From Terricaulis silvestris (GTDB taxonomy: Bacteria > Pseudomonadota > Alphaproteobacteria > Caulobacterales > Aquidulcibacteraceae), in NCBI RefSeq assembly GCF_009792355.1, contig NZ_CP047045.1, positions 1,054,001-1,118,000 of the forward strand: a stretch of DNA of 64,000 nucleotides, given 5' to 3'. Below are positions 1 to 64,000 of this stretch, one piece after another. A program made the translations under genes and the position numbers. The notes beneath the pieces are model-generated. The model was given only the letters and a program-made list of their open reading frames with translations, was not told the origin of the DNA and did not search any database. Each line of letters opens with the position of its first letter. The first letter of the stretch is position 1.

Positions 1-366
1 GAACGCCACGTTGCGCCCGATCTTGTAGCAATGCGCTTCCGCCAGCACGTCCCGCCCCGGCGTTGCGCCGCGCATGTAATCGATGCGGATGTCGATGGTC
101 GCCACCATCGACGGCTCCTTCATCGCCAACACCGCCGCCATGCCGCAAAGCTGATCCAGGAACGTCGTGATCACGCCGCCCGCGATCACGCCCGTTTCCG
201 GATCGCCCACCAGCTCAGGCTTGTACGGCGCACGGCCCCAAACGTGATTGCCCTCGAGTTTGGTCACCTCAAAGCCCAGCGCTCGGCCCTGCGGTGTCCA
301 TTTCATCATGGCCTGAATGCGCTCGAACACGTCGCCGCCTTCGCCGTAGTGAGTTTCGCTGGCCAT
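1..366 (-). CDS. PaaI-family hotdog thioesterase, C-terminus cut by window edge
   Basis: The reading frame starts at the ATG complementary to 364-366 and stays open for 122 codons to the window edge, so the C-terminus is missing. The protein begins MASETHYGEG and contains a GRALGFEV stretch, an AGGVITTFLDQLCGMAAVLA helix and an ATIDIRIDYMRGA strand, the usual hotdog-fold order of PaaI/YigI acyl-CoA thioesterases. It would hydrolyse acyl-CoA or aryl-CoA thioesters in the cytoplasm. It is divergent from the TetR gene, and the short gap carries a palindrome, so it may be that regulator's target. Family confident, substrate unknown. Confidence 0.85.
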   Translation of the reverse strand, partial: MASETHYGEGGDVFERIQAMMKWTPQGRALGFEVTKLEGNHVWGRAPYKPELVGDPETGVIAGGVITTFLDQLCGMAAVLAMKEPSMVATIDIRIDYMRGATPGRDVLAEAHCYKIGRNVAF

Positions 367-412
367 TGGCCGGTGCTAGCAGCGCCCGCTGCGCCCCGCC
401 ATCAGATGAAAT

Positions 413-425
413 TGACGTAACGTCA
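413..425. promoter_or_regulatory. Palindromic operator candidate between thioesterase and TetR genes
   Basis: TGACGTAACGTCA is a perfect 13-bp inverted repeat centred on 419. It lies 47 bp from the thioesterase start and 47 bp from the TetR start. A TATACT box follows at 439-444. The position suits autoregulation by the adjacent TetR protein and control of the divergent thioesterase. This is inference from symmetry and position only. Confidence 0.5.
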
Positions 426-472
426 TTTTTGTGGTCGCTATACTGTCACGGGGAACGGTTCGGGGAGCGGGA

Positions 473-1093
473 ATGAGCGAGACGGCAACGATCGAGCCGC
501 TAGGCAAACGCGAGAAGACCAAGGCGGCCAACCGCCAGGCCATTCTCATCGCCGCGCGCGCCGTGTTTGCGCAGCTCGGCTACGAAGCATCCACGGTGCG
601 CGACATCATCCGGGGCACCGATCTCGCGTCCGGCACCTTCTACAATTACTTCCGTTCGAAAGAAGAAGTGTTCGAAGCGCTGGCCGATGACGGCGCGCGC
701 CGCTTCCGCCCGATTCTCCGTATGGCGCGGGAGAACGCCAAGAGCTTTGAGGATTATCTGTACAGCGCCTTCGTCGCCTATTTCCGATTCATCGTGGAGG
801 ACAATCGCGCCGAGGGCCGCCCGATCGACGAACGCCGCCCGCACGTCCTGCGCATGGACACGCCGGAGATGGTCTCAGTCTATCAGGAAGTGCGCCAAAG
901 CCTGGAAGAATCGATCGCACGCGGCGACGCACCGCGCGTTGACGCAGACTATCTCGCTTGCGCTTGCATCGGCGCTGCGCAAGAGGTGGGTGCGGCGATG
1001 CTGCGCCGCTCACCTCCGGACATAAAAGGCGCGTCGGATTTCGCGACCGGCCTGATCCTGAAGGGTCTCGTCGGCGCGGCGCGCAAGGACTGA
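473..1093 (+). CDS. TetR/AcrR-family transcriptional regulator
   Basis: A 206-residue one-component repressor. The N-terminal helix-turn-helix shows the TetR signature: ANRQAILIAARAVFAQLGYE, then TVRDIIRGTDLASGTFYNYF and SKEEVFEAL, about residues 20-70. The remaining 130 residues form the variable ligand and dimer domain. The ATG at 473 is chosen over an upstream in-frame start at 431 because a GGGGAGCGGGA ribosome site sits just before it and residue 1 then matches family length. The 25-bp gap to the following esterase suggests co-transcription. The ligand may be an acyl-CoA or ester, an inference from the thioesterase and esterase neighbours. Confidence 0.9.
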   Translation: MSETATIEPLGKREKTKAANRQAILIAARAVFAQLGYEASTVRDIIRGTDLASGTFYNYFRSKEEVFEALADDGARRFRPILRMARENAKSFEDYLYSAFVAYFRFIVEDNRAEGRPIDERRPHVLRMDTPEMVSVYQEVRQSLEESIARGDAPRVDADYLACACIGAAQEVGAAMLRRSPPDIKGASDFATGLILKGLVGAARKD

Positions 1094-1118
1094 CCGAAGA
1101 AGAAGAGGTACGAACCCC

Positions 1119-2153
1119 GTGTCCTGGCTGCGTAAGACGCTCGCCCAACTTGCATTATCGCGCTCCGAAGCCGCGTTGCTCAAAGCCTCCGGCGGCGAAC
1201 CCCGCACCGTGCGCGGCATGACGCTGGACCCGCGCTTTCAATTCATCGAAGCCAAATCACGCGAACGCGGCGTCGATTGGGAGGCGATGACTCCTACGCG
1301 TCTACGCGAACAAGCCAACATGGGCACCGCCACGTTCGGCGGCTCTGCTGTCGGCGGCGTGCGCATTGAGAAAATCTACGTCACCGGCCGCAGCCATTCC
1401 GTGCCGTGCCGGCTCTATCTCCCGACCGTGCGCGACAATTCCGCGGCGATGATGGTGTATTACCACTTCGGCGGCGGCGTGATCGGCACGCTGGAAGATT
1501 GCCATCGCCTTTGCAGCATGATCGCGAAGGAAGCTGGCGCGCCGGTTCTCAGCGTCGACTATCGCCTCGCGCCCGAATACAAATTTCCCGCCGGACTCGA
1601 AGACGCGATGGCCGCGTACTCGTGGGCCGTCGACAACACCGCGCGCTATGGCGCGCCGGTGAAGAAGGCCGCTGTCGGCGGTGACTCGATGGGCGGCAAT
1701 TTCGCCGCCATCGTCGCGCAGGAATTTCGCACCTCGAAGCCGCCGGTGCTGCAGCTGCTGATCTATCCCGGCCTCGACCTCGTCAGCGACACGCCCTCGA
1801 TGCACGATTTCGCCGATGCGTTCCCGCTCACCAACGACACCGTCGATTATTTCATGAAGCAATACCTGCCCGAGAGCGCGGACCCTTCGGATCCGCGCGT
1901 CTCGCCTGGCCGCGCGCAAGACCTTCGCGGCCTTGCGCCGGCGCTAATCTACACTGCCGGTTTCGACATGCTGTTGGATCAAGGCGCCGCCTATGCGCAT
2001 CGCTTGGAGGAGGTGGGCGTCAAGGCCGCCTACACCAATTTCGAGAACCTGCCGCATGGCTTCGTCGCGTTCTCGGCCGCGTCACCCAATGCCGAAGCCG
2101 CGATCCGTCGCATCTCGAAAGAAACAGCAGCCGCGCTAAAGGGTCAGCGCTAG
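1119..2153 (+). CDS. Alpha/beta hydrolase, hormone-sensitive-lipase family esterase
   Basis: A 344-residue carboxylesterase. The HSL oxyanion-hole motif HFGGG is at 116-120, the nucleophile elbow GGDSMGG at 187-193 (Ser190), the acid in GFDMLLD (Asp283), and the catalytic His in LPHGF (His313). An N-terminal cap covers roughly residues 1-80. It should hydrolyse short to medium acyl esters in the cytoplasm; no signal peptide is seen. Translation starts at GTG 1119 after AAGAAGAGG. The stop codon overlaps that of the convergent gene in a shared CTAG at 2150-2153. It probably belongs to the TetR transcription unit. Confidence 0.9.
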   Translation: MSWLRKTLAQLALSRSEAALLKASGGEPRTVRGMTLDPRFQFIEAKSRERGVDWEAMTPTRLREQANMGTATFGGSAVGGVRIEKIYVTGRSHSVPCRLYLPTVRDNSAAMMVYYHFGGGVIGTLEDCHRLCSMIAKEAGAPVLSVDYRLAPEYKFPAGLEDAMAAYSWAVDNTARYGAPVKKAAVGGDSMGGNFAAIVAQEFRTSKPPVLQLLIYPGLDLVSDTPSMHDFADAFPLTNDTVDYFMKQYLPESADPSDPRVSPGRAQDLRGLAPALIYTAGFDMLLDQGAAYAHRLEEVGVKAAYTNFENLPHGFVAFSAASPNAEAAIRRISKETAAALKGQR

Positions 2154-3049
2154 GCGGCGTCGGCCTGGCGCAGCTTCTTGTCGACCATGCGCTTCAGGCT
2201 CTCGGCCACGCGCTGGCGCTCTTCGCAGAGCGCGTGTGGCAGGTGCACCAACTGGTGCAGCGCCGCGACGTGCGTGCGCACCACTTCCGGATCGAGCCTG
2301 TCTGTCGCGCCTTGCGCCGTCAGATAGCGAGCCATCTCGCGCGCGCCCAAAGTGAGGCTCGGATCACCGATCTGTTCGCCAACATCGACAAGGTCCTGCA
2401 CAGCTTTGTAAACGTCCCGCGCCGCCTTCGCATCGCCAGCCGCCAGACTCTTCGCGCGGCCTTCCAGCTTCGCGACGCACGCGCGCGCCAGCTCGGATTT
2501 GAGATTCAATTCTTCATCGTCGCCGCTCACCAGCGGTTCGGGCGCTTCGTCATCCAGCCGCCGCAGCGGGCCAAGGTAATTCAGGTCAGGCCGACGCCGG
2601 CGCCGGCAGGGGCCGACATAGGCGGACGTCACCACGAACGGCTGCGGATTTGCGATCACCGTCCGCACGCGCTGCTGCAGCGCCAACGCCGAGATCGGTT
2701 TGCGCAGGTAGCCGTCAATGCCCGCGAGCCGCGCCGCTTCGACATCGGACGCCGCTCCACTCGTCGTCAGCATGAACATGGAGACGGCGCGGTTCGGCAG
2801 CTCTTCGCTCATGCGCACCCGGCGCACGAAATCGAGGCCGTCATTGGCGTCCTCGATCCATTCCATCAGCACGATGTTGGGATTGCTGCCGCGCAGCGCT
2901 TGCCAGGCTTCGACTGTGTTGGCCGCGCCGATCACGCGCCCAAAGCCCATGGCCCGCAACTGGTCGAGCGAAATGCCGCGCTCATAATGATTGTCGTCAA
3001 GCACAAGCGCCGTCAGCCCGGACGGATCAAATTGACCACCCCCAAACAT
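2150..3049 (-). CDS. Receiver-domain protein lacking the phospho-acceptor aspartate
   Basis: A 299-residue protein (ATG at 3049, preceded by GGGGAG; an upstream TTG at 3070 lacks a ribosome site). The N-terminal ~130 residues follow a response-regulator receiver fold: acidic pair LDDN near residue 18, the beta-3 strand IVLMEW, FMLTTSG, and the conserved Lys in YLRKPIS. The residue aligning with the phosphorylated Asp is Glu (IVLMEW), so phosphorylation there is not expected. The C-terminal ~150 residues are helical, end KLRQADAA, and have no recognised output domain. Probably a phospho-independent or glutamate-locked receiver. Convergent with the esterase. Confidence 0.7.
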   Translation of the reverse strand: MFGGGQFDPSGLTALVLDDNHYERGISLDQLRAMGFGRVIGAANTVEAWQALRGSNPNIVLMEWIEDANDGLDFVRRVRMSEELPNRAVSMFMLTTSGAASDVEAARLAGIDGYLRKPISALALQQRVRTVIANPQPFVVTSAYVGPCRRRRRPDLNYLGPLRRLDDEAPEPLVSGDDEELNLKSELARACVAKLEGRAKSLAAGDAKAARDVYKAVQDLVDVGEQIGDPSLTLGAREMARYLTAQGATDRLDPEVVRTHVAALHQLVHLPHALCEERQRVAESLKRMVDKKLRQADAA

Positions 3050-3142
3050 CAGACGCACGTCTCCCCACAACAGCCGAGGATATTTACGCGAGATTGATTG
3101 AAGAAGTGCTGAGTGCGGGGGTTGATGAAGGGTTAAAGTATA

Positions 3143-3190
3143 CTCCCTGCGCAGCGGGAGGTTGCGAGCGAAGCGAGCCGGAGGGGCGCG
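3143..3190 (+). repeat. Degenerate single copy of the two-hairpin CTCCC/GGAGGGG repeat
   Basis: CTCCCTGC and GCGGGAG form a bulged hairpin (3143-3160), followed by a GCGAGCGAAGCGAGC block and GGAGGGGCGCG. The order (C-rich arm, G-rich arm, small GAA-loop block, G-rich end) matches the repeats at 6734-6781 and 23211-23271. It lies in the 146-bp gap between two minus-strand genes. Sequence identity is only partial, so this is called a decayed copy. Confidence 0.5.
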
Positions 3191-3195
3191 TTGCC

Positions 3196-3624
3196 CTAAG
3201 CCGTCAGCTGCCGCAACACAGAAGCTGAATCAAAGTAAACGCGCTCGCAAACGATCCCCGTGCCGCCGGGCTCAAACTCGAACACGGCCGCCATCCGCAC
3301 CCGAACTTTTTTCCCCGTCGGCGCCAGCTCACCCTGCGGCGTCCGCATCGGCCCGAGATGCGTCCCTGTCAGCCAAAACTCCGCCAGCACAGCATCCTCC
3401 AGCGGCCGCAGCGCAATCACCTCATTGCCCTGATCCGGAAACGTCTTCCGCGACGCCGCGAAATAGGCCCGCACCGCCTCTTCGCCATCAAACACTTGGC
3501 CCGCGCCATAAAGCTCGTACCGGGGATGCTTGAACGTCGCGATCGTCGCGTCGAAATCGAGCCGCACCTCCGACGCCATGTGCTCCGCCACGATCGCCAC
3601 GCGCGCGTCGTCCAGCACGCTCAT
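3196..3624 (-). CDS. NTF2-like/SnoaL-type small protein
   Basis: A 142-residue soluble protein starting MSVLDDARVAIVAEHM. It has the NTF2-like cone pattern: an N-terminal helix, then LDFDATIATFKHPRYELYG, DGEEAVRAYFAASRKTFPD, and alternating strands ending in CERVYFDSASVLRQL. Members are polyketide cyclases, isomerases or ligand-binding proteins; no specific catalytic set can be assigned. Its ATG overlaps the upstream gene's TGA (ATGA at 3621-3624), so the two are translationally coupled. Confidence 0.75.
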   Translation of the reverse strand: MSVLDDARVAIVAEHMASEVRLDFDATIATFKHPRYELYGAGQVFDGEEAVRAYFAASRKTFPDQGNEVIALRPLEDAVLAEFWLTGTHLGPMRTPQGELAPTGKKVRVRMAAVFEFEPGGTGIVCERVYFDSASVLRQLTA

Positions 3625-4331
3625 GCGCCGCGTTCCTCCAACGCGCCGATGATCGTAATCTTCTGCCAGATCTTGCGCCCCAGGCCCGAGGTCAGGTTCT
3701 CGATCTCGTTCACGCCGTCGATCACCACGCTGTCGCGCATGCGATCGGCATAAAGCGCCGCCAGCTTCCCGATCAGCGCCAGCATTTCGGCGCAATAGTC
3801 CAAATACCGGGTCAGCTCGAACTGCGTCATCGTCCGCTCCGGCGACGCCGGCGTTTTCTGCGCATCGAGCACGATGGTCGGATCCTTCGTCAGCTGGTGC
3901 ATGTCGATCACATGCGCCAGCGAGCGCAGCCGGTGGAGCGAATCCATCGCGCGCCGCCGCTTGCCGCGCTCCTCCAGCGTCAGCACGAACCACACCGCGC
4001 CGCCAAACAGGATCAGCAGGTTCACCGCCGCCTCCAGGCCCTGCACCAATTCCGGCGCACTCAGCATCGAACTCTGCACGCGAAGAAATTTGAACGCCGC
4101 AATCTGCGCCGCCACGCCGCCGAGGATCAGCAGCAGCGACACCGCCCGCCACCCGTACGACGGTCGCGCTAGCTGGGCCGCTTCCTTGGCGCTATGCTGC
4201 GCCGTCTCAATCAGCTCGCTGCACACACCAGCCAGTCCGGCATCCGGAAACCGCGCCACGATGCGGTCGCGCAATTTGTCCAGCGTGGAGAGGATCTGCT
4301 CCGCCCGCAGGTGCTGATAGCGTGCCGGCAT
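3621..4331 (-). CDS. Two-TM membrane protein of unknown function
   Basis: A 236-residue protein starting MPARYQHLRAEQ. The N-terminal ~60 residues are helical and soluble. Two hydrophobic segments follow at about 64-84 (VSLLLILGGVAAQIAAF) and 98-117 (AVNLLILFGGAVWFVLTL), then a basic stretch EERGKRRRAMDSLHRLRS and a long C-terminal helical region. I do not recognise the family. The start overlaps the upstream stop as TGATG at 4331, and the stop overlaps the downstream start, so it is the middle gene of a coupled three-gene cluster. Confidence 0.7.
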   Translation of the reverse strand: MPARYQHLRAEQILSTLDKLRDRIVARFPDAGLAGVCSELIETAQHSAKEAAQLARPSYGWRAVSLLLILGGVAAQIAAFKFLRVQSSMLSAPELVQGLEAAVNLLILFGGAVWFVLTLEERGKRRRAMDSLHRLRSLAHVIDMHQLTKDPTIVLDAQKTPASPERTMTQFELTRYLDYCAEMLALIGKLAALYADRMRDSVVIDGVNEIENLTSGLGRKIWQKITIIGALEERGA

Positions 4332-5008
4332 CAAGCCCCGCTCAAATTGCGTTGCCGCTGCACGGAGCGCTCATTGAAGTCCTGGCCCAAAGCCGATCCC
4401 CGAAACTCGCTCACCGTCTCCGCCGCGAACCGTCGCCCGTTCGGCGCCGCCGCGCAAGTGATCACGATGTTCGCGCTATCGACTCGCACCAGCGGGAACG
4501 GGCTGAACGCTTCCGGGGTATAGAGCCGAACCCGCGTGACATCGCGCGCGGCCTTGTCGATCGTCATCTCGCCGCGCAGTCGGTTCGCGAACTGCCGCGC
4601 CTGTTCGCCGCGAATGCTTTCCGGCGTCGGCTGGAAGGCGTACACGGCGCTCGTCTCATCCTCGCGCACCAAGCGCACGTCGGCGACGCGGCCCATATGC
4701 TCGCTGGCGCACCACGACACGCCCTCGAACTCCTCCGCCATCCGATCGAACGCGCGGCGCTGATTGTTCTCCAGCTCGTCGCGCCGCGGCGACACCAGGC
4801 GCAGTCGCGGCGAACCGCTCGGGTCAAACCGCGCCCGCCAATTCAGCTTCGCCGTGTCGATCTCGACGTCGAACGCATAGTCCGCCTTCGCCGCGGCGGT
4901 CGCCGCCACGGCCTGCGCCAGCGCACCCGTCGCCGCGTTCTGCGCGACCGCCAACCCAGCAAATCCAATCACAGCAGCCGCAGCGGCCGCGCACACGATG
5001 CGAAACAT
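4331..5008 (-). CDS. Secreted protein of unknown function
   Basis: A 225-residue protein with a clear signal peptide: MFRIVCAAAAAAVIGFAG followed by LAVAQ, with cleavage likely near residue 24. The mature part is soluble and contains a single Cys pair candidate (VSWCASE and VITCAAA). ATG 5008 is chosen because it places the signal peptide at the N-terminus; a TTG at 5044 would precede it by a non-hydrophobic extension. It is the first gene of a minus-strand cluster with a membrane protein and an NTF2-like protein. No family recognised. Confidence 0.75.
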   Translation of the reverse strand: MFRIVCAAAAAAVIGFAGLAVAQNAATGALAQAVAATAAAKADYAFDVEIDTAKLNWRARFDPSGSPRLRLVSPRRDELENNQRRAFDRMAEEFEGVSWCASEHMGRVADVRLVREDETSAVYAFQPTPESIRGEQARQFANRLRGEMTIDKAARDVTRVRLYTPEAFSPFPLVRVDSANIVITCAAAPNGRRFAAETVSEFRGSALGQDFNERSVQRQRNLSGA

Positions 5009-5088
5009 GGTTCCGCACCCTATGTCCGATTGCGGCGGCGCCAAGGCCGAGCATCGCCGCCCATCCTATCCTGAGCTAGTTTTCACGC

Positions 5089-7836
5089 ATGGATTCCGGC
5101 GACCTGCCATTGCCGCCACAGTTTGCCGCCTGGTTCGCCAGCCGCGGCTGGTCTCCGCGCGCGCATCAGCTGGAACTGATCCGGCGCGGCCAAGCCGGCC
5201 AAAGTACACTTCTCATCGCCCCCACCGGCGCCGGCAAAACGCTCGCCGGTTTCCTGCCCAGCCTGATCGATCTCGCACCCATCGCCGAAGAGGGCGGCAT
5301 CAAGCGCCCGCACGAACTGCACACGCTCTACATCTCGCCGCTCAAAGCGCTCACCACCGACGTTGCGCGCAATCTCGAGACGCCCGTGCGCGAGATGAAG
5401 CTCAATGTTCGCGTCGAGACGCGGACCGGTGACACGCCGCCACACAAACGCCAACGGCAACGCGCGCATCCACCCGACATGCTGCTCACGACGCCGGAGC
5501 AACTGTGTTTGCTGATCGCCAGCGAACACGCGCGCGTTTTCTTCGAAGACCTCCAAGTCGTCATCATCGACGAAATCCACGCCCTCGCGCCGACGAAGCG
5601 CGGGGACTTGCTAACGCTTGCGCTAGCGCGCCTGCGGCGCTGGGCGCCGAAGCACCGGCGCGTGGGCTTGAGCGCGACGGTGGCGGATGAGACGAGCCTC
5701 GCCTCCTATCTCACCGGCGCAAGCAAAGAACCCTCTCCCCCCTCGCGGGGGAGAGGGCAGGGTGGGGGGGGGCGTGCCGACAATCAGGCGCCTGATCACC
5801 TGAACGCCCCCCACCCCCCAACCCCCGCCCCGCAAGGGGGCGGGGGAGTCGCGCGCGACCTAATTGTAAAAGCCCCACCCGGCGCACAGCCCGTCATCGA
5901 CGTTCTCGACTCCGACGCCCGCATCCCCTGGGCGGGCCACACCGCGCGTCACGCCATGCCGGAGGTGTACGCCGCCATCAAACGCACCAAGCTCGCGCTC
6001 ATCTTCGTCAACACCCGCGCCCAAGCGGAGATGACGTTCCAGGAACTCTGGCGCATCAATGACGACGGGCTCCCCATCGCACTCCACCACGGCTCGCTCG
6101 ACGTCGCCCAACGCCGCAAAGTCGAAGCCGCCATGGCCGCAGGCCAACTCCGCGCTGTCGTCTGCACCTCGACGCTCGATCTCGGCATCGACTGGGGCGA
6201 CGTCGATCTCGTCATTCAGATCGGCGCGCCGAAAGGCTGCGCGCGTCTGGTGCAGCGCATCGGACGCGCCAACCACCGCCTCGATGAACCGTCGCAAGCG
6301 CTGCTTGCGCCATCAAACCGTTTCGAAGTCCTCGAATGTCGCTCCGCGCAAGAAGCCGTGCTCGAAGGCGCGCTCGACGGCGCCGATCCACGCATCGGCG
6401 GCCTCGATTGCCTCGCCCAGCACATCATGGGCTGCGCCTGCGGCGAGCCGTTCGACGCCGACGAACTCTACGCCGAAGTGATCTCCACCTTCCCGTACGC
6501 CGATCTCCCGCGCAGCCAGTTTGACCGCTGCCTCGATCTCGTCGCCACCGGCGGGTATGCGCTGCGCGCCTACGATCGCTACCGCCGCATCGTGCAAGAC
6601 CCGCACGACAATCGGTGGCGCGTGCGCAACGCCACTGTCGCGCAACAGCACCGCATGAATGTGGGCGCCATCATCGAAAGCGAGATGCTGGATGTGCGTT
6701 TGGCGCGACGAGCCGGCGTGCGGCGAAACCTTTCCTCCCCCGTAAACGGGGGAGGTGGTCGCGAAGCGACCGGAGGGGGTGCAACCGCTCAGCCGTCCGC
6801 CGCTCGTGCGCGCACCGCCCCCTCAGTCAGCTCCGCTGACAGCTCCCCCGCGCGCGGGGGAGCAAATCGTATCCCGATGATCGCCGGCCAACGCCTCGGC
6901 CAGATCGAGGAATATTTCATCGAAGGTCTCGCCCCCGGCGACACCTTCATCTTCGCCGGCAACATGCTCCGCTTCATCGGCGTCGAGGAAAATGCAGCCC
7001 TCGTCGTTCGCGCCCACGGCGAGGAGAACCCGCGCATACCCTCGTACGCCGGTGGCAAATTCCCGCTCTCGACCTTCCTCGCCGACCGCGTCCGCCACAT
7101 GCTGCACGAACCGGCGCGGCAGAAGAAACTCCCCGCCCAAGTGCGCGACTGGATCAAGATGCAGAAGCGCCGCTCCGTCGTGCCGGCGCCTGACGAGATG
7201 CTGATCGAAACATTTCCACGTGGCCTGAAGCACTATTTCGTCTGCTACCCGTTCGAAGGCCGCCTCGCGCACCAGACGCTCGGCATGCTGCTCTCACGCC
7301 GCTTCGAACGCGCCGGCAAAAATCCGCTCGGCTTCCTCGCCAGCGAATACGCCGTCGCGGTTTGGGGCCTAGAGCCGATGGGCGATCTCGACTTCAATGC
7401 GCTGTTCGATGAAGACATGCTGGGCGACGATCTCGAAGCCTGGCTCGCCGAATCCACTTTGATGAAAGCGATGTTCGCCAAGTGCGCCGTCATCGCCGGC
7501 ATGATCCACCGCAACGCACCCGCCGTCGAACGCAAGACCGGCCGCCAAGTCAGCTTCAGCGCCGATCTCATCTACGACGTGCTCAAGCAATACGAGCCCG
7601 ACCACATCCTCATGCAAGCCGCCTTCGCCGACGCCGGCGAAGGCTATCTCGATCTAAAGCGCCTCGGCGGATTGCTCCGCCGCGTCAAAGGCCGTCTCAT
7701 CCACAAAAACCTAGACCACGTCTCACCCTTCGCCGCCCCCGTGATGTTGGAGATGGGCCGCGTGCGCGTGGAGGGGGAAGCGGAGGAGGCGATCCTGGCG
7801 GATGCTGCGCGGCTGATTGAGGAAGCGATGGGGTAG
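5089..7836 (+). CDS. Ligase-associated DEXH-box helicase (Lhr type) with two repeat-derived insertions
   Basis: A 915-residue superfamily 2 helicase of the ligase-associated DNA-damage-response group (TIGR04121 type, usually a little over 800 residues). Visible motifs: Walker A APTGAGKT (44-51), PLKALTTDVARNL (motif Ia, 84-96), DEIH (161-164), SAT (195-197), CTSTLDLGIDWGD (359-371) and QRIGRANH (389-396), then the Lhr winged-helix and C-terminal regions. It should unwind DNA during repair. Two low-complexity blocks, about residues 214-253 and 547-595, are encoded by palindromic repeats and preserve the frame; removing them restores normal length. The PdeM endonuclease of the same pathway is at 12637; ligase and exonuclease are not in this window. 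Confidence 0.92.
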   Translation: MDSGDLPLPPQFAAWFASRGWSPRAHQLELIRRGQAGQSTLLIAPTGAGKTLAGFLPSLIDLAPIAEEGGIKRPHELHTLYISPLKALTTDVARNLETPVREMKLNVRVETRTGDTPPHKRQRQRAHPPDMLLTTPEQLCLLIASEHARVFFEDLQVVIIDEIHALAPTKRGDLLTLALARLRRWAPKHRRVGLSATVADETSLASYLTGASKEPSPPSRGRGQGGGGRADNQAPDHLNAPHPPTPAPQGGGGVARDLIVKAPPGAQPVIDVLDSDARIPWAGHTARHAMPEVYAAIKRTKLALIFVNTRAQAEMTFQELWRINDDGLPIALHHGSLDVAQRRKVEAAMAAGQLRAVVCTSTLDLGIDWGDVDLVIQIGAPKGCARLVQRIGRANHRLDEPSQALLAPSNRFEVLECRSAQEAVLEGALDGADPRIGGLDCLAQHIMGCACGEPFDADELYAEVISTFPYADLPRSQFDRCLDLVATGGYALRAYDRYRRIVQDPHDNRWRVRNATVAQQHRMNVGAIIESEMLDVRLARRAGVRRNLSSPVNGGGGREATGGGATAQPSAARARTAPSVSSADSSPARGGANRIPMIAGQRLGQIEEYFIEGLAPGDTFIFAGNMLRFIGVEENAALVVRAHGEENPRIPSYAGGKFPLSTFLADRVRHMLHEPARQKKLPAQVRDWIKMQKRRSVVPAPDEMLIETFPRGLKHYFVCYPFEGRLAHQTLGMLLSRRFERAGKNPLGFLASEYAVAVWGLEPMGDLDFNALFDEDMLGDDLEAWLAESTLMKAMFAKCAVIAGMIHRNAPAVERKTGRQVSFSADLIYDVLKQYEPDHILMQAAFADAGEGYLDLKRLGGLLRRVKGRLIHKNLDHVSPFAAPVMLEMGRVRVEGEAEEAILADAARLIEEAMG
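5731..5846. repeat. Inverted pair of CCCTCTCCCC-type hairpin repeats inside the helicase gene
   Basis: The left copy is an 11-bp perfect stem (5731-5741 with 5747-5757) followed by a CAGGGTGGGGGGGG run. The right copy is its inverse: a CCCCCCACCCCCC run, then a 10-bp perfect stem (5822-5831 with 5837-5846). The G-rich ends face inward across about 30 bp, which contains a perfect 14-bp palindrome, ATCAGGCGCCTGAT, at 5783-5796. The block is translated in frame as Pro/Gly/Arg-rich residues 214-253. Confidence 0.85.
6734..6863. repeat. Inverted pair of CCTCCCCC/GGAGGGGG repeats inside the helicase gene
   Basis: The left copy has a 10-bp perfect stem (6734-6743 with 6746-6755), a second stem GGTCGC/GCGACC (6757-6771) and a GGAGGGGGT end. 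The right copy is inverted: GCCCCCTCA, a TCAGC/GCTGA stem with a short loop, and a CTCCCCCG/CGGGGGAG hairpin ending near 6863. The G-rich ends face inward. The block reads through in frame, giving a Gly/Ser/Ala-rich insert at about residues 547-595. The architecture is the same as the pair flanking the DUF559 gene. Confidence 0.85.
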
Positions 7837-7857
7837 GGCAGCAGACTCCGGAACGCG

Positions 7858-8721
7858 CTAATGCCGCGTCGATCCAGCGGCTTCAGCAATTGCCTTCATG
7901 CCCTCGTCAATTCGCCACATGTCGCTTTCGGCGATCTCCGAGGCGCCCGCAAACGCCGCCCCGATTTCCGCTGAGTTCAGCCACGTGACGATTGCGGTTC
8001 GCGTCTCTGACGCGACGTCGGCCCAAAAAAGTTGCTCGTGTGCGTCCATCGAAACAAGCGTGGGTAGTTCCATTGCAAGGTTAGCGATCTGCAACAACGC
8101 GTTGCCGCGTGCATCGCGTACCCATGCCTGAAGGATGGGCTGAATGTCTTCTCCGATCGTTGCGAGGGCGCACAGCCATTCCGAGGCACCACCCGCTTCG
8201 TCTGGATGCTGGGAAATTGCCCCCCGTAGCGCAGCCATGAAGACTTGGATTACTGCTGATCGTTCGGCCTCCGGCCACGACCGCCACTCCGCCATGTTGA
8301 GTCGCGATGCGATCACAGGCGGCTGAGTTCCCAACCAACTGGAATCGCGCACCGCCTGCTCTAGAATGCGCGGAAGGAAGTGCTTGTAATCTGTAACTGA
8401 GCCAACAGTCGTTAGCGCCCATCCTGCATACGGGCCGATTTGTTCTCCAGTGAGATCGCGAAGTGGCGCGCTGGATAGCGTCGCTAGAATCCTCGCTGGA
8501 TCGCGCATTGACGATGCTTCCATCCGCTGCGGACGTAGATAGCCGGCGAACGCACCATAGGCCGCATCGAGTGCGACAAGGAGTGTGGGGCCAAGGGTCA
8601 CCGATCCTGCATAACGCAAAAGATGCTCGATCGGCCAACACTCGCCATTCACCATTCCAGCGAAATCACCGCAACGGCCAGCACCTATGCCGCTTCGCCC
8701 CATCGCCATCGCCGCCAACAT
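7858..8721 (-). CDS. Conserved protein of unknown function with a YKHFLPRILE motif
   Basis: A 287-residue soluble, mostly helical protein. The stretch ALTTVGSVTDYKHFLPRILE (about residues 106-125) resembles a motif I have seen in unnamed bacterial proteins (tTvGd..DykHFLPRilEl); no function is known to me. Several Met codons crowd the N-terminus (residues 1, 5, 7, 23) and none has a convincing ribosome site, so the start is uncertain. GC content is lower and less codon-biased than the flanking helicases, hinting at separate acquisition. It is convergent with the Lhr helicase and divergent from the DEAD-box gene. Confidence 0.6.
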   Translation of the reverse strand: MLAAMAMGRSGIGAGRCGDFAGMVNGECWPIEHLLRYAGSVTLGPTLLVALDAAYGAFAGYLRPQRMEASSMRDPARILATLSSAPLRDLTGEQIGPYAGWALTTVGSVTDYKHFLPRILEQAVRDSSWLGTQPPVIASRLNMAEWRSWPEAERSAVIQVFMAALRGAISQHPDEAGGASEWLCALATIGEDIQPILQAWVRDARGNALLQIANLAMELPTLVSMDAHEQLFWADVASETRTAIVTWLNSAEIGAAFAGASEIAESDMWRIDEGMKAIAEAAGSTRH

Positions 8722-8793
8722 AGCCTAAACCGCCGCAAACCCTGCGAATGATCCGGCCCGGTGACAGCGCATCTGGCCCGAAAGACTTAACGC

Positions 8794-10596
<1,803 letters not shown>

Positions 10597-10607
10597 CGCG
10601 CCGTCCC

Positions 10608-10672
10608 TATGGAGCGCCGGCGTCCCCGCCGGCATGCGCCAGTACTGGCCTGCGAGACGCCGGCGCTCCATA
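10608..10672. repeat. 17-bp inverted repeat with inner palindrome between helicase and sulfatase genes
   Basis: Positions 10608-10624 and 10656-10672 are perfect inverted copies (arm TATGGAGCGCCGGCGTC). The 31-bp interior holds GCCGGC and the perfect 12-bp palindrome GCCAGTACTGGC (10638-10649). It follows the helicase stop by 11 bp and ends 24 bp before the next start. There is no T-run, so it is more likely a dispersed palindromic repeat than a simple terminator, though it could form a transcript hairpin. Confidence 0.7.
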
Positions 10673-10696
10673 CTCGCGCCAAAACAGGGAGAAACC

Positions 10697-12628
10697 ATGC
10701 GGGTGTTGTTTGTGGCGCTGATCGGCGCATTTCTTTCAACCAGCGCGACCGCGCAAGTCACCGACGCCACGCGCACCGCCAACGCCGAACTCGCCCAATC
10801 CCTCAACTGGGCTGACGTCGAAGATGAAGACTTCGCGCAACGCGGCTTCATCGCCGGGTGGGATCAACCGCAAATCCGCACTGCCGACGGCCGCGTCGCC
10901 TGGGACTTCACCGCCTACAACTTCCTGACGCCCGACGTCTCCGAAACAGTAAACCCCAGCCTCTGGCGCCAAGCGCGCCTGCTCGCGCGCGCCGGCCTCT
11001 TCCAAGTCAGCGACCGTGTCTATCAAGTCCGTGGCTTCGACATTTCCAACATGACGATCGTCGTCGGCGACACCGGCCTTATCGTCATCGATCCGCTCAC
11101 CACCCGCGAACCCGCTGCCGCAGCGCTCGCACTTGCGCGCCGCACTATCGGCGATCGCCCCGTCATCGCCGTTATCTACACCCACTCCCACGCCGATCAC
11201 TTCGGCGGCGTCGCTGGCGTTGTCGATGCGGCCGATGTCACCGCAGGCCGCGTGCAAATCATCGCGCCCGAAGGATTCATGGAGCACGCCGTCACCGAGA
11301 ACGTCATCGCCGGCAACGCCATGAGCCGCCGCGCGCAATATCAATTCGGTGTCGGCCTGCCCGCCGGCCCAGAAGGGCAGATGACCTCCGGCATCGGTCT
11401 GCGCATTTCAACCGGCAACATCTCGCTCATCCCGCCAACCCGCACCATCGCCCGCACCGGTGAGATGCTGACCATCGACGGCGTCCGTATCGAATTCCAA
11501 GTGACGCCGGAAACCGAAGCGCCATCGGAGATGAATTTCTTCTTCCCCGATCTCGGCGTCCTCTGCCTCAGCGAAAACGCCAACGCCTCGATGCACAACA
11601 TCCTCACGCCGCGCGGCGCGCTCGTGCGCGATGCGAAAGCCTGGGCCGACTATCTCACCGAATCCCTCCGCCTCTACGGCGACCGCACGCAGATCATGGT
11701 CACCAGCCACGCCTGGCCGCGCTTCGGCAACGACCGCGTCCGCGACTTCATCTCAGCCCACCGCGACGCCTACAAATATCTCCACGACCAAACCGTGCGT
11801 CTGATGAACTCCGGTTACACCGATCGCGAAATCTCAGAGCAAGTTCGCTTGCCGGACGCCCTCGCGCGCCGTTGGTTCAATCGCGGCTATTACGGCACCA
11901 TGATGCATAATTCGCGCGCCGTGTATCAGCGCTATATGGGCTGGTACGACGCCAACCCCGCCAACCTTTACCCGCTCGCGCCGGAAGAGGAGGGCGCACG
12001 CTTCGTCCGCGCCATGGGCGGCGAAGCCAACGTGCTCGCCGAAGGCCAACGCGCCTTCAACGAAGGCGACTATCGCTGGGCCGCGCGCGTGCTCAATCAG
12101 CTGATCTTCGCCAACCCGAACAATCGCGACGCGCGCACGCTCCTCGCCAACACCCATCGCCAGATGGCCTACCAGGCCGAGAGCGCGATCTGGCGCAACA
12201 TGTACCTTGTCGCCGCGCGTGAACTCGAAAGCGGCCCGCCGCAAACGCCAGGCGGCGTCACGCAAAGCGCAGCACTCGTGGCCGCTACGCCGACGAGCTA
12301 CATCCTCGATCTCCTCGCTGTGCGCCTGAACCCAGAGCGGCTGGGCACACGCCGTTACGCCTTCAACCTGGTTTTCCCCGAGCGTAATGAAAGCTTCGGC
12401 GTCACCATCGCCAACGGCGTTCTGGTTCACGAGAGTGGCGTTACCGTCGCCGATGCGCCAACCATTACCGCCCCTCGCGCAGCATTCCTCCAGGCCATGG
12501 CCACGCAATCCATGCGTCAAGCTGTGCTTTCTGGGTCAATCCGCATCACCGGTAACAGACGCAGCCTTGAAGGCCTCGGCGAGGTGTTCGATACACCCGA
12601 CCCCAACTTCGCTATCGTGACGCCGTAA
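10697..12628 (+). CDS. Secreted alkyl-sulfatase-like metallo-beta-lactamase hydrolase
   Basis: A 643-residue exported hydrolase. Residues 1-20 form a signal peptide (MRVLFVALIGAFLSTSATAQ). The MBL metal motif THSHADHFGG is at 162-171; further ligands would lie in the EGFMEHAVTEN region, as in SdsA1 and Pisa1. A dimerisation segment (AEGQRAFNEGDYRWAARVLN) and a C-terminal SCP2-like domain follow, the layout of linear alkylsulfatases. The likely reaction is cleavage of alkyl sulfate esters in the periplasm with zinc. ATG 10697 is preferred because AGGGAGA precedes it. PdeM follows after 8 bp. Confidence 0.88.
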   Translation: MRVLFVALIGAFLSTSATAQVTDATRTANAELAQSLNWADVEDEDFAQRGFIAGWDQPQIRTADGRVAWDFTAYNFLTPDVSETVNPSLWRQARLLARAGLFQVSDRVYQVRGFDISNMTIVVGDTGLIVIDPLTTREPAAAALALARRTIGDRPVIAVIYTHSHADHFGGVAGVVDAADVTAGRVQIIAPEGFMEHAVTENVIAGNAMSRRAQYQFGVGLPAGPEGQMTSGIGLRISTGNISLIPPTRTIARTGEMLTIDGVRIEFQVTPETEAPSEMNFFFPDLGVLCLSENANASMHNILTPRGALVRDAKAWADYLTESLRLYGDRTQIMVTSHAWPRFGNDRVRDFISAHRDAYKYLHDQTVRLMNSGYTDREISEQVRLPDALARRWFNRGYYGTMMHNSRAVYQRYMGWYDANPANLYPLAPEEEGARFVRAMGGEANVLAEGQRAFNEGDYRWAARVLNQLIFANPNNRDARTLLANTHRQMAYQAESAIWRNMYLVAARELESGPPQTPGGVTQSAALVAATPTSYILDLLAVRLNPERLGTRRYAFNLVFPERNESFGVTIANGVLVHESGVTVADAPTITAPRAAFLQAMATQSMRQAVLSGSIRITGNRRSLEGLGEVFDTPDPNFAIVTP

Positions 12629-12636
12629 CGACTCAG

Positions 12637-13401
12637 ATGCCGCTTTTGTCCAACCCCGCCGGCAAAACGCCACGACCGCGCAAAGCGTCCGTGCGCGCAC
12701 TGCCGCCGATTGCGCTGGTTGACAACACGATAGAGTTTCGCCTCGCCGACACACTCGTCACCGCATTGCCCGACGGCGCGCTTTGGATCGCGGAGTCGAA
12801 AACGCTGATCGTCTCCGACGTGCACTTCGAGAAGGGCGCATCGTTCGCACGCCGCGGCCAGATGTTGCCGCCCTACGACACGCACGTCGCGCTGCTGAAA
12901 CTCACCGACCTGATGCTGCGCCTGCAGCCCGACATCATCGTCTCGCTCGGCGACTCTTTCCACGATCGCCTTGGCCCCGCGACGATGGACGCGCGCGATC
13001 GCGAACTGCTGCAGTTGCTGATGTCGCGCTGCGACTGGGTCTGGGTCGAAGGCAATCACGACGGCAAAGCGCCAGAGACACTCGGTGGGGTCGCACGCAC
13101 GGTGCTGCATGTCGGCGGCCTCGTACTCCGCCACGAGCCCACCGAAGGCGCGGCCCCCGGCGAAATCGCCGGCCACTTGCATCCGTGCGCGAAAGTCTCC
13201 GGTCGTGGTCGCAGCGTGCGCCGCCGTTGCTTCGCCTTCGACGGCGAACGCCTCATCATGCCCGCCTTCGGCAAATTCACCGGCGGCCTCAATCTGCGCG
13301 ACGAAGCCTTCGAGCCGTTGTTTCCGAATGGAGCGCTTGCGTTGGTGCTCGGGAAAGATCGCGTGATGCCTGCGCCGAGCGAACGTTTGCTCGCGGACTA
13401 A
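12637..13401 (+). CDS. pdeM: Ligase-associated DNA damage response endonuclease PdeM
   Basis: A 254-residue metallophosphoesterase. Metal-binding motifs in order: DVH (61-63, within SDVHFEKG), GDSFHD (105-110), GNHD (139-142) and GHLH (179-182). PdeM (TIGR04123) is the nuclease partner of the ligase-associated bacterial repair cluster, with the Lhr-type helicase, an ATP-dependent ligase and an exonuclease. The helicase of that set is 4.8 kb upstream. The gene starts 8 bp after the alkylsulfatase stop and its TAA overlaps the convergent DUF3429 stop. Confidence 0.88.
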   Translation: MPLLSNPAGKTPRPRKASVRALPPIALVDNTIEFRLADTLVTALPDGALWIAESKTLIVSDVHFEKGASFARRGQMLPPYDTHVALLKLTDLMLRLQPDIIVSLGDSFHDRLGPATMDARDRELLQLLMSRCDWVWVEGNHDGKAPETLGGVARTVLHVGGLVLRHEPTEGAAPGEIAGHLHPCAKVSGRGRSVRRRCFAFDGERLIMPAFGKFTGGLNLRDEAFEPLFPNGALALVLGKDRVMPAPSERLLAD

Positions 13402-13877
13402 AACCGCCGCAACACCGCTGCCAGCGGAATCATCAGGCACACAATCATCGCGCCACCTGTCAGCACTTGGCGCAACAGCGGATACCATTCCGGCGCGCCG
13501 GCATCCGCCGCACTGCGATGATCCCAAAGGTACTGCGCCGCGAACAGCCCCGCATAAATCGCAGCGCCGCCAAGCGCGCCCGGCACAAGCACCACGAACA
13601 ACGCCAACGCCCAGCCCGCCAACCCCGGCAGCGCACTAAAGAACAATCGCCGCGCATCCGGCGCACGCGGTTCACGCATCAGCTCAAACCCGCAGCGCAC
13701 GCCGCCGAGAAACGAAAGCAACACCGCTGCGTACAAAGCGAACGCCACCGCCGCCAGATGCGCCGTGTCGCCATGCTGCGACAGCGACACCAACCCAGCC
13801 ACAGCCAGCGGCACGAGCCCCAGAAATCCAAGGCGAAGCGCCGCGCGCGGCAAATAGGGTGGCGGATCGGCGCTCAC
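13398..13877 (-). CDS. DUF3429 inner-membrane protein
   Basis: A 159-residue membrane protein with about five hydrophobic helices. LPRAALRLGFLGLVPLAVAG opens the domain, followed by AAVLLSFLGGVRCGFELMRE and LFFSALPGLAGWALAL, matching DUF3429. The family has no established role. Start chosen at GTG 13877, which forms a GTGA overlap with the upstream TGA; a longer frame to 13952 would lie inside the upstream gene. Last gene of a three-gene minus-strand operon with TIGR02186 and the TauE exporter. Confidence 0.82.
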   Translation of the reverse strand: MSADPPPYLPRAALRLGFLGLVPLAVAGLVSLSQHGDTAHLAAVAFALYAAVLLSFLGGVRCGFELMREPRAPDARRLFFSALPGLAGWALALFVVLVPGALGGAAIYAGLFAAQYLWDHRSAADAGAPEWYPLLRQVLTGGAMIVCLMIPLAAVLRRF

Positions 13878-14665
13878 GTCCGCCGGAATATCAGAGCCGC
13901 GATCCAGCCGGCAAACAGCGCCAGCAGCACCGTCAGCACGCCATAGGCCCATGACGCAGCCGTCGCCAGATCGTGGATGCGTCGCTCAATGCCCACGCGC
14001 GAAATGCTGATCGGAATCCGCTGTGACGAAATCAGCCGTCCATCGCGAAACAAATAGGTGTCGGCATGATAGCGGGCGATCGGCGCATTCGAGGGTAGGC
14101 GCACCACGGCGCGGAATAGGCCGCCCTGATACATCGTCAACCCGCCACGCCGTTCCGGCGACGCGCGCCCCGAATACCACTGATACAAACCCTGATCGCG
14201 CCGCAGCCGCACCAGCGCTTGACGATACGCCGAAGGGTCGCCGCTCGACGGCACCGCGCTATCGAGTTGCGCTGAAGCCGCCGGATCGAGCTGGTACTGC
14301 CAGATCGATTGCGGTGTCGCGATCTCGCGCACTGGCCGGTTGCTAAGCACCGCGAAGAAGGAGGGCGCCTGCGCGAACCGCACCGGATCGCCGTTGATCC
14401 AAAGCCCCCACACACGGCGTTTGCGCAGCACCACCGCGCTTTCGCTCGGGCCCCGCACCACAACAACAATATCGCCGCGCCCGCGCCGATCCGGATTGAC
14501 GCCGAACACCGTCACGTACGAGCCGCGATAATCCGAGCTCACCGTGATCTGCTCTTCCGCCACCGCCGCCGGCAGTGGGCTCCCGCCGTCACCCGATTGC
14601 TCTTCTTGCGCGCGCGCGGGTGCAACGCACAGCAGCAACGCCAGCGTGAGCAGGAGCGGCCTCAC
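13874..14665 (-). CDS. TIGR02186-family membrane-anchored periplasmic protein
   Basis: A 263-residue protein with an N-terminal signal peptide (VRPLLLTLALLLCVAPARAQ), a periplasmic beta-rich domain (ITVSSDYRGSYVTVFGVNPD, VVRGPSESAVVLRKRR, VWGLWING) and one C-terminal transmembrane helix (YGVLTVLLALFAGWIAALIF) ending in FRRT. This is the alphaproteobacterial family TIGR02186/PF09608, which is typically encoded beside a TauE/SafE exporter, as here. The GTG start overlaps the exporter stop as GTGA, indicating translational coupling. It may be an accessory subunit of anion export; that role is inferred from synteny. Confidence 0.88.
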   Translation of the reverse strand: MRPLLLTLALLLCVAPARAQEEQSGDGGSPLPAAVAEEQITVSSDYRGSYVTVFGVNPDRRGRGDIVVVVRGPSESAVVLRKRRVWGLWINGDPVRFAQAPSFFAVLSNRPVREIATPQSIWQYQLDPAASAQLDSAVPSSGDPSAYRQALVRLRRDQGLYQWYSGRASPERRGGLTMYQGGLFRAVVRLPSNAPIARYHADTYLFRDGRLISSQRIPISISRVGIERRIHDLATAASWAYGVLTVLLALFAGWIAALIFRRT

Positions 14666-15576
14666 CACAAGCCTCCGCCCAGCACGTAATACTCAGTCGG
14701 CGGGATCACGAGGTCCCACAGGAACTTCACGCTCGCCGCGATCAGCAGCACGCCCAGCACGCCGCGAATGTGCTCGTTCTTCAAACCCGCGCCGACCCGC
14801 GCGCCAAACTGCGCGCCGATCACGCCGCCCGCCATCAACAACGCCGCCAACACCAGATCCACCGTCTGCGTCGCCGCCGATTGCAGGATCACAACTAGGC
14901 TCGCCACGATCAGCACCTGAAACAGCGACGTGCCGACCACCACGTTGGTCGGCATCCGCAGCAGGTAAATCATCGCCGGGATCAGAATGAACCCGCCGCC
15001 AATGCCCATGATCGCCGACAGCACGCCGATGCCGAAGCCAAGCACCAGCGGCGGGATCACGCTGATGAAAAGTCCCGAGCGCGGGAACGCGATGCGAAAG
15101 GGCAGTACATGCGCCACCGTCCGCGCCGGCCGCCGCAAAATGCTCACGCCGCGCGTCACCCGCCCGCGGATCAGCGCGTAGCTCTCCTGCACCATCAGGA
15201 AGCCGACGCCTGAGAGCAGCACGAGGTACAAAAGCGAGATGATGAGATCGAGCTGGCCCAACCGCAGCAGCCGCTCGAACAACCACACGCCCGAAGCGCT
15301 GCCCACAATGCCGCCGGTCGCCAGCAGCCATCCCATGCGCCAGTCCACGGCCTTACGCCGCGTCTGCGTCATGATGCCGGAGAACGACGTCGCCGCGATC
15401 TGGCTCGCGCCTGTCGCAACCGCGACAGGCGCAGGCACGCCCATGAAGATCAACGCCGGCGTCATGATGAAGCCGCCGCCGACACCCACCAGTCCCGACA
15501 CAAAGCCGACGCAGCCGCTGACCAACAGGACAAGCAGCACGCTCACCGGCATTTCGGCGATCGGCAGGTAAATCAA
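14662..15576 (-). CDS. TauE/SafE-family sulfite/organosulfonate exporter
   Basis: A 304-residue permease with about eight transmembrane helices in two halves. Each half opens with the family's glycine motif: SGLVGVGGGFIMTPALIFMGV and SAIMGIGGGFILIPAMIYLL. A central cytoplasmic loop holds RGRVTRGVSILRRPART. TauE/SafE proteins export sulfite, sulfoacetate or related anions across the inner membrane. The start is uncertain: TTG 15576 has a weak GAGCGG site, while ATG 15552 gives a product 8 residues shorter with no clear site. First gene of the operon with TIGR02186 and DUF3429. Confidence 0.88.
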   Translation of the reverse strand: MIYLPIAEMPVSVLLVLLVSGCVGFVSGLVGVGGGFIMTPALIFMGVPAPVAVATGASQIAATSFSGIMTQTRRKAVDWRMGWLLATGGIVGSASGVWLFERLLRLGQLDLIISLLYLVLLSGVGFLMVQESYALIRGRVTRGVSILRRPARTVAHVLPFRIAFPRSGLFISVIPPLVLGFGIGVLSAIMGIGGGFILIPAMIYLLRMPTNVVVGTSLFQVLIVASLVVILQSAATQTVDLVLAALLMAGGVIGAQFGARVGAGLKNEHIRGVLGVLLIAASVKFLWDLVIPPTEYYVLGGGLW

Positions 15577-15670
15577 TGGTCCGCTCAGAGTTGAAGGTGC
15601 AGTGCGAGAGCGCCCTTATGCGCAGCGTCGCCGGGCAGGGCAACGGCGTTTACTCCGCGCAAATAACCCT

Positions 15671-15712
15671 CGTCATCCTGGGGCTCAGCAAAGCTGAGAA
15701 CCCAGGATGACG
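15671..15712. repeat. 42-bp near-perfect palindrome with CGTCATCC termini
   Basis: Outer arms CGTCATCCTGGG (15671-15682) and CCCAGGATGACG (15701-15712) are perfect inverted copies. Inner arms CTCAGC (15684-15689) and GCTGAG (15693-15698) enclose an AAA loop. It lies between the PodJ-like stop and the exporter start, both on the minus strand. The CGTCATCC...GGATGACG termini recur in the larger palindrome at 61483-61583, so both are treated as members of one dispersed repeat family. Confidence 0.75.
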
Positions 15713-15721
15713 GGAGCCGAA

Positions 15722-18700
15722 TTAAGTCGCTGGCCGCGTCGCCCAAGCCCGCTGGCCGAACTCGCCGTTCGCCACAGCACTCGCGGCCCGCGGACGGAAG
15801 GCCTGCGCCCGCGCCCGCGCTTGCTCGACTTGGTTCCGCTGCAGCTGGCCTTCCAGCGCCGTCGCCCGTGCGCCGGCGTCCTGATCACCCTGACGCGCCG
15901 CGACCAAGAACCAGAACAGCGCCTCGGACGCGCTCGCATTCACGCCACGGCCCTGCTGGTAGAGGACACCAAGATTGTACTGGCTGTCCGCGACGCCCAG
16001 CTCCGCCGCCTGACGGAACCAGCGGAACGCCGCCGCTTCATCCAGCGGAGCGCCTTCGCCGCGGGCGAAATAGACACCGAGATCATGCATGGCGCGCCGG
16101 TTGCCCGAAGCGGCCGCGCGCTCGGTCCATTGACGCGCCACCGCGAGATCGGCCTGCACGCCTTCGCCGCGCTCATAAAGCTTGGCCAAGCGATACTGCG
16201 CCATCGCGAACCCACGATCCGCCGCGCGGCGGAGCATGGTGACGCCCTCTTGCGGACGGCCCGCAGCGATCCTTTGCAGCGCCAGTTCGTACTGCGCTGT
16301 CAGATTGCCCGATGTCGCCGCTTGCTCAAGCGACACCGATGCACGCGCCGGCAGCGGTCCCGCCACGATCGGCGTCACCGGTGCGTCGTTGGCCGCCACT
16401 GCCGCTTCGCCGTTCGCGCCTGTCACCGGCGCCAAGCCCTCAGCCGGCGCTTCCGCGAACGGATCGGGCGCCGCGCCATAAGGCGCATTCGGATCGGATT
16501 GATTCATCGGCGCCGCTGTCGGCTCAGCGGCCGGCTGTGGTTCAGCCGTGCCCGCATTGTCGTTGCGTTCGCTGATGTATTTCGCGCCGCCAACAATTGC
16601 GAGCGCGACCAAGCTTGCCGCGCCCCACAGAATGATGCGGCTCGACCCACGCAGGCTGAGCTTCGGCGTTTCCACGCGCGCGCTTTCACGCTCAGCCTTC
16701 GGCTGCTTGGGCAGCTTTGCCGCCTTCGGCTCCTTGCCGGGCTTTGCAGGCTTCGTTTGCGCTTGCGCCTGCGCGGCCTTGCGGGCGTTGGCGAGGTAGT
16801 CGTTCTTGCCCACTGGCGCCGGCGCGGCTTCGGACGCCGGTGTCAGATCGAGCGCCTGCGCTTCGCCGTGCAACGTATCGTGCAACTCGGCGTCGAGATC
16901 CGGCAGGTCGCCGAAGTCAGCGCCGTCATCGAAATCGGTTGTTGCGTCAAAAGTCGCCGGCGCGCTCGCCAACGGCGTCGCCGCATCGACACTCACTTCC
17001 GCATTCGGAGACCAGAATGGATCATCATCTTCCGGCGGCGGCGTCACCGCGGCGACATCGTCCAGGAACGGGTCGTCGATCAGGAGATCGGTGTCCGGCG
17101 ACAACTCGATTGGCCTATACTCCGGCGGCGTGAACGGCACGTCGGCTTCGTTGCCGACCACGAGATCGTCTTCCAGCAGATCGTCGATCTCTTCGGCGAA
17201 ATAGACGTCGTGTTCGTTTTCCGTTTGGCGCAGCTGCGGCGCGGTCGAGGAGGGCGCCAGCGGCGCCGCGCGCACCGGCTGGGCCGCCGCCATAGGCGAC
17301 ACGTACGGCTCGGATGAAGGCTCATCGAAGCTCGGGAAATCAAAATCGTTTGAGCGGCGCGACGGCGTCGGGATCGAATCCATCGGCGCGGCCAGCGGCT
17401 CCGCGTCATGTCCGCTCTGGATCCGCTCCAGCTTGGAAGCGACGCTCGAAACCGCCTTCTGCACCGGCATGATCGCTTCGGCGGAGTGTTCTTCCACCTC
17501 CGCCAGGCGCTGCATGATCGAGTTGATCGCTTCGGTGACGCGTTGGCCCGCGCGCTCTTCGCTGTCGAGCATGCGCTCGCCCAGATCGCGCGCCAGGATG
17601 TCTTGGCGCTGGTTGAAGCGGTCGGCCATGCGCGCGACTTGCTCGCCCACTTGCTCGATCGCTTGCGCGCTGCGGCCCTCAACGGCGCCAACACGCTCTT
17701 CCAGGCGCTCCGACAGGCGGCCGATTTCCAGGCCCATGCGGTCGAACGCGCCAGCTTCGCGGCGTTCGATGTCGTCGAAGCGCTTCTCCAGCGTCGTTGC
17801 CATCTTGGACAGCTCTTCGCGCACCGCCGCGCCCGCGGCGTCGTCATTGCGCGACTCCACCGTACGCAATCGCTTGTCGACCGTCTCCGACATGCGCCGG
17901 ATTTCCAACGAGATCGCCTCGATCGTCTGCGCTTGGCGACGTTCAGCCGCCGCGAGGCGGCGATTCACATCCGCCAGCGCGCCTTCTAGCCCTTCGCCCG
18001 CAACGCCTTCCATCGCTGCTTGCAGCTGACCAGCCAGTTCGGTGCGCGCTTCGCCAACCATGTGCGCGACGTCTTGCGCCATGCCGTCGAGCCGATGCTC
18101 CAGCATCGCGCGCACAGCTTCTGTCTCAACTGCGCCAGTGCCTTGCTCAACGCGCGCGCCGAGCGACGACACCGTCTCTTCTAGTGTGCGGATCGCCGTG
18201 TTGGCCGTGGATTCCGTTTCCGCAATACGTTCGCTCAAACGCTGCAGCGACACATCCAGCGTCTTCACCGCACCATCAACATTCGAGCCGCCGCCATGCT
18301 CGACAGCCGCCAGCCGCGCCTCAAACGCCGCCAGCGCATCCGTCACCGGGCTGCCGGCGTGCTTGGTTTCCAGCGAACCCAAGCGTTCGGCGATATCCGT
18401 CTGCGCGTGGCGCAAATCGCTGAGATCGATCGCGCCCGACGCGCCAGCGATATCTTCAACCTGCTTCACCCGCGCCGAAAGCGTCAGCTGCGCGTTGCGC
18501 AGATCGGCAATCGCCGCACCCGCAGCTTGCCGCAAGCCCGCCGTGCTTTCGCGCGAACCTGCTTCCGCGCGTTCGATGCGCTCGATCAAAGCCGATTGTT
18601 CGCTCTTCAGTGTATCGACGGCGCCAACGCGCTTGGCGATCTCGCTTTCCAGCCGAACCACTTCTTCCAGCAGCGCCTCGCGCGTACCGCGCGTCTCGCT

Positions 18701-19498
18701 GATGGTTTCCGAGCGTACTTCCGCAATGGCGGTTTCCACCGCACGCCGCGTCGACGTTTCCGTCTCCGCCAAGCGTTCGCTCATCTGCTCTTGCAAACGG
18801 CGCAATTCTTGCACCGCATCGGACGACGCTTCGGCCGCTTGCCGCGCCGCTTCTTCCGCAACGCCGCGCGCTTCAGACAATGTCTGCTTCAGCGCGCTGT
18901 CGCGGCTTTCCATTTCGTTGCTAAGATAGGACGCAGCCGCTTCCGCGCGACGCGCCACTTCCTCGGCCACCGAGACCTGATGCTCCAACCGCTCACGCGC
19001 ACTTGAGATTTCGCCATGCGTGCCGGAGAGCGTGTCGCTCGCCGCACGGAACTGATCCAGCGCGTCGCCGATACGATCAGCGCTCTCCGTCGCCGCCGCT
19101 TCCGCGTCTTCAACGCGTGCGGCCAATCCAAGCAGCGAGCGATCGATCGTCGAAACCGCGCGATCCAAACCGGTCACCGCGAGTTGCGTGCGGCGCTCGA
19201 TCGATTCAATCCGCTGCGCCAAGCGCGCGGGATCCGTTACGCGCGACGTCGAGCCGCCAATGCTCCAATCGTCATCCGTGTTTTCATCCGCGGAGCCGAA
19301 ATAGCGTGTCGAGCGCTGACGCCCCGGCTGCGGCGGTGTTTGCGTTGGCGTCGGTGTTCCACCGACAGGCGTGTTCCCCGCGAGCGCGTGCGAGAGATAT
19401 TCGCCGAGGCTCATGCCCTGGCGCGCCGCAGCTTCACGCGCGGCTTCTCGCACCTTTGGGTCGATGCCCTTTACGCTCCAGCTTTGCGCGCCGCTCAT
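15722..19498 (-). CDS. PodJ-like polar localisation factor with coiled coils and Sel1 repeats
   Basis: A 1258-residue single-pass protein. The N-terminus WSVKGIDPKVREAAREAAAR followed by QGMSLGEYLSHAL is the conserved start of Caulobacter PodJ-type proteins. Residues about 85-690 are long coiled coils rich in Glu, Ala and Arg. An acidic, Pro-rich region leads to basic residues and one transmembrane helix (about 953-975, IILWGAASLVALAIVGGAKY). The periplasmic part has Sel1-like repeats at about 1050-1210 (AMAQYRLAKLYERGEGVQ, AMHDLGVYFARGEG, DSQYNLGVLYQQGRG). PodJ recruits polar signalling and pilus factors. No terminal peptidoglycan-binding domain is evident, unlike Caulobacter PodJ. Confidence 0.8.
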   Translation of the reverse strand: MSGAQSWSVKGIDPKVREAAREAAARQGMSLGEYLSHALAGNTPVGGTPTPTQTPPQPGRQRSTRYFGSADENTDDDWSIGGSTSRVTDPARLAQRIESIERRTQLAVTGLDRAVSTIDRSLLGLAARVEDAEAAATESADRIGDALDQFRAASDTLSGTHGEISSARERLEHQVSVAEEVARRAEAAASYLSNEMESRDSALKQTLSEARGVAEEAARQAAEASSDAVQELRRLQEQMSERLAETETSTRRAVETAIAEVRSETISETRGTREALLEEVVRLESEIAKRVGAVDTLKSEQSALIERIERAEAGSRESTAGLRQAAGAAIADLRNAQLTLSARVKQVEDIAGASGAIDLSDLRHAQTDIAERLGSLETKHAGSPVTDALAAFEARLAAVEHGGGSNVDGAVKTLDVSLQRLSERIAETESTANTAIRTLEETVSSLGARVEQGTGAVETEAVRAMLEHRLDGMAQDVAHMVGEARTELAGQLQAAMEGVAGEGLEGALADVNRRLAAAERRQAQTIEAISLEIRRMSETVDKRLRTVESRNDDAAGAAVREELSKMATTLEKRFDDIERREAGAFDRMGLEIGRLSERLEERVGAVEGRSAQAIEQVGEQVARMADRFNQRQDILARDLGERMLDSEERAGQRVTEAINSIMQRLAEVEEHSAEAIMPVQKAVSSVASKLERIQSGHDAEPLAAPMDSIPTPSRRSNDFDFPSFDEPSSEPYVSPMAAAQPVRAAPLAPSSTAPQLRQTENEHDVYFAEEIDDLLEDDLVVGNEADVPFTPPEYRPIELSPDTDLLIDDPFLDDVAAVTPPPEDDDPFWSPNAEVSVDAATPLASAPATFDATTDFDDGADFGDLPDLDAELHDTLHGEAQALDLTPASEAAPAPVGKNDYLANARKAAQAQAQTKPAKPGKEPKAAKLPKQPKAERESARVETPKLSLRGSSRIILWGAASLVALAIVGGAKYISERNDNAGTAEPQPAAEPTAAPMNQSDPNAPYGAAPDPFAEAPAEGLAPVTGANGEAAVAANDAPVTPIVAGPLPARASVSLEQAATSGNLTAQYELALQRIAAGRPQEGVTMLRRAADRGFAMAQYRLAKLYERGEGVQADLAVARQWTERAAASGNRRAMHDLGVYFARGEGAPLDEAAAFRWFRQAAELGVADSQYNLGVLYQQGRGVNASASEALFWFLVAARQGDQDAGARATALEGQLQRNQVEQARARAQAFRPRAASAVANGEFGQRAWATRPAT

Positions 19499-19650
19499 AT
19501 TGCCCTCGCCGCGATAACGCCGCGCGTCCGCGGCTCTCGCTCAACCCCCAGGCAAAACTCGAAAGATTCGAGAATCGCCCACGACTTTGCAGTGTCGATG
19601 AAATGGTCTGCCGTGTTAATGGCGAGTAAAATGGCAAACAGGTGGATGTG

Positions 19651-20832
19651 ATGAACGACACGCCGCGTCAGTACGGACCCGAAACGCAAGGCGCTACATA
19701 TCTGCGCGGACTGGGCGGCGCCGTGCCCGAGGTCCCGACGAATTTCCTCACGCTCGAAGCCAAAGCCAAAGAGAAAATGTCGCCCGAGGCGTGGGCGTAC
19801 ACGGCTGGCGGCGCTGGTTTGGAGTCCGCAATGGACGCCAATCGCGCCGCATTTCAACGCACGCAGATCATCCCGCGCATGCTGAAAGGCGCGGCGCAAC
19901 GTAATCTCACAACCGAAATGTTCGGCATTAAAGCCGCCGGCCCGATCATGACGTGCCCGATCGGCGTGTTGGAAATGATGCACCCCGAGGCCGATCTCGC
20001 AGTCGCGCGCGCCACCGCCGCGCTCAACGTGCCGATGATCATTTCGTCTCAGGCATCATTTTCGATGGAGGAGATCGCCAAAGCGCACGGCGACGCGCCG
20101 CGTTTCTTCCAGCTCTACTGGGGCAAGTCCGACGCTATCGCCGAATCCTTCGTGAAGCGGGCGGAGGCGATCGGCTGCAAAGCTATCTTCATCACGCTCG
20201 ACACCGTCATCCTCGGCTGGCGCCCGCGCGACCTGAACATCGGCTACTCGCCGTTCCTCCGCGGGCAAGGCATCGCACAATATACGTCCGATCCCGCGTT
20301 CCGCGCTTTGCTGCCGCAGACGCCGGAGGAAAATCCACAAGCCGCCGCGTTCCAATTCACTCAGACGTTCGGTGATGCCGGCCTCGATTGGGCGCGCATC
20401 GCCAAGATCAGATCGTGGACGAAACTACCCGTCGTCCTCAAAGGCATCATGCGCGCCGACGACGCTGCGAAGACCGTCAGCGAAGGCTATGACGGCATCT
20501 TGGTGAGCAACCACGGCGGCCGCCAGGTCGATGGCGGCATCGGCACGTTCGACGCGCTGCCGGGCGTCGTCGCCGCCGCCAAGGGCAAGATCCCTGTCAT
20601 GATCGACAGCGGTATCCGCTGCGGCGCCGACATCTTCAAAGCCCTGGCCCTCGGCGCGACGGCCGTCGGCATCGGCCGTCCATATGTCTACGGCCTTGCC
20701 ATCGCTGGGCAGGCCGGCGCACAAGCGGTATTGGAATACCTGTTAGCCGAGCTTGATGTCACCATGGCGCTGAACGGTTGCGCCAGCCCTCAAGAAATAG
20801 GCCCGGAATTACTGGCACTTGGAAAGAGTTAA
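19651..20832 (+). CDS. FMN-dependent alpha-hydroxy-acid oxidase (lactate oxidase/dehydrogenase-like)
   Basis: A 393-residue TIM-barrel flavoprotein. Family signatures: YTAGGAGLESAMDANRAAF near the N-terminus, TCPIGVLEMMHPEAD, FFQLYW, FITLDTVILGWRPRD, VVLKGIM (FMN Lys), and the active-site SNHGGRQVDG with catalytic His288, then DSGIRCGADIFKALALGA and GRPYVYGLA. It oxidises L-lactate or a similar 2-hydroxyacid to the 2-oxoacid, passing electrons to oxygen or a quinone. ATG 19651 follows AGGTGG; an in-frame GTG at 19642 lies inside that site. It is divergent from the PodJ-like gene, and the MerR regulator follows downstream. Confidence 0.88.
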   Translation: MNDTPRQYGPETQGATYLRGLGGAVPEVPTNFLTLEAKAKEKMSPEAWAYTAGGAGLESAMDANRAAFQRTQIIPRMLKGAAQRNLTTEMFGIKAAGPIMTCPIGVLEMMHPEADLAVARATAALNVPMIISSQASFSMEEIAKAHGDAPRFFQLYWGKSDAIAESFVKRAEAIGCKAIFITLDTVILGWRPRDLNIGYSPFLRGQGIAQYTSDPAFRALLPQTPEENPQAAAFQFTQTFGDAGLDWARIAKIRSWTKLPVVLKGIMRADDAAKTVSEGYDGILVSNHGGRQVDGGIGTFDALPGVVAAAKGKIPVMIDSGIRCGADIFKALALGATAVGIGRPYVYGLAIAGQAGAQAVLEYLLAELDVTMALNGCASPQEIGPELLALGKS

Positions 20833-20849
20833 CCTGACGCCCCCGTCAA

Positions 20850-20877
20850 CTTCCGTTGACCCATACGTCAACGGAAG
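20850..20877. promoter_or_regulatory. MerR-type operator/promoter upstream of the beta-oxidation genes
   Basis: CTTCCGTTGAC (20850-20860) and GTCAACGGAAG (20867-20877) are perfect 11-bp inverted arms with a 6-bp spacer. TTGACC at 20856-20861 could be a -35 element and TATCAC at 20879-20884 a -10, placing the dyad in the promoter. GTCAAC also occurs at 20845-20850, giving overlapping half-sites. The MerR gene begins 38 bp downstream, so autoregulation and control of the acyl-CoA dehydrogenase gene are likely. Confidence 0.6.
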
Positions 20878-20915
20878 CTATCACAGCCCCACTCAGCCGA
20901 GCGTGGGGTACTGCC

Positions 20916-21368
20916 ATGACAGTCAAAGCCGATCGCACCTACACAATCTCCCAACTGGCCCGCGAATTCGAAGTCACGCCGCGCGCGCTTCGTTTCTATG
21001 AAGACAAAGGTCTCCTCATGCCGCGCCGCGAGGGCATGAACCGGGTTTACTCACACCGTGACCGCGGCAAGCTTCAACTCATCCTGCGCGGCAAGCGCGT
21101 CGGTCTCTCGCTGATCGAGATCAAAGAGATACTTGATCTCTACAGCATCGACCAACGCGCCCAGGCGCAAACCGCGCTGAAGCGCTACAAGGCGCGCGTC
21201 GTCGCGCTCGAAGCGCAACGCGAAGACGTTGAAGCCGCGATCGAGATGCTGCACGGCTATATCGGTCAGCTCGAAGGCTTTCTCGCCAAGCCTGCCGCGC
21301 CGAATGCGATGGCTAACGCGCGCGCCTTCGAGCAAGAAGCTAAGAAGCGTCTCGAAGACGCTCACTAA
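20916..21368 (+). CDS. MerR-family regulator of acyl-CoA degradation genes
   Basis: A 150-residue regulator. The winged-helix MerR domain is at the N-terminus: YTISQLAREFEVTPRALRFY, EDKGLLMPRREGMNRVYS, HRDRGKLQLILRGKRVGLSL and IEIKEILDLYS. A coiled-coil dimerisation helix follows (QTALKRYKARVVALEAQRED). No Cys-based metal site is present, which fits the LiuR-like MerR group that controls branched-chain or fatty acid degradation rather than metal sensors. ATG 20916 is preferred to an upstream in-frame ATG at 20856, which lies inside the operator. The acyl-CoA dehydrogenase begins 24 bp after its stop. Confidence 0.88.
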   Translation: MTVKADRTYTISQLAREFEVTPRALRFYEDKGLLMPRREGMNRVYSHRDRGKLQLILRGKRVGLSLIEIKEILDLYSIDQRAQAQTALKRYKARVVALEAQREDVEAAIEMLHGYIGQLEGFLAKPAAPNAMANARAFEQEAKKRLEDAH

Positions 21369-21392
21369 AACAAAGACAATAGGGAGCGAGAG

Positions 21393-23186
21393 ATGCCGAG
21401 TTATACGGCGCCGCTGCGCGAGTACCGCTTTCTCCTGAAAGACGTGCTCGACATCGAGCGATACTCCAACCTGCCCGGCTTCTCCGATGCGCCGATGGAC
21501 CTGATCGATCAGGTCCTCGAGGAAGGCGCCAAGTTCTGCGAAGGCGTGCTCGCGCCGCTGAACAAGGTTGGCGACGAACACGGCTGCAAGCGCCGCGACG
21601 ACGGCTCGGTCGAAACACCGCCGGGCTTCAAGGAAGCCTACAAGCAATTCACCGACGGCGGCTGGTCGGCGCTCTCAAGCGATCCGAACTATGGCGGGCA
21701 GGGCATGCCCCACGTTGTCGCCATGGCTTGGAGCGAGATGTGCTCGAGCGCCAACATGGCCTTCACCATGTACCCCGGCCTCAGCCACGGCGCCTACGCC
21801 GCCATCCATCACCACGGCAGCGACGAGCAAAAGCAAACCTATTTGCCGAAGCTCGTCAGCGGCGAATGGACCGGCACCATGAATTTGACGGAGCCGCACT
21901 GCGGCACTGATCTGGGCATGTTGCGCACCAAAGCCATCCCGCAAGCCGATGGCAGCTATCGCATCACCGGTCAGAAGATTTTCATCTCTGCCGGCGAACA
22001 CGATCTCGCGCCGAACATCATCCATCTTGTGCTCGCGCGCATCGAAGGCGCGCCGCAAGGCACCAAGGGCATCTCGCTTTTCATCGTGCCGAAGTTCGTC
22101 CTCGACAAGGACGGAAACCCGGACACGCGCAACGGCGTCGTCTGCGGCAAGATCGAAGAAAAGATGGGCATTCACGGCAATTCGACGTGCGTGCTCAACT
22201 ATGACGACGCGACCGGGTATCTCGTCGGCGTGGAGAACAAGGGTCTCCAGGGCATGTTCGTGATGATGAACGTCGCCCGCCTTGGCGTTGGCCTTCAAGG
22301 CTTGAGCCAATCGGAAGTCGCGTATCAAAACGGCGTCGCCTACGCCAAGGATCGCCTGCAGGGCCGCTCCATCACCGGCGCGAAAAATCCGAATGGCCCC
22401 GCCGATCCAATCATCGTCCATCCGGACATCCGCCGCATGTTGATGGACGCCAAGGCGTTCAACGAAGCCGCGCGCGCTTTCGCCTTCTGGACCGCGCTCT
22501 ACGGCGATCTGCTCACCAACTCGCCCGACGAAAAAGTGCGCGAGAAGGCCGACGACTACATGGGCCTGATGACGCCGGTCATCAAAAGCTATTTGACCGA
22601 CAAGGGCTACGCCAACGCCACCAATTGCCAGCAAATCTTCGGCGGCCACGGCTACATCGAGGAGCACGGCATGTCGCAATTCGTGCGCGATGCCCGTATC
22701 GCCATGATCTACGAAGGCGCCAACGGCATCCAGGCGCTCGATCTGGTCGGCCGCAAGCTCGGCGCCAATGGCGGCCGCGCTCTGTTCGCGTTCTTCAAGG
22801 AGATCGACGAATGGTGCGAAGCCAACGAAGCCGACGCTGAGCTGAAGTCCTTCACTGACGCACTGCGCTCAACCAAAGCCCAGATGCAAGACGGCGCCAT
22901 GTGGCTGATGCAAAACGGCATGTCGAACTTCGACAACGCGGGCGCTGCCTCCCACGATTTCCTCAATCTCTTCGGCATCACCGCGCTCACTTATATGTGG
23001 GCGCTGCAAGCCAAAGCCGCACTCGCCGCCAAGAAGAACGGCGGCGCCGCCGATCCGTACTACGACACCAAGCTCGCCACCGGCCGCTACTTCCTCGCTC
23101 GCATGACGCCGGACGCTGGCGCACACTTGGCGAAGCTGAAGTCCGGCGCCGACCCGGTGATGGCGCTCAGCGCGGAGCAGTTCTGA
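21393..23186 (+). CDS. Acyl-CoA dehydrogenase, ~600-residue FadE/DmdC-like type
   Basis: A 597-residue FAD enzyme with the N-terminal, middle and C-terminal acyl-CoA dehydrogenase domains plus the extra C-terminal domain of the long bacterial type. Motifs: MNLTEPHCGTDLG (middle domain), KIFISAGEHDL, NVARLGVGLQGL, QQIFGGHGYIEEHGMSQFVR and IYEGANGIQALDL with catalytic Glu441. It catalyses the first step of beta-oxidation, forming trans-2-enoyl-CoA and passing electrons to ETF. It starts with GGGAGCGAGAG before ATG. It follows the MerR gene, and a repeat-flanked DUF559 unit sits directly after its stop. Confidence 0.93.
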   Translation: MPSYTAPLREYRFLLKDVLDIERYSNLPGFSDAPMDLIDQVLEEGAKFCEGVLAPLNKVGDEHGCKRRDDGSVETPPGFKEAYKQFTDGGWSALSSDPNYGGQGMPHVVAMAWSEMCSSANMAFTMYPGLSHGAYAAIHHHGSDEQKQTYLPKLVSGEWTGTMNLTEPHCGTDLGMLRTKAIPQADGSYRITGQKIFISAGEHDLAPNIIHLVLARIEGAPQGTKGISLFIVPKFVLDKDGNPDTRNGVVCGKIEEKMGIHGNSTCVLNYDDATGYLVGVENKGLQGMFVMMNVARLGVGLQGLSQSEVAYQNGVAYAKDRLQGRSITGAKNPNGPADPIIVHPDIRRMLMDAKAFNEAARAFAFWTALYGDLLTNSPDEKVREKADDYMGLMTPVIKSYLTDKGYANATNCQQIFGGHGYIEEHGMSQFVRDARIAMIYEGANGIQALDLVGRKLGANGGRALFAFFKEIDEWCEANEADAELKSFTDALRSTKAQMQDGAMWLMQNGMSNFDNAGAASHDFLNLFGITALTYMWALQAKAALAAKKNGGAADPYYDTKLATGRYFLARMTPDAGAHLAKLKSGADPVMALSAEQF

Positions 23187-23210
23187 TGCGCGGATTGGCG
23201 CCATCGGTTT

Positions 23211-23662
23211 GCTCACCCGTTTACGGGGGAGCTGTCAGCGCGCGCAGCGCGATGACTGAGGGGGTGGCGCTATGAGAAGAGGCGAAGCACGCTCGCGCCA
23301 ATTCGCCCGTCGTCTCCGCAAGGAGATGACGGAAGCCGAAGTCGTGCTTTGGACATTCCTCCGCAAGCGGGCGCTGAACGGCCACAAGTTTCGCCGGCAA
23401 CACCCGATCGGTCCGTACATCGCCGACTTCGCCTGCGTCAGCGAGCGCCTAGTGCTCGAAGTCGACGGCGCAACGCACTGGACGCCGGAAGAGCTAGCGC
23501 ACGACGCCAAGCGAACAGCATTTCTGGAGAACGCCGGCTGGCGCGTCGTCCGTGTCACGAACCTCGACGTGTTCGAGAACATGGATGGCGTTTGGCAAAC
23601 AATCGCGCAGCGGTTGCCCCCTCCGGCGGCTTCGCCGCCTGCCTCCCCCGCAAGCGGGGGAA
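23211..23662. mobile_element. DUF559 nuclease gene bracketed by inverted two-hairpin repeats
   Basis: Left repeat 23211-23271: GCTCACCCGT/ACGGGGGAGC hairpin (one mismatch), a second hairpin with GTCA/TGAC ends, then GAGGGGGTGGCGC. Right repeat, inverted, about 23617-23662: GCCCCCTCC, a GGCGGC/GCCGCC hairpin, then a TCCCCCGC/GCGGGGGA hairpin. The G-rich ends face the DUF559 gene. The unit sits between acyl-CoA dehydrogenase and OsmC genes of a degradation operon. The same repeat pair without a gene lies at 6734-6863. This parallels REP/RAYT units, with a PD-(D/E)XK-like protein in place of the Y1 transposase. Mobility is inferred, not shown; no target duplication could be identified. Confidence 0.55.
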
Positions 23663-23682
23663 GAAACTGGAGCGAGGCATGA
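23272..23682 (+). CDS. DUF559 (Vsr-like fold) endonuclease-domain protein
   Basis: A 136-residue basic protein. The DUF559 core is complete: RQFARRLRKEMTEAEVVLW (9-27), FRRQHPIGPYIADFAC (40-55) and RLVLEVDGATHW (59-70) with Asp52, Glu63, Asp65 and His69 as candidate catalytic residues, then GWRVVRVTNLDVFENMDGV. The domain is related to very-short-patch-repair endonucleases. Residues about 116-136 (PPPAASPPASPASGG and on) are translated from the right-hand palindromic repeat. The start lies directly after the left repeat, whose GAGGGGG end acts as its ribosome site. The stop overlaps the OsmC start (ATGA). Confidence 0.88.
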   Translation: MRRGEARSRQFARRLRKEMTEAEVVLWTFLRKRALNGHKFRRQHPIGPYIADFACVSERLVLEVDGATHWTPEELAHDAKRTAFLENAGWRVVRVTNLDVFENMDGVWQTIAQRLPPPAASPPASPASGGRNWSEA

Positions 23683-24149
23683 CCAACTATACCGCCACCG
23701 TTATCTGGGAACGCGGCGACGCCGTCTTCACCGACGGCCAATACTCGCGCGCCCACGAAATCTCGTTCGACGGCGGCGTCACCATGCCGGGCTCATCCTC
23801 ACCGCATGTCGTCAAGCTTCCGCTCTCACGCGAAGACGCGGTCGATCCCGAAGAAATGCTCGTGGCGTCGCTCTCGACGTGCCACATGCTGTTCGTGCTC
23901 GATTTCGCGCGCCGCGCTGGATACGTGATCGACTCCTACGTCGACGTCGCCGAAGGCGTCATGGGCAAGGACGATCGCGGCCGCATGGCCGTCACCCAAG
24001 TGAGACTCAACCCGGAAATCTCCTGGAGCGGTGCCAAGCAGCCGACCCCGGAAGAAGTCCGCGAGCTGCATCACAAGTCGCACGAAGCCTGTTTCATCGC
24101 CAATTCCTTCCGCGGCGACATCGCCATTGCGGGTGGAGAGGCGAACTAA
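23679..24149 (+). CDS. OsmC-family peroxiredoxin-like protein
   Basis: A 156-residue OsmC/Ohr-fold protein. It carries the two redox cysteines: Cys68 in LVASLSTCHMLFVLDFA and Cys138 in HKSHEACFIANSF. The family reduces organic or fatty-acid hydroperoxides using thiols. A GGAG ribosome site precedes ATG 23679, which overlaps the DUF559 TGA. Its place among beta-oxidation genes fits removal of lipid hydroperoxides, an inference. It was probably directly downstream of the acyl-CoA dehydrogenase before the repeat-DUF559 unit arrived. Confidence 0.9.
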   Translation: MTNYTATVIWERGDAVFTDGQYSRAHEISFDGGVTMPGSSSPHVVKLPLSREDAVDPEEMLVASLSTCHMLFVLDFARRAGYVIDSYVDVAEGVMGKDDRGRMAVTQVRLNPEISWSGAKQPTPEEVRELHHKSHEACFIANSFRGDIAIAGGEAN

Positions 24150-24278
24150 ATTTGCCGCGCTGTCGCCGGCCCGGCGGCAGCGGTCAGCGGAGTAGGCGGC
24201 AACGCCAGGGACGACTCCGGTCCCATGCAGGGTGCGAAGGCGGCGCGAGCGCGCGCTCGTCAAGTTGGAGTGAACACT

Positions 24279-25493
24279 ATGGCTGAAGCCTATATCTATG
24301 ACGCGGTTCGCACGCCGCGCGGCAAAGGCAAAGCAAACGGCTCACTGCACGAGCAAACGTCGCTGCAATTGGCGACGCAAGTGCTCGAAGCCCTCCGCGA
24401 CCGCAACAATCTCGACACCTCGAAGGTCGATGACGTCGTCATGGGCGTGCTGTCGCCGATCGGCGAGCAAGGCGGCAACCTTCCGCGCATCGCCGTGCTG
24501 AACGCTGGTTACGCCGAAACCGTCGCCGGCATTCAGGTCGAGCGCTTCTGCGCCTCGGGCTTGGAAGCCTGCAACATCGCCGCCGCGAAAGTGAAATCCG
24601 GCGAAGCCGAACTCGCCATCGGCGGCGGCTGCGAGTCCATGAGCCGCGTGCCGATGGGCTCGACCGGCGGCTCCTGGGCCACTGACCCATCGATCGCGAT
24701 GAAATCCTACTTCACCCCGCAAGGCGTCTCCGCTGACGCCATCGCCACCAAGTACGGCTTCTCGCGCACCGATCTCGACACCTTCGCGGTGCAAAGCCAG
24801 CAACGTGCCGCGCGCGCGTGGAAAGAAGGCCGCTTCAAGAAGTCGATCGTGCCGGTGAAAGACCAGCTCGGTCTCACGCTGCTCGACCGCGACGAATTCA
24901 TGCGCCCGGAAACCACGCTGCAATCGCTCGGCGCGCTTGAGCCCAGCTTCAAGACGCAGGGCGAAGTGATGCCTGGTTTCAATGCTGTCATTCAGCAGCG
25001 CTATCCGGAAATCGAAAAGATCGATCACGTCCACCACGCCGGCAATTCGTCCGGCATCGTCGATGGCGCCGCGGGCGTTCTGATCGGCTCGAAGGAAATG
25101 GGCGAGCAACTCGGCCTGAAGCCGCGGGCGCGCATTCTCGGCGGCGCGTCGATCGGCTCCGAGCCTTCGATCATGCTCACGGGTCCGGAGTTCGTGACGC
25201 AAAAGCTGATGAAGAAGCTCGGCCTCACCAAGCAGGACATCGACCTTTGGGAGCTCAACGAAGCTTTCGCCGCGGTCGTGCTGCGCTGGGTGCAAGCGCT
25301 CGATCTCGACATGGAGAAGGTCAACGTCAATGGCGGCGCCATCGCGATGGGTCACCCCATCGGCGCAACTGGCGCAATGATCCTCGGCACCATGGTCGAT
25401 GAACTCGAACGCGCCGACAAGGAACGCGCGCTCATCACGCTCTGCATCGGCGCCGGCATGGGCACCGCAACCGTGATCGAACGGGTGAACTGA
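24279..25493 (+). CDS. fadA: Acetyl-CoA C-acyltransferase (FadA-type thiolase)
   Basis: A 404-residue thiolase of fatty-acid beta-oxidation, cleaving 3-ketoacyl-CoA with CoA to acetyl-CoA and a shortened acyl-CoA. The nucleophilic Cys91 lies in [47 protein letters not shown] (His general base) and [14 protein letters not shown] (second Cys) complete the active site. ATG 24279 has TTGGAGTG upstream; an in-frame ATG at 24225 would add an unlikely Arg-rich leader. It overlaps the next start as ATGA and is in operon with the FadB-type gene at 25920. Confidence 0.92.
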
Positions 25494-25888
25494 TGCGCGC
25501 GCTGGCTCTCGTCGCGGCGGCAGTGGTGCTGATGAGCACCGCTGCCGCGCAAACGCTGCGGCCCGCGCCGCAACTGCGTGCGGCGAGTGGCCTGCAGCAA
25601 ACCGCCGATCAGCGCTGGGCTGCCGTGTTCGCGGCCGACCGCACCTACATGCAGGCCGTGGGCGACGCAACGCGAGCTGAGATCGCGTTGCGTCGCTCGC
25701 GCGGCGAAAACGTAGCGGGGCTCGAAACGGAATTGGCGCGCATGCAAGAGCAAAGCATGAGCTTCAGCATGCAATATCTCGCTTTGCAGGAAAAAATGCA
25801 GAACGAAAGCCGCCAGTACGCATTGGTGGCCGCTGTCATGCGAACCAAGCACGACACCGTGCGCAATTCGATTTCAAACGTCCGCTGA
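25493..25888 (+). CDS. Small secreted helical protein inside the fadAB operon
   Basis: A 131-residue protein with a signal peptide ([20 protein letters not shown], cleavage near residue 20). The mature part is helical and rich in Gln, Met and Arg ([20 protein letters not shown]), without cysteines. Family unknown. Its ATG overlaps the thiolase TGA and the FadB-type gene begins 31 bp later, so it is co-expressed with cytoplasmic beta-oxidation enzymes although it should be exported. Confidence 0.75.
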
Positions 25889-25919
25889 ATAACAACGAAA
25901 AGCACGAAGGGTAGGTCCG

Positions 25920-28157
25920 ATGGAAAACTTCAAGATCGACGTCGACAGCGACGGCATCGCACTCGTCACGTTCGACGTGCCGGGCCGCTCCATGAACACG
26001 ATCACCGCGAGCGTGATCCGTGATCTCATCGAGCTGAACGACAAGATCAGGAAGGACGACGCCATCAAGGGCGTGGTCATCACCTCGGGCAAGACCTCCG
26101 GCTTCTGCGCCGGCGCCGATCTCGGCGAAATGAACGAGCGCGGCGTCGGCGGCTCGTCCGCGCCGAAGACCGAAGAAGAAAAGCTCCGTACCCAGTTCGA
26201 GCGCGGCTTTGGCTTGAACACGCTCTATCGCAACCTCGAAACCTGCGGCAAACCGGTCGCCTTCGCGCTCGAAGGTCTGGCACTCGGCGGCGGCCTCGAA
26301 TTCGCGCTCGCCGGCCATTACCGCGTCGCCGCTGACAATCCGAAGATCAAACTCGGCCTGCCGGAGTCCAAGGTCGGCTTGCTGCCTGGCGCTGGCGGCA
26401 CGCAGCGTCTGCCGCGCCTGATCGGTGTGCAGAACGCCGCGATGATGATCCTGCAAGGCGCTGACAAGTCACCGCAAGAGGCCAAGGGTCTCGGCTTCAT
26501 CAACGAAGTCGTTCCGGCCGGTAAGACGGTCGAAGCCGCGACCGCTTGGGTGAAGTCGACGCTACCGTGGGACTACGCCAAAGGCCCGAACCCGAAGTCG
26601 ATCGCGCCGTGGGATGTCAAAGGCTACAGAGTCAAAGACGGCCCGTTCACGCCGGCCGGCGCCATGGCTGCTGTCGGCGGCAACGCCATGGTCTCGAAGC
26701 AAACCAACCTCAACTATCCGGCGCAGCGCAACATTCTCTCGTGCATCTACGAAGGCATGCAGGTGCCGATCGACGCGGCGCTCCGCATTGAGAGCCGCTA
26801 CTTCATTAAGACCGCCAACACGCCGCAAGCCAAAGGCATGGTGCGTTCGCTGTTCGTGAACATGCAGGCGCTCGGCAAAGGCGGAAACCGCCCCGAAGGC
26901 ATCCCGACCTACGACATCAAGAAAGTCGCCGTGATCGGCGCTGGCCTCATGGGCGCCGGCATCGCCTACGTGCAAGCCAAGGCCGGTATCGAAACCATCC
27001 TGCTCGATGTCAATCAAGAAGGCGCCGACAAAGGCAAGGCCTACTCACAACGCATCGTCGACAAGGACGTCTCGCGTGGCAAGATCACTAAGGAGAAGGG
27101 CGACGCGCTGCTCGCGCTGATCACGCCCTCGACCGATTATTCGCTGATCAAAGGCGCCGACCTTGTTGTCGAAGCCGTGTTCGAGAATGTCGCGCTGAAA
27201 GCGGAAGTCACCAAGAAGGCCGAAGCCTTCCTCGGCGAAAACGCCGTGTTCGGCTCCAACACCTCGACGCTGCCGATCACCGGTCTCGCCGAAGCTTCGG
27301 CGCGCCCAAAGAACTTCATCGGCATCCACTTCTTTTCGCCGGTCGAGCGCATGGGTCTCGTCGAACTGATCATGGGCAAGGAAACCACCGCAGAAACCCA
27401 AGCCAAGGCGATCGACTACGTCATCAAGATCAAGAAGACGCCGATCACCGTGAACGACTTCCGCGGCTTCTACACCTCGCGCTGCTTCGGCACCTATCCG
27501 GCCGAAGGCGTCGAGATGCTGATGGAAGGCATAGCGCCGGCGATCATCGAAAACGTTGGCCGCCAATGCGGCATGCCGATGGGCCCGCTCGAAGTCTCCG
27601 ACTCTGTCGGCCTTGATACCGCGCTGAAGATCGGCAAGACTAACGCCGAGCTGACGCAGCAGGACTACAAGAAGGATCCGCGCGCCGCGATGTTGTCGTG
27701 GATCGTTGAGGACAAGGGCCGCGTCGGTCGCAAAGCCGGCAAGGGCTACTACGAGTACGGCGAGGACGGCAAACCGACTCGCATCTGGCCCGGCATCTCC
27801 GAGCGCGTCGAAGTGAAAGTCAAAGAGTGCCCGCCGGAGCTCAAGACGGAGCTCACCAAGCGCTATCTCTTCCGCCAATGCATCGAAGTCGCGCGCTGTT
27901 TCGAAGAAGGTGTCATCACCGATCCGCGCGACGCCGACGTCGGCTCGATCCTCGCCTGGGGTTTCGCGCCATATAGCGGCGGCTGCATCAGCTACATCGA
28001 CCTGTTCTGGGGAACGAAGAAATTCGTCGAAGAAGCCGACCGCCTCGCCGACACCTACGGCGAACGCTTCCGCCCGAACAAATTGCTGCGCGACATGGCC
28101 GCCAAAGGCGAGACGTTTTACGACCGCTTCGGCGCAAAGCAGAAGGCCGCAGCATAA
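25920..28157 (+). CDS. fadB: FadB/FadJ-type enoyl-CoA hydratase / 3-hydroxyacyl-CoA dehydrogenase
   Basis: A 745-residue bifunctional enzyme. The N-terminal crotonase domain (1-190) has the oxyanion stretch SGKTSGFCAGADLGEM and GLALGGGLEFALAGHYRVA with the catalytic Glu region LPESKVGLLPGAGG. The NAD-binding domain starts near residue 336 (VAVIGAGLMGAGIAYVQAK) and contains GSNTSTLPIT and FIGIHFFSPVERMGLVEL. Two C-terminal 3HCDH domains follow. It hydrates trans-2-enoyl-CoA and oxidises the 3-hydroxyacyl-CoA. GAAGGGTAGG precedes the start. It is the last gene of the operon, closed by the terminator at 28164-28191. Confidence 0.93.
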   Translation: MENFKIDVDSDGIALVTFDVPGRSMNTITASVIRDLIELNDKIRKDDAIKGVVITSGKTSGFCAGADLGEMNERGVGGSSAPKTEEEKLRTQFERGFGLNTLYRNLETCGKPVAFALEGLALGGGLEFALAGHYRVAADNPKIKLGLPESKVGLLPGAGGTQRLPRLIGVQNAAMMILQGADKSPQEAKGLGFINEVVPAGKTVEAATAWVKSTLPWDYAKGPNPKSIAPWDVKGYRVKDGPFTPAGAMAAVGGNAMVSKQTNLNYPAQRNILSCIYEGMQVPIDAALRIESRYFIKTANTPQAKGMVRSLFVNMQALGKGGNRPEGIPTYDIKKVAVIGAGLMGAGIAYVQAKAGIETILLDVNQEGADKGKAYSQRIVDKDVSRGKITKEKGDALLALITPSTDYSLIKGADLVVEAVFENVALKAEVTKKAEAFLGENAVFGSNTSTLPITGLAEASARPKNFIGIHFFSPVERMGLVELIMGKETTAETQAKAIDYVIKIKKTPITVNDFRGFYTSRCFGTYPAEGVEMLMEGIAPAIIENVGRQCGMPMGPLEVSDSVGLDTALKIGKTNAELTQQDYKKDPRAAMLSWIVEDKGRVGRKAGKGYYEYGEDGKPTRIWPGISERVEVKVKECPPELKTELTKRYLFRQCIEVARCFEEGVITDPRDADVGSILAWGFAPYSGGCISYIDLFWGTKKFVEEADRLADTYGERFRPNKLLRDMAAKGETFYDRFGAKQKAAA

Positions 28158-28163
28158 AGTCGG

Positions 28164-28191
28164 AAAGGGCCGCCTTCGGGCGGCCCTTTTT
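28164..28191 (+). terminator. Rho-independent terminator of the beta-oxidation operon
   Basis: Perfect 11-bp stem AAAGGGCCGCC (28164-28174) and GGCGGCCCTTT (28179-28189) with a TTCG tetraloop and a TTTTT tract at 28187-28191. It begins 7 bp after the FadB-type stop codon. Confidence 0.95.
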
Positions 28192-28206
28192 GCATCGAGG
28201 TACGAC

Positions 28207-28677
28207 ATGGATCAGTTCACTTTGGCGAACCCAGTGTTCGTCACGTACGCCATCGCGGCCTCCATCATGGTTTTGAAGATCATGCTGCAAGGCTGGATCA
28301 CAGTCGCGCGCATGATCAAGAACGATGCCGGCCTGGTGAACCCCGAAGACATCAAACCTGGCCCCGCCAACCGCAATCCGCGTCCCGAACAGCTTCAGCC
28401 ACTGGAGGACGTCGATCGCTCGCGCCGCATCCACCGCAACGATCTCGAAAACATCCCGGCCTTCCTGGCGATAGGCTTGATCTTCGTCGCCATCGCACCC
28501 CCACTCGCCGCGCAGTGGCTCATGTACGGCTTCGTCGCGGCGCGCCTTCTACACACGATCGTGTACTCGACAGCGCAGCGCCACGAAGTCCGCGCCGTGT
28601 TCTATTCAGTGGGCTCGCTCATCGTCATTGCCATGGCAATTTGGGTGCTTCTCGTCGCCATTTCGGCGGCGTCTTGA
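28207..28677 (+). CDS. MAPEG-family membrane protein
   Basis: A 156-residue integral membrane protein with four hydrophobic helices: PVFVTYAIAASIMVLKIML, ENIPAFLAIGLIFVAIAP, the AAQWLMYGFVAARLLHTIVY segment and SVGSLIVIAMAIWVLLVAIS. The cytoplasmic loop RSRRIHRNDLENIPAF and ARLLHTIVY are the MAPEG signatures. Members are microsomal glutathione S-transferase-like enzymes acting on glutathione and lipophilic substrates. GAGG precedes ATG 28207, 16 bp after the operon terminator. Confidence 0.85.
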   Translation: MDQFTLANPVFVTYAIAASIMVLKIMLQGWITVARMIKNDAGLVNPEDIKPGPANRNPRPEQLQPLEDVDRSRRIHRNDLENIPAFLAIGLIFVAIAPPLAAQWLMYGFVAARLLHTIVYSTAQRHEVRAVFYSVGSLIVIAMAIWVLLVAISAAS

Positions 28678-28874
28678 TCGCCCGCCCCGTCTTCGAACCC
28701 GTGCGCGGCACGGCCTGACCTGGGGCGAGGGCTCTCGTTACCGGCGCCCCCTATCGCGCCACGCGAAATTCACGCGCCCGGTTAGCTTCGCACGCGCAAC
28801 AAGACGCAACCACGTTGCCACCGCCTGCCAACCCGCGTAACCGTAAGCGCTGGTCTAAGGACAGGGGTGTACTC

Positions 28875-29270
28875 ATGATCGCGCGTTGGATGATTGTCGG
28901 TTTCGTTCTCTGGCTGGTGGTCACGCTGGCGTTCCGTTTTGTCGGCGAGGACTTCTTCACCACCGGCCCGTCAGGCAGCATCTCGTGGCTCTTCATGACC
29001 TTGCCCTTCATTATGTTCGCACTGACGTTCGCGCTGCTGAAGCTGTTCAAGGTCGATCCCTCGGATCGCGCCGAAGCCGCCTCGATCTTCGCGGTGCCTG
29101 GCCTCATCATCGGCGTCTACGAGATCAACAGCTTCCAGTTCGTTTTCCCGAACCTCGATCCGGCGCTTGGCCCGTCGTTCTCGGCGCTGATGTTCGCCTG
29201 CTACGCGGCTGTGATCATCGCCGGCATCGTATCATCGCGCCTGCACACGCTCGGCGGCGCCAGCAGCTAA
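28875..29270 (+). CDS. DUF5367-like four-helix membrane protein
   Basis: A 131-residue protein with four hydrophobic helices: MIVGFVLWLVVTLAFRFVG, ISWLFMTLPFIMFALTFALL, AASIFAVPGLIIGVYEIN and SALMFACYAAVIIAGIVSS. The pattern (FRFVGE..F, helix, KLFKVDPSDR) agrees with DUF5367, a family without assigned function. ATG 28875 follows GGACAGGGG. A terminator stands right after it. The 197-bp gap before it holds no recognisable gene. Confidence 0.65.
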   Translation: MIARWMIVGFVLWLVVTLAFRFVGEDFFTTGPSGSISWLFMTLPFIMFALTFALLKLFKVDPSDRAEAASIFAVPGLIIGVYEINSFQFVFPNLDPALGPSFSALMFACYAAVIIAGIVSSRLHTLGGASS

Positions 29271-29291
29271 GTTCAATACTGACGTCAGGTG

Positions 29292-29321
29292 AGGGGGTGC
29301 GCTTCCCGCGCGCCCCCTTAT
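29292..29321 (+). terminator. Terminator hairpin after the DUF5367-like gene
   Basis: AGGGGGTGCGC (29292-29302) pairs with GCGCGCCCCCT (29308-29318) with one G-U wobble; the loop is TTCCC, followed by a weak TTATCTTGTT tract. A perfect palindrome CTGACGTCAG at 29279-29288 lies just upstream. Confidence 0.65.
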
Positions 29322-29331
29322 CTTGTTCGCG

Positions 29332-30402
29332 ATGGCTCAACTCACCGATCCGCTTCAGCTCCGCTCCGGCGCCACGCTGAAGAACCGCTTCATCCTCTCG
29401 CCGCTCACCAACCTGCAAAGCCACGCCGACGGCGTCTTGAGCGACGACGAATTCCGCTGGCTCACCATGCGCGCCGAAGGCGGTTTCGCGCTCACCATGA
29501 CCTGCGCCGCGTCCGTGCAAGAAAGCGGCGTCGGCTTTCCCGGCCAACTCGGCTTTCACGACGAGAAGCACCTCCAAGGCATCACGCGCCTCGCGCGCAC
29601 CATTAAAGAGCATGTCAGCCACGCCGTCGCGCAATTGCACCATGGTGGCCTTCGCGCGATGAAAGGCCATAAGGCGCCGTCGGCCGACGAAAAACTCAAC
29701 GCCGAAGCCATGACGCTCGACGAAGTCCGCGCCTCCCGCGATCACTTCATCGCCGCTGCTCAGCGCGCCGAACGCGCCGGCTTCGACGGCGTCGAACTTC
29801 ACGGCGCTCACGGCTATCTGATCTGCTCGTTCCTCAGCCCCGAACTCAACCGCCGCGAGGATGAATACGGCGGCTCACCCGAAAACCGCGCGCGCTTTCT
29901 CAACGAATGCATCGACGGCGTCCGCGCTGCCACCAAGTCCGGCTTCTCGCTCGGCGTCCGCCTCTCACCGGAGCGCTGGGGCATCCAGCTCCCCGAAATC
30001 CGCGATCTCGCCCAGCGCCTGATGCGCGAAGCCAAGATCGATTACATCGACATGTCGCTCTGGGACGTCCGCAAAGAACCAAACGACGAAGCCTACCAAG
30101 GCCGCACGCTCGCCTCCTATTTCACCGAGCTCGATCGCAACGGCACGCGTCTCGGCGCCGCCGGCAAGATCATGTCGGCGCAAGATGCGCGCGACGTCAT
30201 CGCCATGGGCTTCGACTTTCCCGTCCTCGGCCGCGCCGCCATCCTGCACCACGATTTCCCAAAGCGCGCCGCGAGCGACGCAAATTTCACCGCCATCGCC
30301 ACACCCGTTAGCGAAGCGTACTTGCACGAAGAGGGTTTAGGCCCAGCCTTCGTTCAATATATGCGCACCTGGAAGGGCTTCGTCGAGGAACCCGCGGCCT
30401 GA
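29332..30402 (+). CDS. Old-yellow-enzyme family NADH:flavin oxidoreductase
   Basis: A 356-residue TIM-barrel FMN protein. OYE-family signatures: LTDPLQLRSGATLKNRFILS at the N-terminus, QLHHGG, and FDGVELHGAHGYLICSFLSP followed by ELNRREDEYGGSPENRARF, then GVRLSPERW and a C-terminal FMN phosphate site around VLGRAAILHHDFPKRA. It would reduce activated alkenes or process dienoyl compounds with NAD(P)H. ATG 29332 is used; a TTG at 29323 would add three residues. No clear ribosome site is visible. The downstream phosphoesterase follows closely. Confidence 0.88.
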   Translation: MAQLTDPLQLRSGATLKNRFILSPLTNLQSHADGVLSDDEFRWLTMRAEGGFALTMTCAASVQESGVGFPGQLGFHDEKHLQGITRLARTIKEHVSHAVAQLHHGGLRAMKGHKAPSADEKLNAEAMTLDEVRASRDHFIAAAQRAERAGFDGVELHGAHGYLICSFLSPELNRREDEYGGSPENRARFLNECIDGVRAATKSGFSLGVRLSPERWGIQLPEIRDLAQRLMREAKIDYIDMSLWDVRKEPNDEAYQGRTLASYFTELDRNGTRLGAAGKIMSAQDARDVIAMGFDFPVLGRAAILHHDFPKRAASDANFTAIATPVSEAYLHEEGLGPAFVQYMRTWKGFVEEPAA

Positions 30403-30428
30403 TCAATCCGTGGGCGTTTGATCAATTC

Positions 30429-31331
30429 TTGCGCGTCCGCGCTTCGCCGACGCTGACTTCCGCAATTCTCGCGCGCCGCCGCCCCGCGCGTGATCGACTG
30501 CGAGTCACGCGCACCGCGGAGCCACGCCTGAAAATCCTGCTCGTCTCCGATCTGCACTACGCCTTGAAGCAGTTCGACTGGGTCGTCGCTAACGCGCCCA
30601 GTTTCGACGTCGTCGTGCTCGCCGGCGATCATGTCGATATCGCCGGGCAACTCAGCGGCAGCGTGCAGGTCACGGTGATCCTGAAATACCTGCGCCGTCT
30701 CGCGCCGCTCACCCGCGTCGTCGTTTCCTCCGGCAATCACGACCTCGATACGCGCGACGGCGCCGGCGAGAAGGTCGCCGCCTGGATGAACCGCGTGCGG
30801 CAGCTCGGCATCGCCGCCGATGGCGACACAATCGAAGCCAACGGCGCACTGATCACGATCTGCCCGTGGTGGGACGGCCCCGTCGTGCGCGAAGCGGTCA
30901 GCGCGCTGCTGCAGCGCGACGCCGCCAAACGCGCCGGCAAACAATGGATTTGGGTCTATCACGCTCCGCCTGCGGACTCGCCGACAAGCTGGACTGGTCG
31001 CGAACATTTCGGCGACGCCGATCTCAGCGCTTGGATCGAAACCCACGCGCCCGATCTCGTGCTCACGGGCCACATCCACGAAGCGCCGTTCAAACGCGAC
31101 GGCTCCTGGGCCGATCGTATTGGCGCGAGCTGGGTGTTCAATTCCGGCCGCCAAATCGGCCCGACGCCCACACACATTGCCATCGACACCCAAGTGCGCG
31201 AAGCCGCGTGGTTCTCGCTCGCCGGCGCCGAACTCGCGCGCCTCGACTTGCCGCTGACACGTCCGCTTCAATCGCTCGAAATCGCGCCAGCTTGGCTCAG
31301 TAGTCCGGCTCTCGGTCCGAGCCTGGCGTGA
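30429..31331 (+). CDS. Calcineurin-like metallophosphoesterase
   Basis: A product of up to 300 residues with the five-block phosphoesterase pattern: SDLH (LKILLVSDLHYALK), GDH (VVLAGDHVD), GNHD (VSSGNHDLDT), an intermediate His (WVYHAPPAD) and GHIH (LVLTGHIHEAP). It should bind two metal ions and hydrolyse a phosphoester; substrate unknown. The annotated TTG start gives about 34 Arg-rich residues before the core (LKILLVSDLH), so the real start may be further downstream. The 3' end overlaps the convergent cNMP-binding gene by 35 bp. Confidence 0.8.
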   Translation: MRVRASPTLTSAILARRRPARDRLRVTRTAEPRLKILLVSDLHYALKQFDWVVANAPSFDVVVLAGDHVDIAGQLSGSVQVTVILKYLRRLAPLTRVVVSSGNHDLDTRDGAGEKVAAWMNRVRQLGIAADGDTIEANGALITICPWWDGPVVREAVSALLQRDAAKRAGKQWIWVYHAPPADSPTSWTGREHFGDADLSAWIETHAPDLVLTGHIHEAPFKRDGSWADRIGASWVFNSGRQIGPTPTHIAIDTQVREAAWFSLAGAELARLDLPLTRPLQSLEIAPAWLSSPALGPSLA

Positions 31332-31776
31332 ACGTGTTGTTCTGCTCGTGCAGCAGCGTTTCCAGAATGTCGTCGACCATGCCCAGATGATTGGCCTGGT
31401 CTTCAAACTGCAGCTTCAGGTCTGCGAGATACGCGGTCACGCCGTAGAGGCGATGCGCCAACAGCTTCGCCAGAACGAAGGAGAGTTCCGGATTGGCCTG
31501 CAGGAAGGCCACGCCATCCTCCGCCACATAGGCGCGGCACGCACCGTCCGCGCGCACCGTCGCCATGTGCGGAATGCCCAAGAGCGCCGACATGTCGCCA
31601 AAGATCGCGCCGCGATCGGCGACAACGTTGATCTGCAACTCACCCTTCAGCACCTCGACGGCGCCGTCGAGCAGCACATAAAGCCGCCCCGTCAACGCGC
31701 CTTCGCCGAGCAGCACGTCGCCTGCCGCGAACGCCACGACAGGCAAGCCCTCACAAAACTCTTCGGCAGACCGCAC
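31297..31776 (-). CDS. Cyclic-nucleotide-binding domain protein
   Basis: A 159-residue protein with one cNMP-binding jelly-roll: FAAGDVLLGEGALTGRLYVL, LDGAVEVLKGE, VADRGAIFGDMSALLGIPHM (phosphate-binding cassette region) and ATVRADGACRAYVAEDG, then a C-terminal helix. No DNA-binding domain is present, so it is not a complete Crp-type regulator. Start at GTG 31776, which has GGGAG eight bases upstream; the frame is open to an ATG at 31923 inside the 3' end of ppc, but that extension is Arg-rich and unlike the family. Probably co-transcribed with ppc. Confidence 0.75.
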   Translation of the reverse strand: MRSAEEFCEGLPVVAFAAGDVLLGEGALTGRLYVLLDGAVEVLKGELQINVVADRGAIFGDMSALLGIPHMATVRADGACRAYVAEDGVAFLQANPELSFVLAKLLAHRLYGVTAYLADLKLQFEDQANHLGMVDDILETLLHEQNNTFTPGSDREPDY

Positions 31777-31888
31777 CGGCTCGACTCCCAGCCCGAACCT
31801 GAAGGGCGTCGCCGCGCCGCGTCCAGGGCAGGGCGCGCTTTCGCGTCGCCCTGCCGCCAACCGCCCAATCCTTAGGCGCCTCGCGTCC

Positions 31889-34540
31889 CTAGCCGCTATT
31901 CCGCAACGCCGTCGCGATCGCATTGATCGATAGCTGAATGCCTTCGTGAATGCGCGGATCGTCCTCGCCCGCGCGCCGGCGTTTGATCAGCTCCACCTGC
32001 AGCAGATTCAGCGGCTCAATATACGGCAACCGCAACTGAATCGACTCCGCCAACGCCGGCTGCCGCTCCAGCAAACGCGACTGCCCCGTCACCGCCAGCA
32101 CCGCATCGTGGGTCTCAGTCCAAGCGCCGCGGATCGTTTCAAAGATCGCCTTGCCCCCCTTGCTTTCCACCAGGCGCAAATACTCCGCCGCGATGCCCAT
32201 ATCCGATTTCGCCAGCACCATTTCCAAATTCGCCAGCGTCGTCGCCAGGAACGGCCATGCCGCCGCCATGTCGCGCAACAGCTTCTGATCCTCGAACGCC
32301 GACAGCCCACGTCCCGCGCCATACCATCCGGGCAACATGATCCGCGCCTGCGCCCACGAAAACACCCACGGGATCGCGCGCAAATCCTCGATGCGATCCG
32401 ATTTCGTCCGGCTCGCCGGCCGCGAGCCGATTTTCAGATCGGCAATCTCCGAGATCGGCGTGATCTGGCGGAAAAAATCCTTGAACCCCGCCGTCTCGTA
32501 CACCAGCCCGCGATAGGCGGTGAACGCCGTCGCCGAGATCGCATCCATCGCCGCTGCGAAGCGCTTCGCGTCCTTCACGCTCAACGCCGGTGGCTCTAGC
32601 GAGGCCAACAACGTCGCCGACGCCATCGCTTCCAAATTCGCCGCTGCACTTTCGCGCGTGCCGTACTTCGCCGCGATCATCTCGCCTTGCTCGGTGATGC
32701 GGATGCGTCCGTTCACTGTGCCGCTCGGCTGCGCCCGGATCGCGGCGAACGACGACCCACCGCCGCGCCCCACCGCGCCACCGCGCCCGTGAAAGAGCTG
32801 CAACGCCACGCAGGCCCTTTCGAATACCGGCGCCAACGCGGCACTCGTCTCGTGCAAACTCCACACCGAAGTCAGATAGCCGCCGTCCTTGTTGCTATCC
32901 GAATACCCAACCATCACCTCCTGATGCCCGCGCGCGTTGGTCATCGCGGCGAACTCCGGCAGCGCGAAGTACGCGCCAATGATCGCCGTTGCGCGCTCCA
33001 GGTCGTCGATCGTTTCAAACAGCGGCACGGCCATGATGGGGCAGGCGGGCGCATCGCCGGGATGGAAGAGCCCTACCTCCTTCAGCAGCACATACACTTC
33101 CAGCATGTCCGACACGCTGGCCGCCTTCGAGATCACATAATTCGTGATGCACTGAGCGCCATAACGCGCATGCGCCGCCGCGGTGCTGCACAGGATGGCC
33201 AATTCCGATGTCGTCTCGTCACCATACACCGCGTCTGGAAACGAGAGCAGTCTTTTCCCCGCCAACTCACGCCGCAACAACGCAGCGCGTTTCGCTTCAT
33301 CCAGCGCGAGATAATCCGCCTCAACCCCCGCGCTCTTCAGCAGCTCCGCCACCACGCGCTCATGCACGTCCGCGTTCTGCCGCAGGTCCAGCGTCGCGAG
33401 ATGAAACCCGCACACTTCAACGCTGCGGATCAGCCGCCCAATCGCGCCGCCGCGACCCAACCCGCCATCGCCATCCGCGCTCAACGCCGCCTGGATCACA
33501 TCGAGATCGCGCCGAAACGCGTCCGCGCTCGCGTAGGCTTCGCCCGCGAACCGCGCCCGTCGCGGCGGCTCGCGCCCTGTCACCGCAACAAAGTTCGCCG
33601 CCAGCCGCGCATACACGCCCGCAATCGCACGCCGGTATGGCTCATCCTCTCGCGCCTTGCCCGCGTCGCCGCTTGCTTCCGCCAGCGCCGCCAGCTCCGG
33701 CGTCACGCTCGCCAGCTCCGACGAAATCGAAAGATCGGCGCCAAGCTGATGCAGCTGATCGAGATAGCTCTCGATCACTGTCTCCGACGCACGCGCCAGC
33801 GCATACTCCAGCGTCTCCGCCGTGACGTTCGGATTGCCGTCGCGATCGCCGCCGATCCAACTTCCCAACCGCAAGAAAGAGGGCGGCCGCGCCCCGAACG
33901 CACGATGCCAGCGTGCATAGAGCGCCGGTAGCACCGGCAGAAACGACTCCCGGAAGTAGGCGAGCGCCGTCTCCACCTCGTCGCTGACATAAAGCCGCTC
34001 GTGTCGCAGCGGCCGCGTCTGCCACAGCAACGCGACCTGGCGCTGGATCGCGCGCTCCAGCAAGTCTCCGCCGTCGGTCTCTAGGCGGCCCGCATCGCGC
34101 AGCTTCATCAGCGCCGCGATCTCGTTGCGATGATCGATGATGCTCTTGCGGCGCACTTCAGTCGGATGCGCCGTCAGCACAGGCGTCACCAGCGCGCACT
34201 CCGCCAGCGCCAAGGCCCGTTCGCGCGAAATGCCTTCGCTCTCAAGTTTGGCAATCGCCTGCGCGATGTCCGCACCGGGTTCCGTCGCCACACCCTGGCG
34301 ATCTTCCGCCAAGTTCGCCAGCATGGAGAACAGCATAAAGCTATGGACGAACGACAGCGTCTCATCGAGGTCGAGCGCGCCCAGCCCAAGATCGATCGCG
34401 CCCGCATCGCCGCCGCGATGCCGATCCACCGACGCGGCGCGAATATACTCGATCCGGCGAAACACGTCGTCACCGGCGTAGGTGCGGATCACATCGCCCA
34501 GCACGCGGCCGAGGAATTTGATGTCGGGATTCTGCTTCAT
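31889..34540 (-). CDS. ppc: Phosphoenolpyruvate carboxylase
   Basis: An 883-residue enzyme of normal length that carboxylates PEP to oxaloacetate, replenishing the citric acid cycle. Active-site signatures: VLTAHPTEVRRKS (His125), GGDRDGNPNVT, YSDSNKDGGYL, LFHGRGGAVGRGGG (substrate Arg and Gly loop) and ITEQGEMIAAKYG. The C-terminal end, AIATALRNSG, is close to the usual RNTG terminus. No clear ribosome site precedes the ATG. The start region is followed upstream by a 343-bp intergenic stretch holding the first of two duplicated structured elements. Confidence 0.95.
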   Translation of the reverse strand: MKQNPDIKFLGRVLGDVIRTYAGDDVFRRIEYIRAASVDRHRGGDAGAIDLGLGALDLDETLSFVHSFMLFSMLANLAEDRQGVATEPGADIAQAIAKLESEGISRERALALAECALVTPVLTAHPTEVRRKSIIDHRNEIAALMKLRDAGRLETDGGDLLERAIQRQVALLWQTRPLRHERLYVSDEVETALAYFRESFLPVLPALYARWHRAFGARPPSFLRLGSWIGGDRDGNPNVTAETLEYALARASETVIESYLDQLHQLGADLSISSELASVTPELAALAEASGDAGKAREDEPYRRAIAGVYARLAANFVAVTGREPPRRARFAGEAYASADAFRRDLDVIQAALSADGDGGLGRGGAIGRLIRSVEVCGFHLATLDLRQNADVHERVVAELLKSAGVEADYLALDEAKRAALLRRELAGKRLLSFPDAVYGDETTSELAILCSTAAAHARYGAQCITNYVISKAASVSDMLEVYVLLKEVGLFHPGDAPACPIMAVPLFETIDDLERATAIIGAYFALPEFAAMTNARGHQEVMVGYSDSNKDGGYLTSVWSLHETSAALAPVFERACVALQLFHGRGGAVGRGGGSSFAAIRAQPSGTVNGRIRITEQGEMIAAKYGTRESAAANLEAMASATLLASLEPPALSVKDAKRFAAAMDAISATAFTAYRGLVYETAGFKDFFRQITPISEIADLKIGSRPASRTKSDRIEDLRAIPWVFSWAQARIMLPGWYGAGRGLSAFEDQKLLRDMAAAWPFLATTLANLEMVLAKSDMGIAAEYLRLVESKGGKAIFETIRGAWTETHDAVLAVTGQSRLLERQPALAESIQLRLPYIEPLNLLQVELIKRRRAGEDDPRIHEGIQLSINAIATALRNSG

Positions 34541-34622
34541 GCCGGAAGGGAGCTAGTGGCGCTGCCTGCGGCGTCGTCAATGGCGGGGAGGCGCGAAGTC
34601 TGCTGCCTGCACAAATTTGCTG

Positions 34623-34815
34623 CAAAAACGGCCCCCTCGGCGGTGAGGGAGCCGTCGTAGCGGGGCGTCGGGTCACGGGTGTGGGGGAGGTGTTCTCCAG
34701 CGCCGCGACCAATGTTGCACCGGCCTTGGTTGCTGTCTGTTCGGCGCCGCACGAAAACTGCAACGGCGTTGCAAGCGAAGTCGCCCACGCAAAGTGTGCG
34801 ACGCCGTACGGACTG
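34623..34815 (-). repeat. Structured ~190-bp element, copy 1 (possible small RNA with terminator)
   Basis: On the minus strand it begins with CGGCGTCGCAC (34796-34806), which pairs imperfectly with GTGCGGCGCCG (34742-34752), passes through a CGAACAGAC box, and ends in ACGGCTCCCTC/GAGGGGGCCGT plus TTTTT, an intrinsic-terminator shape (34624-34655). Copy 2 at 35811-35998 conserves the same order, including a 19-bp identical block around GTCTGTTCGGCGCCGCACG. No convincing open frame is conserved between the copies. It occupies most of the 343-bp gap between ppc and the RcnB-like gene. Confidence 0.6.
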
Positions 34816-34883
34816 ACATGCGTTCAGCAACGGCCCCCTAACGCCATCTCAAACGTTGAGCGACGTTAGAAAGAATCCCCCCA

Positions 34884-35747
34884 ATGAAAAAGAGTACTCT
34901 TTTCGCCGCTGCCGCGACGATGGCGCTCGCGAGCCCGCTCGCGATCAGTGCGGCGTCCGCTCAGCAAGATCTGCTGCGCAACGACCAAATGGTCCAGCAC
35001 GCGCAATACCAAGGCCCAAACCGGCAGGCGCAAGACCGCGACGACGACCGCGAAGACGCCCGCCGCGGCGATCACCGCGACCGCCGCGAATCCTGGCGAG
35101 ACGACAACCGCGAGTCCCGCTGGGACGACGACCGTCACAACGGCTACTATCAAAACGGCCGCTGGACCTACGGCCCGCCTTCAGCGGATCGCTACGGACG
35201 CGCGGATTTTGAGCTGGGGTATCGCCCTTGGGCGGTAGGCCAATCGCTCGGCTATTATGGCAGCCGCTTCGAGCAAGTGGATTATCGCCGTGCGCAATTG
35301 CGCCGCCCACCGCGTGGCTTGCGCTGGGTGGTCGATGATCGCGGCGACTACCTGCTCATCAACCGCTCGGGCCGCATCATGCAGGTCGTGGTCAGCGGCA
35401 ACGAACCGCGCGATCGCCGCCAGTCATGGCGCGACGCACGCAACGACTCGCGTTGGGACGATCGCCGGCACAACGGCTACTATCGTGACAATCAGTGGAC
35501 TTTCGGTCCGCCGCCTCAAGGCCGCTACGACCGCGATGATGTTGTTTACGGCTATCAGCCTTGGCAGCGTGGCCAACGCCTGGGCTATTACGAGGATCGG
35601 TATTCCGAAGTGGATTACCGAACAGATCGTCGCCTGCGCGCGCCGCCGCGTGGGCAACATTGGGTTCGCAACGACAGCGGCGACCTTCTGCTCGCAGCCA
35701 TCGCGGGCGGTCTGATCACCGCAGTGATCCTGAACAACACGCGCTAA
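34884..35747 (+). CDS. Periplasmic RcnB-like protein with two tandem RcnB units
   Basis: A 287-residue exported protein. Signal peptide 1-26 (MKKSTLFAAAATMALASPLA then ISAASAQ). A linker very rich in Asp, Arg and Gln (50-80) leads to two homologous units, about 79-169 and 190-284. Each reads RWDD.RHNGYY...W.(Y/F)GPP...RY, then W..GQ.LGYY..R...VDYR and PPRG..WV...GDLLL-like strands. E. coli RcnB is a single-unit periplasmic protein in nickel/cobalt homeostasis; most homologues have one unit, so this is an internal duplication. Metal role is inferred. Terminator at 35769. Flanked by two copies of the structured element. Confidence 0.78.
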   Translation: MKKSTLFAAAATMALASPLAISAASAQQDLLRNDQMVQHAQYQGPNRQAQDRDDDREDARRGDHRDRRESWRDDNRESRWDDDRHNGYYQNGRWTYGPPSADRYGRADFELGYRPWAVGQSLGYYGSRFEQVDYRRAQLRRPPRGLRWVVDDRGDYLLINRSGRIMQVVVSGNEPRDRRQSWRDARNDSRWDDRRHNGYYRDNQWTFGPPPQGRYDRDDVVYGYQPWQRGQRLGYYEDRYSEVDYRTDRRLRAPPRGQHWVRNDSGDLLLAAIAGGLITAVILNNTR

Positions 35748-35768
35748 CAGATCTGCAGGGAAGTGAAG

Positions 35769-35800
35769 GCCGTTTCGGAGTAGTGTCCGGAGCGGCTTTT
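35769..35800 (+). terminator. Terminator after the RcnB-like gene
   Basis: GCCGTTTCGGA (35769-35779) pairs with TCCGGAGCGGC (35786-35796) through nine Watson-Crick and two G-U pairs, loop GTAGTG, followed by TTTT at 35797-35800. It begins 22 bp after the stop codon. Confidence 0.85.
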
Positions 35801-35810
35801 GCGCGCCTGA

Positions 35811-35998
35811 CACGAAAACGGCTCCCCCGGCGATGAGGAAGCCGCTCGAGATGGCGCCGGCTGATGCGGAGGAAGCGGGTCCCCAGCGCCGCCGCCAACA
35901 TTTGCACCGCACTTAGCCTGTGTCTGTTCGGCGCCGCACGGACGCGTCGCGGAAGTTATCTGCAGCTTTCGACCAGCCATGTGCGGCGCCGTACCGAC
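35811..35998 (-). repeat. Structured ~190-bp element, copy 2
   Basis: Same orientation and order as copy 1: GTGCGGCGCCG (35981-35991) and CGGCGCCGCAC (35929-35939) are perfect 11-bp inverted arms here; then the CGAACAGAC box, CGGTGCAAATGTTGG, and on the minus strand an AGCGGCTTCC/GGGAGCCGT hairpin followed by TTTTCG. It lies downstream of the RcnB-like gene in a 568-bp gap before the Crp/Fnr gene. The rest of that gap (36000-36290) shows nothing recognisable. Confidence 0.6.
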
Positions 35999-36292
35999 CG
36001 CGCGTGGCCCCAAATCTAGTCACGTCGATGGAGCCGGGGGGCTTCTTCTACCCTGCAACGCGAACGGTCTTCTGGTGCATCAGGGAGGCCGTTTCGCTGT
36101 CCGGCGTCTCGTGCGCGGCGCGATGGCGTACACATCGGCGCCCAGTAATTGCCCCTAAGGTGCGCAACTCGTCCACCAAGCGTGGCTTTGTTCGATTTCC
36201 CGCGCTTCTACTGGCCCCATTCCACGGTTTGGTGCATTGTACCACCATCGGTCCCTCCCGTTTTGGCGCAGGGCCGGCTGAGAGATGCTCGT

Positions 36293-36310
36293 GCTCCCGC
36301 CTGCGGGAGC
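36293..36310 (+). promoter_or_regulatory. Hairpin that hides the Shine-Dalgarno site of the Crp/Fnr gene
   Basis: GCTCCCGC (36293-36300) and GCGGGAGC (36303-36310) form a perfect 8-bp GC-rich stem with a 2-nt loop. The only ribosome site for the GTG start at 36316 is GGGAG inside the 3' arm. In RNA, the site would be paired, so translation may depend on melting, a protein or a bound ligand. The regulatory role is inferred. Confidence 0.5.
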
Positions 36311-36315
36311 TCCAT

Positions 36316-37065
36316 GTGCCTCACCCCATTCAAGCCGTTACCCGAAACAGGATACTCGCGGCCTTGCCGGCTGGGGAATTCAAACTCATTGCTGAGAAAC
36401 TGCACCGCGTAGACCTCACGCTGGGCCAATCGCTTCACCGCGCCGGCGAGCCGATCGAGAGCATCTACTTCGTCGAAAACGGCTTCATCTCCGTGCTCAC
36501 AATGCTTTCCGACGGCGCCCCGCTGGAGATCGGCCTAATCGGCGCGGAAGGCGTAGCCGGCGTTTCAGTCGTGCTTGGCGCCACAAATTCATACAGCGAG
36601 ACGATGTGCCAGACCCCAGGCGCGGCGTATCGCATGACCGCGTCCGCCTTGAAGGACGTCTCCGCGCAAGCGCCGCACCTGCGCGATCTCTTGCTGCGCT
36701 ACACCCATGTCTTCCACGTCCAGGTGGCGCAAACCGCCGCCTGCAATGCGCACCATGAACTGGGCCAGCGCCTCGCCCGCTGGCTGCTCGCCGCGCACGA
36801 TCGCAGCGATGTCGCAGAATTATCGCTCACCCAGGATCTTATCGCCGTCATGTTGGGCGTCCGCCGTTCCACCGTCAGTATTGCCGCGAGCACGCTGCAA
36901 AAGGCCGGCGTCATCCGCTATCAGCACGGCCGGATCACCATCCTCGACCGGGTCGGCCTCGAGAACGCGGCTTGCGAGTGCTACGGGGCGGTGGCGAGCG
37001 AATATCGCGCGCTGTTTGGCGAACACCCTCTCGACACAAAGCCTGCCGCCGTCCCGCTCAGCTAG
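36316..37065 (+). CDS. Crp/Fnr-family transcriptional regulator
   Basis: A 249-residue regulator. The N-terminal sensor jelly-roll includes LTLGQSLHRAGEPIESIYFV, NGFISVLTMLSDGAPLEIGL and IGAEGVAGVSVVLGA. After the dimer helix, the winged helix at about 175-218 reads LSLTQDLIAVMLGVRRSTVS and AASTLQKAGVIRYQHGRITI. There are no N-terminal Fnr cysteines and the cAMP pocket Arg/Ser set is not obvious, so the ligand is unknown. GTG 36316 is chosen by family alignment and the adjacent GGGAG; the frame remains open far upstream but the extension is not protein-like. A HisKA_2 kinase follows. Confidence 0.85.
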   Translation: MPHPIQAVTRNRILAALPAGEFKLIAEKLHRVDLTLGQSLHRAGEPIESIYFVENGFISVLTMLSDGAPLEIGLIGAEGVAGVSVVLGATNSYSETMCQTPGAAYRMTASALKDVSAQAPHLRDLLLRYTHVFHVQVAQTAACNAHHELGQRLARWLLAAHDRSDVAELSLTQDLIAVMLGVRRSTVSIAASTLQKAGVIRYQHGRITILDRVGLENAACECYGAVASEYRALFGEHPLDTKPAAVPLS

Positions 37066-37161
37066 AGCCGAAATTACAAAGAAATTCGGTAATGAGTCGG
37101 TTCGCGCACAGACTCGCGTGCGAAATGAGTCTTTTGTTCCCTCGGCTAAGGGAAAAAGGCC

Positions 37162-37887
37162 GTGAGTGAGAGTTGCTTGGAACTAGACGCGCCGCCACCT
37201 GGCAGTTCGTACGGCGTCAAGGCGCTGCTGGTCGAAAACGCCCGGCTGCGCCGGCTTTGCGCTGAGGCGAAAGAACTGGCCTCTCGGCACGAACTCGCGC
37301 TGCGCGAGGGCGATCACCGCATCAAGAACAGCCTCCAGATCGTCGCCAGCCTGATGGGCATGCAGGAGCGCCGTGAGACCAGCGAGACCGCGCGCGCCGC
37401 TCTCCACGCCGCCACCGCCCGCGTTCAAGCCATCGCGCGCATGCACGACGCGCTGCAGCTCAATGGCAGCTCCAACAAAGTGAATCTCGGCGCGCTGGTT
37501 GAGACCATGTGCCTGACTTTGCACGCCATGGCCGGCGATCCGATCCGGGTGAAGGTCATCGTCAACGTTGAGCCGCTCGAAGCCCCGATCGCAGTGGCGC
37601 AGCCCGTTGTGCTGGCGGTGAACGAATTGGTCGTCAACGCACTCCGCCATGCTTTCCCGGCAGACCGCAGCGGCACTGTCCACGTCGAGCTGAAATGCGT
37701 GGATGGCGAACTGCGCGTCGTCGTCGCCGACGATGGCGCGGGCCTGCCTGCTGATCATGACAAAGCCGGCGGCTACGGCATGAAGCTCGTGCGCATGATG
37801 GCCGCGAAGATCGGCGCTAAGCTCAACATCGAAAGCCCGCCCGGCGCCCGCTTCACGCTCTCCGCGCCCTACGGCGCGAGCGCTTAA
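37162..37887 (+). CDS. Soluble HisKA_2-type sensor histidine kinase
   Basis: A 241-residue kinase without membrane or PAS domain. A short coiled coil (ENARLRRLCAEAKELASRHE) leads to the HisKA_2 box REGDHRIKNSLQIVASLMGM with phospho-acceptor His52. The ATPase domain has an N-box (VNELVVNALRHAFP), G1 (VADDGAGLP) and G2 (GGYGMKLVRMMA). Kinases of this class in alphaproteobacteria often feed general-stress or single-domain receivers; no partner is adjacent. GTG 37162 follows GGGAAAAAGG. It is 96 bp downstream of the Crp/Fnr gene and may share its transcript. Confidence 0.87.
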   Translation: MSESCLELDAPPPGSSYGVKALLVENARLRRLCAEAKELASRHELALREGDHRIKNSLQIVASLMGMQERRETSETARAALHAATARVQAIARMHDALQLNGSSNKVNLGALVETMCLTLHAMAGDPIRVKVIVNVEPLEAPIAVAQPVVLAVNELVVNALRHAFPADRSGTVHVELKCVDGELRVVVADDGAGLPADHDKAGGYGMKLVRMMAAKIGAKLNIESPPGARFTLSAPYGASA

Positions 37888-38065
37888 GCGCTGGCCCATC
37901 GCGCAATGCCTTGGTGAGCGTTGCGGTTGAGCGATCCCGCTAAAACCCCTTCGGAATCATTGCGCTTCATCAGCTCGATTTGGCTTGACCGTACCCGCTT
38001 GCCGGGCCCCGGAAGCCGCGCCATAGTTCGCATGCGAGGGCGAAATTTCACACAGGAGCGGCGCG

Positions 38066-38665
38066 ATGACGAAGCTCGGCATTCGCACGATTTTGGCCTG
38101 CCTTTGCGCAGCGGCGGCTTTGACCGTGTCTGCAAACGCGCAAGTTCTTCAGCGTCCGACGGGGGTAACGCCCGTTACGCCGGCGCTGGCGGAAATCACG
38201 ACTCAATCGAGAGCCGAGATCGCGCGCCGCCTTGCAGGACCAAATGCGGCCATTAGCGGCACTGCCTGGGTCACGCCGATGGCCCCCAGCTTCAACAACG
38301 GCCAACTGGTCATGACCGCCTCCGTGATGGAGGGGCAGATGGACTGGGGCAGGGACCACATCTCGTTCAGTGAGAACGCTTGGATCGCTCTCAACTTTCG
38401 AGCAGCGGCGAGCACGCGCTATCTGATCATCTGCGACTTGAGCCGCGAAGTCGTCACGTGGAGCGCGCGCATTGCGGCGGCGAACGGCTCGTTGTCGGGC
38501 GCCGGGACGCAGGATCTTCCGGTCGTGTGGGAGTCAGGTAGGGGCGTCATCATGGTGCCCGCAGGCGCCGCTCGGCCCGTGACGGTCGGGTTAACCTCGA
38601 CGAGACCTGCGCCTCATGCGACCCGCTCGCGCTTGCGGCGCTGCGAAGTCTCTACGCTCGGATAG
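38066..38665 (+). CDS. Secreted protein of unknown function
   Basis: A 199-residue protein with signal peptide MTKLGIRTILACLCAAAALT ending near SANAQ (residue 25). The mature part looks beta-rich (GQLVMTASVMEG, DHISFSENAWIALNF, YLIICDLS) and ends in a basic tail with RSRLRRCEVSTLG. Two Cys remain in the mature chain. Family not recognised. AGGAGCGG precedes the ATG. The 178 bp between this gene and the kinase hold no recognised feature. Confidence 0.75.
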   Translation: MTKLGIRTILACLCAAAALTVSANAQVLQRPTGVTPVTPALAEITTQSRAEIARRLAGPNAAISGTAWVTPMAPSFNNGQLVMTASVMEGQMDWGRDHISFSENAWIALNFRAAASTRYLIICDLSREVVTWSARIAAANGSLSGAGTQDLPVVWESGRGVIMVPAGAARPVTVGLTSTRPAPHATRSRLRRCEVSTLG

Positions 38666-38670
38666 CGCGA

Positions 38671-38725
38671 AGCTTCCCCGCTTTGCGCTTGAAACGTCGC
38701 AAAGCCGGCCCAAAGCGGGGCAGCT
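38671..38725 (+). terminator. Long imperfect hairpin after the secreted-protein gene
   Basis: CCCCGCTTTG (38676-38685) and CAAAGCGGGG (38711-38720) are perfect 10-bp arms, extended by AGC/GCT across two mismatches. No strong T-run follows, so factor-independent termination is uncertain. TTGACT at 38741 and GATATC at 38764 just downstream could form a promoter for the RhlE gene, leaving a leader of about 170 nt. Confidence 0.5.
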
Positions 38726-38946
38726 ATCCGTTCTGTCTTATTGACTTCTTAGCCTTTTCCCCCGATATCCCGCCTCAGCGACCGTTCCTGGCCAAAGAGA
38801 GCCGGCGAACGCGGTCCCACGGAACGCCACCATCGACGTTCGGCTTTGAGCGCTAAATAGCTAGCTCGCCGCCTTTCTTCGCCGTCGCATCGTTCCAGAC
38901 CTGACAGGGCCCACGCGATGACGCGTGCCGGCTCGAAAGTTTTTAC

Positions 38947-40329
38947 GTGATCACATTCCAAGACCTCGGCGTTTCCGCGCCGATCCTGAAGGCGCTTGAG
39001 GCCGAGGGCTACACCACTCCAACTCCGATCCAGATCCAGGCGCTGCCGATCGTGCAGAAGGGCCGCGACCTGATCGGTCTGGCCCAAACCGGCACCGGCA
39101 AGACCGCGGCGTTCGCGCTGCCGATCCTCGATCGCCTGCATCAGAACCGCAAACACGCGGGCGAAAAGTCGTGCCGTACTTTGGTGCTCGCCCCAACGCG
39201 CGAACTCGCCGCCCAAATCGGCGACAGCTTCCGCGCCTACGGCAAATTCCTCGGCCTCTCGACCACCGTCGTCTTCGGCGGCGCGTCGATGCACAAGCAA
39301 AAGCAAGCCATGTTCCGCGGCGTCGATATCCTCGTCGCCACGCCGGGCCGTCTGCTTGACCACGTCAGCCAGCGCTCGATCCGTCTCGACAAGGTTGAAA
39401 TTCTCGTCCTCGACGAAGCCGATCACATGATGGACATGGGCTTCATCCACGACCTGCGCAAAATCGCGACCATCCTGCCGCGTGCGCGCCAAACACTGTT
39501 CTTCTCCGCCACCATGCCGCCGGCGATCGAAGAACTCGCCGCGCAATTCCTGGATCGCCCGGAAAAAATCTCGGTTGCGCCGCAATCGACCACCGCCGAG
39601 CGCGTCCAACAAGTTGTTGTCCACGTCGATCAGTCGAAGAAGCAGGACCTGCTGCACGCCATGCTCGCCGACAAGGGCATGAAGCGCGCGCTGGTGTTCG
39701 CCCGCACCAAGCACGGCGCTGACCGCGTCGCCAATAAGCTGGAAAGCGCGGGTTTCAACACCGGCGCCATCCACGGCAACAAAAGCCAAGGCCAACGCAC
39801 CCGTGCGCTGGACGACTTCAAGCGTGGTAAGACCCGCATCCTGGTCGCCACCGAAGTCGCCGCCCGCGGCATCGACGTCGATGACATCACACACGTCATC
39901 AACTTCGATCTGCCCAACGTGCCGGAGCAATACGTCCACCGCATCGGCCGCACCGCGCGCGCCGGTACGGACGGCATCGCGATTTCCTTCTGCGCGCCCG
40001 ACGAACGCGCATACCTGAAGGACATCGAGCGCCTGACCAAGCAACCGGTGCCCGTGATGGAAACCGACATGTCGCTCCGCGCTCCGCGCGCGGACGACCG
40101 CCCAGTCCGCCCGAAAGGCCCCGCCGGCCGCAACGGCCAGCAGCAACAACGCAAGCACGCGCCGAAGAAGCATCACGCTTCAGAGACGCACGGCAAAGCG
40201 CACGCCAAGCAAGGCCACGCGCCGAGCAGCGCGCGCGAAGAGGGCGACCGTCGCGACCGCAAAGGCAACGACGTCTGGTCCAACGCCGGCCCGCCACGCC
40301 GCCTGAAGCGCAGACCGGCGCGCGTCTAA
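38947..40329 (+). CDS. rhlE: RhlE-like DEAD-box RNA helicase
   Basis: A 460-residue ATP-dependent RNA helicase. Motifs: Q-motif GYTTPTPIQIQALPIV, AQTGTGKT (45-52), PTREL, GGASM, TPGR, DEAD, SAT, LVATEVAARGID and HRIGRTARAG. The C-terminal ~90 residues are basic and disordered (QQQQRKHAPKKHH) and end RRLKRRPARV, as in RhlE. It acts in ribosome assembly and RNA turnover. The start codon is GTG. A leader of roughly 170-280 nt precedes it, a common site of cold-responsive control in such genes (inference). Confidence 0.9.
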   Translation: MITFQDLGVSAPILKALEAEGYTTPTPIQIQALPIVQKGRDLIGLAQTGTGKTAAFALPILDRLHQNRKHAGEKSCRTLVLAPTRELAAQIGDSFRAYGKFLGLSTTVVFGGASMHKQKQAMFRGVDILVATPGRLLDHVSQRSIRLDKVEILVLDEADHMMDMGFIHDLRKIATILPRARQTLFFSATMPPAIEELAAQFLDRPEKISVAPQSTTAERVQQVVVHVDQSKKQDLLHAMLADKGMKRALVFARTKHGADRVANKLESAGFNTGAIHGNKSQGQRTRALDDFKRGKTRILVATEVAARGIDVDDITHVINFDLPNVPEQYVHRIGRTARAGTDGIAISFCAPDERAYLKDIERLTKQPVPVMETDMSLRAPRADDRPVRPKGPAGRNGQQQQRKHAPKKHHASETHGKAHAKQGHAPSSAREEGDRRDRKGNDVWSNAGPPRRLKRRPARV

Positions 40330-40375
40330 CTTTTCACTTGCGACCATGCGGGCGCGCGCCTAAACCGCGCGCCCC

Positions 40376-41146
40376 ATGCGTAAGGACATGTCGAAACTCA
40401 TCGTGGAGCGGCCTCGTCGGGGCCGGGCGGTCGCGGGTCTGCGCCCCGGTCGCTCGCGTGCGCTCGTGGATGACGATGGCGAACCGATCAAAGCGAAGGG
40501 CGCCCGCGAGCCCAAAGGCCGTGAGCCACGCAACAAGCAGTTCAGCGACACGCTGAACCCACTGAAGCGCTATCTCGCCTCGAATGTCGGCCGCCCGTGG
40601 AACAAGGTCTATTCCGAGATCGCCGAACACGTGAAGCCGACCTCCACCGTTCAGCAGCACATCCTCCAGCACGTGGATGATTTCGTCGCCACCAAGACGC
40701 GCATGAAGGCCGGCGCCGTGATGGTCACGCCGCACGTTGGCGGCGAGCGCGCCCTGAGCGAAGATTGGTGCCTCTACTACGTCCACCCGCGCACCGGCCT
40801 GCTGCGCAAGAACGACAAATACAAGCGCCTGTCCGCCGTTCGCCGCGCCGCGCGCATCGCGGAAGAGGCCGCCCGCGCTGAACGCATGCGCGTCATCGAC
40901 GCCAAGACCCAAGCGCACCTCTTCGGCAACGATTGGTGGGAAGTGAAGCTTGCAAAGATCGGCCGTCAAACCATCACCGATCGCCATGGCCGCGTGAACT
41001 ACATCGAAACGCCATACTCCGACGTCGTGCGCAGCGCCAAATTGAGCAAGCTCGGCCTCGCCGAACTCTACGGCCGCGAAGACGTCTACGCCTCCGAAAA
41101 GCGCCAACTCTCCAAAGCCGAGATCAAGCGTCTGAAGCTGCGTTGA
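40376..41146 (+). CDS. Conserved hypothetical basic protein
   Basis: A 256-residue soluble protein, strongly basic at the N-terminus (RPRRGRAVAGLRPGRSRA). The block NPLKRYLASNVGRPWNKVY continuing SEIAEHVKPTSTVQQHILQH is a compact motif that I have seen in unnamed proteins from several phyla, but no function is known. EDWCLYYVHPRTGLLRKND and HLFGNDWWEVKLAKI are further dense blocks. ATG 40388 is an alternative start. It follows the RhlE gene by 46 bp, so RNA- or ribosome-related work is possible, an inference from position and charge. Its 3' end overlaps the convergent gene by 23 bp. Confidence 0.7.
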   Translation: MRKDMSKLIVERPRRGRAVAGLRPGRSRALVDDDGEPIKAKGAREPKGREPRNKQFSDTLNPLKRYLASNVGRPWNKVYSEIAEHVKPTSTVQQHILQHVDDFVATKTRMKAGAVMVTPHVGGERALSEDWCLYYVHPRTGLLRKNDKYKRLSAVRRAARIAEEAARAERMRVIDAKTQAHLFGNDWWEVKLAKIGRQTITDRHGRVNYIETPYSDVVRSAKLSKLGLAELYGREDVYASEKRQLSKAEIKRLKLR

Positions 41147-41696
41147 CTCCCCGCGCCAGCGCCGCCGTCTCAGCCATATCCCGCGGATGCGTCAGCGGAT
41201 CGGCGTGGCGATGCACCATCACCCATTCGCCCTCGCGCCGCGCATAAACCTGCGTCACCCGCAACGACCAATCTTGCTCCGGCAGGCCGCCAACTTCCGC
41301 GCGCTGCCGCTCGATGAACGCCATCACCACCATGTCCGGCGTCGCATAGCTTTCGATCAACTCGAACGCAGCGCTACCGCCGGTAAACCGCCGCGCCATC
41401 GCATCGAGATGTGCATCGCTGCCATCGAAGCCATGGCTCGGCGCGCCGCCGAACGGCGCCATCAGTGTGAAATCACGGCCCATCGGGCTCGCCAGCGCGT
41501 ACCAGCGCCGCATGTCACCCGCGACGAACGCGTCGTTGGCCTCCGCCGCGCGCCGCCGCAGGTGCGCTGCGTCATTGCTGTTCATTCCAGACTCTCCTTC
41601 GTCCGCCGCCGCGCGTCCCGCGAACGGCAGCATCAATCCCAAGGTCAGCGCCGCGCGGCGCGACAACGCCGGCGACAGGGTGGGCAACACAAACAT
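41124..41696 (-). CDS. Tat-exported or cytosolic NTF2-like (DUF4440/SnoaL-type) protein
   Basis: A 190-residue protein with a twin-arginine-like leader (LSRRAALTLGLMLPFAGRAAA) and an NTF2-like domain: LRRRAAEANDAFVAGDMRRW, FTLMAPFGGAPSHGFDG, and a strand series ending DWSLRVTQVYARREGEWVMV then HRHADPL. AGGAGG stands six bases before ATG 41696. A second in-frame ATG at 41585 has its own AAGGAGAG site and would yield a 153-residue form without leader, so two isoforms are possible. It is divergent from a LysR regulator, its likely controller. Confidence 0.75.
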   Translation of the reverse strand: MFVLPTLSPALSRRAALTLGLMLPFAGRAAADEGESGMNSNDAAHLRRRAAEANDAFVAGDMRRWYALASPMGRDFTLMAPFGGAPSHGFDGSDAHLDAMARRFTGGSAAFELIESYATPDMVVMAFIERQRAEVGGLPEQDWSLRVTQVYARREGEWVMVHRHADPLTHPRDMAETAALARGVNAASDA

Positions 41697-41776
41697 CAAA
41701 AACCTCCTGGCAAACCCGCCAGGCCCCCAACATCGCGCTTCAAGCCTCATGAATCTAATGATACGATTTCAGCGAT

Positions 41777-42736
41777 ATGCTGAACGAAACTGACCTATCC
41801 CGGACCGACCTCAACCTGCTCGTCCTGTTCGAAGCCGTGCTCGACACTCGCCACGTTGGCCGGGCAGCCGAGCGGCTCAATCTCTCGCCTTCCGCCGTCA
41901 GCCACGGCCTCGGGCGCCTCCGCCGCATGCTCGACGATCCGCTGTTCCTCAAAACCCCAAAGGGCGTCGAACCCACTGATCGCGCCAACGCACTCGCGCC
42001 GCAGATCGCCGACATCCTCGCGCGGGTGAGGGGCGTGGTCGCCACCGCAAAGCCGTTCGATCCAGCGAACTCCACGCGGCGTTTCGTGATCGGCGCGCCC
42101 GACGGCATCTCCGCCGTCATCCTGCCGCCGCTGCTCGCGCGCTTGCAAAGCGCCGCTCCAAACATCGACATTGCCGTCCGTCAGCTCTTGCCCAAGCAAG
42201 GCGAACACGAGCCCGGTCTCGCTTGGCGCGATGCACTCGGCGAACTCGAATCCCGCGCCATGGACGTCGCCATCATGCCAACGGACGACGTCCCCATCCG
42301 CTTCACGACCCGCGCGCTCTACGAGGAAGATTTTGTCTTCGCGCTCCGCGCCAAGCATCCGCTCGCGCGCAAGCTTACGTTGGAGGGCTACTGCGCGGCC
42401 CAGCACCTCGTCGTCTCCGACACTGGCGACGCCTACGGGTTCGTCGACAACGCGCTCGTCAAGCGCAAGCTCGCCCGCCGCGTAGCGCTCACAGTGCCGA
42501 ACTTCATGTTTGCGCTGGCGACGCTCGCCGACACCGATCTCATCTCCGCGCTGCCGCGCAGCTTCGTCGCCATGCACGGCGCGCGGTTCGGCATCATCGC
42601 CGTGGAGCCGGAGATCAAGCTGCCGCATTTCAAGCTGACATTGGTCGCGCCGACCGTAGCGCTAAAGGATGCCGGTCTCGCCTGGTTCAGCGCCGAACTG
42701 GAGCGCGCCGCAAAGGCGCGCCGTTCAAGACGCTGA
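41777..42736 (+). CDS. LysR-family transcriptional regulator
   Basis: A 319-residue LTTR. The winged helix (residues 9-68) reads RTDLNLLVLFEAVLDTRHVG, RAAERLNLSPSAVSHGLGRL and RRMLDDPLFLKTPKGVEPT. The effector domain begins near residue 95 (RRFVIGAPDGISAVILPPLL) with two Rossmann-like lobes, including VAIMPTD and YEEDFVFALRAKHPLA. It is similar to the NodD/PcpR-type half of the family. It is divergent from the Tat/NTF2-like gene across an 80-bp AT-richer gap, the usual arrangement for an LTTR and its target. Confidence 0.9.
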   Translation: MLNETDLSRTDLNLLVLFEAVLDTRHVGRAAERLNLSPSAVSHGLGRLRRMLDDPLFLKTPKGVEPTDRANALAPQIADILARVRGVVATAKPFDPANSTRRFVIGAPDGISAVILPPLLARLQSAAPNIDIAVRQLLPKQGEHEPGLAWRDALGELESRAMDVAIMPTDDVPIRFTTRALYEEDFVFALRAKHPLARKLTLEGYCAAQHLVVSDTGDAYGFVDNALVKRKLARRVALTVPNFMFALATLADTDLISALPRSFVAMHGARFGIIAVEPEIKLPHFKLTLVAPTVALKDAGLAWFSAELERAAKARRSRR

Positions 42737-43162
42737 CACCGCCGCCGCCGCTTCGCGCGGCCACAGCACGCCGTCGATCCCATGCACCACGCCGTTGCGC
42801 GCGCCCAGATCCGGCTTCACCAACCGCGCCGCGTTGACGCGCAGGTCCGTGCGTCCATCGATGATCACATCGCCGCCCGCATGCATCACCGCGCGAATGC
42901 GCTTGCCGGTCAGCTTCGTGGTCAGCACTTTCCCAGCCGCGAAATGGTAGCCCAGCACGGTGTTGAGGTGCTCGCGGTCGTCGTTCAAAAGCGCATCGAG
43001 CGCCGCCGGGGAGAATTTCTGAAACGCTGCGTCAGATGGCGCAAATACGGTGAACGGCCCCGCGCCTTCCAGCTTTGCGCCGAGATCGCTCGCGCGCAGC
43101 GCGTTGGCGAAAATATGGAAGCCGGCTCGATCGGCCACGCTCACAACGGAAAGTGCGCTCAT
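42725..43162 (-). CDS. Fasciclin (FAS1)-domain protein
   Basis: A 145-residue single FAS1 domain: FHIFANALRASDLGAKLEG, GPFTVFAPSDAAFQKFSPAA (H1 box), TVLGYHFAAGKVLTTKL, DGRTDLRVNAARLVKPDLG and NGVVHGIDGVLWP (H2 box). FAS1 proteins mediate adhesion or matrix contacts; no signal peptide is visible here. ATG 43162 has AAGGA upstream; ATG 43189 would overlap the previous stop (ATGA) and add nine residues. Last gene of a minus-strand set of four short genes; overlaps the LysR 3' end by 12 bp. Confidence 0.87.
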   Translation of the reverse strand: MSALSVVSVADRAGFHIFANALRASDLGAKLEGAGPFTVFAPSDAAFQKFSPAALDALLNDDREHLNTVLGYHFAAGKVLTTKLTGKRIRAVMHAGGDVIIDGRTDLRVNAARLVKPDLGARNGVVHGIDGVLWPREAAAAVSAS

Positions 43163-43185
43163 TCTCGTGTCCTTGGGTTGAGGCG

Positions 43186-43380
43186 TCATTGCGCGCCGTA
43201 GGCGTCGCGCGCCTTCACATAGCAATCGTAAAGTTCGCGCAGCCGCGATCCCGGCTCGCCGTTCGCGCGACCCTGAAACCGCGCCAGGCCCGCCTCGCGC
43301 TCACCGAACACGGCGCCCACTTCGGCCATCCAAGCTTTGTCCGCGGCGGTAGATTCTTGCAGCAGGCGGAGTTTGCTCAT
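43186..43380 (-). CDS. Small protein of unknown function (64 aa)
   Basis: MSKLRLLQESTAADKAWMAE opens a short helical, charged protein ending RELYDCYVKARDAYGAQ. Family not recognised. Its ATG overlaps the upstream TGA (ATGA at 43377-43380) and its TGA overlaps a possible ATG of the FAS1 gene, so coupled translation in a small operon is well supported even though function is unknown. Confidence 0.6.
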   Translation of the reverse strand: MSKLRLLQESTAADKAWMAEVGAVFGEREAGLARFQGRANGEPGSRLRELYDCYVKARDAYGAQ

Positions 43381-43586
43381 CCCACGGTCTGCAGGCGTTT
43401 GATTTCGTCGCGCAGTGCTTTCTCGTCGAACACTTGGCCCGTGGCCGTATCGCGGATGCGCACCAGCCGCATGCCGCGTCGTTCCAGTCCGATCGCCCAA
43501 TCCAGCGCCGCTTTCGGATCGTCCAACGTGGCGCTGGCCTCGAAGCGCAAACCGGCGCCGGGCGATGAGTTCACGATGAAGGCCAC
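43377..43586 (-). CDS. Small protein of unknown function (69 aa)
   Basis: GTG-started product beginning MAFIVNSSPGAGLRFEASAT with GGAG six bases upstream. It contains ALDWAIGLERRGMRLVRIRD and DEKALRDEIKRL, a small alpha/beta pattern. No family recognised. Coupled to the next gene by an ATGA overlap, and it follows the 68-aa gene by 12 bp. Confidence 0.6.
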   Translation of the reverse strand: MAFIVNSSPGAGLRFEASATLDDPKAALDWAIGLERRGMRLVRIRDTATGQVFDEKALRDEIKRLQTVG

Positions 43587-43598
43587 TGCTGCTCCAAT

Positions 43599-43805
43599 TC
43601 AGACGGACGGTGTTTCGGTGCTATTGGCGAAGTTGAACTCAGCCGACCCTGGCGTGTGCTCGCCGTACTTCACCACGTAATCGGGGCCGAGGTTCTGGGC
43701 CAAAGCCTCCGCCTCGACGCTCGACGAAAAGATTCCAGCCAAATGCATCGGCGTCAGGCGCAACACGCCCCAGCCACGTCGCAGCATCTCTCCAGGAATA
43801 GGCAT
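43599..43805 (-). CDS. Small protein of unknown function (68 aa)
   Basis: ATG 43805 is preceded by GGAG at a seven-base spacing. The product contains GWGVLRLTPMHLAGIFSSSV and EALAQNLGPDYVVKYGEH, compact and probably soluble. No family recognised. It is the first gene of a four-gene minus-strand operon ending in the FAS1 gene. The 188 bp upstream, to the membrane-protein gene, contain no recognised feature. Confidence 0.6.
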   Translation of the reverse strand: MPIPGEMLRRGWGVLRLTPMHLAGIFSSSVEAEALAQNLGPDYVVKYGEHTPGSAEFNFANSTETPSV

Positions 43806-43993
43806 GGCGTCTCCGGCGTCGCAAAAAACGCACGCGAAATTGGCCGCCCTCACGGACGGCAATCGCAGTCGTTCTTGTTGCTGATTTGTGACCCTACCAC
43901 GGTTCGCCCGGCGTGTCGGGTTTATTCGCACTTGCGGGAGGGAAGTCGCATCTCTCGCAACGCATGCCCAGGGGCTTCGCGCGGCCCAGCGCG

Positions 43994-44677
43994 CTAAGTC
44001 TTCAGAATCGCCAAATTCCGCGTCAACGCCTGCGCCGTGTAGATCACCATGCTGCACGCTGTTGCAAAGAAGAGCTCGTTGGCAAACAAGCTCGCGATCT
44101 TCGGCCCGGGCACGCTGCCACCAGCAAGCGTCGCATTGGCCAAATTGAGCGCAATCACGATGCACGCGCTCAGCAATCCAAGTAGGGCGCCAAACGTGAT
44201 GTACGAGCCAAGCCGCGCCTCCGCTCGGCCCACGATCGCCGCCAGGCCAAAGCCCAGCACCGCGTATTCGATGCCCTTCCACGCACACACAGACCAGAAC
44301 AGCGGCGTAAGCTGGTCCTGCGGCGCGCCGGCCAAAGCTTGCACGCCCTTCTGCACACCCTTCGCCGCCGCCCAAGCCAACGGCCCAGCAAACAGCCCGA
44401 TCAAACCCGCAAACTGCTGCCGCGACTTCGACGCCAGCGTCCCCACCGCAATCGCCGCACACACCAGCGCCGACCAGGTCACCGCCTGCGCCATCTCGGC
44501 GGCAAACCCGATCTGCTCAATCACGCCGCCCGCCCACGCGCGCACGCCGACCACGATCATCTGCACTAAAACGCCGGCGATCACCGCGAGCCACGCCGCG
44601 GTGAGGATGCGCTTCAAAGCGAGATTGGCCTCGGTCACTTGTGCGCCGGGCAGGCTTACGTCTGTCATGGCCGTCAT
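43994..44677 (-). CDS. Multi-pass membrane protein of unknown function
   Basis: A 227-residue protein with about six hydrophobic helices: ILTAAWLAVIAGVLVQMIVV, WSALVCAAIAVGTLAS, FAGLIGLFAGPLAWAAA, GIEYAVLGFGLAAIVGRAEA, ITFGALLGLLSACIVIALNL and LFFATACSMVIYTAQAL. No family recognised. ATG codons at 44677 and 44668 are both possible starts and neither has a good ribosome site. Confidence 0.65.
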   Translation of the reverse strand: MTAMTDVSLPGAQVTEANLALKRILTAAWLAVIAGVLVQMIVVGVRAWAGGVIEQIGFAAEMAQAVTWSALVCAAIAVGTLASKSRQQFAGLIGLFAGPLAWAAAKGVQKGVQALAGAPQDQLTPLFWSVCAWKGIEYAVLGFGLAAIVGRAEARLGSYITFGALLGLLSACIVIALNLANATLAGGSVPGPKIASLFANELFFATACSMVIYTAQALTRNLAILKT

Positions 44678-44728
44678 CAAGCGAAAGGCGCGCGCGTGGT
44701 CAAGCCAAGCCGCGTGACACGCGTCACC

Positions 44729-45145
44729 TCAAAACGCGCGCCCGCAACCGCTAAATGCCTCGCCGTCGAGCGTAACTTCAACGGTGTCGCGTCCGTTCTT
44801 GCCCTCGCAACGGCCGGTGCTGCGGATTTCGACGCGCAAGCGATGCCCGTCCGCTTCACTCTCGAGAATCTCGCCGCGCCACCGCGGAAGGATTGGCTCG
44901 GCCTGCGGGAAGGTCAGTTCGTCCTCACCCGCGCGCGCGAACGAGATGCGGTCGTCATAGATGCGCAGCACGAACCGGTCTTCACCGACCGCCATGTAGC
45001 GCACGCCTTCCGCGCGCAGCGCCACGATAGAATCCGTGCCTGCGCGCTGCGGCAATATCGGCGCGGGCAATTCTGGCGGCGCGCTCGTGCACGCCGCCAA
45101 CACCAGCGCAAGGAGGGCAGCGCGGATCAAACGCTGCGCCCACAA
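44729..45145 (-). CDS. COG3650-like lipoprotein, copy 1
   Basis: A 138-residue lipoprotein: leader MWAQRLIRAALLALVLAACT with the lipobox LAAC. The domain matches the neighbouring paralogue: YMAVGEDRFVLRIYDDRISF, VEIRSTGRCEGKNGRDTVEV and a terminal GEAFSGCGRAF; the two conserved Cys could form a disulfide. TTG start at 45145; a second TTG at 45130 overlaps the previous stop. It is directly downstream of the paralogue and probably anchored in a membrane facing the periplasm. Confidence 0.7.
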   Translation of the reverse strand: MWAQRLIRAALLALVLAACTSAPPELPAPILPQRAGTDSIVALRAEGVRYMAVGEDRFVLRIYDDRISFARAGEDELTFPQAEPILPRWRGEILESEADGHRLRVEIRSTGRCEGKNGRDTVEVTLDGEAFSGCGRAF

Positions 45146-45594
45146 CCGTTCAGCGTCATCCCATCAATCACGACTTCGACCGTCGCAGGATAGGCCTCAC
45201 CACTCATCGCGTCCTGGCAAGGCGCGCGCCGGATCGTGACGACAAGTGAGCGCCCATCGGACGAAGCTTCATACCGCGTCGCCCCCTCTTGCGCAGTGTT
45301 CGGCGCCTCAACGGCGAACTCGGCGTAATTCTCGCCATACGCCCAGACCATCTTGATGACGCCGCGGGTGTAGATGTCGAGCAGCCAGCCCGGCTCTTGG
45401 CCAACCGCACGGAAATCCACGCCCGCCGCGCGAAGCCCATCCGGCGCCGGCATCCGCGCCAAGTTCGTCGCAGGATCATTGCTTGCCGCCGCTGCTTCAG
45501 CAGCAGGGACGGGCGTCTCTGCAGCAGGCTCACTCGGCGCTTCGGTCTGCTGCGAACACGCCGCCAACGCCAACACGAAAACAAGTGCGCGCAT
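45127..45594 (-). CDS. COG3650-like lipoprotein, copy 2
   Basis: A 155-residue lipoprotein with leader MRALVFVLALAACSQQ (lipobox LAAC) and an Ala/Pro/Glu linker. The domain has VDFRAVGQEPGWLLDIYTRG, then RSLVVTIRRAPCQDAMSGEA and YPATVEVVIDGMTLNGCG, the characteristic COG3650 pattern of a paired Cys and final NGCG. GGAG precedes ATG 45594. Function of the family is unknown. Its 3' end overlaps the start region of copy 1, indicating a tandem duplication in one operon. Confidence 0.8.
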   Translation of the reverse strand: MRALVFVLALAACSQQTEAPSEPAAETPVPAAEAAAASNDPATNLARMPAPDGLRAAGVDFRAVGQEPGWLLDIYTRGVIKMVWAYGENYAEFAVEAPNTAQEGATRYEASSDGRSLVVTIRRAPCQDAMSGEAYPATVEVVIDGMTLNGCGRSV

Positions 45595-45609
45595 CTTGGA
45601 TCTCCAAAC

Positions 45610-45641
45610 AAAAACGCCGCCACGCGTGAACGTGGCGGCGT
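45610..45641 (-). terminator. Minus-strand terminator of the OmpA-family gene
   Basis: ACGCCGCCACG and CGTGGCGGCGT form a perfect 11-bp stem (45614-45624 with 45631-45641) with a 6-nt loop. On the minus strand the stem is followed by TTTTGTTTGG. It lies 20 bp after the OmpA stop and just before the lipoprotein pair. Confidence 0.9.
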
Positions 45642-45661
45642 CTCTTGTCACTAACGTGGCA

Positions 45662-46318
45662 TCAGCCCGTGAACGCGCTGATGTAAACTTCCACGCGGCG
45701 GTTGCGCGCGCGGCCATCATCAGACGCATTCGACGCAACCGGACGCGCTTCGCCGAAGCCTTCGGCGACCAAACGCTGACGGATCACGCCACCCGAGATT
45801 AGAACCGAACCAACGTTCATGGCGCGACGCTCGGAAAGGCCTTGGTTGTAATCATCCGAACCAACCGAGTCAGCGTGGCCGTACACGTCGACCGTCGTTT
45901 GATTGTATTCGGTGAGGATGCTGCCAACGTTCCGGAGCGTCGGCACGAACTGACCCTTCACAGCATCGCTGTTGAAGTCGAACGTGAGGTCGGCTGGGAA
46001 GTTGAGCAGGATCTGGCTCTGCGAAACGCGCGTCACGCCAACGCCGGTGCCGGCGAGACGCTCACGCAGATTCTGATACGTGCGGTCCATGTAGTTGCCG
46101 ATCGCAGTACCGGCGAGCGCGCCGATGCCAGCGCCGATCAGCGCGTTACGACGGTCGTCACCGCCAGCCAGCGTGCCCGCACCCGCTCCGACGATGGCGC
46201 CGATGATGGCGCCCGTGCCGGTGTTGTTGCGCGTACGCTCGCCCGTGACCGGATCGACGTTGGTGCAGCTAACGAGAAACATCACGGCCGCGAGGCCGGT
46301 TACAAACTTACGGATCAT
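45662..46318 (-). CDS. OmpA-family outer-membrane lipoprotein with glycine-zipper segment
   Basis: A 218-residue lipoprotein: leader MIRKFVTGLAAVMFLVSCTN with lipobox LVSC. Residues 35-75 are a glycine zipper (GAIIGAIVGAGAGTLAGG and ALIGAGIGALAGTAIGNYMD). The C-terminal OmpA domain holds LTFDFNSDAVKGQFVPTLRN, VDVYGHADSVGSDDYNQGLS and RNRRVEVYI, which bind peptidoglycan diaminopimelate. Resembles YiaD/Pal-type proteins. GGAGGG precedes the ATG. Confidence 0.9.
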   Translation of the reverse strand: MIRKFVTGLAAVMFLVSCTNVDPVTGERTRNNTGTGAIIGAIVGAGAGTLAGGDDRRNALIGAGIGALAGTAIGNYMDRTYQNLRERLAGTGVGVTRVSQSQILLNFPADLTFDFNSDAVKGQFVPTLRNVGSILTEYNQTTVDVYGHADSVGSDDYNQGLSERRAMNVGSVLISGGVIRQRLVAEGFGEARPVASNASDDGRARNRRVEVYISAFTG

Positions 46319-46408
46319 AGAAATCCCTCCATCCCTGGGCGGGCGGAACCTGCCCGATCACTACGGAAACTGATACCGCCAATCTGAGCCGGCAATGAAC
46401 GGCGCAAA

Positions 46409-46945
46409 TTATTCCGGCGAGCCCGTGGTGCTATATCGGCTGAGACGGCCGAATTGTTCCAAGAGCACCCCATCTACCCCAGCCGCGATCTGGTCTAGCC
46501 CTAACGCCGCGTCACCCGTGACGCGATAGGTCATGGTGATTTTCGCCCCAGAAGCGTGTGGCGCAACCGTGAAGGTCAACACGCCGTTCACCCCCATCTC
46601 CTGCAGCGGCCCCAGCCCGCCAACGGCCCGCAGGGTCTGAACGCCCTCATTCTCCATCACCAGCACGACCCGCATGTGCTCGATGGATTGGCCGTCACCC
46701 CAACGCTCGCACCAGCACCCGCCAGCGCGCGGATCGAGGCTCAACCGCCGTGCATCGCCTGAATATGTGTGAGCAGAACTCCACCACCGCTCGATCCGCG
46801 TCAGCCTGCGCCAGGTCTCGGCAGGAGATGCTGCGACGTCCGCTTCAGCCTGGATCACGAAACCGGTCGGCGAGACCGACGCAACCTCAGCCCTCGCCGG
46901 CGCGGCGACGCAAACGAGCGCGATCAGAGCGGCGATGAAACGCAT
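46409..46945 (-). CDS. Exported SRPBCC-domain protein
   Basis: A 178-residue protein with signal peptide MRFIAALIALVCVAAPARAE. The mature chain is a START/SRPBCC helix-grip fold: FVIQAEADVAASPAETWRRL, TRIERWWSSAHTYSGDARRL, CERWGDGQSIEHMRVVLVME and a final helix GVDGVLLEQFGRLSRY. Such domains bind hydrophobic ligands. GGGAGAG precedes the ATG. It is divergent from the degenerate kinase; a 16-bp palindrome lies between the two starts. Confidence 0.8.
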   Translation of the reverse strand: MRFIAALIALVCVAAPARAEVASVSPTGFVIQAEADVAASPAETWRRLTRIERWWSSAHTYSGDARRLSLDPRAGGCWCERWGDGQSIEHMRVVLVMENEGVQTLRAVGGLGPLQEMGVNGVLTFTVAPHASGAKITMTYRVTGDAALGLDQIAAGVDGVLLEQFGRLSRYSTTGSPE

Positions 46946-46981
46946 GAAGTCTCTCCCGAACGAGGACGAGAGAAGCGCACT

Positions 46982-46997
46982 TTGAACGATCGTTCAA
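46982..46997. promoter_or_regulatory. 16-bp perfect palindrome between divergent genes
   Basis: TTGAACGATCGTTCAA is fully self-complementary, 37 bp upstream of the SRPBCC start and overlapping the proposed TTG start of the kinase gene. Length and symmetry resemble operators of TetR/AcrR repressors. If it is an operator, the true kinase start may lie further downstream (for example TTG 47048). Confidence 0.55.
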
Positions 46998-48430
46998 CTC
47001 CAACATTAACCAAGCTTCAGCTAGCCGCTGTCAGACTCTCAGCCGCTTTGACCGACGCCGAAACGATCTCGCCTGCCGACGTGGCCGCCTCGCTTGCCGA
47101 GGCGAAGGCCAAACGCGCCCGCGGACTGATCGCGGCAGGCAACGCGCGCATCGGCAATTCGTGGCTGCGCCTGGGTTCGTCCGCGATCGTCGCCATCGTC
47201 GCTGCGTCGCTGCTCAACAACCTCTGGGCCTTCGTGTGGTGGGCGGGGCTTGTGTTCGTCATCCTCGGCGATCGCGCGATCTACAAAAATCTGCTGCGGC
47301 GGGCGCTCGCTGGCGATCCGCCACACAATCTCAGCGGCGCGGTTGTATGGACCGCCGCGCAAAGCGCTTACGGCAACATCATGGCTGCACTGCTGTGGTT
47401 CGCGCCCTACGTGCCAGGCGAGACCCTGGCGGTGATTTATATCTGCGGCGGGCTCGCCAACTCCGCCGCGACCTTGCGCTCGAACACCGCGCTCTCGATC
47501 GCGGGCATCGGCCCAACGATCGCGACAATGCTTGGCTTGCCGATCGCCGAGTACGTGATGAACGGCGCCAGCAATTCGCTTGATCTGATGCCGATGGTCG
47601 GCGGGTTGCTGCTGCTCGGCTTCGGCGTCAATCTCTGGAAAAGCTTGCTCGCCTCCGACGCCGCGCAAGCGCAAGCCGAGGCCTCCGCCATGCGCGAGCG
47701 CCAAGCCGCTGCCGCCGCCGCAGCCGCGAAAACCGATACAATTCGGCGTATGAATGACGAATTGCGCACGCCAATGGCGGCCCTCGTCGGCGCCGCCGAA
47801 CACTTGCATCGCGCCGCCGTCAGCCCGCAAGCGCGCTCGCACATCGCCGCGATCGTTCAAGCGGGCGAAGTGCTGAAGATGGTGCTCGACGATCTCTCCG
47901 ATCTCGACAATCTCGAAAACGGCCAGCTCCGAATCGAAACCAAACCGACCGACCCGCGCGAACTCGCGCGCGGCGTTGTCGCCGCCTTCAAGACAGCCGC
48001 GGCCGACAAGAATCTCGAGCTCTTCCTCGACATCGCGCCCGATGTGCCTGTGCGCGTGGCGCTTGATCCTTCGCGCGTGCGCCAAGTGCTGTTCAATCTG
48101 CTCGCCAATGCTGTTCGCTTCACCACCCATGGCGGCGTGCGCGTGCGCGTCAGCGTACTCAATGCGGAAGCTGGCCGCGCGCGGCTCAACTTCGCCATCG
48201 CCGACACCGGCGCTGGCATGTCGCGCTCGCAGCTCGCGCAAATCTTTGGGCGCGCCAAACTCTGCATGGAAGGCGAGGGTCCTGGCCTTGGCCTCACCAT
48301 CTCGCTCCGGCTCGCCAAACTGATGGGCGGCCAGATCAACGCGAAGAGCGATATCGGCCAAGGCTCAATGTTCGCCTTCACGGTTGAAGCCCCTGTCCTC
48401 GTTCAGGCCGCCTCAAGCCCGGTCGCCTGA
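46982..48430 (+). CDS. Membrane histidine-kinase-like protein with Asp at the phospho-acceptor site
   Basis: About 482 residues. The membrane part (65-220) has some five to six helices in an uncharacterised sensor. The dimerisation helix reads TDTIRRMNDELRTPMAALVG: the expected SHELRTP histidine is Asp259 (codon GAC, 47756-47758). The ATPase domain is intact: N-box FNLLANAVRFTTHG, G1 IADTGAGMS and G2 GEGPGLGLTISLRLAKLMGG. It may bind ATP yet cannot phosphorylate itself in the usual way, so a regulatory pseudokinase is likely. The TTG start is a best guess; no ATG is available before the membrane region. Confidence 0.7.
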   Translation: MNDRSTPTLTKLQLAAVRLSAALTDAETISPADVAASLAEAKAKRARGLIAAGNARIGNSWLRLGSSAIVAIVAASLLNNLWAFVWWAGLVFVILGDRAIYKNLLRRALAGDPPHNLSGAVVWTAAQSAYGNIMAALLWFAPYVPGETLAVIYICGGLANSAATLRSNTALSIAGIGPTIATMLGLPIAEYVMNGASNSLDLMPMVGGLLLLGFGVNLWKSLLASDAAQAQAEASAMRERQAAAAAAAAKTDTIRRMNDELRTPMAALVGAAEHLHRAAVSPQARSHIAAIVQAGEVLKMVLDDLSDLDNLENGQLRIETKPTDPRELARGVVAAFKTAAADKNLELFLDIAPDVPVRVALDPSRVRQVLFNLLANAVRFTTHGGVRVRVSVLNAEAGRARLNFAIADTGAGMSRSQLAQIFGRAKLCMEGEGPGLGLTISLRLAKLMGGQINAKSDIGQGSMFAFTVEAPVLVQAASSPVA

Positions 48431-48480
48431 ACGCCAAAGCGCCCGGCGCTTGACGGCTCTTGCCTCCGCATGGTTTGCTA

Positions 48481-48497
48481 TTGCGAGTGAATCGCAA
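48481..48497. promoter_or_regulatory. Fur-like inverted repeat in a gene-poor gap
   Basis: TTGCGA and TCGCAA flank a 5-bp GTGAA spacer, close to alphaproteobacterial Fur-type boxes. It is followed by AGGAG at 48500-48504 and TTG at 48511, which opens only an 11-codon frame. The 283-bp gap 48431-48713 otherwise holds only weak open frames. A real iron-regulated small gene could be hidden or broken here; none can be supported. Confidence 0.35.
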
Positions 48498-48668
48498 GTA
48501 GGAGAACGCCTTGATCGTGATCGCAGCCATGCTGCCAAGCCGCTAGCGGACGCGCCGGTCTTGGCCGTCGTTCTAATGCTCGGCGCGGGGCCTCTCGCCG
48601 CGCTCATGGCCGCCGAGCGCACCGAATTGGAGTGGAGGCGCGCGTCCTCCCGTGTCGTCACCGCTCCG

Positions 48669-48715
48669 AGCGCCTCCGCCGCCGATCTCTCATCCAGTCC
48701 GGCGGCGGAGGCGCT
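48669..48715 (-). terminator. GC-rich hairpin at the end of the vsr gene
   Basis: AGCGCCTCCGCCGCCG (48669-48684) and its exact complement (48700-48715) form a 16-bp stem with a 15-nt loop. It overlaps the vsr stop codon. No T-run follows on the minus strand, so it may stabilise the transcript end rather than act as a classical terminator. Confidence 0.55.
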
Positions 48716-49133
48716 ATCGCTTCAAGAACGCGGCGAGCCGCCGCGTCAGCGCTGCCTCATCGCGCGTCTCGCATTCCCACACCACCAACGCTGACCAGCC
48801 ATCGCGCTTCAATGCGCGCAAAGATGTGAGATCGCGCGCGCGATTGCGCTCAATCTTGCCGCGCCAGTACGCGGCGTTGTCCTTCGGCTGACGCGTGCCG
48901 CGCTTGCAATCGTGGCCGTGCCAAAAGCAGCCGTGCACGAACACGACCTTGCGCAGCGATGTAAACACGAGATCAGGCTTGCCCGGCAGATGCGCGCCCT
49001 GCAGCCGATAGCGTCGCGCAAACCCCGCAGTCCGCACCGCCGCGCGCACCGCGCGCTCGGGGGCCGTATCGGACGACTTCACCGCGCGCATCACTGCCGA
49101 ACGTTTCTCGGCATCGAACACGTCAGCGCGCAT
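48714..49133 (-). CDS. vsr: Very-short-patch-repair endonuclease Vsr
   Basis: A 139-residue nuclease that nicks beside T:G mismatches arising from deamination of 5-methylcytosine. Motifs: RSAVMRAVKSSDTAPERAVR (N-terminal helix), LPGKPDLVF with catalytic Asp54, FVHGCFWHGHDC (zinc and catalytic site, 66-76), RQPKDNAAYWRGKIERNRAR and WSALVVWECE. Its ATG overlaps the methyltransferase TGA, so both are made together. Normal length. Confidence 0.93.
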   Translation of the reverse strand: MRADVFDAEKRSAVMRAVKSSDTAPERAVRAAVRTAGFARRYRLQGAHLPGKPDLVFTSLRKVVFVHGCFWHGHDCKRGTRQPKDNAAYWRGKIERNRARDLTSLRALKRDGWSALVVWECETRDEAALTRRLAAFLKR

Positions 49134-50275
49134 CACGCGCTCTTGCGTTCGATACCAACGCCCGCCAGCGGTGCGAGCAAATGCTGCGACAACCACCGCA
49201 CCACCGGCACGCACACCGCGTCGCCAACGAGATGCAGCGCCGCGGTCTGACCCGCCGGCAGCGGATAATGCTCGGGCACCCCCATCAGCCGCGCCGCTTC
49301 GCGCGGCGAGAGCAGCCGCGAGCGTACTTGGTCGCCCTCAACGAACAGCAATAGCTGCTTAGACGAACCGCCCGCCGGCGTGCGCAAACAGCCGGCAATG
49401 CCGTCAAATCGCGCTTCCGCGCGCTGCACCCGCTCGCCGTGTTCAACGCGAATACGCCGGAACACCGCGCCGACTTCGCGCCGTCCACTCTCGCGCAGGG
49501 CATCGACGCGAGCACGCTGCAGCGTGCTCATCTGGCCGAGCAGCTTCGCGGTGTGCTCCTGGCTCTGCCACGCGACGCCCTGCGGTTCATCATCCAGCAC
49601 ATCTGCCAGCCGCGTATTGCGCTTCGGTGGGGTGTCGAGCCGCCACCAGACGAAGCGCTTACGCAAACCGTCCGGCAAACGCGCGACAACGTTGCGGATG
49701 CCCTGGCTGTGAAACGGCTCACTCGGCCCGCTCGAGATCAGCGCCGCCGGCACATTGCGCGACGCAATCACGAACAACCGCGGCCGCGATTGCGGTGCGA
49801 ACAACGCCGCGTCGATCTCCAGCGCGCCGACGCGATAGCCCAGATCGTCGAGCGCATGAATCAGCGCCATGAAGTCCGAGCCGCCGTGCGAGCTCAACAG
49901 TCCGCAGACGTTCTCAAGCGCCAACACGTCCGGTGCACGCTTCTCGTGCGCGAGCCGTTCGATCAGCTGATGAAAACCCCAGAATGCACCCGAACGCGGC
50001 GCCGCCAGCCCGCGCCGTTCGCCGGCGAGCGAGAGGTCCTGGCAGGGGAAAGAGGCCCAGGCGAGAGCGGCCTGCCCAGGCAGATCGGCGGGCGAAAGCT
50101 TCCAGATGTCGCCCTCGCGCATGGTCTCGTCGCCGAAGGCGCGCCGGTACGCCGAAGCCTTCGCCGGTTCGATGTCGTTGGCGAAGACGCAGGAGAAGCT
50201 GTCGGCCAGCCCCAGGCGCGCCAACCCTCCGCCCGCGAAAAACTCATAAAGTGGGGCGCCGGAATCACGGTTCAT
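49133..50275 (-). CDS. dcm: DNA (cytosine-5-)-methyltransferase, Dcm type
   Basis: A 380-residue C5-methyltransferase. Motif I YEFFAGGGLARLGL (10-23), motif IV ASFPCQDLSLAGER with Cys78, motif VI ENVCGL (120-125) and motif VIII QSRPR (161-165); the target-recognition region follows, then LLSPREAARLMGVPEHY (IX) and LVGDAVCVPVVRWLS (X). It methylates cytosine in an unknown site. ATG 50275 gives family length. It is coupled to vsr, and no restriction endonuclease gene is seen on either side, so it appears solitary. Confidence 0.92.
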   Translation of the reverse strand: MNRDSGAPLYEFFAGGGLARLGLADSFSCVFANDIEPAKASAYRRAFGDETMREGDIWKLSPADLPGQAALAWASFPCQDLSLAGERRGLAAPRSGAFWGFHQLIERLAHEKRAPDVLALENVCGLLSSHGGSDFMALIHALDDLGYRVGALEIDAALFAPQSRPRLFVIASRNVPAALISSGPSEPFHSQGIRNVVARLPDGLRKRFVWWRLDTPPKRNTRLADVLDDEPQGVAWQSQEHTAKLLGQMSTLQRARVDALRESGRREVGAVFRRIRVEHGERVQRAEARFDGIAGCLRTPAGGSSKQLLLFVEGDQVRSRLLSPREAARLMGVPEHYPLPAGQTAALHLVGDAVCVPVVRWLSQHLLAPLAGVGIERKSA

Positions 50276-50337
50276 GCGTCTATAGTCACCCCGCGAGGGC
50301 CTCGGCGTCCATGCCGTAGCCAGGACGGGAAAAACCG

Positions 50338-51210
50338 ATGCGGGGCCTGGGATTAGCGTTGAGCTGTGCGCTCCTCGTCGTGGGCGCTGCCGGACTATCG
50401 GCCTGTCAGCGGCAGGCCGAGGAGCCGGCCGAGACTGCGGGCGGCCCCTCAAACGCCGAACGAGAAGCTGAACTTGCCGCCGAACAACTGGCCGCCATCG
50501 GCGGCCCAGCCAACGCACAACAGCGCGCGCTCTACGAAGGTGAGTTCCAAGCCTCAGGCGGCATCGACGCTCTGAGTTCAGATGGCGCCGTCGCCAGCGC
50601 CGAGGGCGCGTGGGAGCTGCGGCTGCTCGACGATTACGCGCAATTTTCGCGTCCTGGTCTGGGCGAAGATGGCGGCATCGCCGGTGAACGCGATTATCGC
50701 GAACGCGGCATGCGCGTCGTCGCCGGCGCGGTGACAATCACCATCATGCACGAAGCCTGCACCGCCAGCGGCGTGCAACTCGAGTACGTCGCGCACGTGC
50801 TGTTTGAAGGCGTCCCGTATCAAGGCTGCGCGCGGCGCGGCATCGACGAAGGCCAGCGCCCGACGTGGGCTGGCGTGCTGCCAGAACTCATTCCCGCGAT
50901 CGATGCGTGCATGACGCGCGTGACATCGCGGCCGGCGCGGGTGACGTTCGCGTCGTCGATCGATGAGGGCCAAGTCAGTGTGCGCATCCGCGAAGCTGAT
51001 GGCTCGCGGAACGAATGCATCACCGGCGCAGGCGGCGGCGCCGTCGCCCTGTGGGAGCCGATCTCTGATCTTGATCGTCGCGCCGGCGAAGGTGACCCGG
51101 AATTCCAGCGCGGCGGCAACGAACCGCGCGCCGCCAATTGCCGCGCCGTCGAAGCCGCTGTCGGCCGCGGCGGCGAGCAGCTTGGCTGGATCATCCGCCG
51201 CTCCTGCTAA
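50338..51210 (+). CDS. Lipoprotein with a COG3650-like domain
   Basis: A 290-residue lipoprotein: leader MRGLGLALSCALLVVGAAGL with lipobox LSAC. After an Ala/Glu linker, the segment ELRLLDDYAQFSRPGLGE, VVAGAVTITIMHEACTASGV and AHVLFEGVPYQGCARRG follows the COG3650 pattern seen at 44729-45594, with its Cys pair. The C-terminal ~110 residues add a further domain with several Cys (NECITGAGGGAVALWEP, AANCRAVEAA, IRRSC). It is divergent from dcm. Function unknown. Confidence 0.7.
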   Translation: MRGLGLALSCALLVVGAAGLSACQRQAEEPAETAGGPSNAEREAELAAEQLAAIGGPANAQQRALYEGEFQASGGIDALSSDGAVASAEGAWELRLLDDYAQFSRPGLGEDGGIAGERDYRERGMRVVAGAVTITIMHEACTASGVQLEYVAHVLFEGVPYQGCARRGIDEGQRPTWAGVLPELIPAIDACMTRVTSRPARVTFASSIDEGQVSVRIREADGSRNECITGAGGGAVALWEPISDLDRRAGEGDPEFQRGGNEPRAANCRAVEAAVGRGGEQLGWIIRRSC

Positions 51211-51282
51211 CCGAGATGTGATCGCAAAGGCGTTGCGCCGCGCGCGGCGCTGGCGTTCGCTTGGCGCTAGGGGGAGGCGCTC

Positions 51283-51695
51283 ATGCTTGGACCACGCGCA
51301 CACACCGATCGCGTTGAAACATCGCTTTCGATCGTGCGGATCGCGACCGCGATCCTGATCTTCATCCATGGCGCATTCCGCGCCAGTCATTGGGATCCGA
51401 ACGTCACCGGCTTTGGTGAATGGTTGAGTTCGCTGGGCTCCCGGAAGGATTCTATTGGGCGGCCGCGGTGACCATCTACGAACTGATCGCGCCGCTGTTC
51501 ATCCTGGCGCGCCGCTTCGTGACTTTGGCGTGTTTGGGGCACATGGGCATCGTCGCGCTGGGCGCGGTGCTGGTGCACTATCCCGACGGCTGGTTCGTCG
51601 TCGGCGCTGGCCGCAACGGCATGGAGTATTCGGTGCTATTGCTGGTGTGTCTGGGCGCAACAGCGCGGGCGTATGCGCCGCGCCATGCAGCGTGA
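51283..51695 (+). pseudogene. DoxX-family membrane protein gene with a frameshift
   Basis: Frame 1 from ATG 51283 reads TSLSIVRIATAILIFIHGAF then HWDPNVTGFGEWLSSLG and runs into unrelated residues. From about 51438 another frame continues LPEGFYWAAAVTIYELIAPL, FILARRFVTLACLGHMGIVA and ends ATARAYAPRHAA. Joined, these form one DoxX-type four-helix protein of about 136 residues. A single missing base near 51437 (between CTGGG and CTCCC) explains the break. It is either a recent mutation or a sequencing error. Stop abuts the convergent ExoD stop. Confidence 0.8.
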
Positions 51696-52352
51696 TTACT
51701 GCAGGGCTGGAAAAATACCCTGCACCCACTCGACGATCTGGTTGATCACCGCGAGCCCAACGCGCGAGCCGATATACACCGAGGCCACCGAAGCCACAGC
51801 CGCGGGGATGGTCAGCATCATCAACACGCCGTCACGCTGCAGCAGCGCCAGCGCCGTCATCGCGACGGTGATCCCCGGCGGCCAGTTCGCGAACGGGATC
51901 GGCAGAATCAGGATCAGCGCCATCAGCAGCGTCTGCAGCCCGACGAGAATGGTCGCCGGAAAGCGCGTCAGGCGCGTCCAGCGCGGCTTGATCAGCTTCT
52001 CGACGCGCTTCAGCGTCGGCGTCGCGACCTCAAACGTGCGCCGCAGGGCTGCCGCATCCACAGCCCACAGCCGCGCCCGTTGCGGCAGCCAGAGCCGGCG
52101 CGAGCCAAGCACCATCTGCACCGCCGGCGCGAGCATCAGGATGCCGAAAATCGTCGAAATACCCGGCACATTCGGGATGCACATCGGCAGCGCCAGAACG
52201 AGCAACAAAACACCGTGCGCGCGTGAATCGAGCCGGTCGACCAACTCACCAACGCTCACCTTGTCACCCGGAAACGTGAGGACGAGATCCTCCAACAGCT
52301 GGGAAGCCGTCCGGCCTGGAACGGCGTGCGGGGGAGGTGTGGGGGTGAGCAT
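51696..52352 (-). CDS. ExoD-family membrane protein
   Basis: A 218-residue protein. The ExoD family pattern is clear: DKVSVGELVDRLDSRAHGVL, LLVLALPMCIPNVPGISTIF, GILMLAPAVQMVLGSRRLWL, then TRFPATILVGLQTLLMALIL, ILPIPFANWPPGITVAMTAL and LQRDGVLMMLTIPAAVASV. In rhizobia ExoD is linked to exopolysaccharide production and alkaline tolerance; the molecular role is unclear. The Pro-rich N-terminus (LTPTPPPHAVPG) comes from a G-rich tract near 52329-52350. Confidence 0.87.
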   Translation of the reverse strand: MLTPTPPPHAVPGRTASQLLEDLVLTFPGDKVSVGELVDRLDSRAHGVLLLVLALPMCIPNVPGISTIFGILMLAPAVQMVLGSRRLWLPQRARLWAVDAAALRRTFEVATPTLKRVEKLIKPRWTRLTRFPATILVGLQTLLMALILILPIPFANWPPGITVAMTALALLQRDGVLMMLTIPAAVASVASVYIGSRVGLAVINQIVEWVQGIFPALQ

Positions 52353-52449
52353 TGCGTTGGCGGGGCTGACATGGGGCGCCCACGGAACTTTGGCCAGGGC
52401 CGAACCGACATTCAGACCTAATCAACCATACAGGCGTAGCTCCGTTACC

Positions 52450-52935
52450 ATGACGGGCGTGCGTTCAATCATCGCCTGGCTCGGTTTGTCGCTGGTATCG
52501 GGCTGCGGCGGCGCTTCAGAGCCGCCGGCGGAACTCAACGGCCTCTGGAGCGCCGGCGACGCCGCATGCGCGGCTGGCGTGGGCGTTCGTTTCAGATCTG
52601 AAGCAATCGAAGCGGTCTACGAAGATCACAACGAAACGCTGTTCGATCAGCCACGGTATCTGGTCGAGAATGCGGGCGAGGATTTCCGCGTGCGGATCAC
52701 CTACGACCTGCCGCGCCTTACAGGCGGCGCCAATCGTGTCGGCGCGCATGGCGTGCTGGTGCTGGCGCGCGACGGGCGTGGCCTTGCGCCCGAGGCGCAC
52801 AATCTGATCGATGGATTCACGGGAACGGCGCGCCTTCGGATCGATGACGATCCAGCTGTCACCGCGCTGACGCTGCAACCATGCGGGCGCCATCCTTGGC
52901 GCGAAGATCTGCGCGGACTAAGCGCGCAAACGTAA
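52450..52935 (+). CDS. Small lipoprotein of unknown function
   Basis: A 161-residue lipoprotein: leader MTGVRSIIAWLGLSLVSGCG, lipobox VSGC, Cys19. The mature domain starts LNGLWSAGDAACAAGVGVRF and contains ENAGEDFRVRITYDLPRL and GAHGVLVLARDGRGLAPE, a beta-rich pattern. Three mature cysteines include CGRHPW near the end. No family recognised. The stop codon overlaps the 5' arm of the shared terminator. Confidence 0.7.
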   Translation: MTGVRSIIAWLGLSLVSGCGGASEPPAELNGLWSAGDAACAAGVGVRFRSEAIEAVYEDHNETLFDQPRYLVENAGEDFRVRITYDLPRLTGGANRVGAHGVLVLARDGRGLAPEAHNLIDGFTGTARLRIDDDPAVTALTLQPCGRHPWREDLRGLSAQT

Positions 52936-52960
52936 CCGCCGGCCCGAAGGCCGGCGGTTT
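52934..52960. terminator. Bidirectional terminator between convergent genes
   Basis: AACCGCCGGCC (52934-52944) and GGCCGGCGGTT (52949-52959) form a perfect 11-bp stem with a CGAA loop. It ends in a short T-run on the plus strand and serves both the lipoprotein and the convergent gene at 52976. Confidence 0.8.
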
Positions 52961-52975
52961 GTCGCTTCAGTACAA

Positions 52976-53311
52976 TTAACGGGCGTTCTGCGTTTGACCG
53001 GCGGTGGATTCGCCGTTGCAGCGCGCGATTTCGTCCGCGCTCAGCTCGCCACCGGCCGGGCCGTAGGCAACGACGCGGGCGCCGGCTTCACGCACGAACT
53101 GGCGGCAAGAGCGCACGGTCGCGGCGTGGGTCGGGCGGGCGAGGCAGGTGTCGCCTTCGCAATTCCAGACCGCGTTTTGCGCGATGACGCGGGTGGCTTC
53201 AGACACCGGCGCTTCGAGCTTTGCGGTGAAAACGGGATCGCGGGCGAAGGCAGGCGCGGCGAACGCGACAGAGACGACGGCGGCGAGAACGACTGAACGG
53301 AATACGGACAT
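52976..53311 (-). CDS. Small exported cysteine-containing protein
   Basis: A 111-residue protein with signal peptide MSVFRSVVLAAVVSVAFAAP and cleavage near AFA. The mature part, KLEAPVSEATRVIAQNAVWN then CEGDTCLA, with RSCRQFVREAGARVVAYG and a last Cys in ARCNGES, resembles a short family I associate with Caulobacterales; no function is known to me. Four Cys may form two disulfides. GGAG precedes ATG 53311. Confidence 0.75.
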   Translation of the reverse strand: MSVFRSVVLAAVVSVAFAAPAFARDPVFTAKLEAPVSEATRVIAQNAVWNCEGDTCLARPTHAATVRSCRQFVREAGARVVAYGPAGGELSADEIARCNGESTAGQTQNAR

Positions 53312-53613
53312 CAAGAAACTCCAAGGCTGGTCGCGCTCGCTGGGGAGGAGCACGAGGCCAGGAAACCCGAATTCCTGACGGCTGACAAGAGAAAAATGAA
53401 CGAACTAGAAAATATTCACAGACGGGGAGGCGGGTTTAGGGGTGCAATTGGCCCTGTCAGGCGTTTGGCCGGGCGCAAGCTAGCCATTCGGGGCCGGCTG
53501 CGGCTCATTTCGGTATGGTTAAAAAGCGCCTTCGACCCTGAGCGCTTTGCGCTAAACAGGAAAAGTCAGGGCGTGCTGCGGGACGACGCGCCGGACAGCC
53601 AGAAGGGGTGGCC
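53312..53613. other. 302-bp intergenic region without a supported gene
   Basis: Only a weak 73-codon frame (53396-53617) with Arg-rich, unconserved-looking content and no good ribosome site is present. A small AGCGC-TTT-GCGCT hairpin is at 53541-53553. It should contain the divergent promoters of the flanking genes, but no convincing elements were identified. Confidence 0.5.
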
Positions 53614-54744
53614 ATGACATTCTACAAATTCGCTGTCGGCGTTGTGTTGGCGATCGCGATGATCGCGGTGCTGACATTGAGCGCGCTGGTGTTCAGTTCG
53701 CGCGATTTCCAATTCGGCGTGGCGCAGGTTGCGCCAGCGACCAACGGCCTGGTGTCGTTCCGGCGCTTGGCCGAAGCCGACGCGCAGATCACGCAGATCG
53801 AAGCGGAGACATCGGGTCCGCGCGGCGATCTGCTGGAAGTCGAACAGCGCATTGAGGCGCTCGACAACGAAGCGGCGAGCGCTGAGGCGACGGCCAACGA
53901 AGCACGCGCGCAGATCGTGGGCGGCATCGCGCAAGTCGAAGAAAACGCCGACGTTGCGCCCGCGCAGAGTGCTGCCGCCGACATGAGCGCGCAGGCGTTG
54001 TCGAGCCGCATCAACACGCTGGCGTCGCGTCCGGGTCTCTCGGCCACCGATCAACAACAAGTTGCCGCGTTGACGGCGCAGGTGAACCAGCTCGCGCAGC
54101 AAGAAGAAGCGGTTGATGAAACCGGCGCCGAGCGCGCGACTCTCGCAGCGCGCCAACGCCTGATCAGCGGGCAAGTGGCGGAGTCCAATGGCCGCATCTT
54201 GGCGTTGCAGCAAAGCGTGGTGCCGGGCACCGATAGTTTCGGGCGTATCCGCAGTGAGGCGCAATCGTTGCAAGCGCTGAGCCCGCTCGGCGCGAGCGCC
54301 TATCTCGCGCAAGGCCACCCGGCGCTGCTCTCGACCATGCTGGTGCTGCTGATGGGCGCGCTTGGGTCGCTGCTCTATCTCTTCCCGGCTTATCTCAATC
54401 GCCCTGCGCCGGTGACGATGGCTGAAATCGCGGTGCGTCTGATCTTCGGCATGTGCGCGGCGCTGGCGTTCTATGTGCTGGCGAACGCCGCGATCGCGGG
54501 CTTCTCGATCGGGGCGGGGGTGACGCAGGCGACGACATCCTCACTGCTTAATCCGTTCACGGTGTCGCTGGTCGGCATCGTGGCGGGCGTGCTTTCGGAA
54601 GACATCGCCAAGTGGATCCAAGATCGCGGTCGGGGCATCTTCACCCAAGGCCAGATCAGTTCCGGCGCCGTGGGCGCGGCGCAAGCGCCACCGCCGCCAG
54701 AGGCGGCGCCGACTGGCGGGCTGGTGAACAACAACGCGCTCTGA
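53614..54744 (+). CDS. Membrane protein with periplasmic or cytoplasmic coiled coil
   Basis: A 376-residue protein. An N-terminal helix (FYKFAVGVVLAIAMIAVLTL) is followed by a coiled-coil region of about 200 residues (ITQIEAETSGPRGDLLEVEQ, AALTAQVNQLAQQEEAVDET) and three further hydrophobic helices (LLSTMLVLLMGALGSLLYLF, MAEIAVRLIFGMCAALAFYV and LLNPFTVSLVGIVAGVL). The tail is Pro/Ala-rich. No family recognised; the layout suggests a scaffold or envelope-stress sensor. ATG 53614 is used because AAGGGG precedes it. Confidence 0.7.
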   Translation: MTFYKFAVGVVLAIAMIAVLTLSALVFSSRDFQFGVAQVAPATNGLVSFRRLAEADAQITQIEAETSGPRGDLLEVEQRIEALDNEAASAEATANEARAQIVGGIAQVEENADVAPAQSAAADMSAQALSSRINTLASRPGLSATDQQQVAALTAQVNQLAQQEEAVDETGAERATLAARQRLISGQVAESNGRILALQQSVVPGTDSFGRIRSEAQSLQALSPLGASAYLAQGHPALLSTMLVLLMGALGSLLYLFPAYLNRPAPVTMAEIAVRLIFGMCAALAFYVLANAAIAGFSIGAGVTQATTSSLLNPFTVSLVGIVAGVLSEDIAKWIQDRGRGIFTQGQISSGAVGAAQAPPPPEAAPTGGLVNNNAL

Positions 54745-54840
54745 GCTCGCGCTACGATTTGACCAACTGACGCGGCGGTACGCGCTTTCATGCGCCGACC
54801 GCCGCGTTTAGTGTGCGCGCAAAGTTGAGGGAGAACGCCC

Positions 54841-56024
<1,184 letters not shown>

Positions 56025-56025
<1 letters not shown>

Positions 56026-56552
56026 TGCACATGGAGACGCCGCGTCTCGTGCTGTTGCGCGCGAACGAGGATATCTTGCGCGCTGACCTCGAAGGTAGCG
56101 CGGCGTTGGCCGGCGCGCTTGGCATCGCGGTCTCTTCGGAATGGCCGCCGAGCGGTGAGTATGACGCCGACGCGATCAACTACATGATCGCGCTGCTCGA
56201 CCGCGAACCTGCGGCGTACGATTGGGGCTTTCGGTACATCGTGCGCAAAGCGTCGGAGCTAACTGTGATCGGCGCCGGCGGATATACGGGCCCGGCCAAG
56301 GACGGCGCGATCGAGATTGGCTACTCGATCTGCCCTAGTGAGCGCCGGCGCGGCTTTGCAACAGAGACGACGCAGGTGCTCACAGACAATGCGTTCCGCA
56401 ATTCCGATGTGGCTCGGGTTATCGCACACACGTTGCCAGAACTGATTTCGTCGATCGGCGTGCTGAAGAATTGCGGATTTAAGCACGTCGGTTCCGGCGC
56501 GGAAGGCGGGACGGTTCGGTACGCGATCGAGCGCGCGGATTGGCGTGGTTAG
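56025..56552 (+). CDS. GNAT-family N-acetyltransferase
   Basis: A 175-residue acetyltransferase beginning METPRLVLLRANEDILRADL after two residues. The acetyl-CoA site is visible as IEIGYSICPSERRRGFATET (motif A, RRRGFA), followed by TQVLTDNAF, VARVIAHTLPELISSIGVLK and NCGFKHVGSG (motif B). It resembles the RimJ/RimL-type group; the substrate is unknown. ATG 56025 overlaps the thiolase TGA; ATG 56031 is an alternative. Confidence 0.85.
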
Positions 56553-57102
56553 CCGCGTTCTGTTTGCGCTCGTCGCCGTCGCGTGTGCGCATGCGGGTGC
56601 GCTTGATGTGATAATTGGTGCGAACGGCGCGGCTGGGATCGTCGCTTCAACACCAATGAACCGCGATGCGATCGCGGCGGCGGCGCCCGGCTATGTGGTC
56701 GAGGAGGGCGAAACCGTCTCCGGCGAGCGGCGCTTTGCGCGATTCACGCTCTCGGCCAACGGCGAGGTTGTGTTCAACATCTATCCGGCGGCCGATCGCT
56801 CGGCGCCGACTGGTATTGGCACGCGCAGCGCGCAAGCGCGTGGGCCGCGCGGCGAAACCATTGGCGCTACGCGGTTTCGTGACACGTCTGACATAAATCG
56901 CGACACTTGCAGGCCAGCCATGCCGCACGAGCGCTTTACCTTCTCCTGCGCCGATGCGACGGGGCATTTCTGGCGGGCGTATCAAGCCGCGGCGTCGTAT
57001 AAAGGCCCGCGCGAGACGTTCGCCGATATTTCGGCCGATGTCGCCGATGCGGCGGTGCTCGCGCAAATGTATTGGGTGGCGCCGAGCGCCGCGACGGATT
57101 GA
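56545..57102 (+). CDS. DUF1131-like exported protein, copy 1
   Basis: A 185-residue product from GTG 56545 with a short hydrophobic leader (VLFALVAVACAHAGA). The domain resembles DUF1131 (E. coli YfeY, an RpoE-regulated lipoprotein): IGANGAAGIVASTPMNRDAI, AAAAPGYVVEEGETV, FNIYPAADRSAPTGIGTRSA and a late AQMYWVAP. It lacks a lipobox, unlike copy 2. It overlaps the GNAT stop by 8 bp and ends 2 bp before copy 2. Confidence 0.65.
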   Translation: MVSRVLFALVAVACAHAGALDVIIGANGAAGIVASTPMNRDAIAAAAPGYVVEEGETVSGERRFARFTLSANGEVVFNIYPAADRSAPTGIGTRSAQARGPRGETIGATRFRDTSDINRDTCRPAMPHERFTFSCADATGHFWRAYQAAASYKGPRETFADISADVADAAVLAQMYWVAPSAATD

Positions 57103-57104
57103 AG

Positions 57105-57704
57105 ATGATGTTGAGATATTTGGCTTTGGCGTTCGTGCTTGGCTTGGCCGCGTGCGGACAGCCGCAGGAGAAGCAGGAAGCGTTTCCGGTCGTGCAAGCG
57201 CCGAACGCCAATACGCGGATCGGGCCGGATGGCGCTGCAGGCATCAACAACGCGTTGCCGATGAATTTGGCGGCGGTGCGTGCGGCGGCGCCGGAATTCG
57301 TCGTTGCTGAAGTCGCCGATCAAGTCGAAGGCCAACCCTTCACTGCGATCGCGTTGTCTGCGGGCGCCGAGGAAGTGTTTCGCATCTATCCGACCGCCGA
57401 TGGATCGCGCGTACACGCGATCTCGACCAAATCCAGCCAAGCGCGCGGGCCGACGAGCGATATCGTCGGCGTCACACTGTTTGCGGTGGCGCCCATGGAA
57501 GAGGTGAGCTTCTGTCTGACTGAGTTCGTGGAGGGGCAGCCGGGCTTTGCGTGCTCGACTACGGCGGATGGGCGGTTCTGGCGCGTCTATCGTTTGCCGG
57601 AAGGGGCCGCGCCGGCGGCGACGTTCGAGGAAATCGAGCCGGACCTGCTGCACGAATCTACATTGGCCGAGATGCGCTGGATCGCGCCGCACGTGACGAA
57701 CTAA
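57105..57704 (+). CDS. DUF1131-like lipoprotein, copy 2
   Basis: A 199-residue lipoprotein with leader MMLRYLALAFVLGLAACGQP (lipobox LAAC). It is a clear paralogue of copy 1: IGPDGAAGINNALPMNLAAV, RAAAPEFVVAEVADQVEG, FRIYPTADGSRVHAISTKSS, DGRFWRVYRLPEG and LAEMRWIAP. Two Cys in FCLTEFVEGQPGFAC may be bonded. The function of DUF1131 is unknown beyond envelope-stress control of YfeY in enterobacteria. Confidence 0.75.
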   Translation: MMLRYLALAFVLGLAACGQPQEKQEAFPVVQAPNANTRIGPDGAAGINNALPMNLAAVRAAAPEFVVAEVADQVEGQPFTAIALSAGAEEVFRIYPTADGSRVHAISTKSSQARGPTSDIVGVTLFAVAPMEEVSFCLTEFVEGQPGFACSTTADGRFWRVYRLPEGAAPAATFEEIEPDLLHESTLAEMRWIAPHVTN

Positions 57705-57737
57705 CCTTCGCCGCTTTCGCTGCGCCGGCAGCGACCG

Positions 57738-57992
57738 TCAATCTGCATGGCCGAGCACTTTGTGGACGCTGGAGACGTTGGCGATGCGCTGGCCGGCGTC
57801 AGTCTTGAACTCCGCGCTCATGAACACCAGCGTGCGGGTCTTGCGCGTGAGGTGGGTTTCGATTGTGCCGGCGTCGGCGTTGGCCAGCATGTCGATGGTG
57901 ACGGAGACGAGCGATGTCTTGGCGCCCGCCTCGCGGTCGGCCGCACCTTCAATCGCGTTAACGAGCCGCGCGGCGATGGCGGAGTCGGTCAT
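57738..57992 (-). CDS. Short hotdog-like protein (84 aa)
   Basis: MTDSAIAARLVNAIEGAADR then SLVSVTIDMLANADAGTIET and HLTRKTRTLVFMSAEFKTDA, ending IANVSSVHKVLGHAD. The strand pattern and the last block match the C-terminal half of PaaI-type hotdog thioesterases, but the N-terminal half with the active helix is missing. It is either a remnant or a minimal variant. The ATG overlaps the pyrophosphatase TGA (ATGA). Confidence 0.65.
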   Translation of the reverse strand: MTDSAIAARLVNAIEGAADREAGAKTSLVSVTIDMLANADAGTIETHLTRKTRTLVFMSAEFKTDAGQRIANVSSVHKVLGHAD

Positions 57993-58513
57993 TTCTTGCG
58001 TGCGATCGCCAGCATGATCCGTTCGTGCGCCTTCTCCAGCGGCGCCCATTCGCCAACACTGGCCATCTTGCCGGGCTCGAGATCCTTGTAGTGGGTGAAG
58101 AAGTGCTTGATCTGCGCCACCAGCAGCGGCGGCAAATCCTCGTGCGTCTTCACGTCCTTGTAGAACGGATTGAGCGCATCGACCGGCACGGCGAGAATCT
58201 TCTCGTCGACGCCTTTCTCGTCATCCATCAACAGCACGCCGACGGGGCGGGAGCGGATGAAGCAACCCGCGATCACCGGCATCGGCGTCACCACCAGAAT
58301 ATCGAGCGGATCGCCGTCCTCGCCCAGCGTGTTGGGGATGAAGCCGTAATTGCTGGGATACATCATCGAGGTGTGCAGGAAGCGGTCGACGAAGAGCGCG
58401 CCGGATTTCTGGTCCAGCTCGTATTTCACGGGCAAGCCGCCCTGCGGGATTTCGACGAAGGCGTTGACCTCGTGCGGGGGATTGGGGCCGGGGCTGATGA
58501 AGCGGATGTCCAT
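57989..58513 (-). CDS. ppa: Inorganic pyrophosphatase
   Basis: A 174-residue family I soluble pyrophosphatase, hydrolysing PPi to phosphate with Mg2+. Active-site residues are intact: FVEIPQGGLPVKYELDQKSG, YPSNYGFIPNTLGEDGDPLD (the EDGDPLD metal motif), DDEKGVDEKILAVPV and FFTHYKDLEPGK. Length and order match the bacterial hexameric enzyme. A hotdog-like gene is coupled downstream. Confidence 0.95.
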   Translation of the reverse strand: MDIRFISPGPNPPHEVNAFVEIPQGGLPVKYELDQKSGALFVDRFLHTSMMYPSNYGFIPNTLGEDGDPLDILVVTPMPVIAGCFIRSRPVGVLLMDDEKGVDEKILAVPVDALNPFYKDVKTHEDLPPLLVAQIKHFFTHYKDLEPGKMASVGEWAPLEKAHERIMLAIARKK

Positions 58514-58528
58514 GCCGCCTCCCTTACA

Positions 58529-58927
58529 TCATTTGGCGGTGGGAATGAATGGCTTGAACACGCGGGATGCGTTGCCATAGACGCGCACGGCGGTGATGAG
58601 GCCGGCGTCATCGCGGGTGAGGAACCACGCGCACTGGACGACCTCCGAGGACCCGTCGTTCAGCGTATAGTTCAGCAGCGCTTCGACCGAGAGGCTGTGC
58701 TCATCGCCGTGAATGTTCAGGACATCGGCGGTGAGCGTTTTGAAGAGCGCCAGGTAGACGCTGTACACGCGCTCGATCGCGGCTTTCGCGTAGGTCGGCA
58801 GCGCGTTGTTGATGGTAATGGTGCACTCTGGCGCGAGGAACGCGAGATAGACATTCGCGTCGCGTGCGCACAGCGCTTCCATGAAGCGCGCATGCCAAGC
58901 AAGCAGAGCGGGAGAGGGCTGCGTCAT
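58529..58927 (-). CDS. NTF2-like/SnoaL-type protein, tandem copy 3
   Basis: A 132-residue protein: WHARFMEALCARDANVYLAF, LAPECTITINNALPTYAKAA and VQCAWFLTRDDAGLITAVRV. It shares the NN.LP block and overall layout with the two genes at 58987 and 59414, forming a tandem triplet. The fold would be a ligand-binding or isomerase cone. Substrate unknown. It lies 15 bp upstream of ppa on the same strand. Confidence 0.78.
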   Translation of the reverse strand: MTQPSPALLAWHARFMEALCARDANVYLAFLAPECTITINNALPTYAKAAIERVYSVYLALFKTLTADVLNIHGDEHSLSVEALLNYTLNDGSSEVVQCAWFLTRDDAGLITAVRVYGNASRVFKPFIPTAK

Positions 58928-58986
58928 GGCGCCATTGCGCGGAACGCCGCACGCGCGTCAAGCGTCGCGTTGAGGGAACTACAGTG

Positions 58987-59406
58987 CTACGCGTACTGGC
59001 GCGTGAAGGCGTCATGCACCGGCGTCGCGTCGATGTAGGAGCGCGCCCAAGTGATGCGGCCATCGGTGCTGCGGTCCATGAACACCGCCGCGGGCAGCGT
59101 GACCTGTGAGCCATCCTTGCGTGTGTAGTGGCAAAGCATTTCGACGCAGAAACGCTCGTCATTGCCGTAGATGTTGTGCAGTTCATGCTCGATTGTGTCG
59201 ATCGCTTCCCAGTACCGCGTAAAAGCGGCGCCGATGGAATCGTGACCATGCATGGGCAAGTGATTGTTGATCTGAAGCGCGCAGTCTTCGTGGAAGAAAC
59301 CGAGCAGCGCGGGTAAGTCAGCGTTGTCCATCGCCATGAGGTAACGGCAGTACCAGTCGAACGTCGCGGCTGAGATCTCGTTGATGCGTAGTGCGTCTAT
59401 CTTCAT
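58987..59406 (-). CDS. NTF2-like/SnoaL-type protein, tandem copy 2
   Basis: A 139-residue protein: TFDWYCRYLMAMDNADLPAL, FHEDCALQINNHLPMHGHDS, MLCHYTRKDGSQVTLPAAVF and DRSTDGRITWARSYIDATPV. Closest to copy 1 at 59414, sharing CHY.RKDG and the LPAAVF.DR block. Probably co-transcribed with copy 1, from which it is separated by 7 bp. Confidence 0.8.
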   Translation of the reverse strand: MKIDALRINEISAATFDWYCRYLMAMDNADLPALLGFFHEDCALQINNHLPMHGHDSIGAAFTRYWEAIDTIEHELHNIYGNDERFCVEMLCHYTRKDGSQVTLPAAVFMDRSTDGRITWARSYIDATPVHDAFTRQYA

Positions 59407-59413
59407 CGGCGAC

Positions 59414-59827
59414 TCAAACGCGAAGTGTTTCGGCGAAGACGGGCGTGAAGTCGACGAATGCGCGCGACGTCGTCAGAAGTCCGCTCTCGGGGTCTCGATC
59501 GATAAAAACAGCCGCCGGAACCGTGATCGCGACGCCATCCTTGCGGAGATAGTGGTGCAGCAGCTCCACCCCGAACGCCGTGTCCGTTCCGAGCGCGTTC
59601 AACACTTCATGACGCATCCCTTCTACCGCGCCGCGGAATTGCTCCATCGCCATGCCGGTCACTTCGCGCCCATAGAACGGCAACATATTATTGACCTGAT
59701 AGGAGCAGTCCTCACTCAGAAACGCTTTGAACGCGGGAATGTCCGCGCGCGTAACGCTGTCGGCGTAACGCACGAACCAGTCGAGACCTTCCGGCGAAAG
59801 CGTCGATATGCGCAGATTTGCCAGCAT
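59414..59827 (-). CDS. NTF2-like/SnoaL-type protein, tandem copy 1
   Basis: A 137-residue protein: GLDWFVRYADSVTRADIPAF, LSEDCSYQVNNMLPFYGREV, HHYLRKDGVAITVPAAVFID and DRDPESGLLTTSRAFVDFTP. First gene of the triplet. The retained pattern in all three copies suggests each is functional; divergence suggests different ligands. Confidence 0.8.
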   Translation of the reverse strand: MLANLRISTLSPEGLDWFVRYADSVTRADIPAFKAFLSEDCSYQVNNMLPFYGREVTGMAMEQFRGAVEGMRHEVLNALGTDTAFGVELLHHYLRKDGVAITVPAAVFIDRDPESGLLTTSRAFVDFTPVFAETLRV

Positions 59828-59875
59828 GCGACTTAGAGTTGCAGCGTCGCGCGCGCTGTCAAGCGTTACATTGCG

Positions 59876-60716
59876 TTACATGCGCTTCTTTAGGGGAGAG
59901 AGATCAGGGAAGGCGCCGGCGCGCTTTTGTGACTTCGCGGTGAACGCTTCGGCCATATGCGGCGGCGCGAACATGCCGGCTTGCCATGTCGCGATATAAT
60001 CCAATGCATCTGCTTGAGAATGATCGCGCGCGTAGTTGATCATGCGCTTCGAACCGGCAATTGCGACTGGCGATTTCTCGGCGATTTCTGCGGCGAGCGT
60101 CATAACATTTGAGATCAACTCGGCGTGCGTTGCAAAAACGTCATTCACGAGGCCGACTTCCTTCGCTTTTTGCGCGGTTAGTCTCCGGCCTGTGTAAGCG
60201 AGTTCGCGCACCCAGCCTTCGGGGATGAGTTTGCATAGACGCGGGAAGGTTCCGACATCGGCTGTCATGCCAATGTTAATTTCGGCGATCTGAAAAAACG
60301 CGTCCTCGGTACAGTATCGGACATCGCACGCGCTGGTCATATCGACGCCGGCGCCGATGCAGCCGCCTTGGATCGCCGCGATCACAGGCATGCGCGCGTT
60401 GTCGAGACAGTTGAATGTGCCTTGCAGCGTCAGCACGAATTGGCGGAACGCCTCAGCGCGCGCGTACTGGTCGCCGCTGCCGGCGCTGACCCCTTCACCG
60501 TCGGTGAAGACGGAGATGTCCATGCCCGCAGTGAAGTGCTTGCCGGTGGAGGAGATGACGATGACGCGGGCGCGCGCGTTGTCGTTGATGTCGTTCACGA
60601 TCGCCGGCAGTTCGTTCCAGAACGCGCGGCATCGCGTTGAACGCCTCGGGGCGGTTCAGCACTATGTGAGCGATGTTGTTTTCGATGGTGAGCTTAAAGC
60701 AGGTGGGTTCGGTCAT
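59876..60716 (-). pseudogene. Enoyl-CoA hydratase/isomerase gene with a 2-bp frameshift
   Basis: ATG 60716 (GGAGG upstream) starts MTEPTCFKLTIENNIAHIVL then NRPEAFNAM. Near 60626-60635 the frame is lost and continues as FWNELPAIVNDINDNARARV, VIVISSTGKHFTAGMDISVF to the stop at 59876. The join needs two extra bases in the alternating CG run after NAMPR, so a CG dinucleotide was lost. The rest is intact, including GGCIGAGVDMTSACDVRYC and QIAEINIGMTADVGTFPRL (crotonase catalytic region, dienoyl-CoA isomerase-like Asp/Glu). It is a recent pseudogene or a base-call error. Confidence 0.82.
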
Positions 60717-60738
60717 AGGCGCGCCTCCAACGGAGACG

Positions 60739-61413
60739 TTAGGCGAATACGACGCCAGTGAGAACCGCCGCGTAGTGGACGCCAGCTGCGGCCATGACGA
60801 AGCCGTGCCAGATCGCGCGGCGGAAGGGCAGCCGCTCCGAGATGTAGAACGGGATGCCGACCGTGTAGAGCAAACCGCCGATGGCAAGCAGGATGAGTCC
60901 CGCTAGCGGCACGCCTTCGATCATCGGCCCCATCGCCGCGACCACGAGCCAGCCCATGCCGACATAAAACACGATCCAAACCTTCTTGCCGATCTCCGGC
61001 AGGAAGAGCTTCCCGGCGGCGCCGATCAGCGCGAGCACCCAGATGATCGTCGTCATCGAGATCGCCCAGGCGCCGTCGAAGCGGATGGTGGTGAAGGGCG
61101 TGTAGGTGCCGGCGATCATCAGGAAGATGGCGGCATGGTCGAAGCGGCGCAGCAGTGATTTGCGCTTGTGGTTCTCGGCCAGATTGTACGCCATCGAGCA
61201 GCCGATCATCGTGATGACGCAGACGGCATAGACCGCCACCGCGCTCGCCATGCCGAGGCCGCCTTGCCAGATCGCGAGCCCGAGCGCGACGCCCACGGCC
61301 AACGTGAACAGCATCAGTGCCACGCCGTGGACCCAGCCGTCGACCAGCTTTTCGAGCCGCGTCGGGTAGTGCAACTTGGGCAGGAGGTCGGACAGCGTCA
61401 TTGCTGCCAACAT
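60739..61413 (-). CDS. HlyIII/TrhA-family (PAQR-like) membrane protein
   Basis: A 224-residue seven-helix protein of the hemolysin III family. Signatures: VHGVALMLFTLAVGVALG, IGCSMAYNLAENH, RRFDHAAIFLMIAGTYTPF and WHGFVMAAAGVHYAAVLTG. The usual SxxYH motif has Asn in place of His (SMAYN), so one metal ligand differs; the later two His are retained. Members are linked to membrane homeostasis. ATG 61413 is the likely start, with ATG 61401 as alternative. Confidence 0.85.
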   Translation of the reverse strand: MLAAMTLSDLLPKLHYPTRLEKLVDGWVHGVALMLFTLAVGVALGLAIWQGGLGMASAVAVYAVCVITMIGCSMAYNLAENHKRKSLLRRFDHAAIFLMIAGTYTPFTTIRFDGAWAISMTTIIWVLALIGAAGKLFLPEIGKKVWIVFYVGMGWLVVAAMGPMIEGVPLAGLILLAIGGLLYTVGIPFYISERLPFRRAIWHGFVMAAAGVHYAAVLTGVVFA

Positions 61414-61482
61414 GGCCTGTTTGGGCGAGCAAGTCATTGCGTCGAGCGATAAATGTTCGCGACGAAATGTGACTTACCCCTC

Positions 61483-61583
61483 CGTCATCCCGGCCGACCG
61501 AAGGGAGAGCCGGCACCCAGGGATCGTAGAACTGCGTGTTTGCCCCTGGGTCCCGGATCGCGCTCCGCGCGTCCGGGATGACG
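61483..61583. repeat. 101-bp imperfect palindrome with CGTCATCC termini
   Basis: Outer arms CGTCATCCCGG (61483-61493) and CCGGGATGACG (61573-61583) are perfect. Inner arms ACCCAGGG (61515-61522) and CCCTGGGT (61544-61551) are perfect. It sits between divergent HlyIII and DUF4197 genes, 20 bp before the latter's ATG, so it must overlap or follow that promoter. Termini match the 15671-15712 palindrome. Confidence 0.75.
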
Positions 61584-61602
61584 GTGGTGTTATTCTGCGT
61601 GC

Positions 61603-62295
61603 ATGCAGAATCATTTCGCACGCCGTGCGTTGATCGTCGGGCTCTTGGCTAGCGCTGCATCGCCCACGTTCGCTCAGCAGCCGCTGCTCGACAGCCTAAC
61701 GCAGACCGATGCGCGCACCGGCATCCGCGATGCGCTCGGGCTGGCGGCGCTCAATGCGACGACGCGGCTGGCGCAGCCGGATGCGTTCTGGAGCAATGCG
61801 CGCGTGCGCATTCCGCTGCCGGGTGTACTGGGGCAGACCCAGCGCACGCTCTCGGGCATCGGCATGTCGGCGCCGCTGGATCAGTTGCAGGAGAGCCTGA
61901 ACCACGCCGCCGAGCGCACCATGCCGGAGGCGGGGCGCTTGTTCTCCAATGCCGTGCGCACTGTAACCATTGCTGACGCGATCGAGATCGTGCGCGGCGG
62001 CAATGACAGCGCGACGCGCTACCTGCGCGGCCGCACCGAGACGCGGCTGATGTCTTTGCTGCGGCCAGCGATGACGGAGGCGCTGACGCAATCGGGCGCG
62101 TTCACGCTGCTGCGTTCTGGCCTGCGCGAAGTGGGCCTCGCCAGCATGACGCGCGATTTGCGGGGCGAAGTGATCAACTTCTCGACCACCAAGGCGCTCG
62201 ACGGCTGCTTCTATTTCATCGCCGAAGAAGAACGCGCCATCCGCCGCGATCCGTGGCGGCGAACCACTGACATCCTGCGGCGCGTGTTTGGGTAG
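61603..62295 (+). CDS. DUF4197 exported protein
   Basis: A 230-residue protein with signal peptide MQNHFARRALIVGLLASAAS and cleavage near FAQ. The DUF4197 pattern is visible: GIRDALGLAALNATTRLAQP, DAFWSNARVRIPLPGVLGQT, LNHAAERTMPEAGRLFSNAV, ADAIEIVRGGNDSATRYLRG and TTKALDGCFYFIAEEERAIR. Function unknown; mostly helical and periplasmic. Confidence 0.87.
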   Translation: MQNHFARRALIVGLLASAASPTFAQQPLLDSLTQTDARTGIRDALGLAALNATTRLAQPDAFWSNARVRIPLPGVLGQTQRTLSGIGMSAPLDQLQESLNHAAERTMPEAGRLFSNAVRTVTIADAIEIVRGGNDSATRYLRGRTETRLMSLLRPAMTEALTQSGAFTLLRSGLREVGLASMTRDLRGEVINFSTTKALDGCFYFIAEEERAIRRDPWRRTTDILRRVFG

Positions 62296-62335
62296 CGCTT
62301 GCAATCCCCGTGCGCTTCGCCATGGTCCCGCGCCG

Positions 62336-63265
62336 ATGACTGACGCCGCCGACACTGGATTTCGCCGTTTGTCGCTCGACATACCGGGCGGCACTGTAGC
62401 TGGCGTTGCGCTCGGACCTGAAAGCGCAAACCCGGACATCGTGTTCATGCACGCGACGGGTTTCAACGCGCTGACCTATCGCTCGATGCTGGCGCCGCTG
62501 GGCGAGCGCTTCAGCGTGTGGGCGCTTGATGCGCGCGGGCACGGGCGCACAACGCTGTCGGCGCGTACGTTCGGCTACACATCGTGGCGGCGCCACAGCG
62601 ACGATCTGATCGCAGTACTGGAAAGGCACTGCACCGCGCCCGTGACGCTCGCGGGCCACTCGATGGGCGGGGTGGTGAGCCTGCTGGCGGCGGGGAAGCG
62701 CAATGATTTGGTCTCGGGCCTCGCGCTGATCGATCCGGTGATCTTGCCGGCAAGCATGTATGCGTTCGCCGAATTGCCGCTCGGACCGACGATGATGCGC
62801 TTCACGCAGCCGCTGGCGCGCGGCGCGGCGGCGCGGCGCGATGAATTTCCGAGCCGCGAGGTGGCGGTGCGTGGGTTCAGCGGACGCGGGGTGTTCAAGT
62901 CGTTCCCGCCTGAAGTTGTCGAAGACTATGTCACCGACGGTTTGGTTGAGGATGGCAATGGCGGCTTCCGGCTCGCGTGCCGTCCTTCATACGAGGCGCA
63001 GACGTATTGCGCGCATCGCCACGATCCTTGGGGCGCACTGCGGCGGTTGACGGATCCGCTGATCCTGCTGCGCGCGGAGCGTGGCTCGACCATCAGCGAA
63101 GCGTCGATGCATCGGATCGCGGCGATCAAGCCGGATGCGCGGGTGGCGACGGTTGAAGGATCGGGACACATGATCCCGATGGAGCGCCCAGACCGCGTGC
63201 GCGCGGCGATCGAAAGCGCTGCGCTGATGGGCCAGGCCGGGCGCAAATTTCACGGCATGGAATAG
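62336..63265 (+). CDS. Alpha/beta hydrolase fold protein
   Basis: A 309-residue hydrolase. Oxyanion strand DIVFMHATGFNALTYRSML, WALDARGHGRT, nucleophile elbow LAGHSMGG (Ser), acid in LRAERGSTISE region and catalytic His in VEGSGHMIPMERPD. The HATGFN block replaces the more common HGxx. Substrate unknown; esterase, lactonase or epoxide-type members look alike. ATG 62336 gives normal length. It ends 3 bp before the convergent thioesterase stop. Confidence 0.87.
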   Translation: MTDAADTGFRRLSLDIPGGTVAGVALGPESANPDIVFMHATGFNALTYRSMLAPLGERFSVWALDARGHGRTTLSARTFGYTSWRRHSDDLIAVLERHCTAPVTLAGHSMGGVVSLLAAGKRNDLVSGLALIDPVILPASMYAFAELPLGPTMMRFTQPLARGAAARRDEFPSREVAVRGFSGRGVFKSFPPEVVEDYVTDGLVEDGNGGFRLACRPSYEAQTYCAHRHDPWGALRRLTDPLILLRAERGSTISEASMHRIAAIKPDARVATVEGSGHMIPMERPDRVRAAIESAALMGQAGRKFHGME

Positions 63266-63268
63266 CGG

Positions 63269-64000
63269 CTAGACCGCGAACTTCACTGCACGCTTCAGCA
63301 TGCGCTCGCGCGCTTCGGCGCTCATGGTGATGGCTTTGCGCGTTGTGGTGTCAAAGGTGAGCGCGGTCACTTCCATGCTGGCCCAGGCGCCGCCGTTTTC
63401 CGGATCGACGAGCCAATGGACGAGCCGCATCGTCTTGTCGCCGACATCGACGAGGCCGGTGTGAACTTCGATCAGATCGCCGGCGCGCGGCAAATGTCGA
63501 AGCACCAGCCGCGCTTCAACGACCGCGCCCGCGGGCGCGGTCGCGCCGGTTTCGGCCGCCGCTTCGCGCCGCCATTGCGCCAACAGGTTCGGCACCGAGT
63601 CAGAAACGCGGCCGATGATATGCTCGCAGCGCATGCGGCCGAAGGCGTCGCATTGGTCGGGGCTCACCATTGTACCGCCGACGCGCGTGGCGCGGGCGTC
63701 GATCGCGCCTTGGCGCGAGGCTTGGGCGAGTGGAGCGTCGAGATCGATCGAACGCGCCGCGGCATGAGCGGGCAGCTTGCAGCTCAGGCGCTTTGCGGCG
63801 GCGCGGGAGCGCACTGACCACGGAAAGGGATTGAACGCGTGTGTATCGGTGTGCGCGGCCTTCATGGTGAAACATGAACTTGGCGCGCCGTCGGCATGGC
63901 GCATGTCGAGGCAGAACACGCCATCGCTCTCGCCCAGCTTCACGACGCCGCCATGCATAATGAGCGGCGCGCCGGGTAGCGCTTCTTTGAGGAAGCGGAT
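63269..64000 (-). CDS. Thioesterase-family (double-hotdog-like) protein, N-terminus beyond window
   Basis: The frame is open from the stop at 63269 to the window edge (244 codons), and residues before the ATG at 63958 (FLKEALPGAPLIMHGG) read as protein, so the true start lies outside. ATRVGGTMVSPDQCDAFGRM, RCEHIIGRVSDSVPNLLAQW and VVEARLVLRHLPRAGDLIEV then LVDVGDKTMRLVHWLVDPEN resemble acyl-ACP/acyl-CoA thioesterases of the 4-hydroxybenzoyl-CoA type. It would release acyl groups from CoA or ACP. Confidence 0.78.
   Translation of the reverse strand: MRFLKEALPGAPLIMHGGVVKLGESDGVFCLDMRHADGAPSSCFTMKAAHTDTHAFNPFPWSVRSRAAAKRLSCKLPAHAAARSIDLDAPLAQASRQGAIDARATRVGGTMVSPDQCDAFGRMRCEHIIGRVSDSVPNLLAQWRREAAAETGATAPAGAVVEARLVLRHLPRAGDLIEVHTGLVDVGDKTMRLVHWLVDPENGGAWASMEVTALTFDTTTRKAITMSAEARERMLKRAVKFAV

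Follow-up and report, generated by a model that had tools for sequence, protein, structure and literature searches.

A Vsr-like DUF559 nuclease gene between inverted hairpin repeats in Terricaulis silvestris: a probable REP-like gene–repeat partnership

Between an acyl-CoA dehydrogenase gene and an OsmC-like gene of Terricaulis silvestris lies a short gene of the DUF559 family, a widespread family of unknown role, closely bracketed by hairpin-forming DNA, and the question that this locus raises is whether the gene and the repeats around it belong together in the manner of REP sequences and their RAYT transposases. A preliminary description of the window, by which we mean the whole stretch of 64,000 nucleotides that was analysed, had proposed just such a REP-style unit built on DUF559. 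The dehydrogenase gene (21393..23186, + strand; Pfam PF12806, PF00441, PF02770, and PF02771), whose TGA stop is part of the junction TGATG seen at empty sites, is followed by a left unit at 23211–23269 on the + strand that consists of an outer hairpin 1 with a C-rich arm, a G-rich arm, and one mismatch (GCTCACCCGTTTACGGGGGAGC, 23211..23232), a hairpin 2 of the form GTCA...TGAC (GTCAGCGCGCGCAGCGCGATGAC, 23234..23256), and, by sequence, a G-rich tail pointing to the gene (23257..23269), both hairpins being identified from sequence and DNA folding (fold z −3.4 for the unit). Two bases, instead of the one originally given, separate the end of this unit from the ATG of the DUF559 gene (23272..23682, + strand; 136 amino acids), in which residues 8–115 match PF04480 (E 3.7e-36). 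The right unit (23617–23662, − strand) has the same parts in mirror order, with the tail, C-rich on the + strand, coming first: this tail, G-rich as read on the − strand and again pointing to the gene (23617..23624; sequence), is followed by hairpin 2 (GGCGGCTTCGCCGCC, 23625..23639; sequence and DNA fold) and by an outer hairpin 1 (CCTCCCCCGCAAGCGGGGGAA, 23642..23662) with a perfect 7-bp stem. The fold of the right unit is unexceptional (z −1.7), and the unit lies, as first described, within the last 20 or so codons of the DUF559 gene, of which it encodes about residues 116–130; the TGA stop at 23680–23682 overlaps the ATG at 23679 of the OsmC-like gene (23679..24149, + strand; PF02566, E 1.9e-13). 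Sequence and folding bear out the placing of the gene between inverted two-hairpin C-rich/G-rich units, with the G-rich ends toward the gene on both sides, and an Rfam search of the window gave no RNA family match. The two units resemble each other in hairpin 1 only (local score 10), so that the window locus alone stays below the score of 15 used as a test below, and the strength of the association comes from other DUF559 loci.

The genome of T. silvestris (3.86 Mb, one contig) has eight PF04480 genes. Judged by eye, C-rich/G-rich hairpin units flank seven of them on each side and the eighth on its right only, and several different versions of the unit are distinguishable among these flanks. 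One of the eight (L004; G000:C1:3589268-3592576), with units on both sides, has an internal TGA inside its domain match and by appearance is a decaying gene. The association was scored by local alignment of the left flank against the reverse complement of the right flank, with cut-offs of at least 15 and at least 18. Among 37 first family loci (the eight of T. silvestris and 29 best matches of relatives), 28 and 25 reached the two cut-offs, as against 2 and 0 of 410 ORFs drawn by a simple length rule from 464 kb of the same genome, with the window DUF559 gene left among them; mismatched left/right flank pairs (n = 1332) reached them in 10.5% and 6.2% of cases. A further 40 family loci from eight genomes yielded 31 at 15 or above. 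Across the phylum, PF04480 was present in 165 of 396 sampled Pseudomonadota genomes, and 69 loci from the top of the E-value list of this draw, one per genome, gave 39 and 34 at the two cut-offs, while the 80 GTDB-contig loci closest to the window protein, 77 of which were scored after three clipped on the left had been dropped, gave 61 and 50, contigs of Nitrospinota, Latescibacteria, and Binatia included. With nine GTDB-contig loci identical to others removed, these sets comprise 214 distinct DUF559 loci, of which 151 score at least 15 and 63 score below it, against the 2 of 410 ORFs; the refuting outcome named in the preliminary description, namely DUF559 genes flanked by such repeats no more often than other genes, is therefore absent. 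Chance at one locus was considered as an explanation and is ruled out by the genome, family, and phylum sets.

Other gene families served as further controls. OsmC loci reached 15 in 0 of 30 cases with domain-edge flanks and in 1 of 30 with ORF-edge flanks, and Y1 transposase loci in 1 of 30 and 5 of 30, respectively, the Y1 set being a rough one in which RAYT-like and other IS200-like genes are mixed and in which the match edges are wrong in the clipped L251 and L265. When the flanks of DUF559 were taken from the longest ORF (earliest start codon) instead of the domain match, 20/37 and 19/69 loci scored. Perfect pyrimidine/purine hairpins on both sides were found at 22/37, 34/69, and 40/77 DUF559 loci, as against 0/28 Y1 loci (two with short left flanks having been dropped), 0/30 OsmC loci, and 0/408 ORFs. 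Six records from a plasmid collection were also scored, those of Sinorhizobium, Sphingomonas, and Deinococcus reaching 20 or more and the other three not. These three, from E. coli (L297), Azospirillum (L299), and Neisseria (L301) and all outside the 214, fall below 15 and, having no flanking pair by score, are possibly domesticated nucleases. At L298, on S. meliloti pSymB, a long near-identical inverted stretch stands on each side of DUF559 (score 102), and parts of it recur in many Sinorhizobium and Rhizobium replicons.

Across the 214 loci, a perfect 6-bp hairpin of the pyrimidine/purine type stands on both sides at 122, on one side at 76, and on neither at 16. Both directions are readable at 67 of the 122, with 42 pairs facing inward, 14 outward, and 11 in the same direction, a departure from the 1:1:2 expectation (chi-square p 2e-12), and the nearest units are inverted relative to each other at 56 of these 67; in a cruder reading, the left tail points to the gene in 86 cases and away in 25, and the right tail to the gene in 68 and away in 42. 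Placement varies, some DUF559 genes lying inside one pair and others between two complete pairs. A second hairpin (perfect stem of at least 5) is present in 76 of 222 units, compared with 15% in shuffles, and is not universal; where it occurs at both ends, its stems differ between the ends in 17 of 18 loci, pairing being often kept while the letters change. Many units carry, by eye only, TG(G/T)C...GACGG beside hairpin 2. A direct comparison of inverted with direct scores favoured the inverted arrangement at 46/77, 36/69, and 49/77 loci and the direct one at 27, 27, and 22, respectively, which is a weak test because the hairpins are themselves palindromes.

The protein has a predicted fold that is Vsr/I-Bth0305I-like. 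The AlphaFold2 model of the window protein has a mean pLDDT of 89, and a Foldseek search with this model gave 3hrl at E 8.7e-7, the homing endonuclease I-Bth0305I (3r3p) at E 2.2e-5, and a weaker match to Vsr (1cw0) at E 6e-3, in keeping with a profile search in which 3hrl (E 9.6e-35) and 3r3p (E 5.6e-6) were matched; against the NCBIfam Vsr model, the protein scores 17.2 bits, far below the cut-off of 97.85. A D..ExDG..H pattern, which we take to resemble the Vsr motif, is conserved in the family, with D52, E63, and D65 invariant in 33 sequences. The ratio dN/dS was 0.04–0.14 in 12 of 15 chosen DUF559 pairs, silent sites being saturated in the other three, and by this codon comparison the gene is under purifying selection. 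A defence role was set aside, PADLOC having given weak matches only, in four proteins. According to the accessible text of PMC12907096, VsrA, a DUF559 protein of Caulobacter, causes a DNA-damage response in cells without a cytosine methyltransferase.

Related nucleases tend to have related units: across the 59 family loci whose repeat pair is clear, repeat similarity is correlated with protein identity (Mantel r 0.62; 0 of 2000 permutations), with a Spearman coefficient of only 0.30 over all pairs. A repeat score of at least 20 was found in 1–4% of different-genome pairs below 50% identity and in 68–78% of pairs at 60% or above, and at 36 of 44 loci the repeat of the nearest relative in another genome was more similar than that of any DUF559 gene in the same genome. 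Part of this co-divergence is shared descent, since the outer flanks are homologous in 39 of 85 pairs with at least 60% identity, and 35 of these 39 have a repeat score of at least 20; the remaining 46 lie at non-homologous sites, and 26 of them still reach 20. Each lineage is nearly single-copy, given that only 3 of 104 same-genome DUF559 pairs at loci with a clear repeat pair are at least 60% identical. In two cases (L369/L389 and L378/L383), elements of one lineage occupy homologous sites but point in opposite directions, a pattern that recombination between the element ends could have produced.

Units of the same kind also occur away from the gene. The window itself holds a gene-less inverted pair of CTCCCCCG-type units at 6734..6863 (130 bp), REPIN-like and with tails facing inward, and a second gene-less pair at 5731..5846 made of two unit types, CCCTCTCC and CCCCCGCCCC, the right-hand unit being the L008-lineage DUF559 hairpin; this second pair looks as if two systems had mixed. 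In a scan of 800 kb from three genomes (400 kb of T. silvestris and 200 kb from each of two relatives), all eight close hairpin pairs faced inward and spanned 103–148 bp, and one T. silvestris pair was similar to the termini of the L006 element. Good matches to a DUF559 flank were found for 28 of 42 dispersed hairpins, and for 13 of these 28 the best match was a flank from their own genome, where 2.1 were expected (members of a pair being non-independent).

Repeat dosage was examined as the number of CTCCCC hairpins against that of DUF559 genes in 60 family genomes, kinship between genomes being ignored in every comparison. The correlation is 0.63 (rho, per Mb) and falls to 0.50 on counts from which two flanking copies per gene have been subtracted, remaining, on the subtracted counts, at 0.43 within the genus (p 0.017) and 0.40 in other genera (p 0.027). 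The median number of hairpins is 5 in the 13 genomes without DUF559 and 37 in the 47 others (32 after subtraction, p 0.006), with a maximum of 304 per genome; among the exceptions, two DUF559-free genomes have 37 and 43 hairpins, and some carriers have few. At the level of one lineage, the L008-lineage hairpin has a median of 6.5 in ten carriers (at least 65% identity) and of 1 in 17 same-genus non-carriers (p 0.004, or 0.017 after flank subtraction, kinship again ignored), six genomes with intermediate (50–56%) relatives having been set aside; a matching hairpin is missing from 2 of the 10 carriers and present in 10 of 44 non-carriers. With these exceptions, the expectation that repeat number would rise with DUF559 number is upheld.

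The element is also missing from related genomes at the same sites. OsmC was found in 50 of the 60 family genomes, and the 30 loci examined are that of T. silvestris and those of 29 of the 49 relatives. In 14 of these 29, the dehydrogenase stop and the OsmC start overlap as TGATG with nothing between them, which is the empty allele that the preliminary description had sought and whose absence it had named as refuting. Of the remaining relatives, one has a 6-base gap, one a 140-bp pair without the gene, one a solitary unit, and one a remnant lacking the gene; other palindromic repeats occur in four, one sequence starts inside a DUF559 element, and in six no dehydrogenase lies directly upstream of OsmC. 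G053 also has the element between dehydrogenase and OsmC, and in G049, on a contig that stops short of any dehydrogenase, it precedes that OsmC gene. In a tree built from the neighbouring genes, G049 stands apart from T. silvestris (G000) and G053, G049 being placed on OsmC alone and its nearest fork weakly supported, and the history of the element at this site would, on these sequences, be one of two gains or of one gain and several losses. That the element passed recently between G000 and G049 was considered, since DUF559 is 81–83% identical between them and OsmC 60–61%; the silent sites of DUF559 are saturated, so this difference does not demonstrate it, and the proposal is unsupported.

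Two further sites gave the same result, so that empty sites exist at three of the three loci tested. At the L007 site (24 relatives with both flanks), T. silvestris has 477 bases, G042 has 16, and G040 has 0; G058 has another DUF559 element, and in most of the rest the gap contains other DNA, at most 1188 bases long, so that it is variable in any case. At the L004 site (11 relatives with both flanks), T. silvestris has 486 bases, five relatives have 24–35, G043 has the element, and others have 53–358. No clear target duplication was visible by eye at the three sites, where the relatives are only about 71–90% identical, and a search for presence/absence within species among S. meliloti and Azospirillum replicons gave no informative empty site among the matches listed. 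At the DUF559-element junctions L043, L046, L048, L065, L320, L340, and L344, other palindromic repeats are found (GGAGCGCG...CGCGCTCC and GTCATTCCGGA...TCCGGAATGAC, CGTC-REP-like), and some gene junctions seem to be landing places for repeats.

Taken together, the anatomy of the units, their lineage-specific pairing with the nuclease, the gene-less copies, and the empty sites support a partnership of the REP-RAYT kind with an unrelated nuclease, and we consider it likely that this is a REP/REPIN-like association of gene and repeat in which a small Vsr-like PD-(D/E)XK nuclease, DUF559, takes the place of the Y1 HUH transposase. The initial proposal of a REP-style unit holds for arrangement, dosage, and empty sites; it does not hold in the sense of a freely jumping unit, because different species often keep the element at one and the same site (39 of the 85 same-lineage pairs), and DUF559 looks more like a RAYT, that is, a persistent gene serving dispersed repeats. 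In mechanistic terms, we infer recognition, cutting with its specificity, and mobilisation by DUF559: the nuclease would recognise its cognate unit, probably in the form of a hairpin that is extruded or single-stranded, and cut or nick there, whereupon host repair or replication would copy short gene-less pairs in trans to new intergenic places, and the DUF559 gene itself, like a RAYT, would seldom multiply and would often stay in place. A stronger proposition is that of a second, independent class of REP-like system, distributed across Pseudomonadota and represented by single contigs in Nitrospinota, Latescibacteria, Binatia, and Deinococcus, whose Vsr-fold nuclease would recognise hairpins specific to its lineage and cause short gene-less copies to spread; for this proposition we regard the balance as even.

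The observations that bear on this partnership also bear on three other explanations. Gene and repeat would also co-evolve if the protein read the repeats without moving them, as a guard or housekeeping nuclease that binds and cuts hairpins (in cruciform removal, repair, or Vsr-like mismatch repair) or is regulated by them, the repeats being spread by other means; the Vsr-like fold, the strong purifying selection, the frequent persistence at one site, and the DNA-damage response of Caulobacter VsrA (PMC12907096, accessible text) all fit such a role, which nevertheless appears improbable to us because it accounts neither for the insertion of gene and units together at otherwise empty junctions nor for the likeness of gene-less pairs to the gene's ends. 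DUF559 might also be a homing-like gene: its nuclease would cleave the junction where this is unbroken, repair would copy the element into it, and the repeats would be mere edges. I-Bth0305I is among the closest solved relatives, and in G000, G053, and G049, which belong to different parts of the neighbouring-gene tree, a related DUF559 gene directly precedes the same OsmC gene; repeats without the gene, in numbers of up to 304 hairpins per genome, the 46 of 85 same-lineage pairs at non-homologous sites, and saturated silent sites that leave recent same-site transfer unsupported make this explanation quite unlikely.

Another agent might, finally, insert repeats into intergenic gaps of the kind that short, solitary DUF559 genes have, leaving gene and repeat as passive neighbours, and the unrelated palindromic repeats at the same junctions in several relatives speak for this explanation. 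It would not be expected to generate a lineage-specific match of gene and repeat, nor does it sit well with the lack of both-sided hairpins at the OsmC loci (0/30) and T. silvestris ORFs (0/408), and we give it very little credence.

The proposed DUF559 partnership can be compared with several known systems. In the accessible text of PMC3116915 and PMC3733652, RAYTs are described as distinct, single-copy genes flanked by palindromic units, and REPs as mostly inverted doublets of high copy number. Flanking of the gene by inverted palindromic repeats (151/214 loci), dispersed gene-less, REPIN-like inverted doublets (8/8 inward, 103–148 bp), and, by comparison with the single-copy RAYTs of PMC3116915, lineages nearly single-copy per genome (3/104) are common to DUF559 and these REP-RAYT systems (REPtrons). 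The DUF559 partner differs in having a PD-(D/E)XK/Vsr fold and not that of a Y1 HUH enzyme, the T. silvestris genome having no match to PF01797 (Y1 transposase), and the DUF559 units differ from REPs by their C/G-rich arms and by the second hairpin that many lineages have. That the repeats might belong to a RAYT since lost was rejected, no Y1 gene having been found in this genome and the hairpin type occurring at 0/28 sampled Y1 genes. With Vsr and the I-Bth0305I-type homing endonucleases of the Vsr-like (EDxHD) group, DUF559 shares the predicted catalytic fold (Foldseek 3r3p and 1cw0), but the window gene adjoins a dehydrogenase and an OsmC gene and not an intron, an intein, or a methyltransferase. 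Insertion sequences and MITEs are marked by terminal inverted repeats and a target site duplication together with a transposase; in the present element, inverted repeats occur, DUF559 is the only gene, and no duplication is readable by eye at three sites.

Our literature search, in which most subscription journals and all bioRxiv preprints were outside the scope, found no earlier report of a DUF559–repeat partnership among the papers listed, and the words nuclease and transposase are absent from the accessible main text of a 2025 REP survey (PMC12306157). The pairing with hairpins offers a testable target for the DUF559 family, and, if it is as we propose, a partnership of the REP-RAYT kind arose twice with unrelated enzymes, and repeat families whose mover is unknown would have a dedicated enzyme. 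The Caulobacter CIR repeats are described in the accessible text of PMC2229807 as about 110 bp long, with two inverted arms and a linker and a GANTC site at a loop, and as abundant in alpha-proteobacteria; their mechanism of mobility is left open there, and no gene partner is named in that text. DUF559 would be a candidate for moving repeats of the kind of the CGTC-tagged REPs of alpha-proteobacteria, the same class as that of the window, which are mostly HH dimers and, in the accessible text of PMC3733652, "seem lacking a dedicated transposase"; these have a single 8–9 bp stem in which AT pairs almost always come first. Some hairpin 2 stems in the flanks of L011 and L029 (GTCATCCCGG...CCGGGATGAC and GTCCCGGAC...GTCCGGGAC) resemble CGTC-tagged REPs, a hint that the latter may be parts of DUF559 units.
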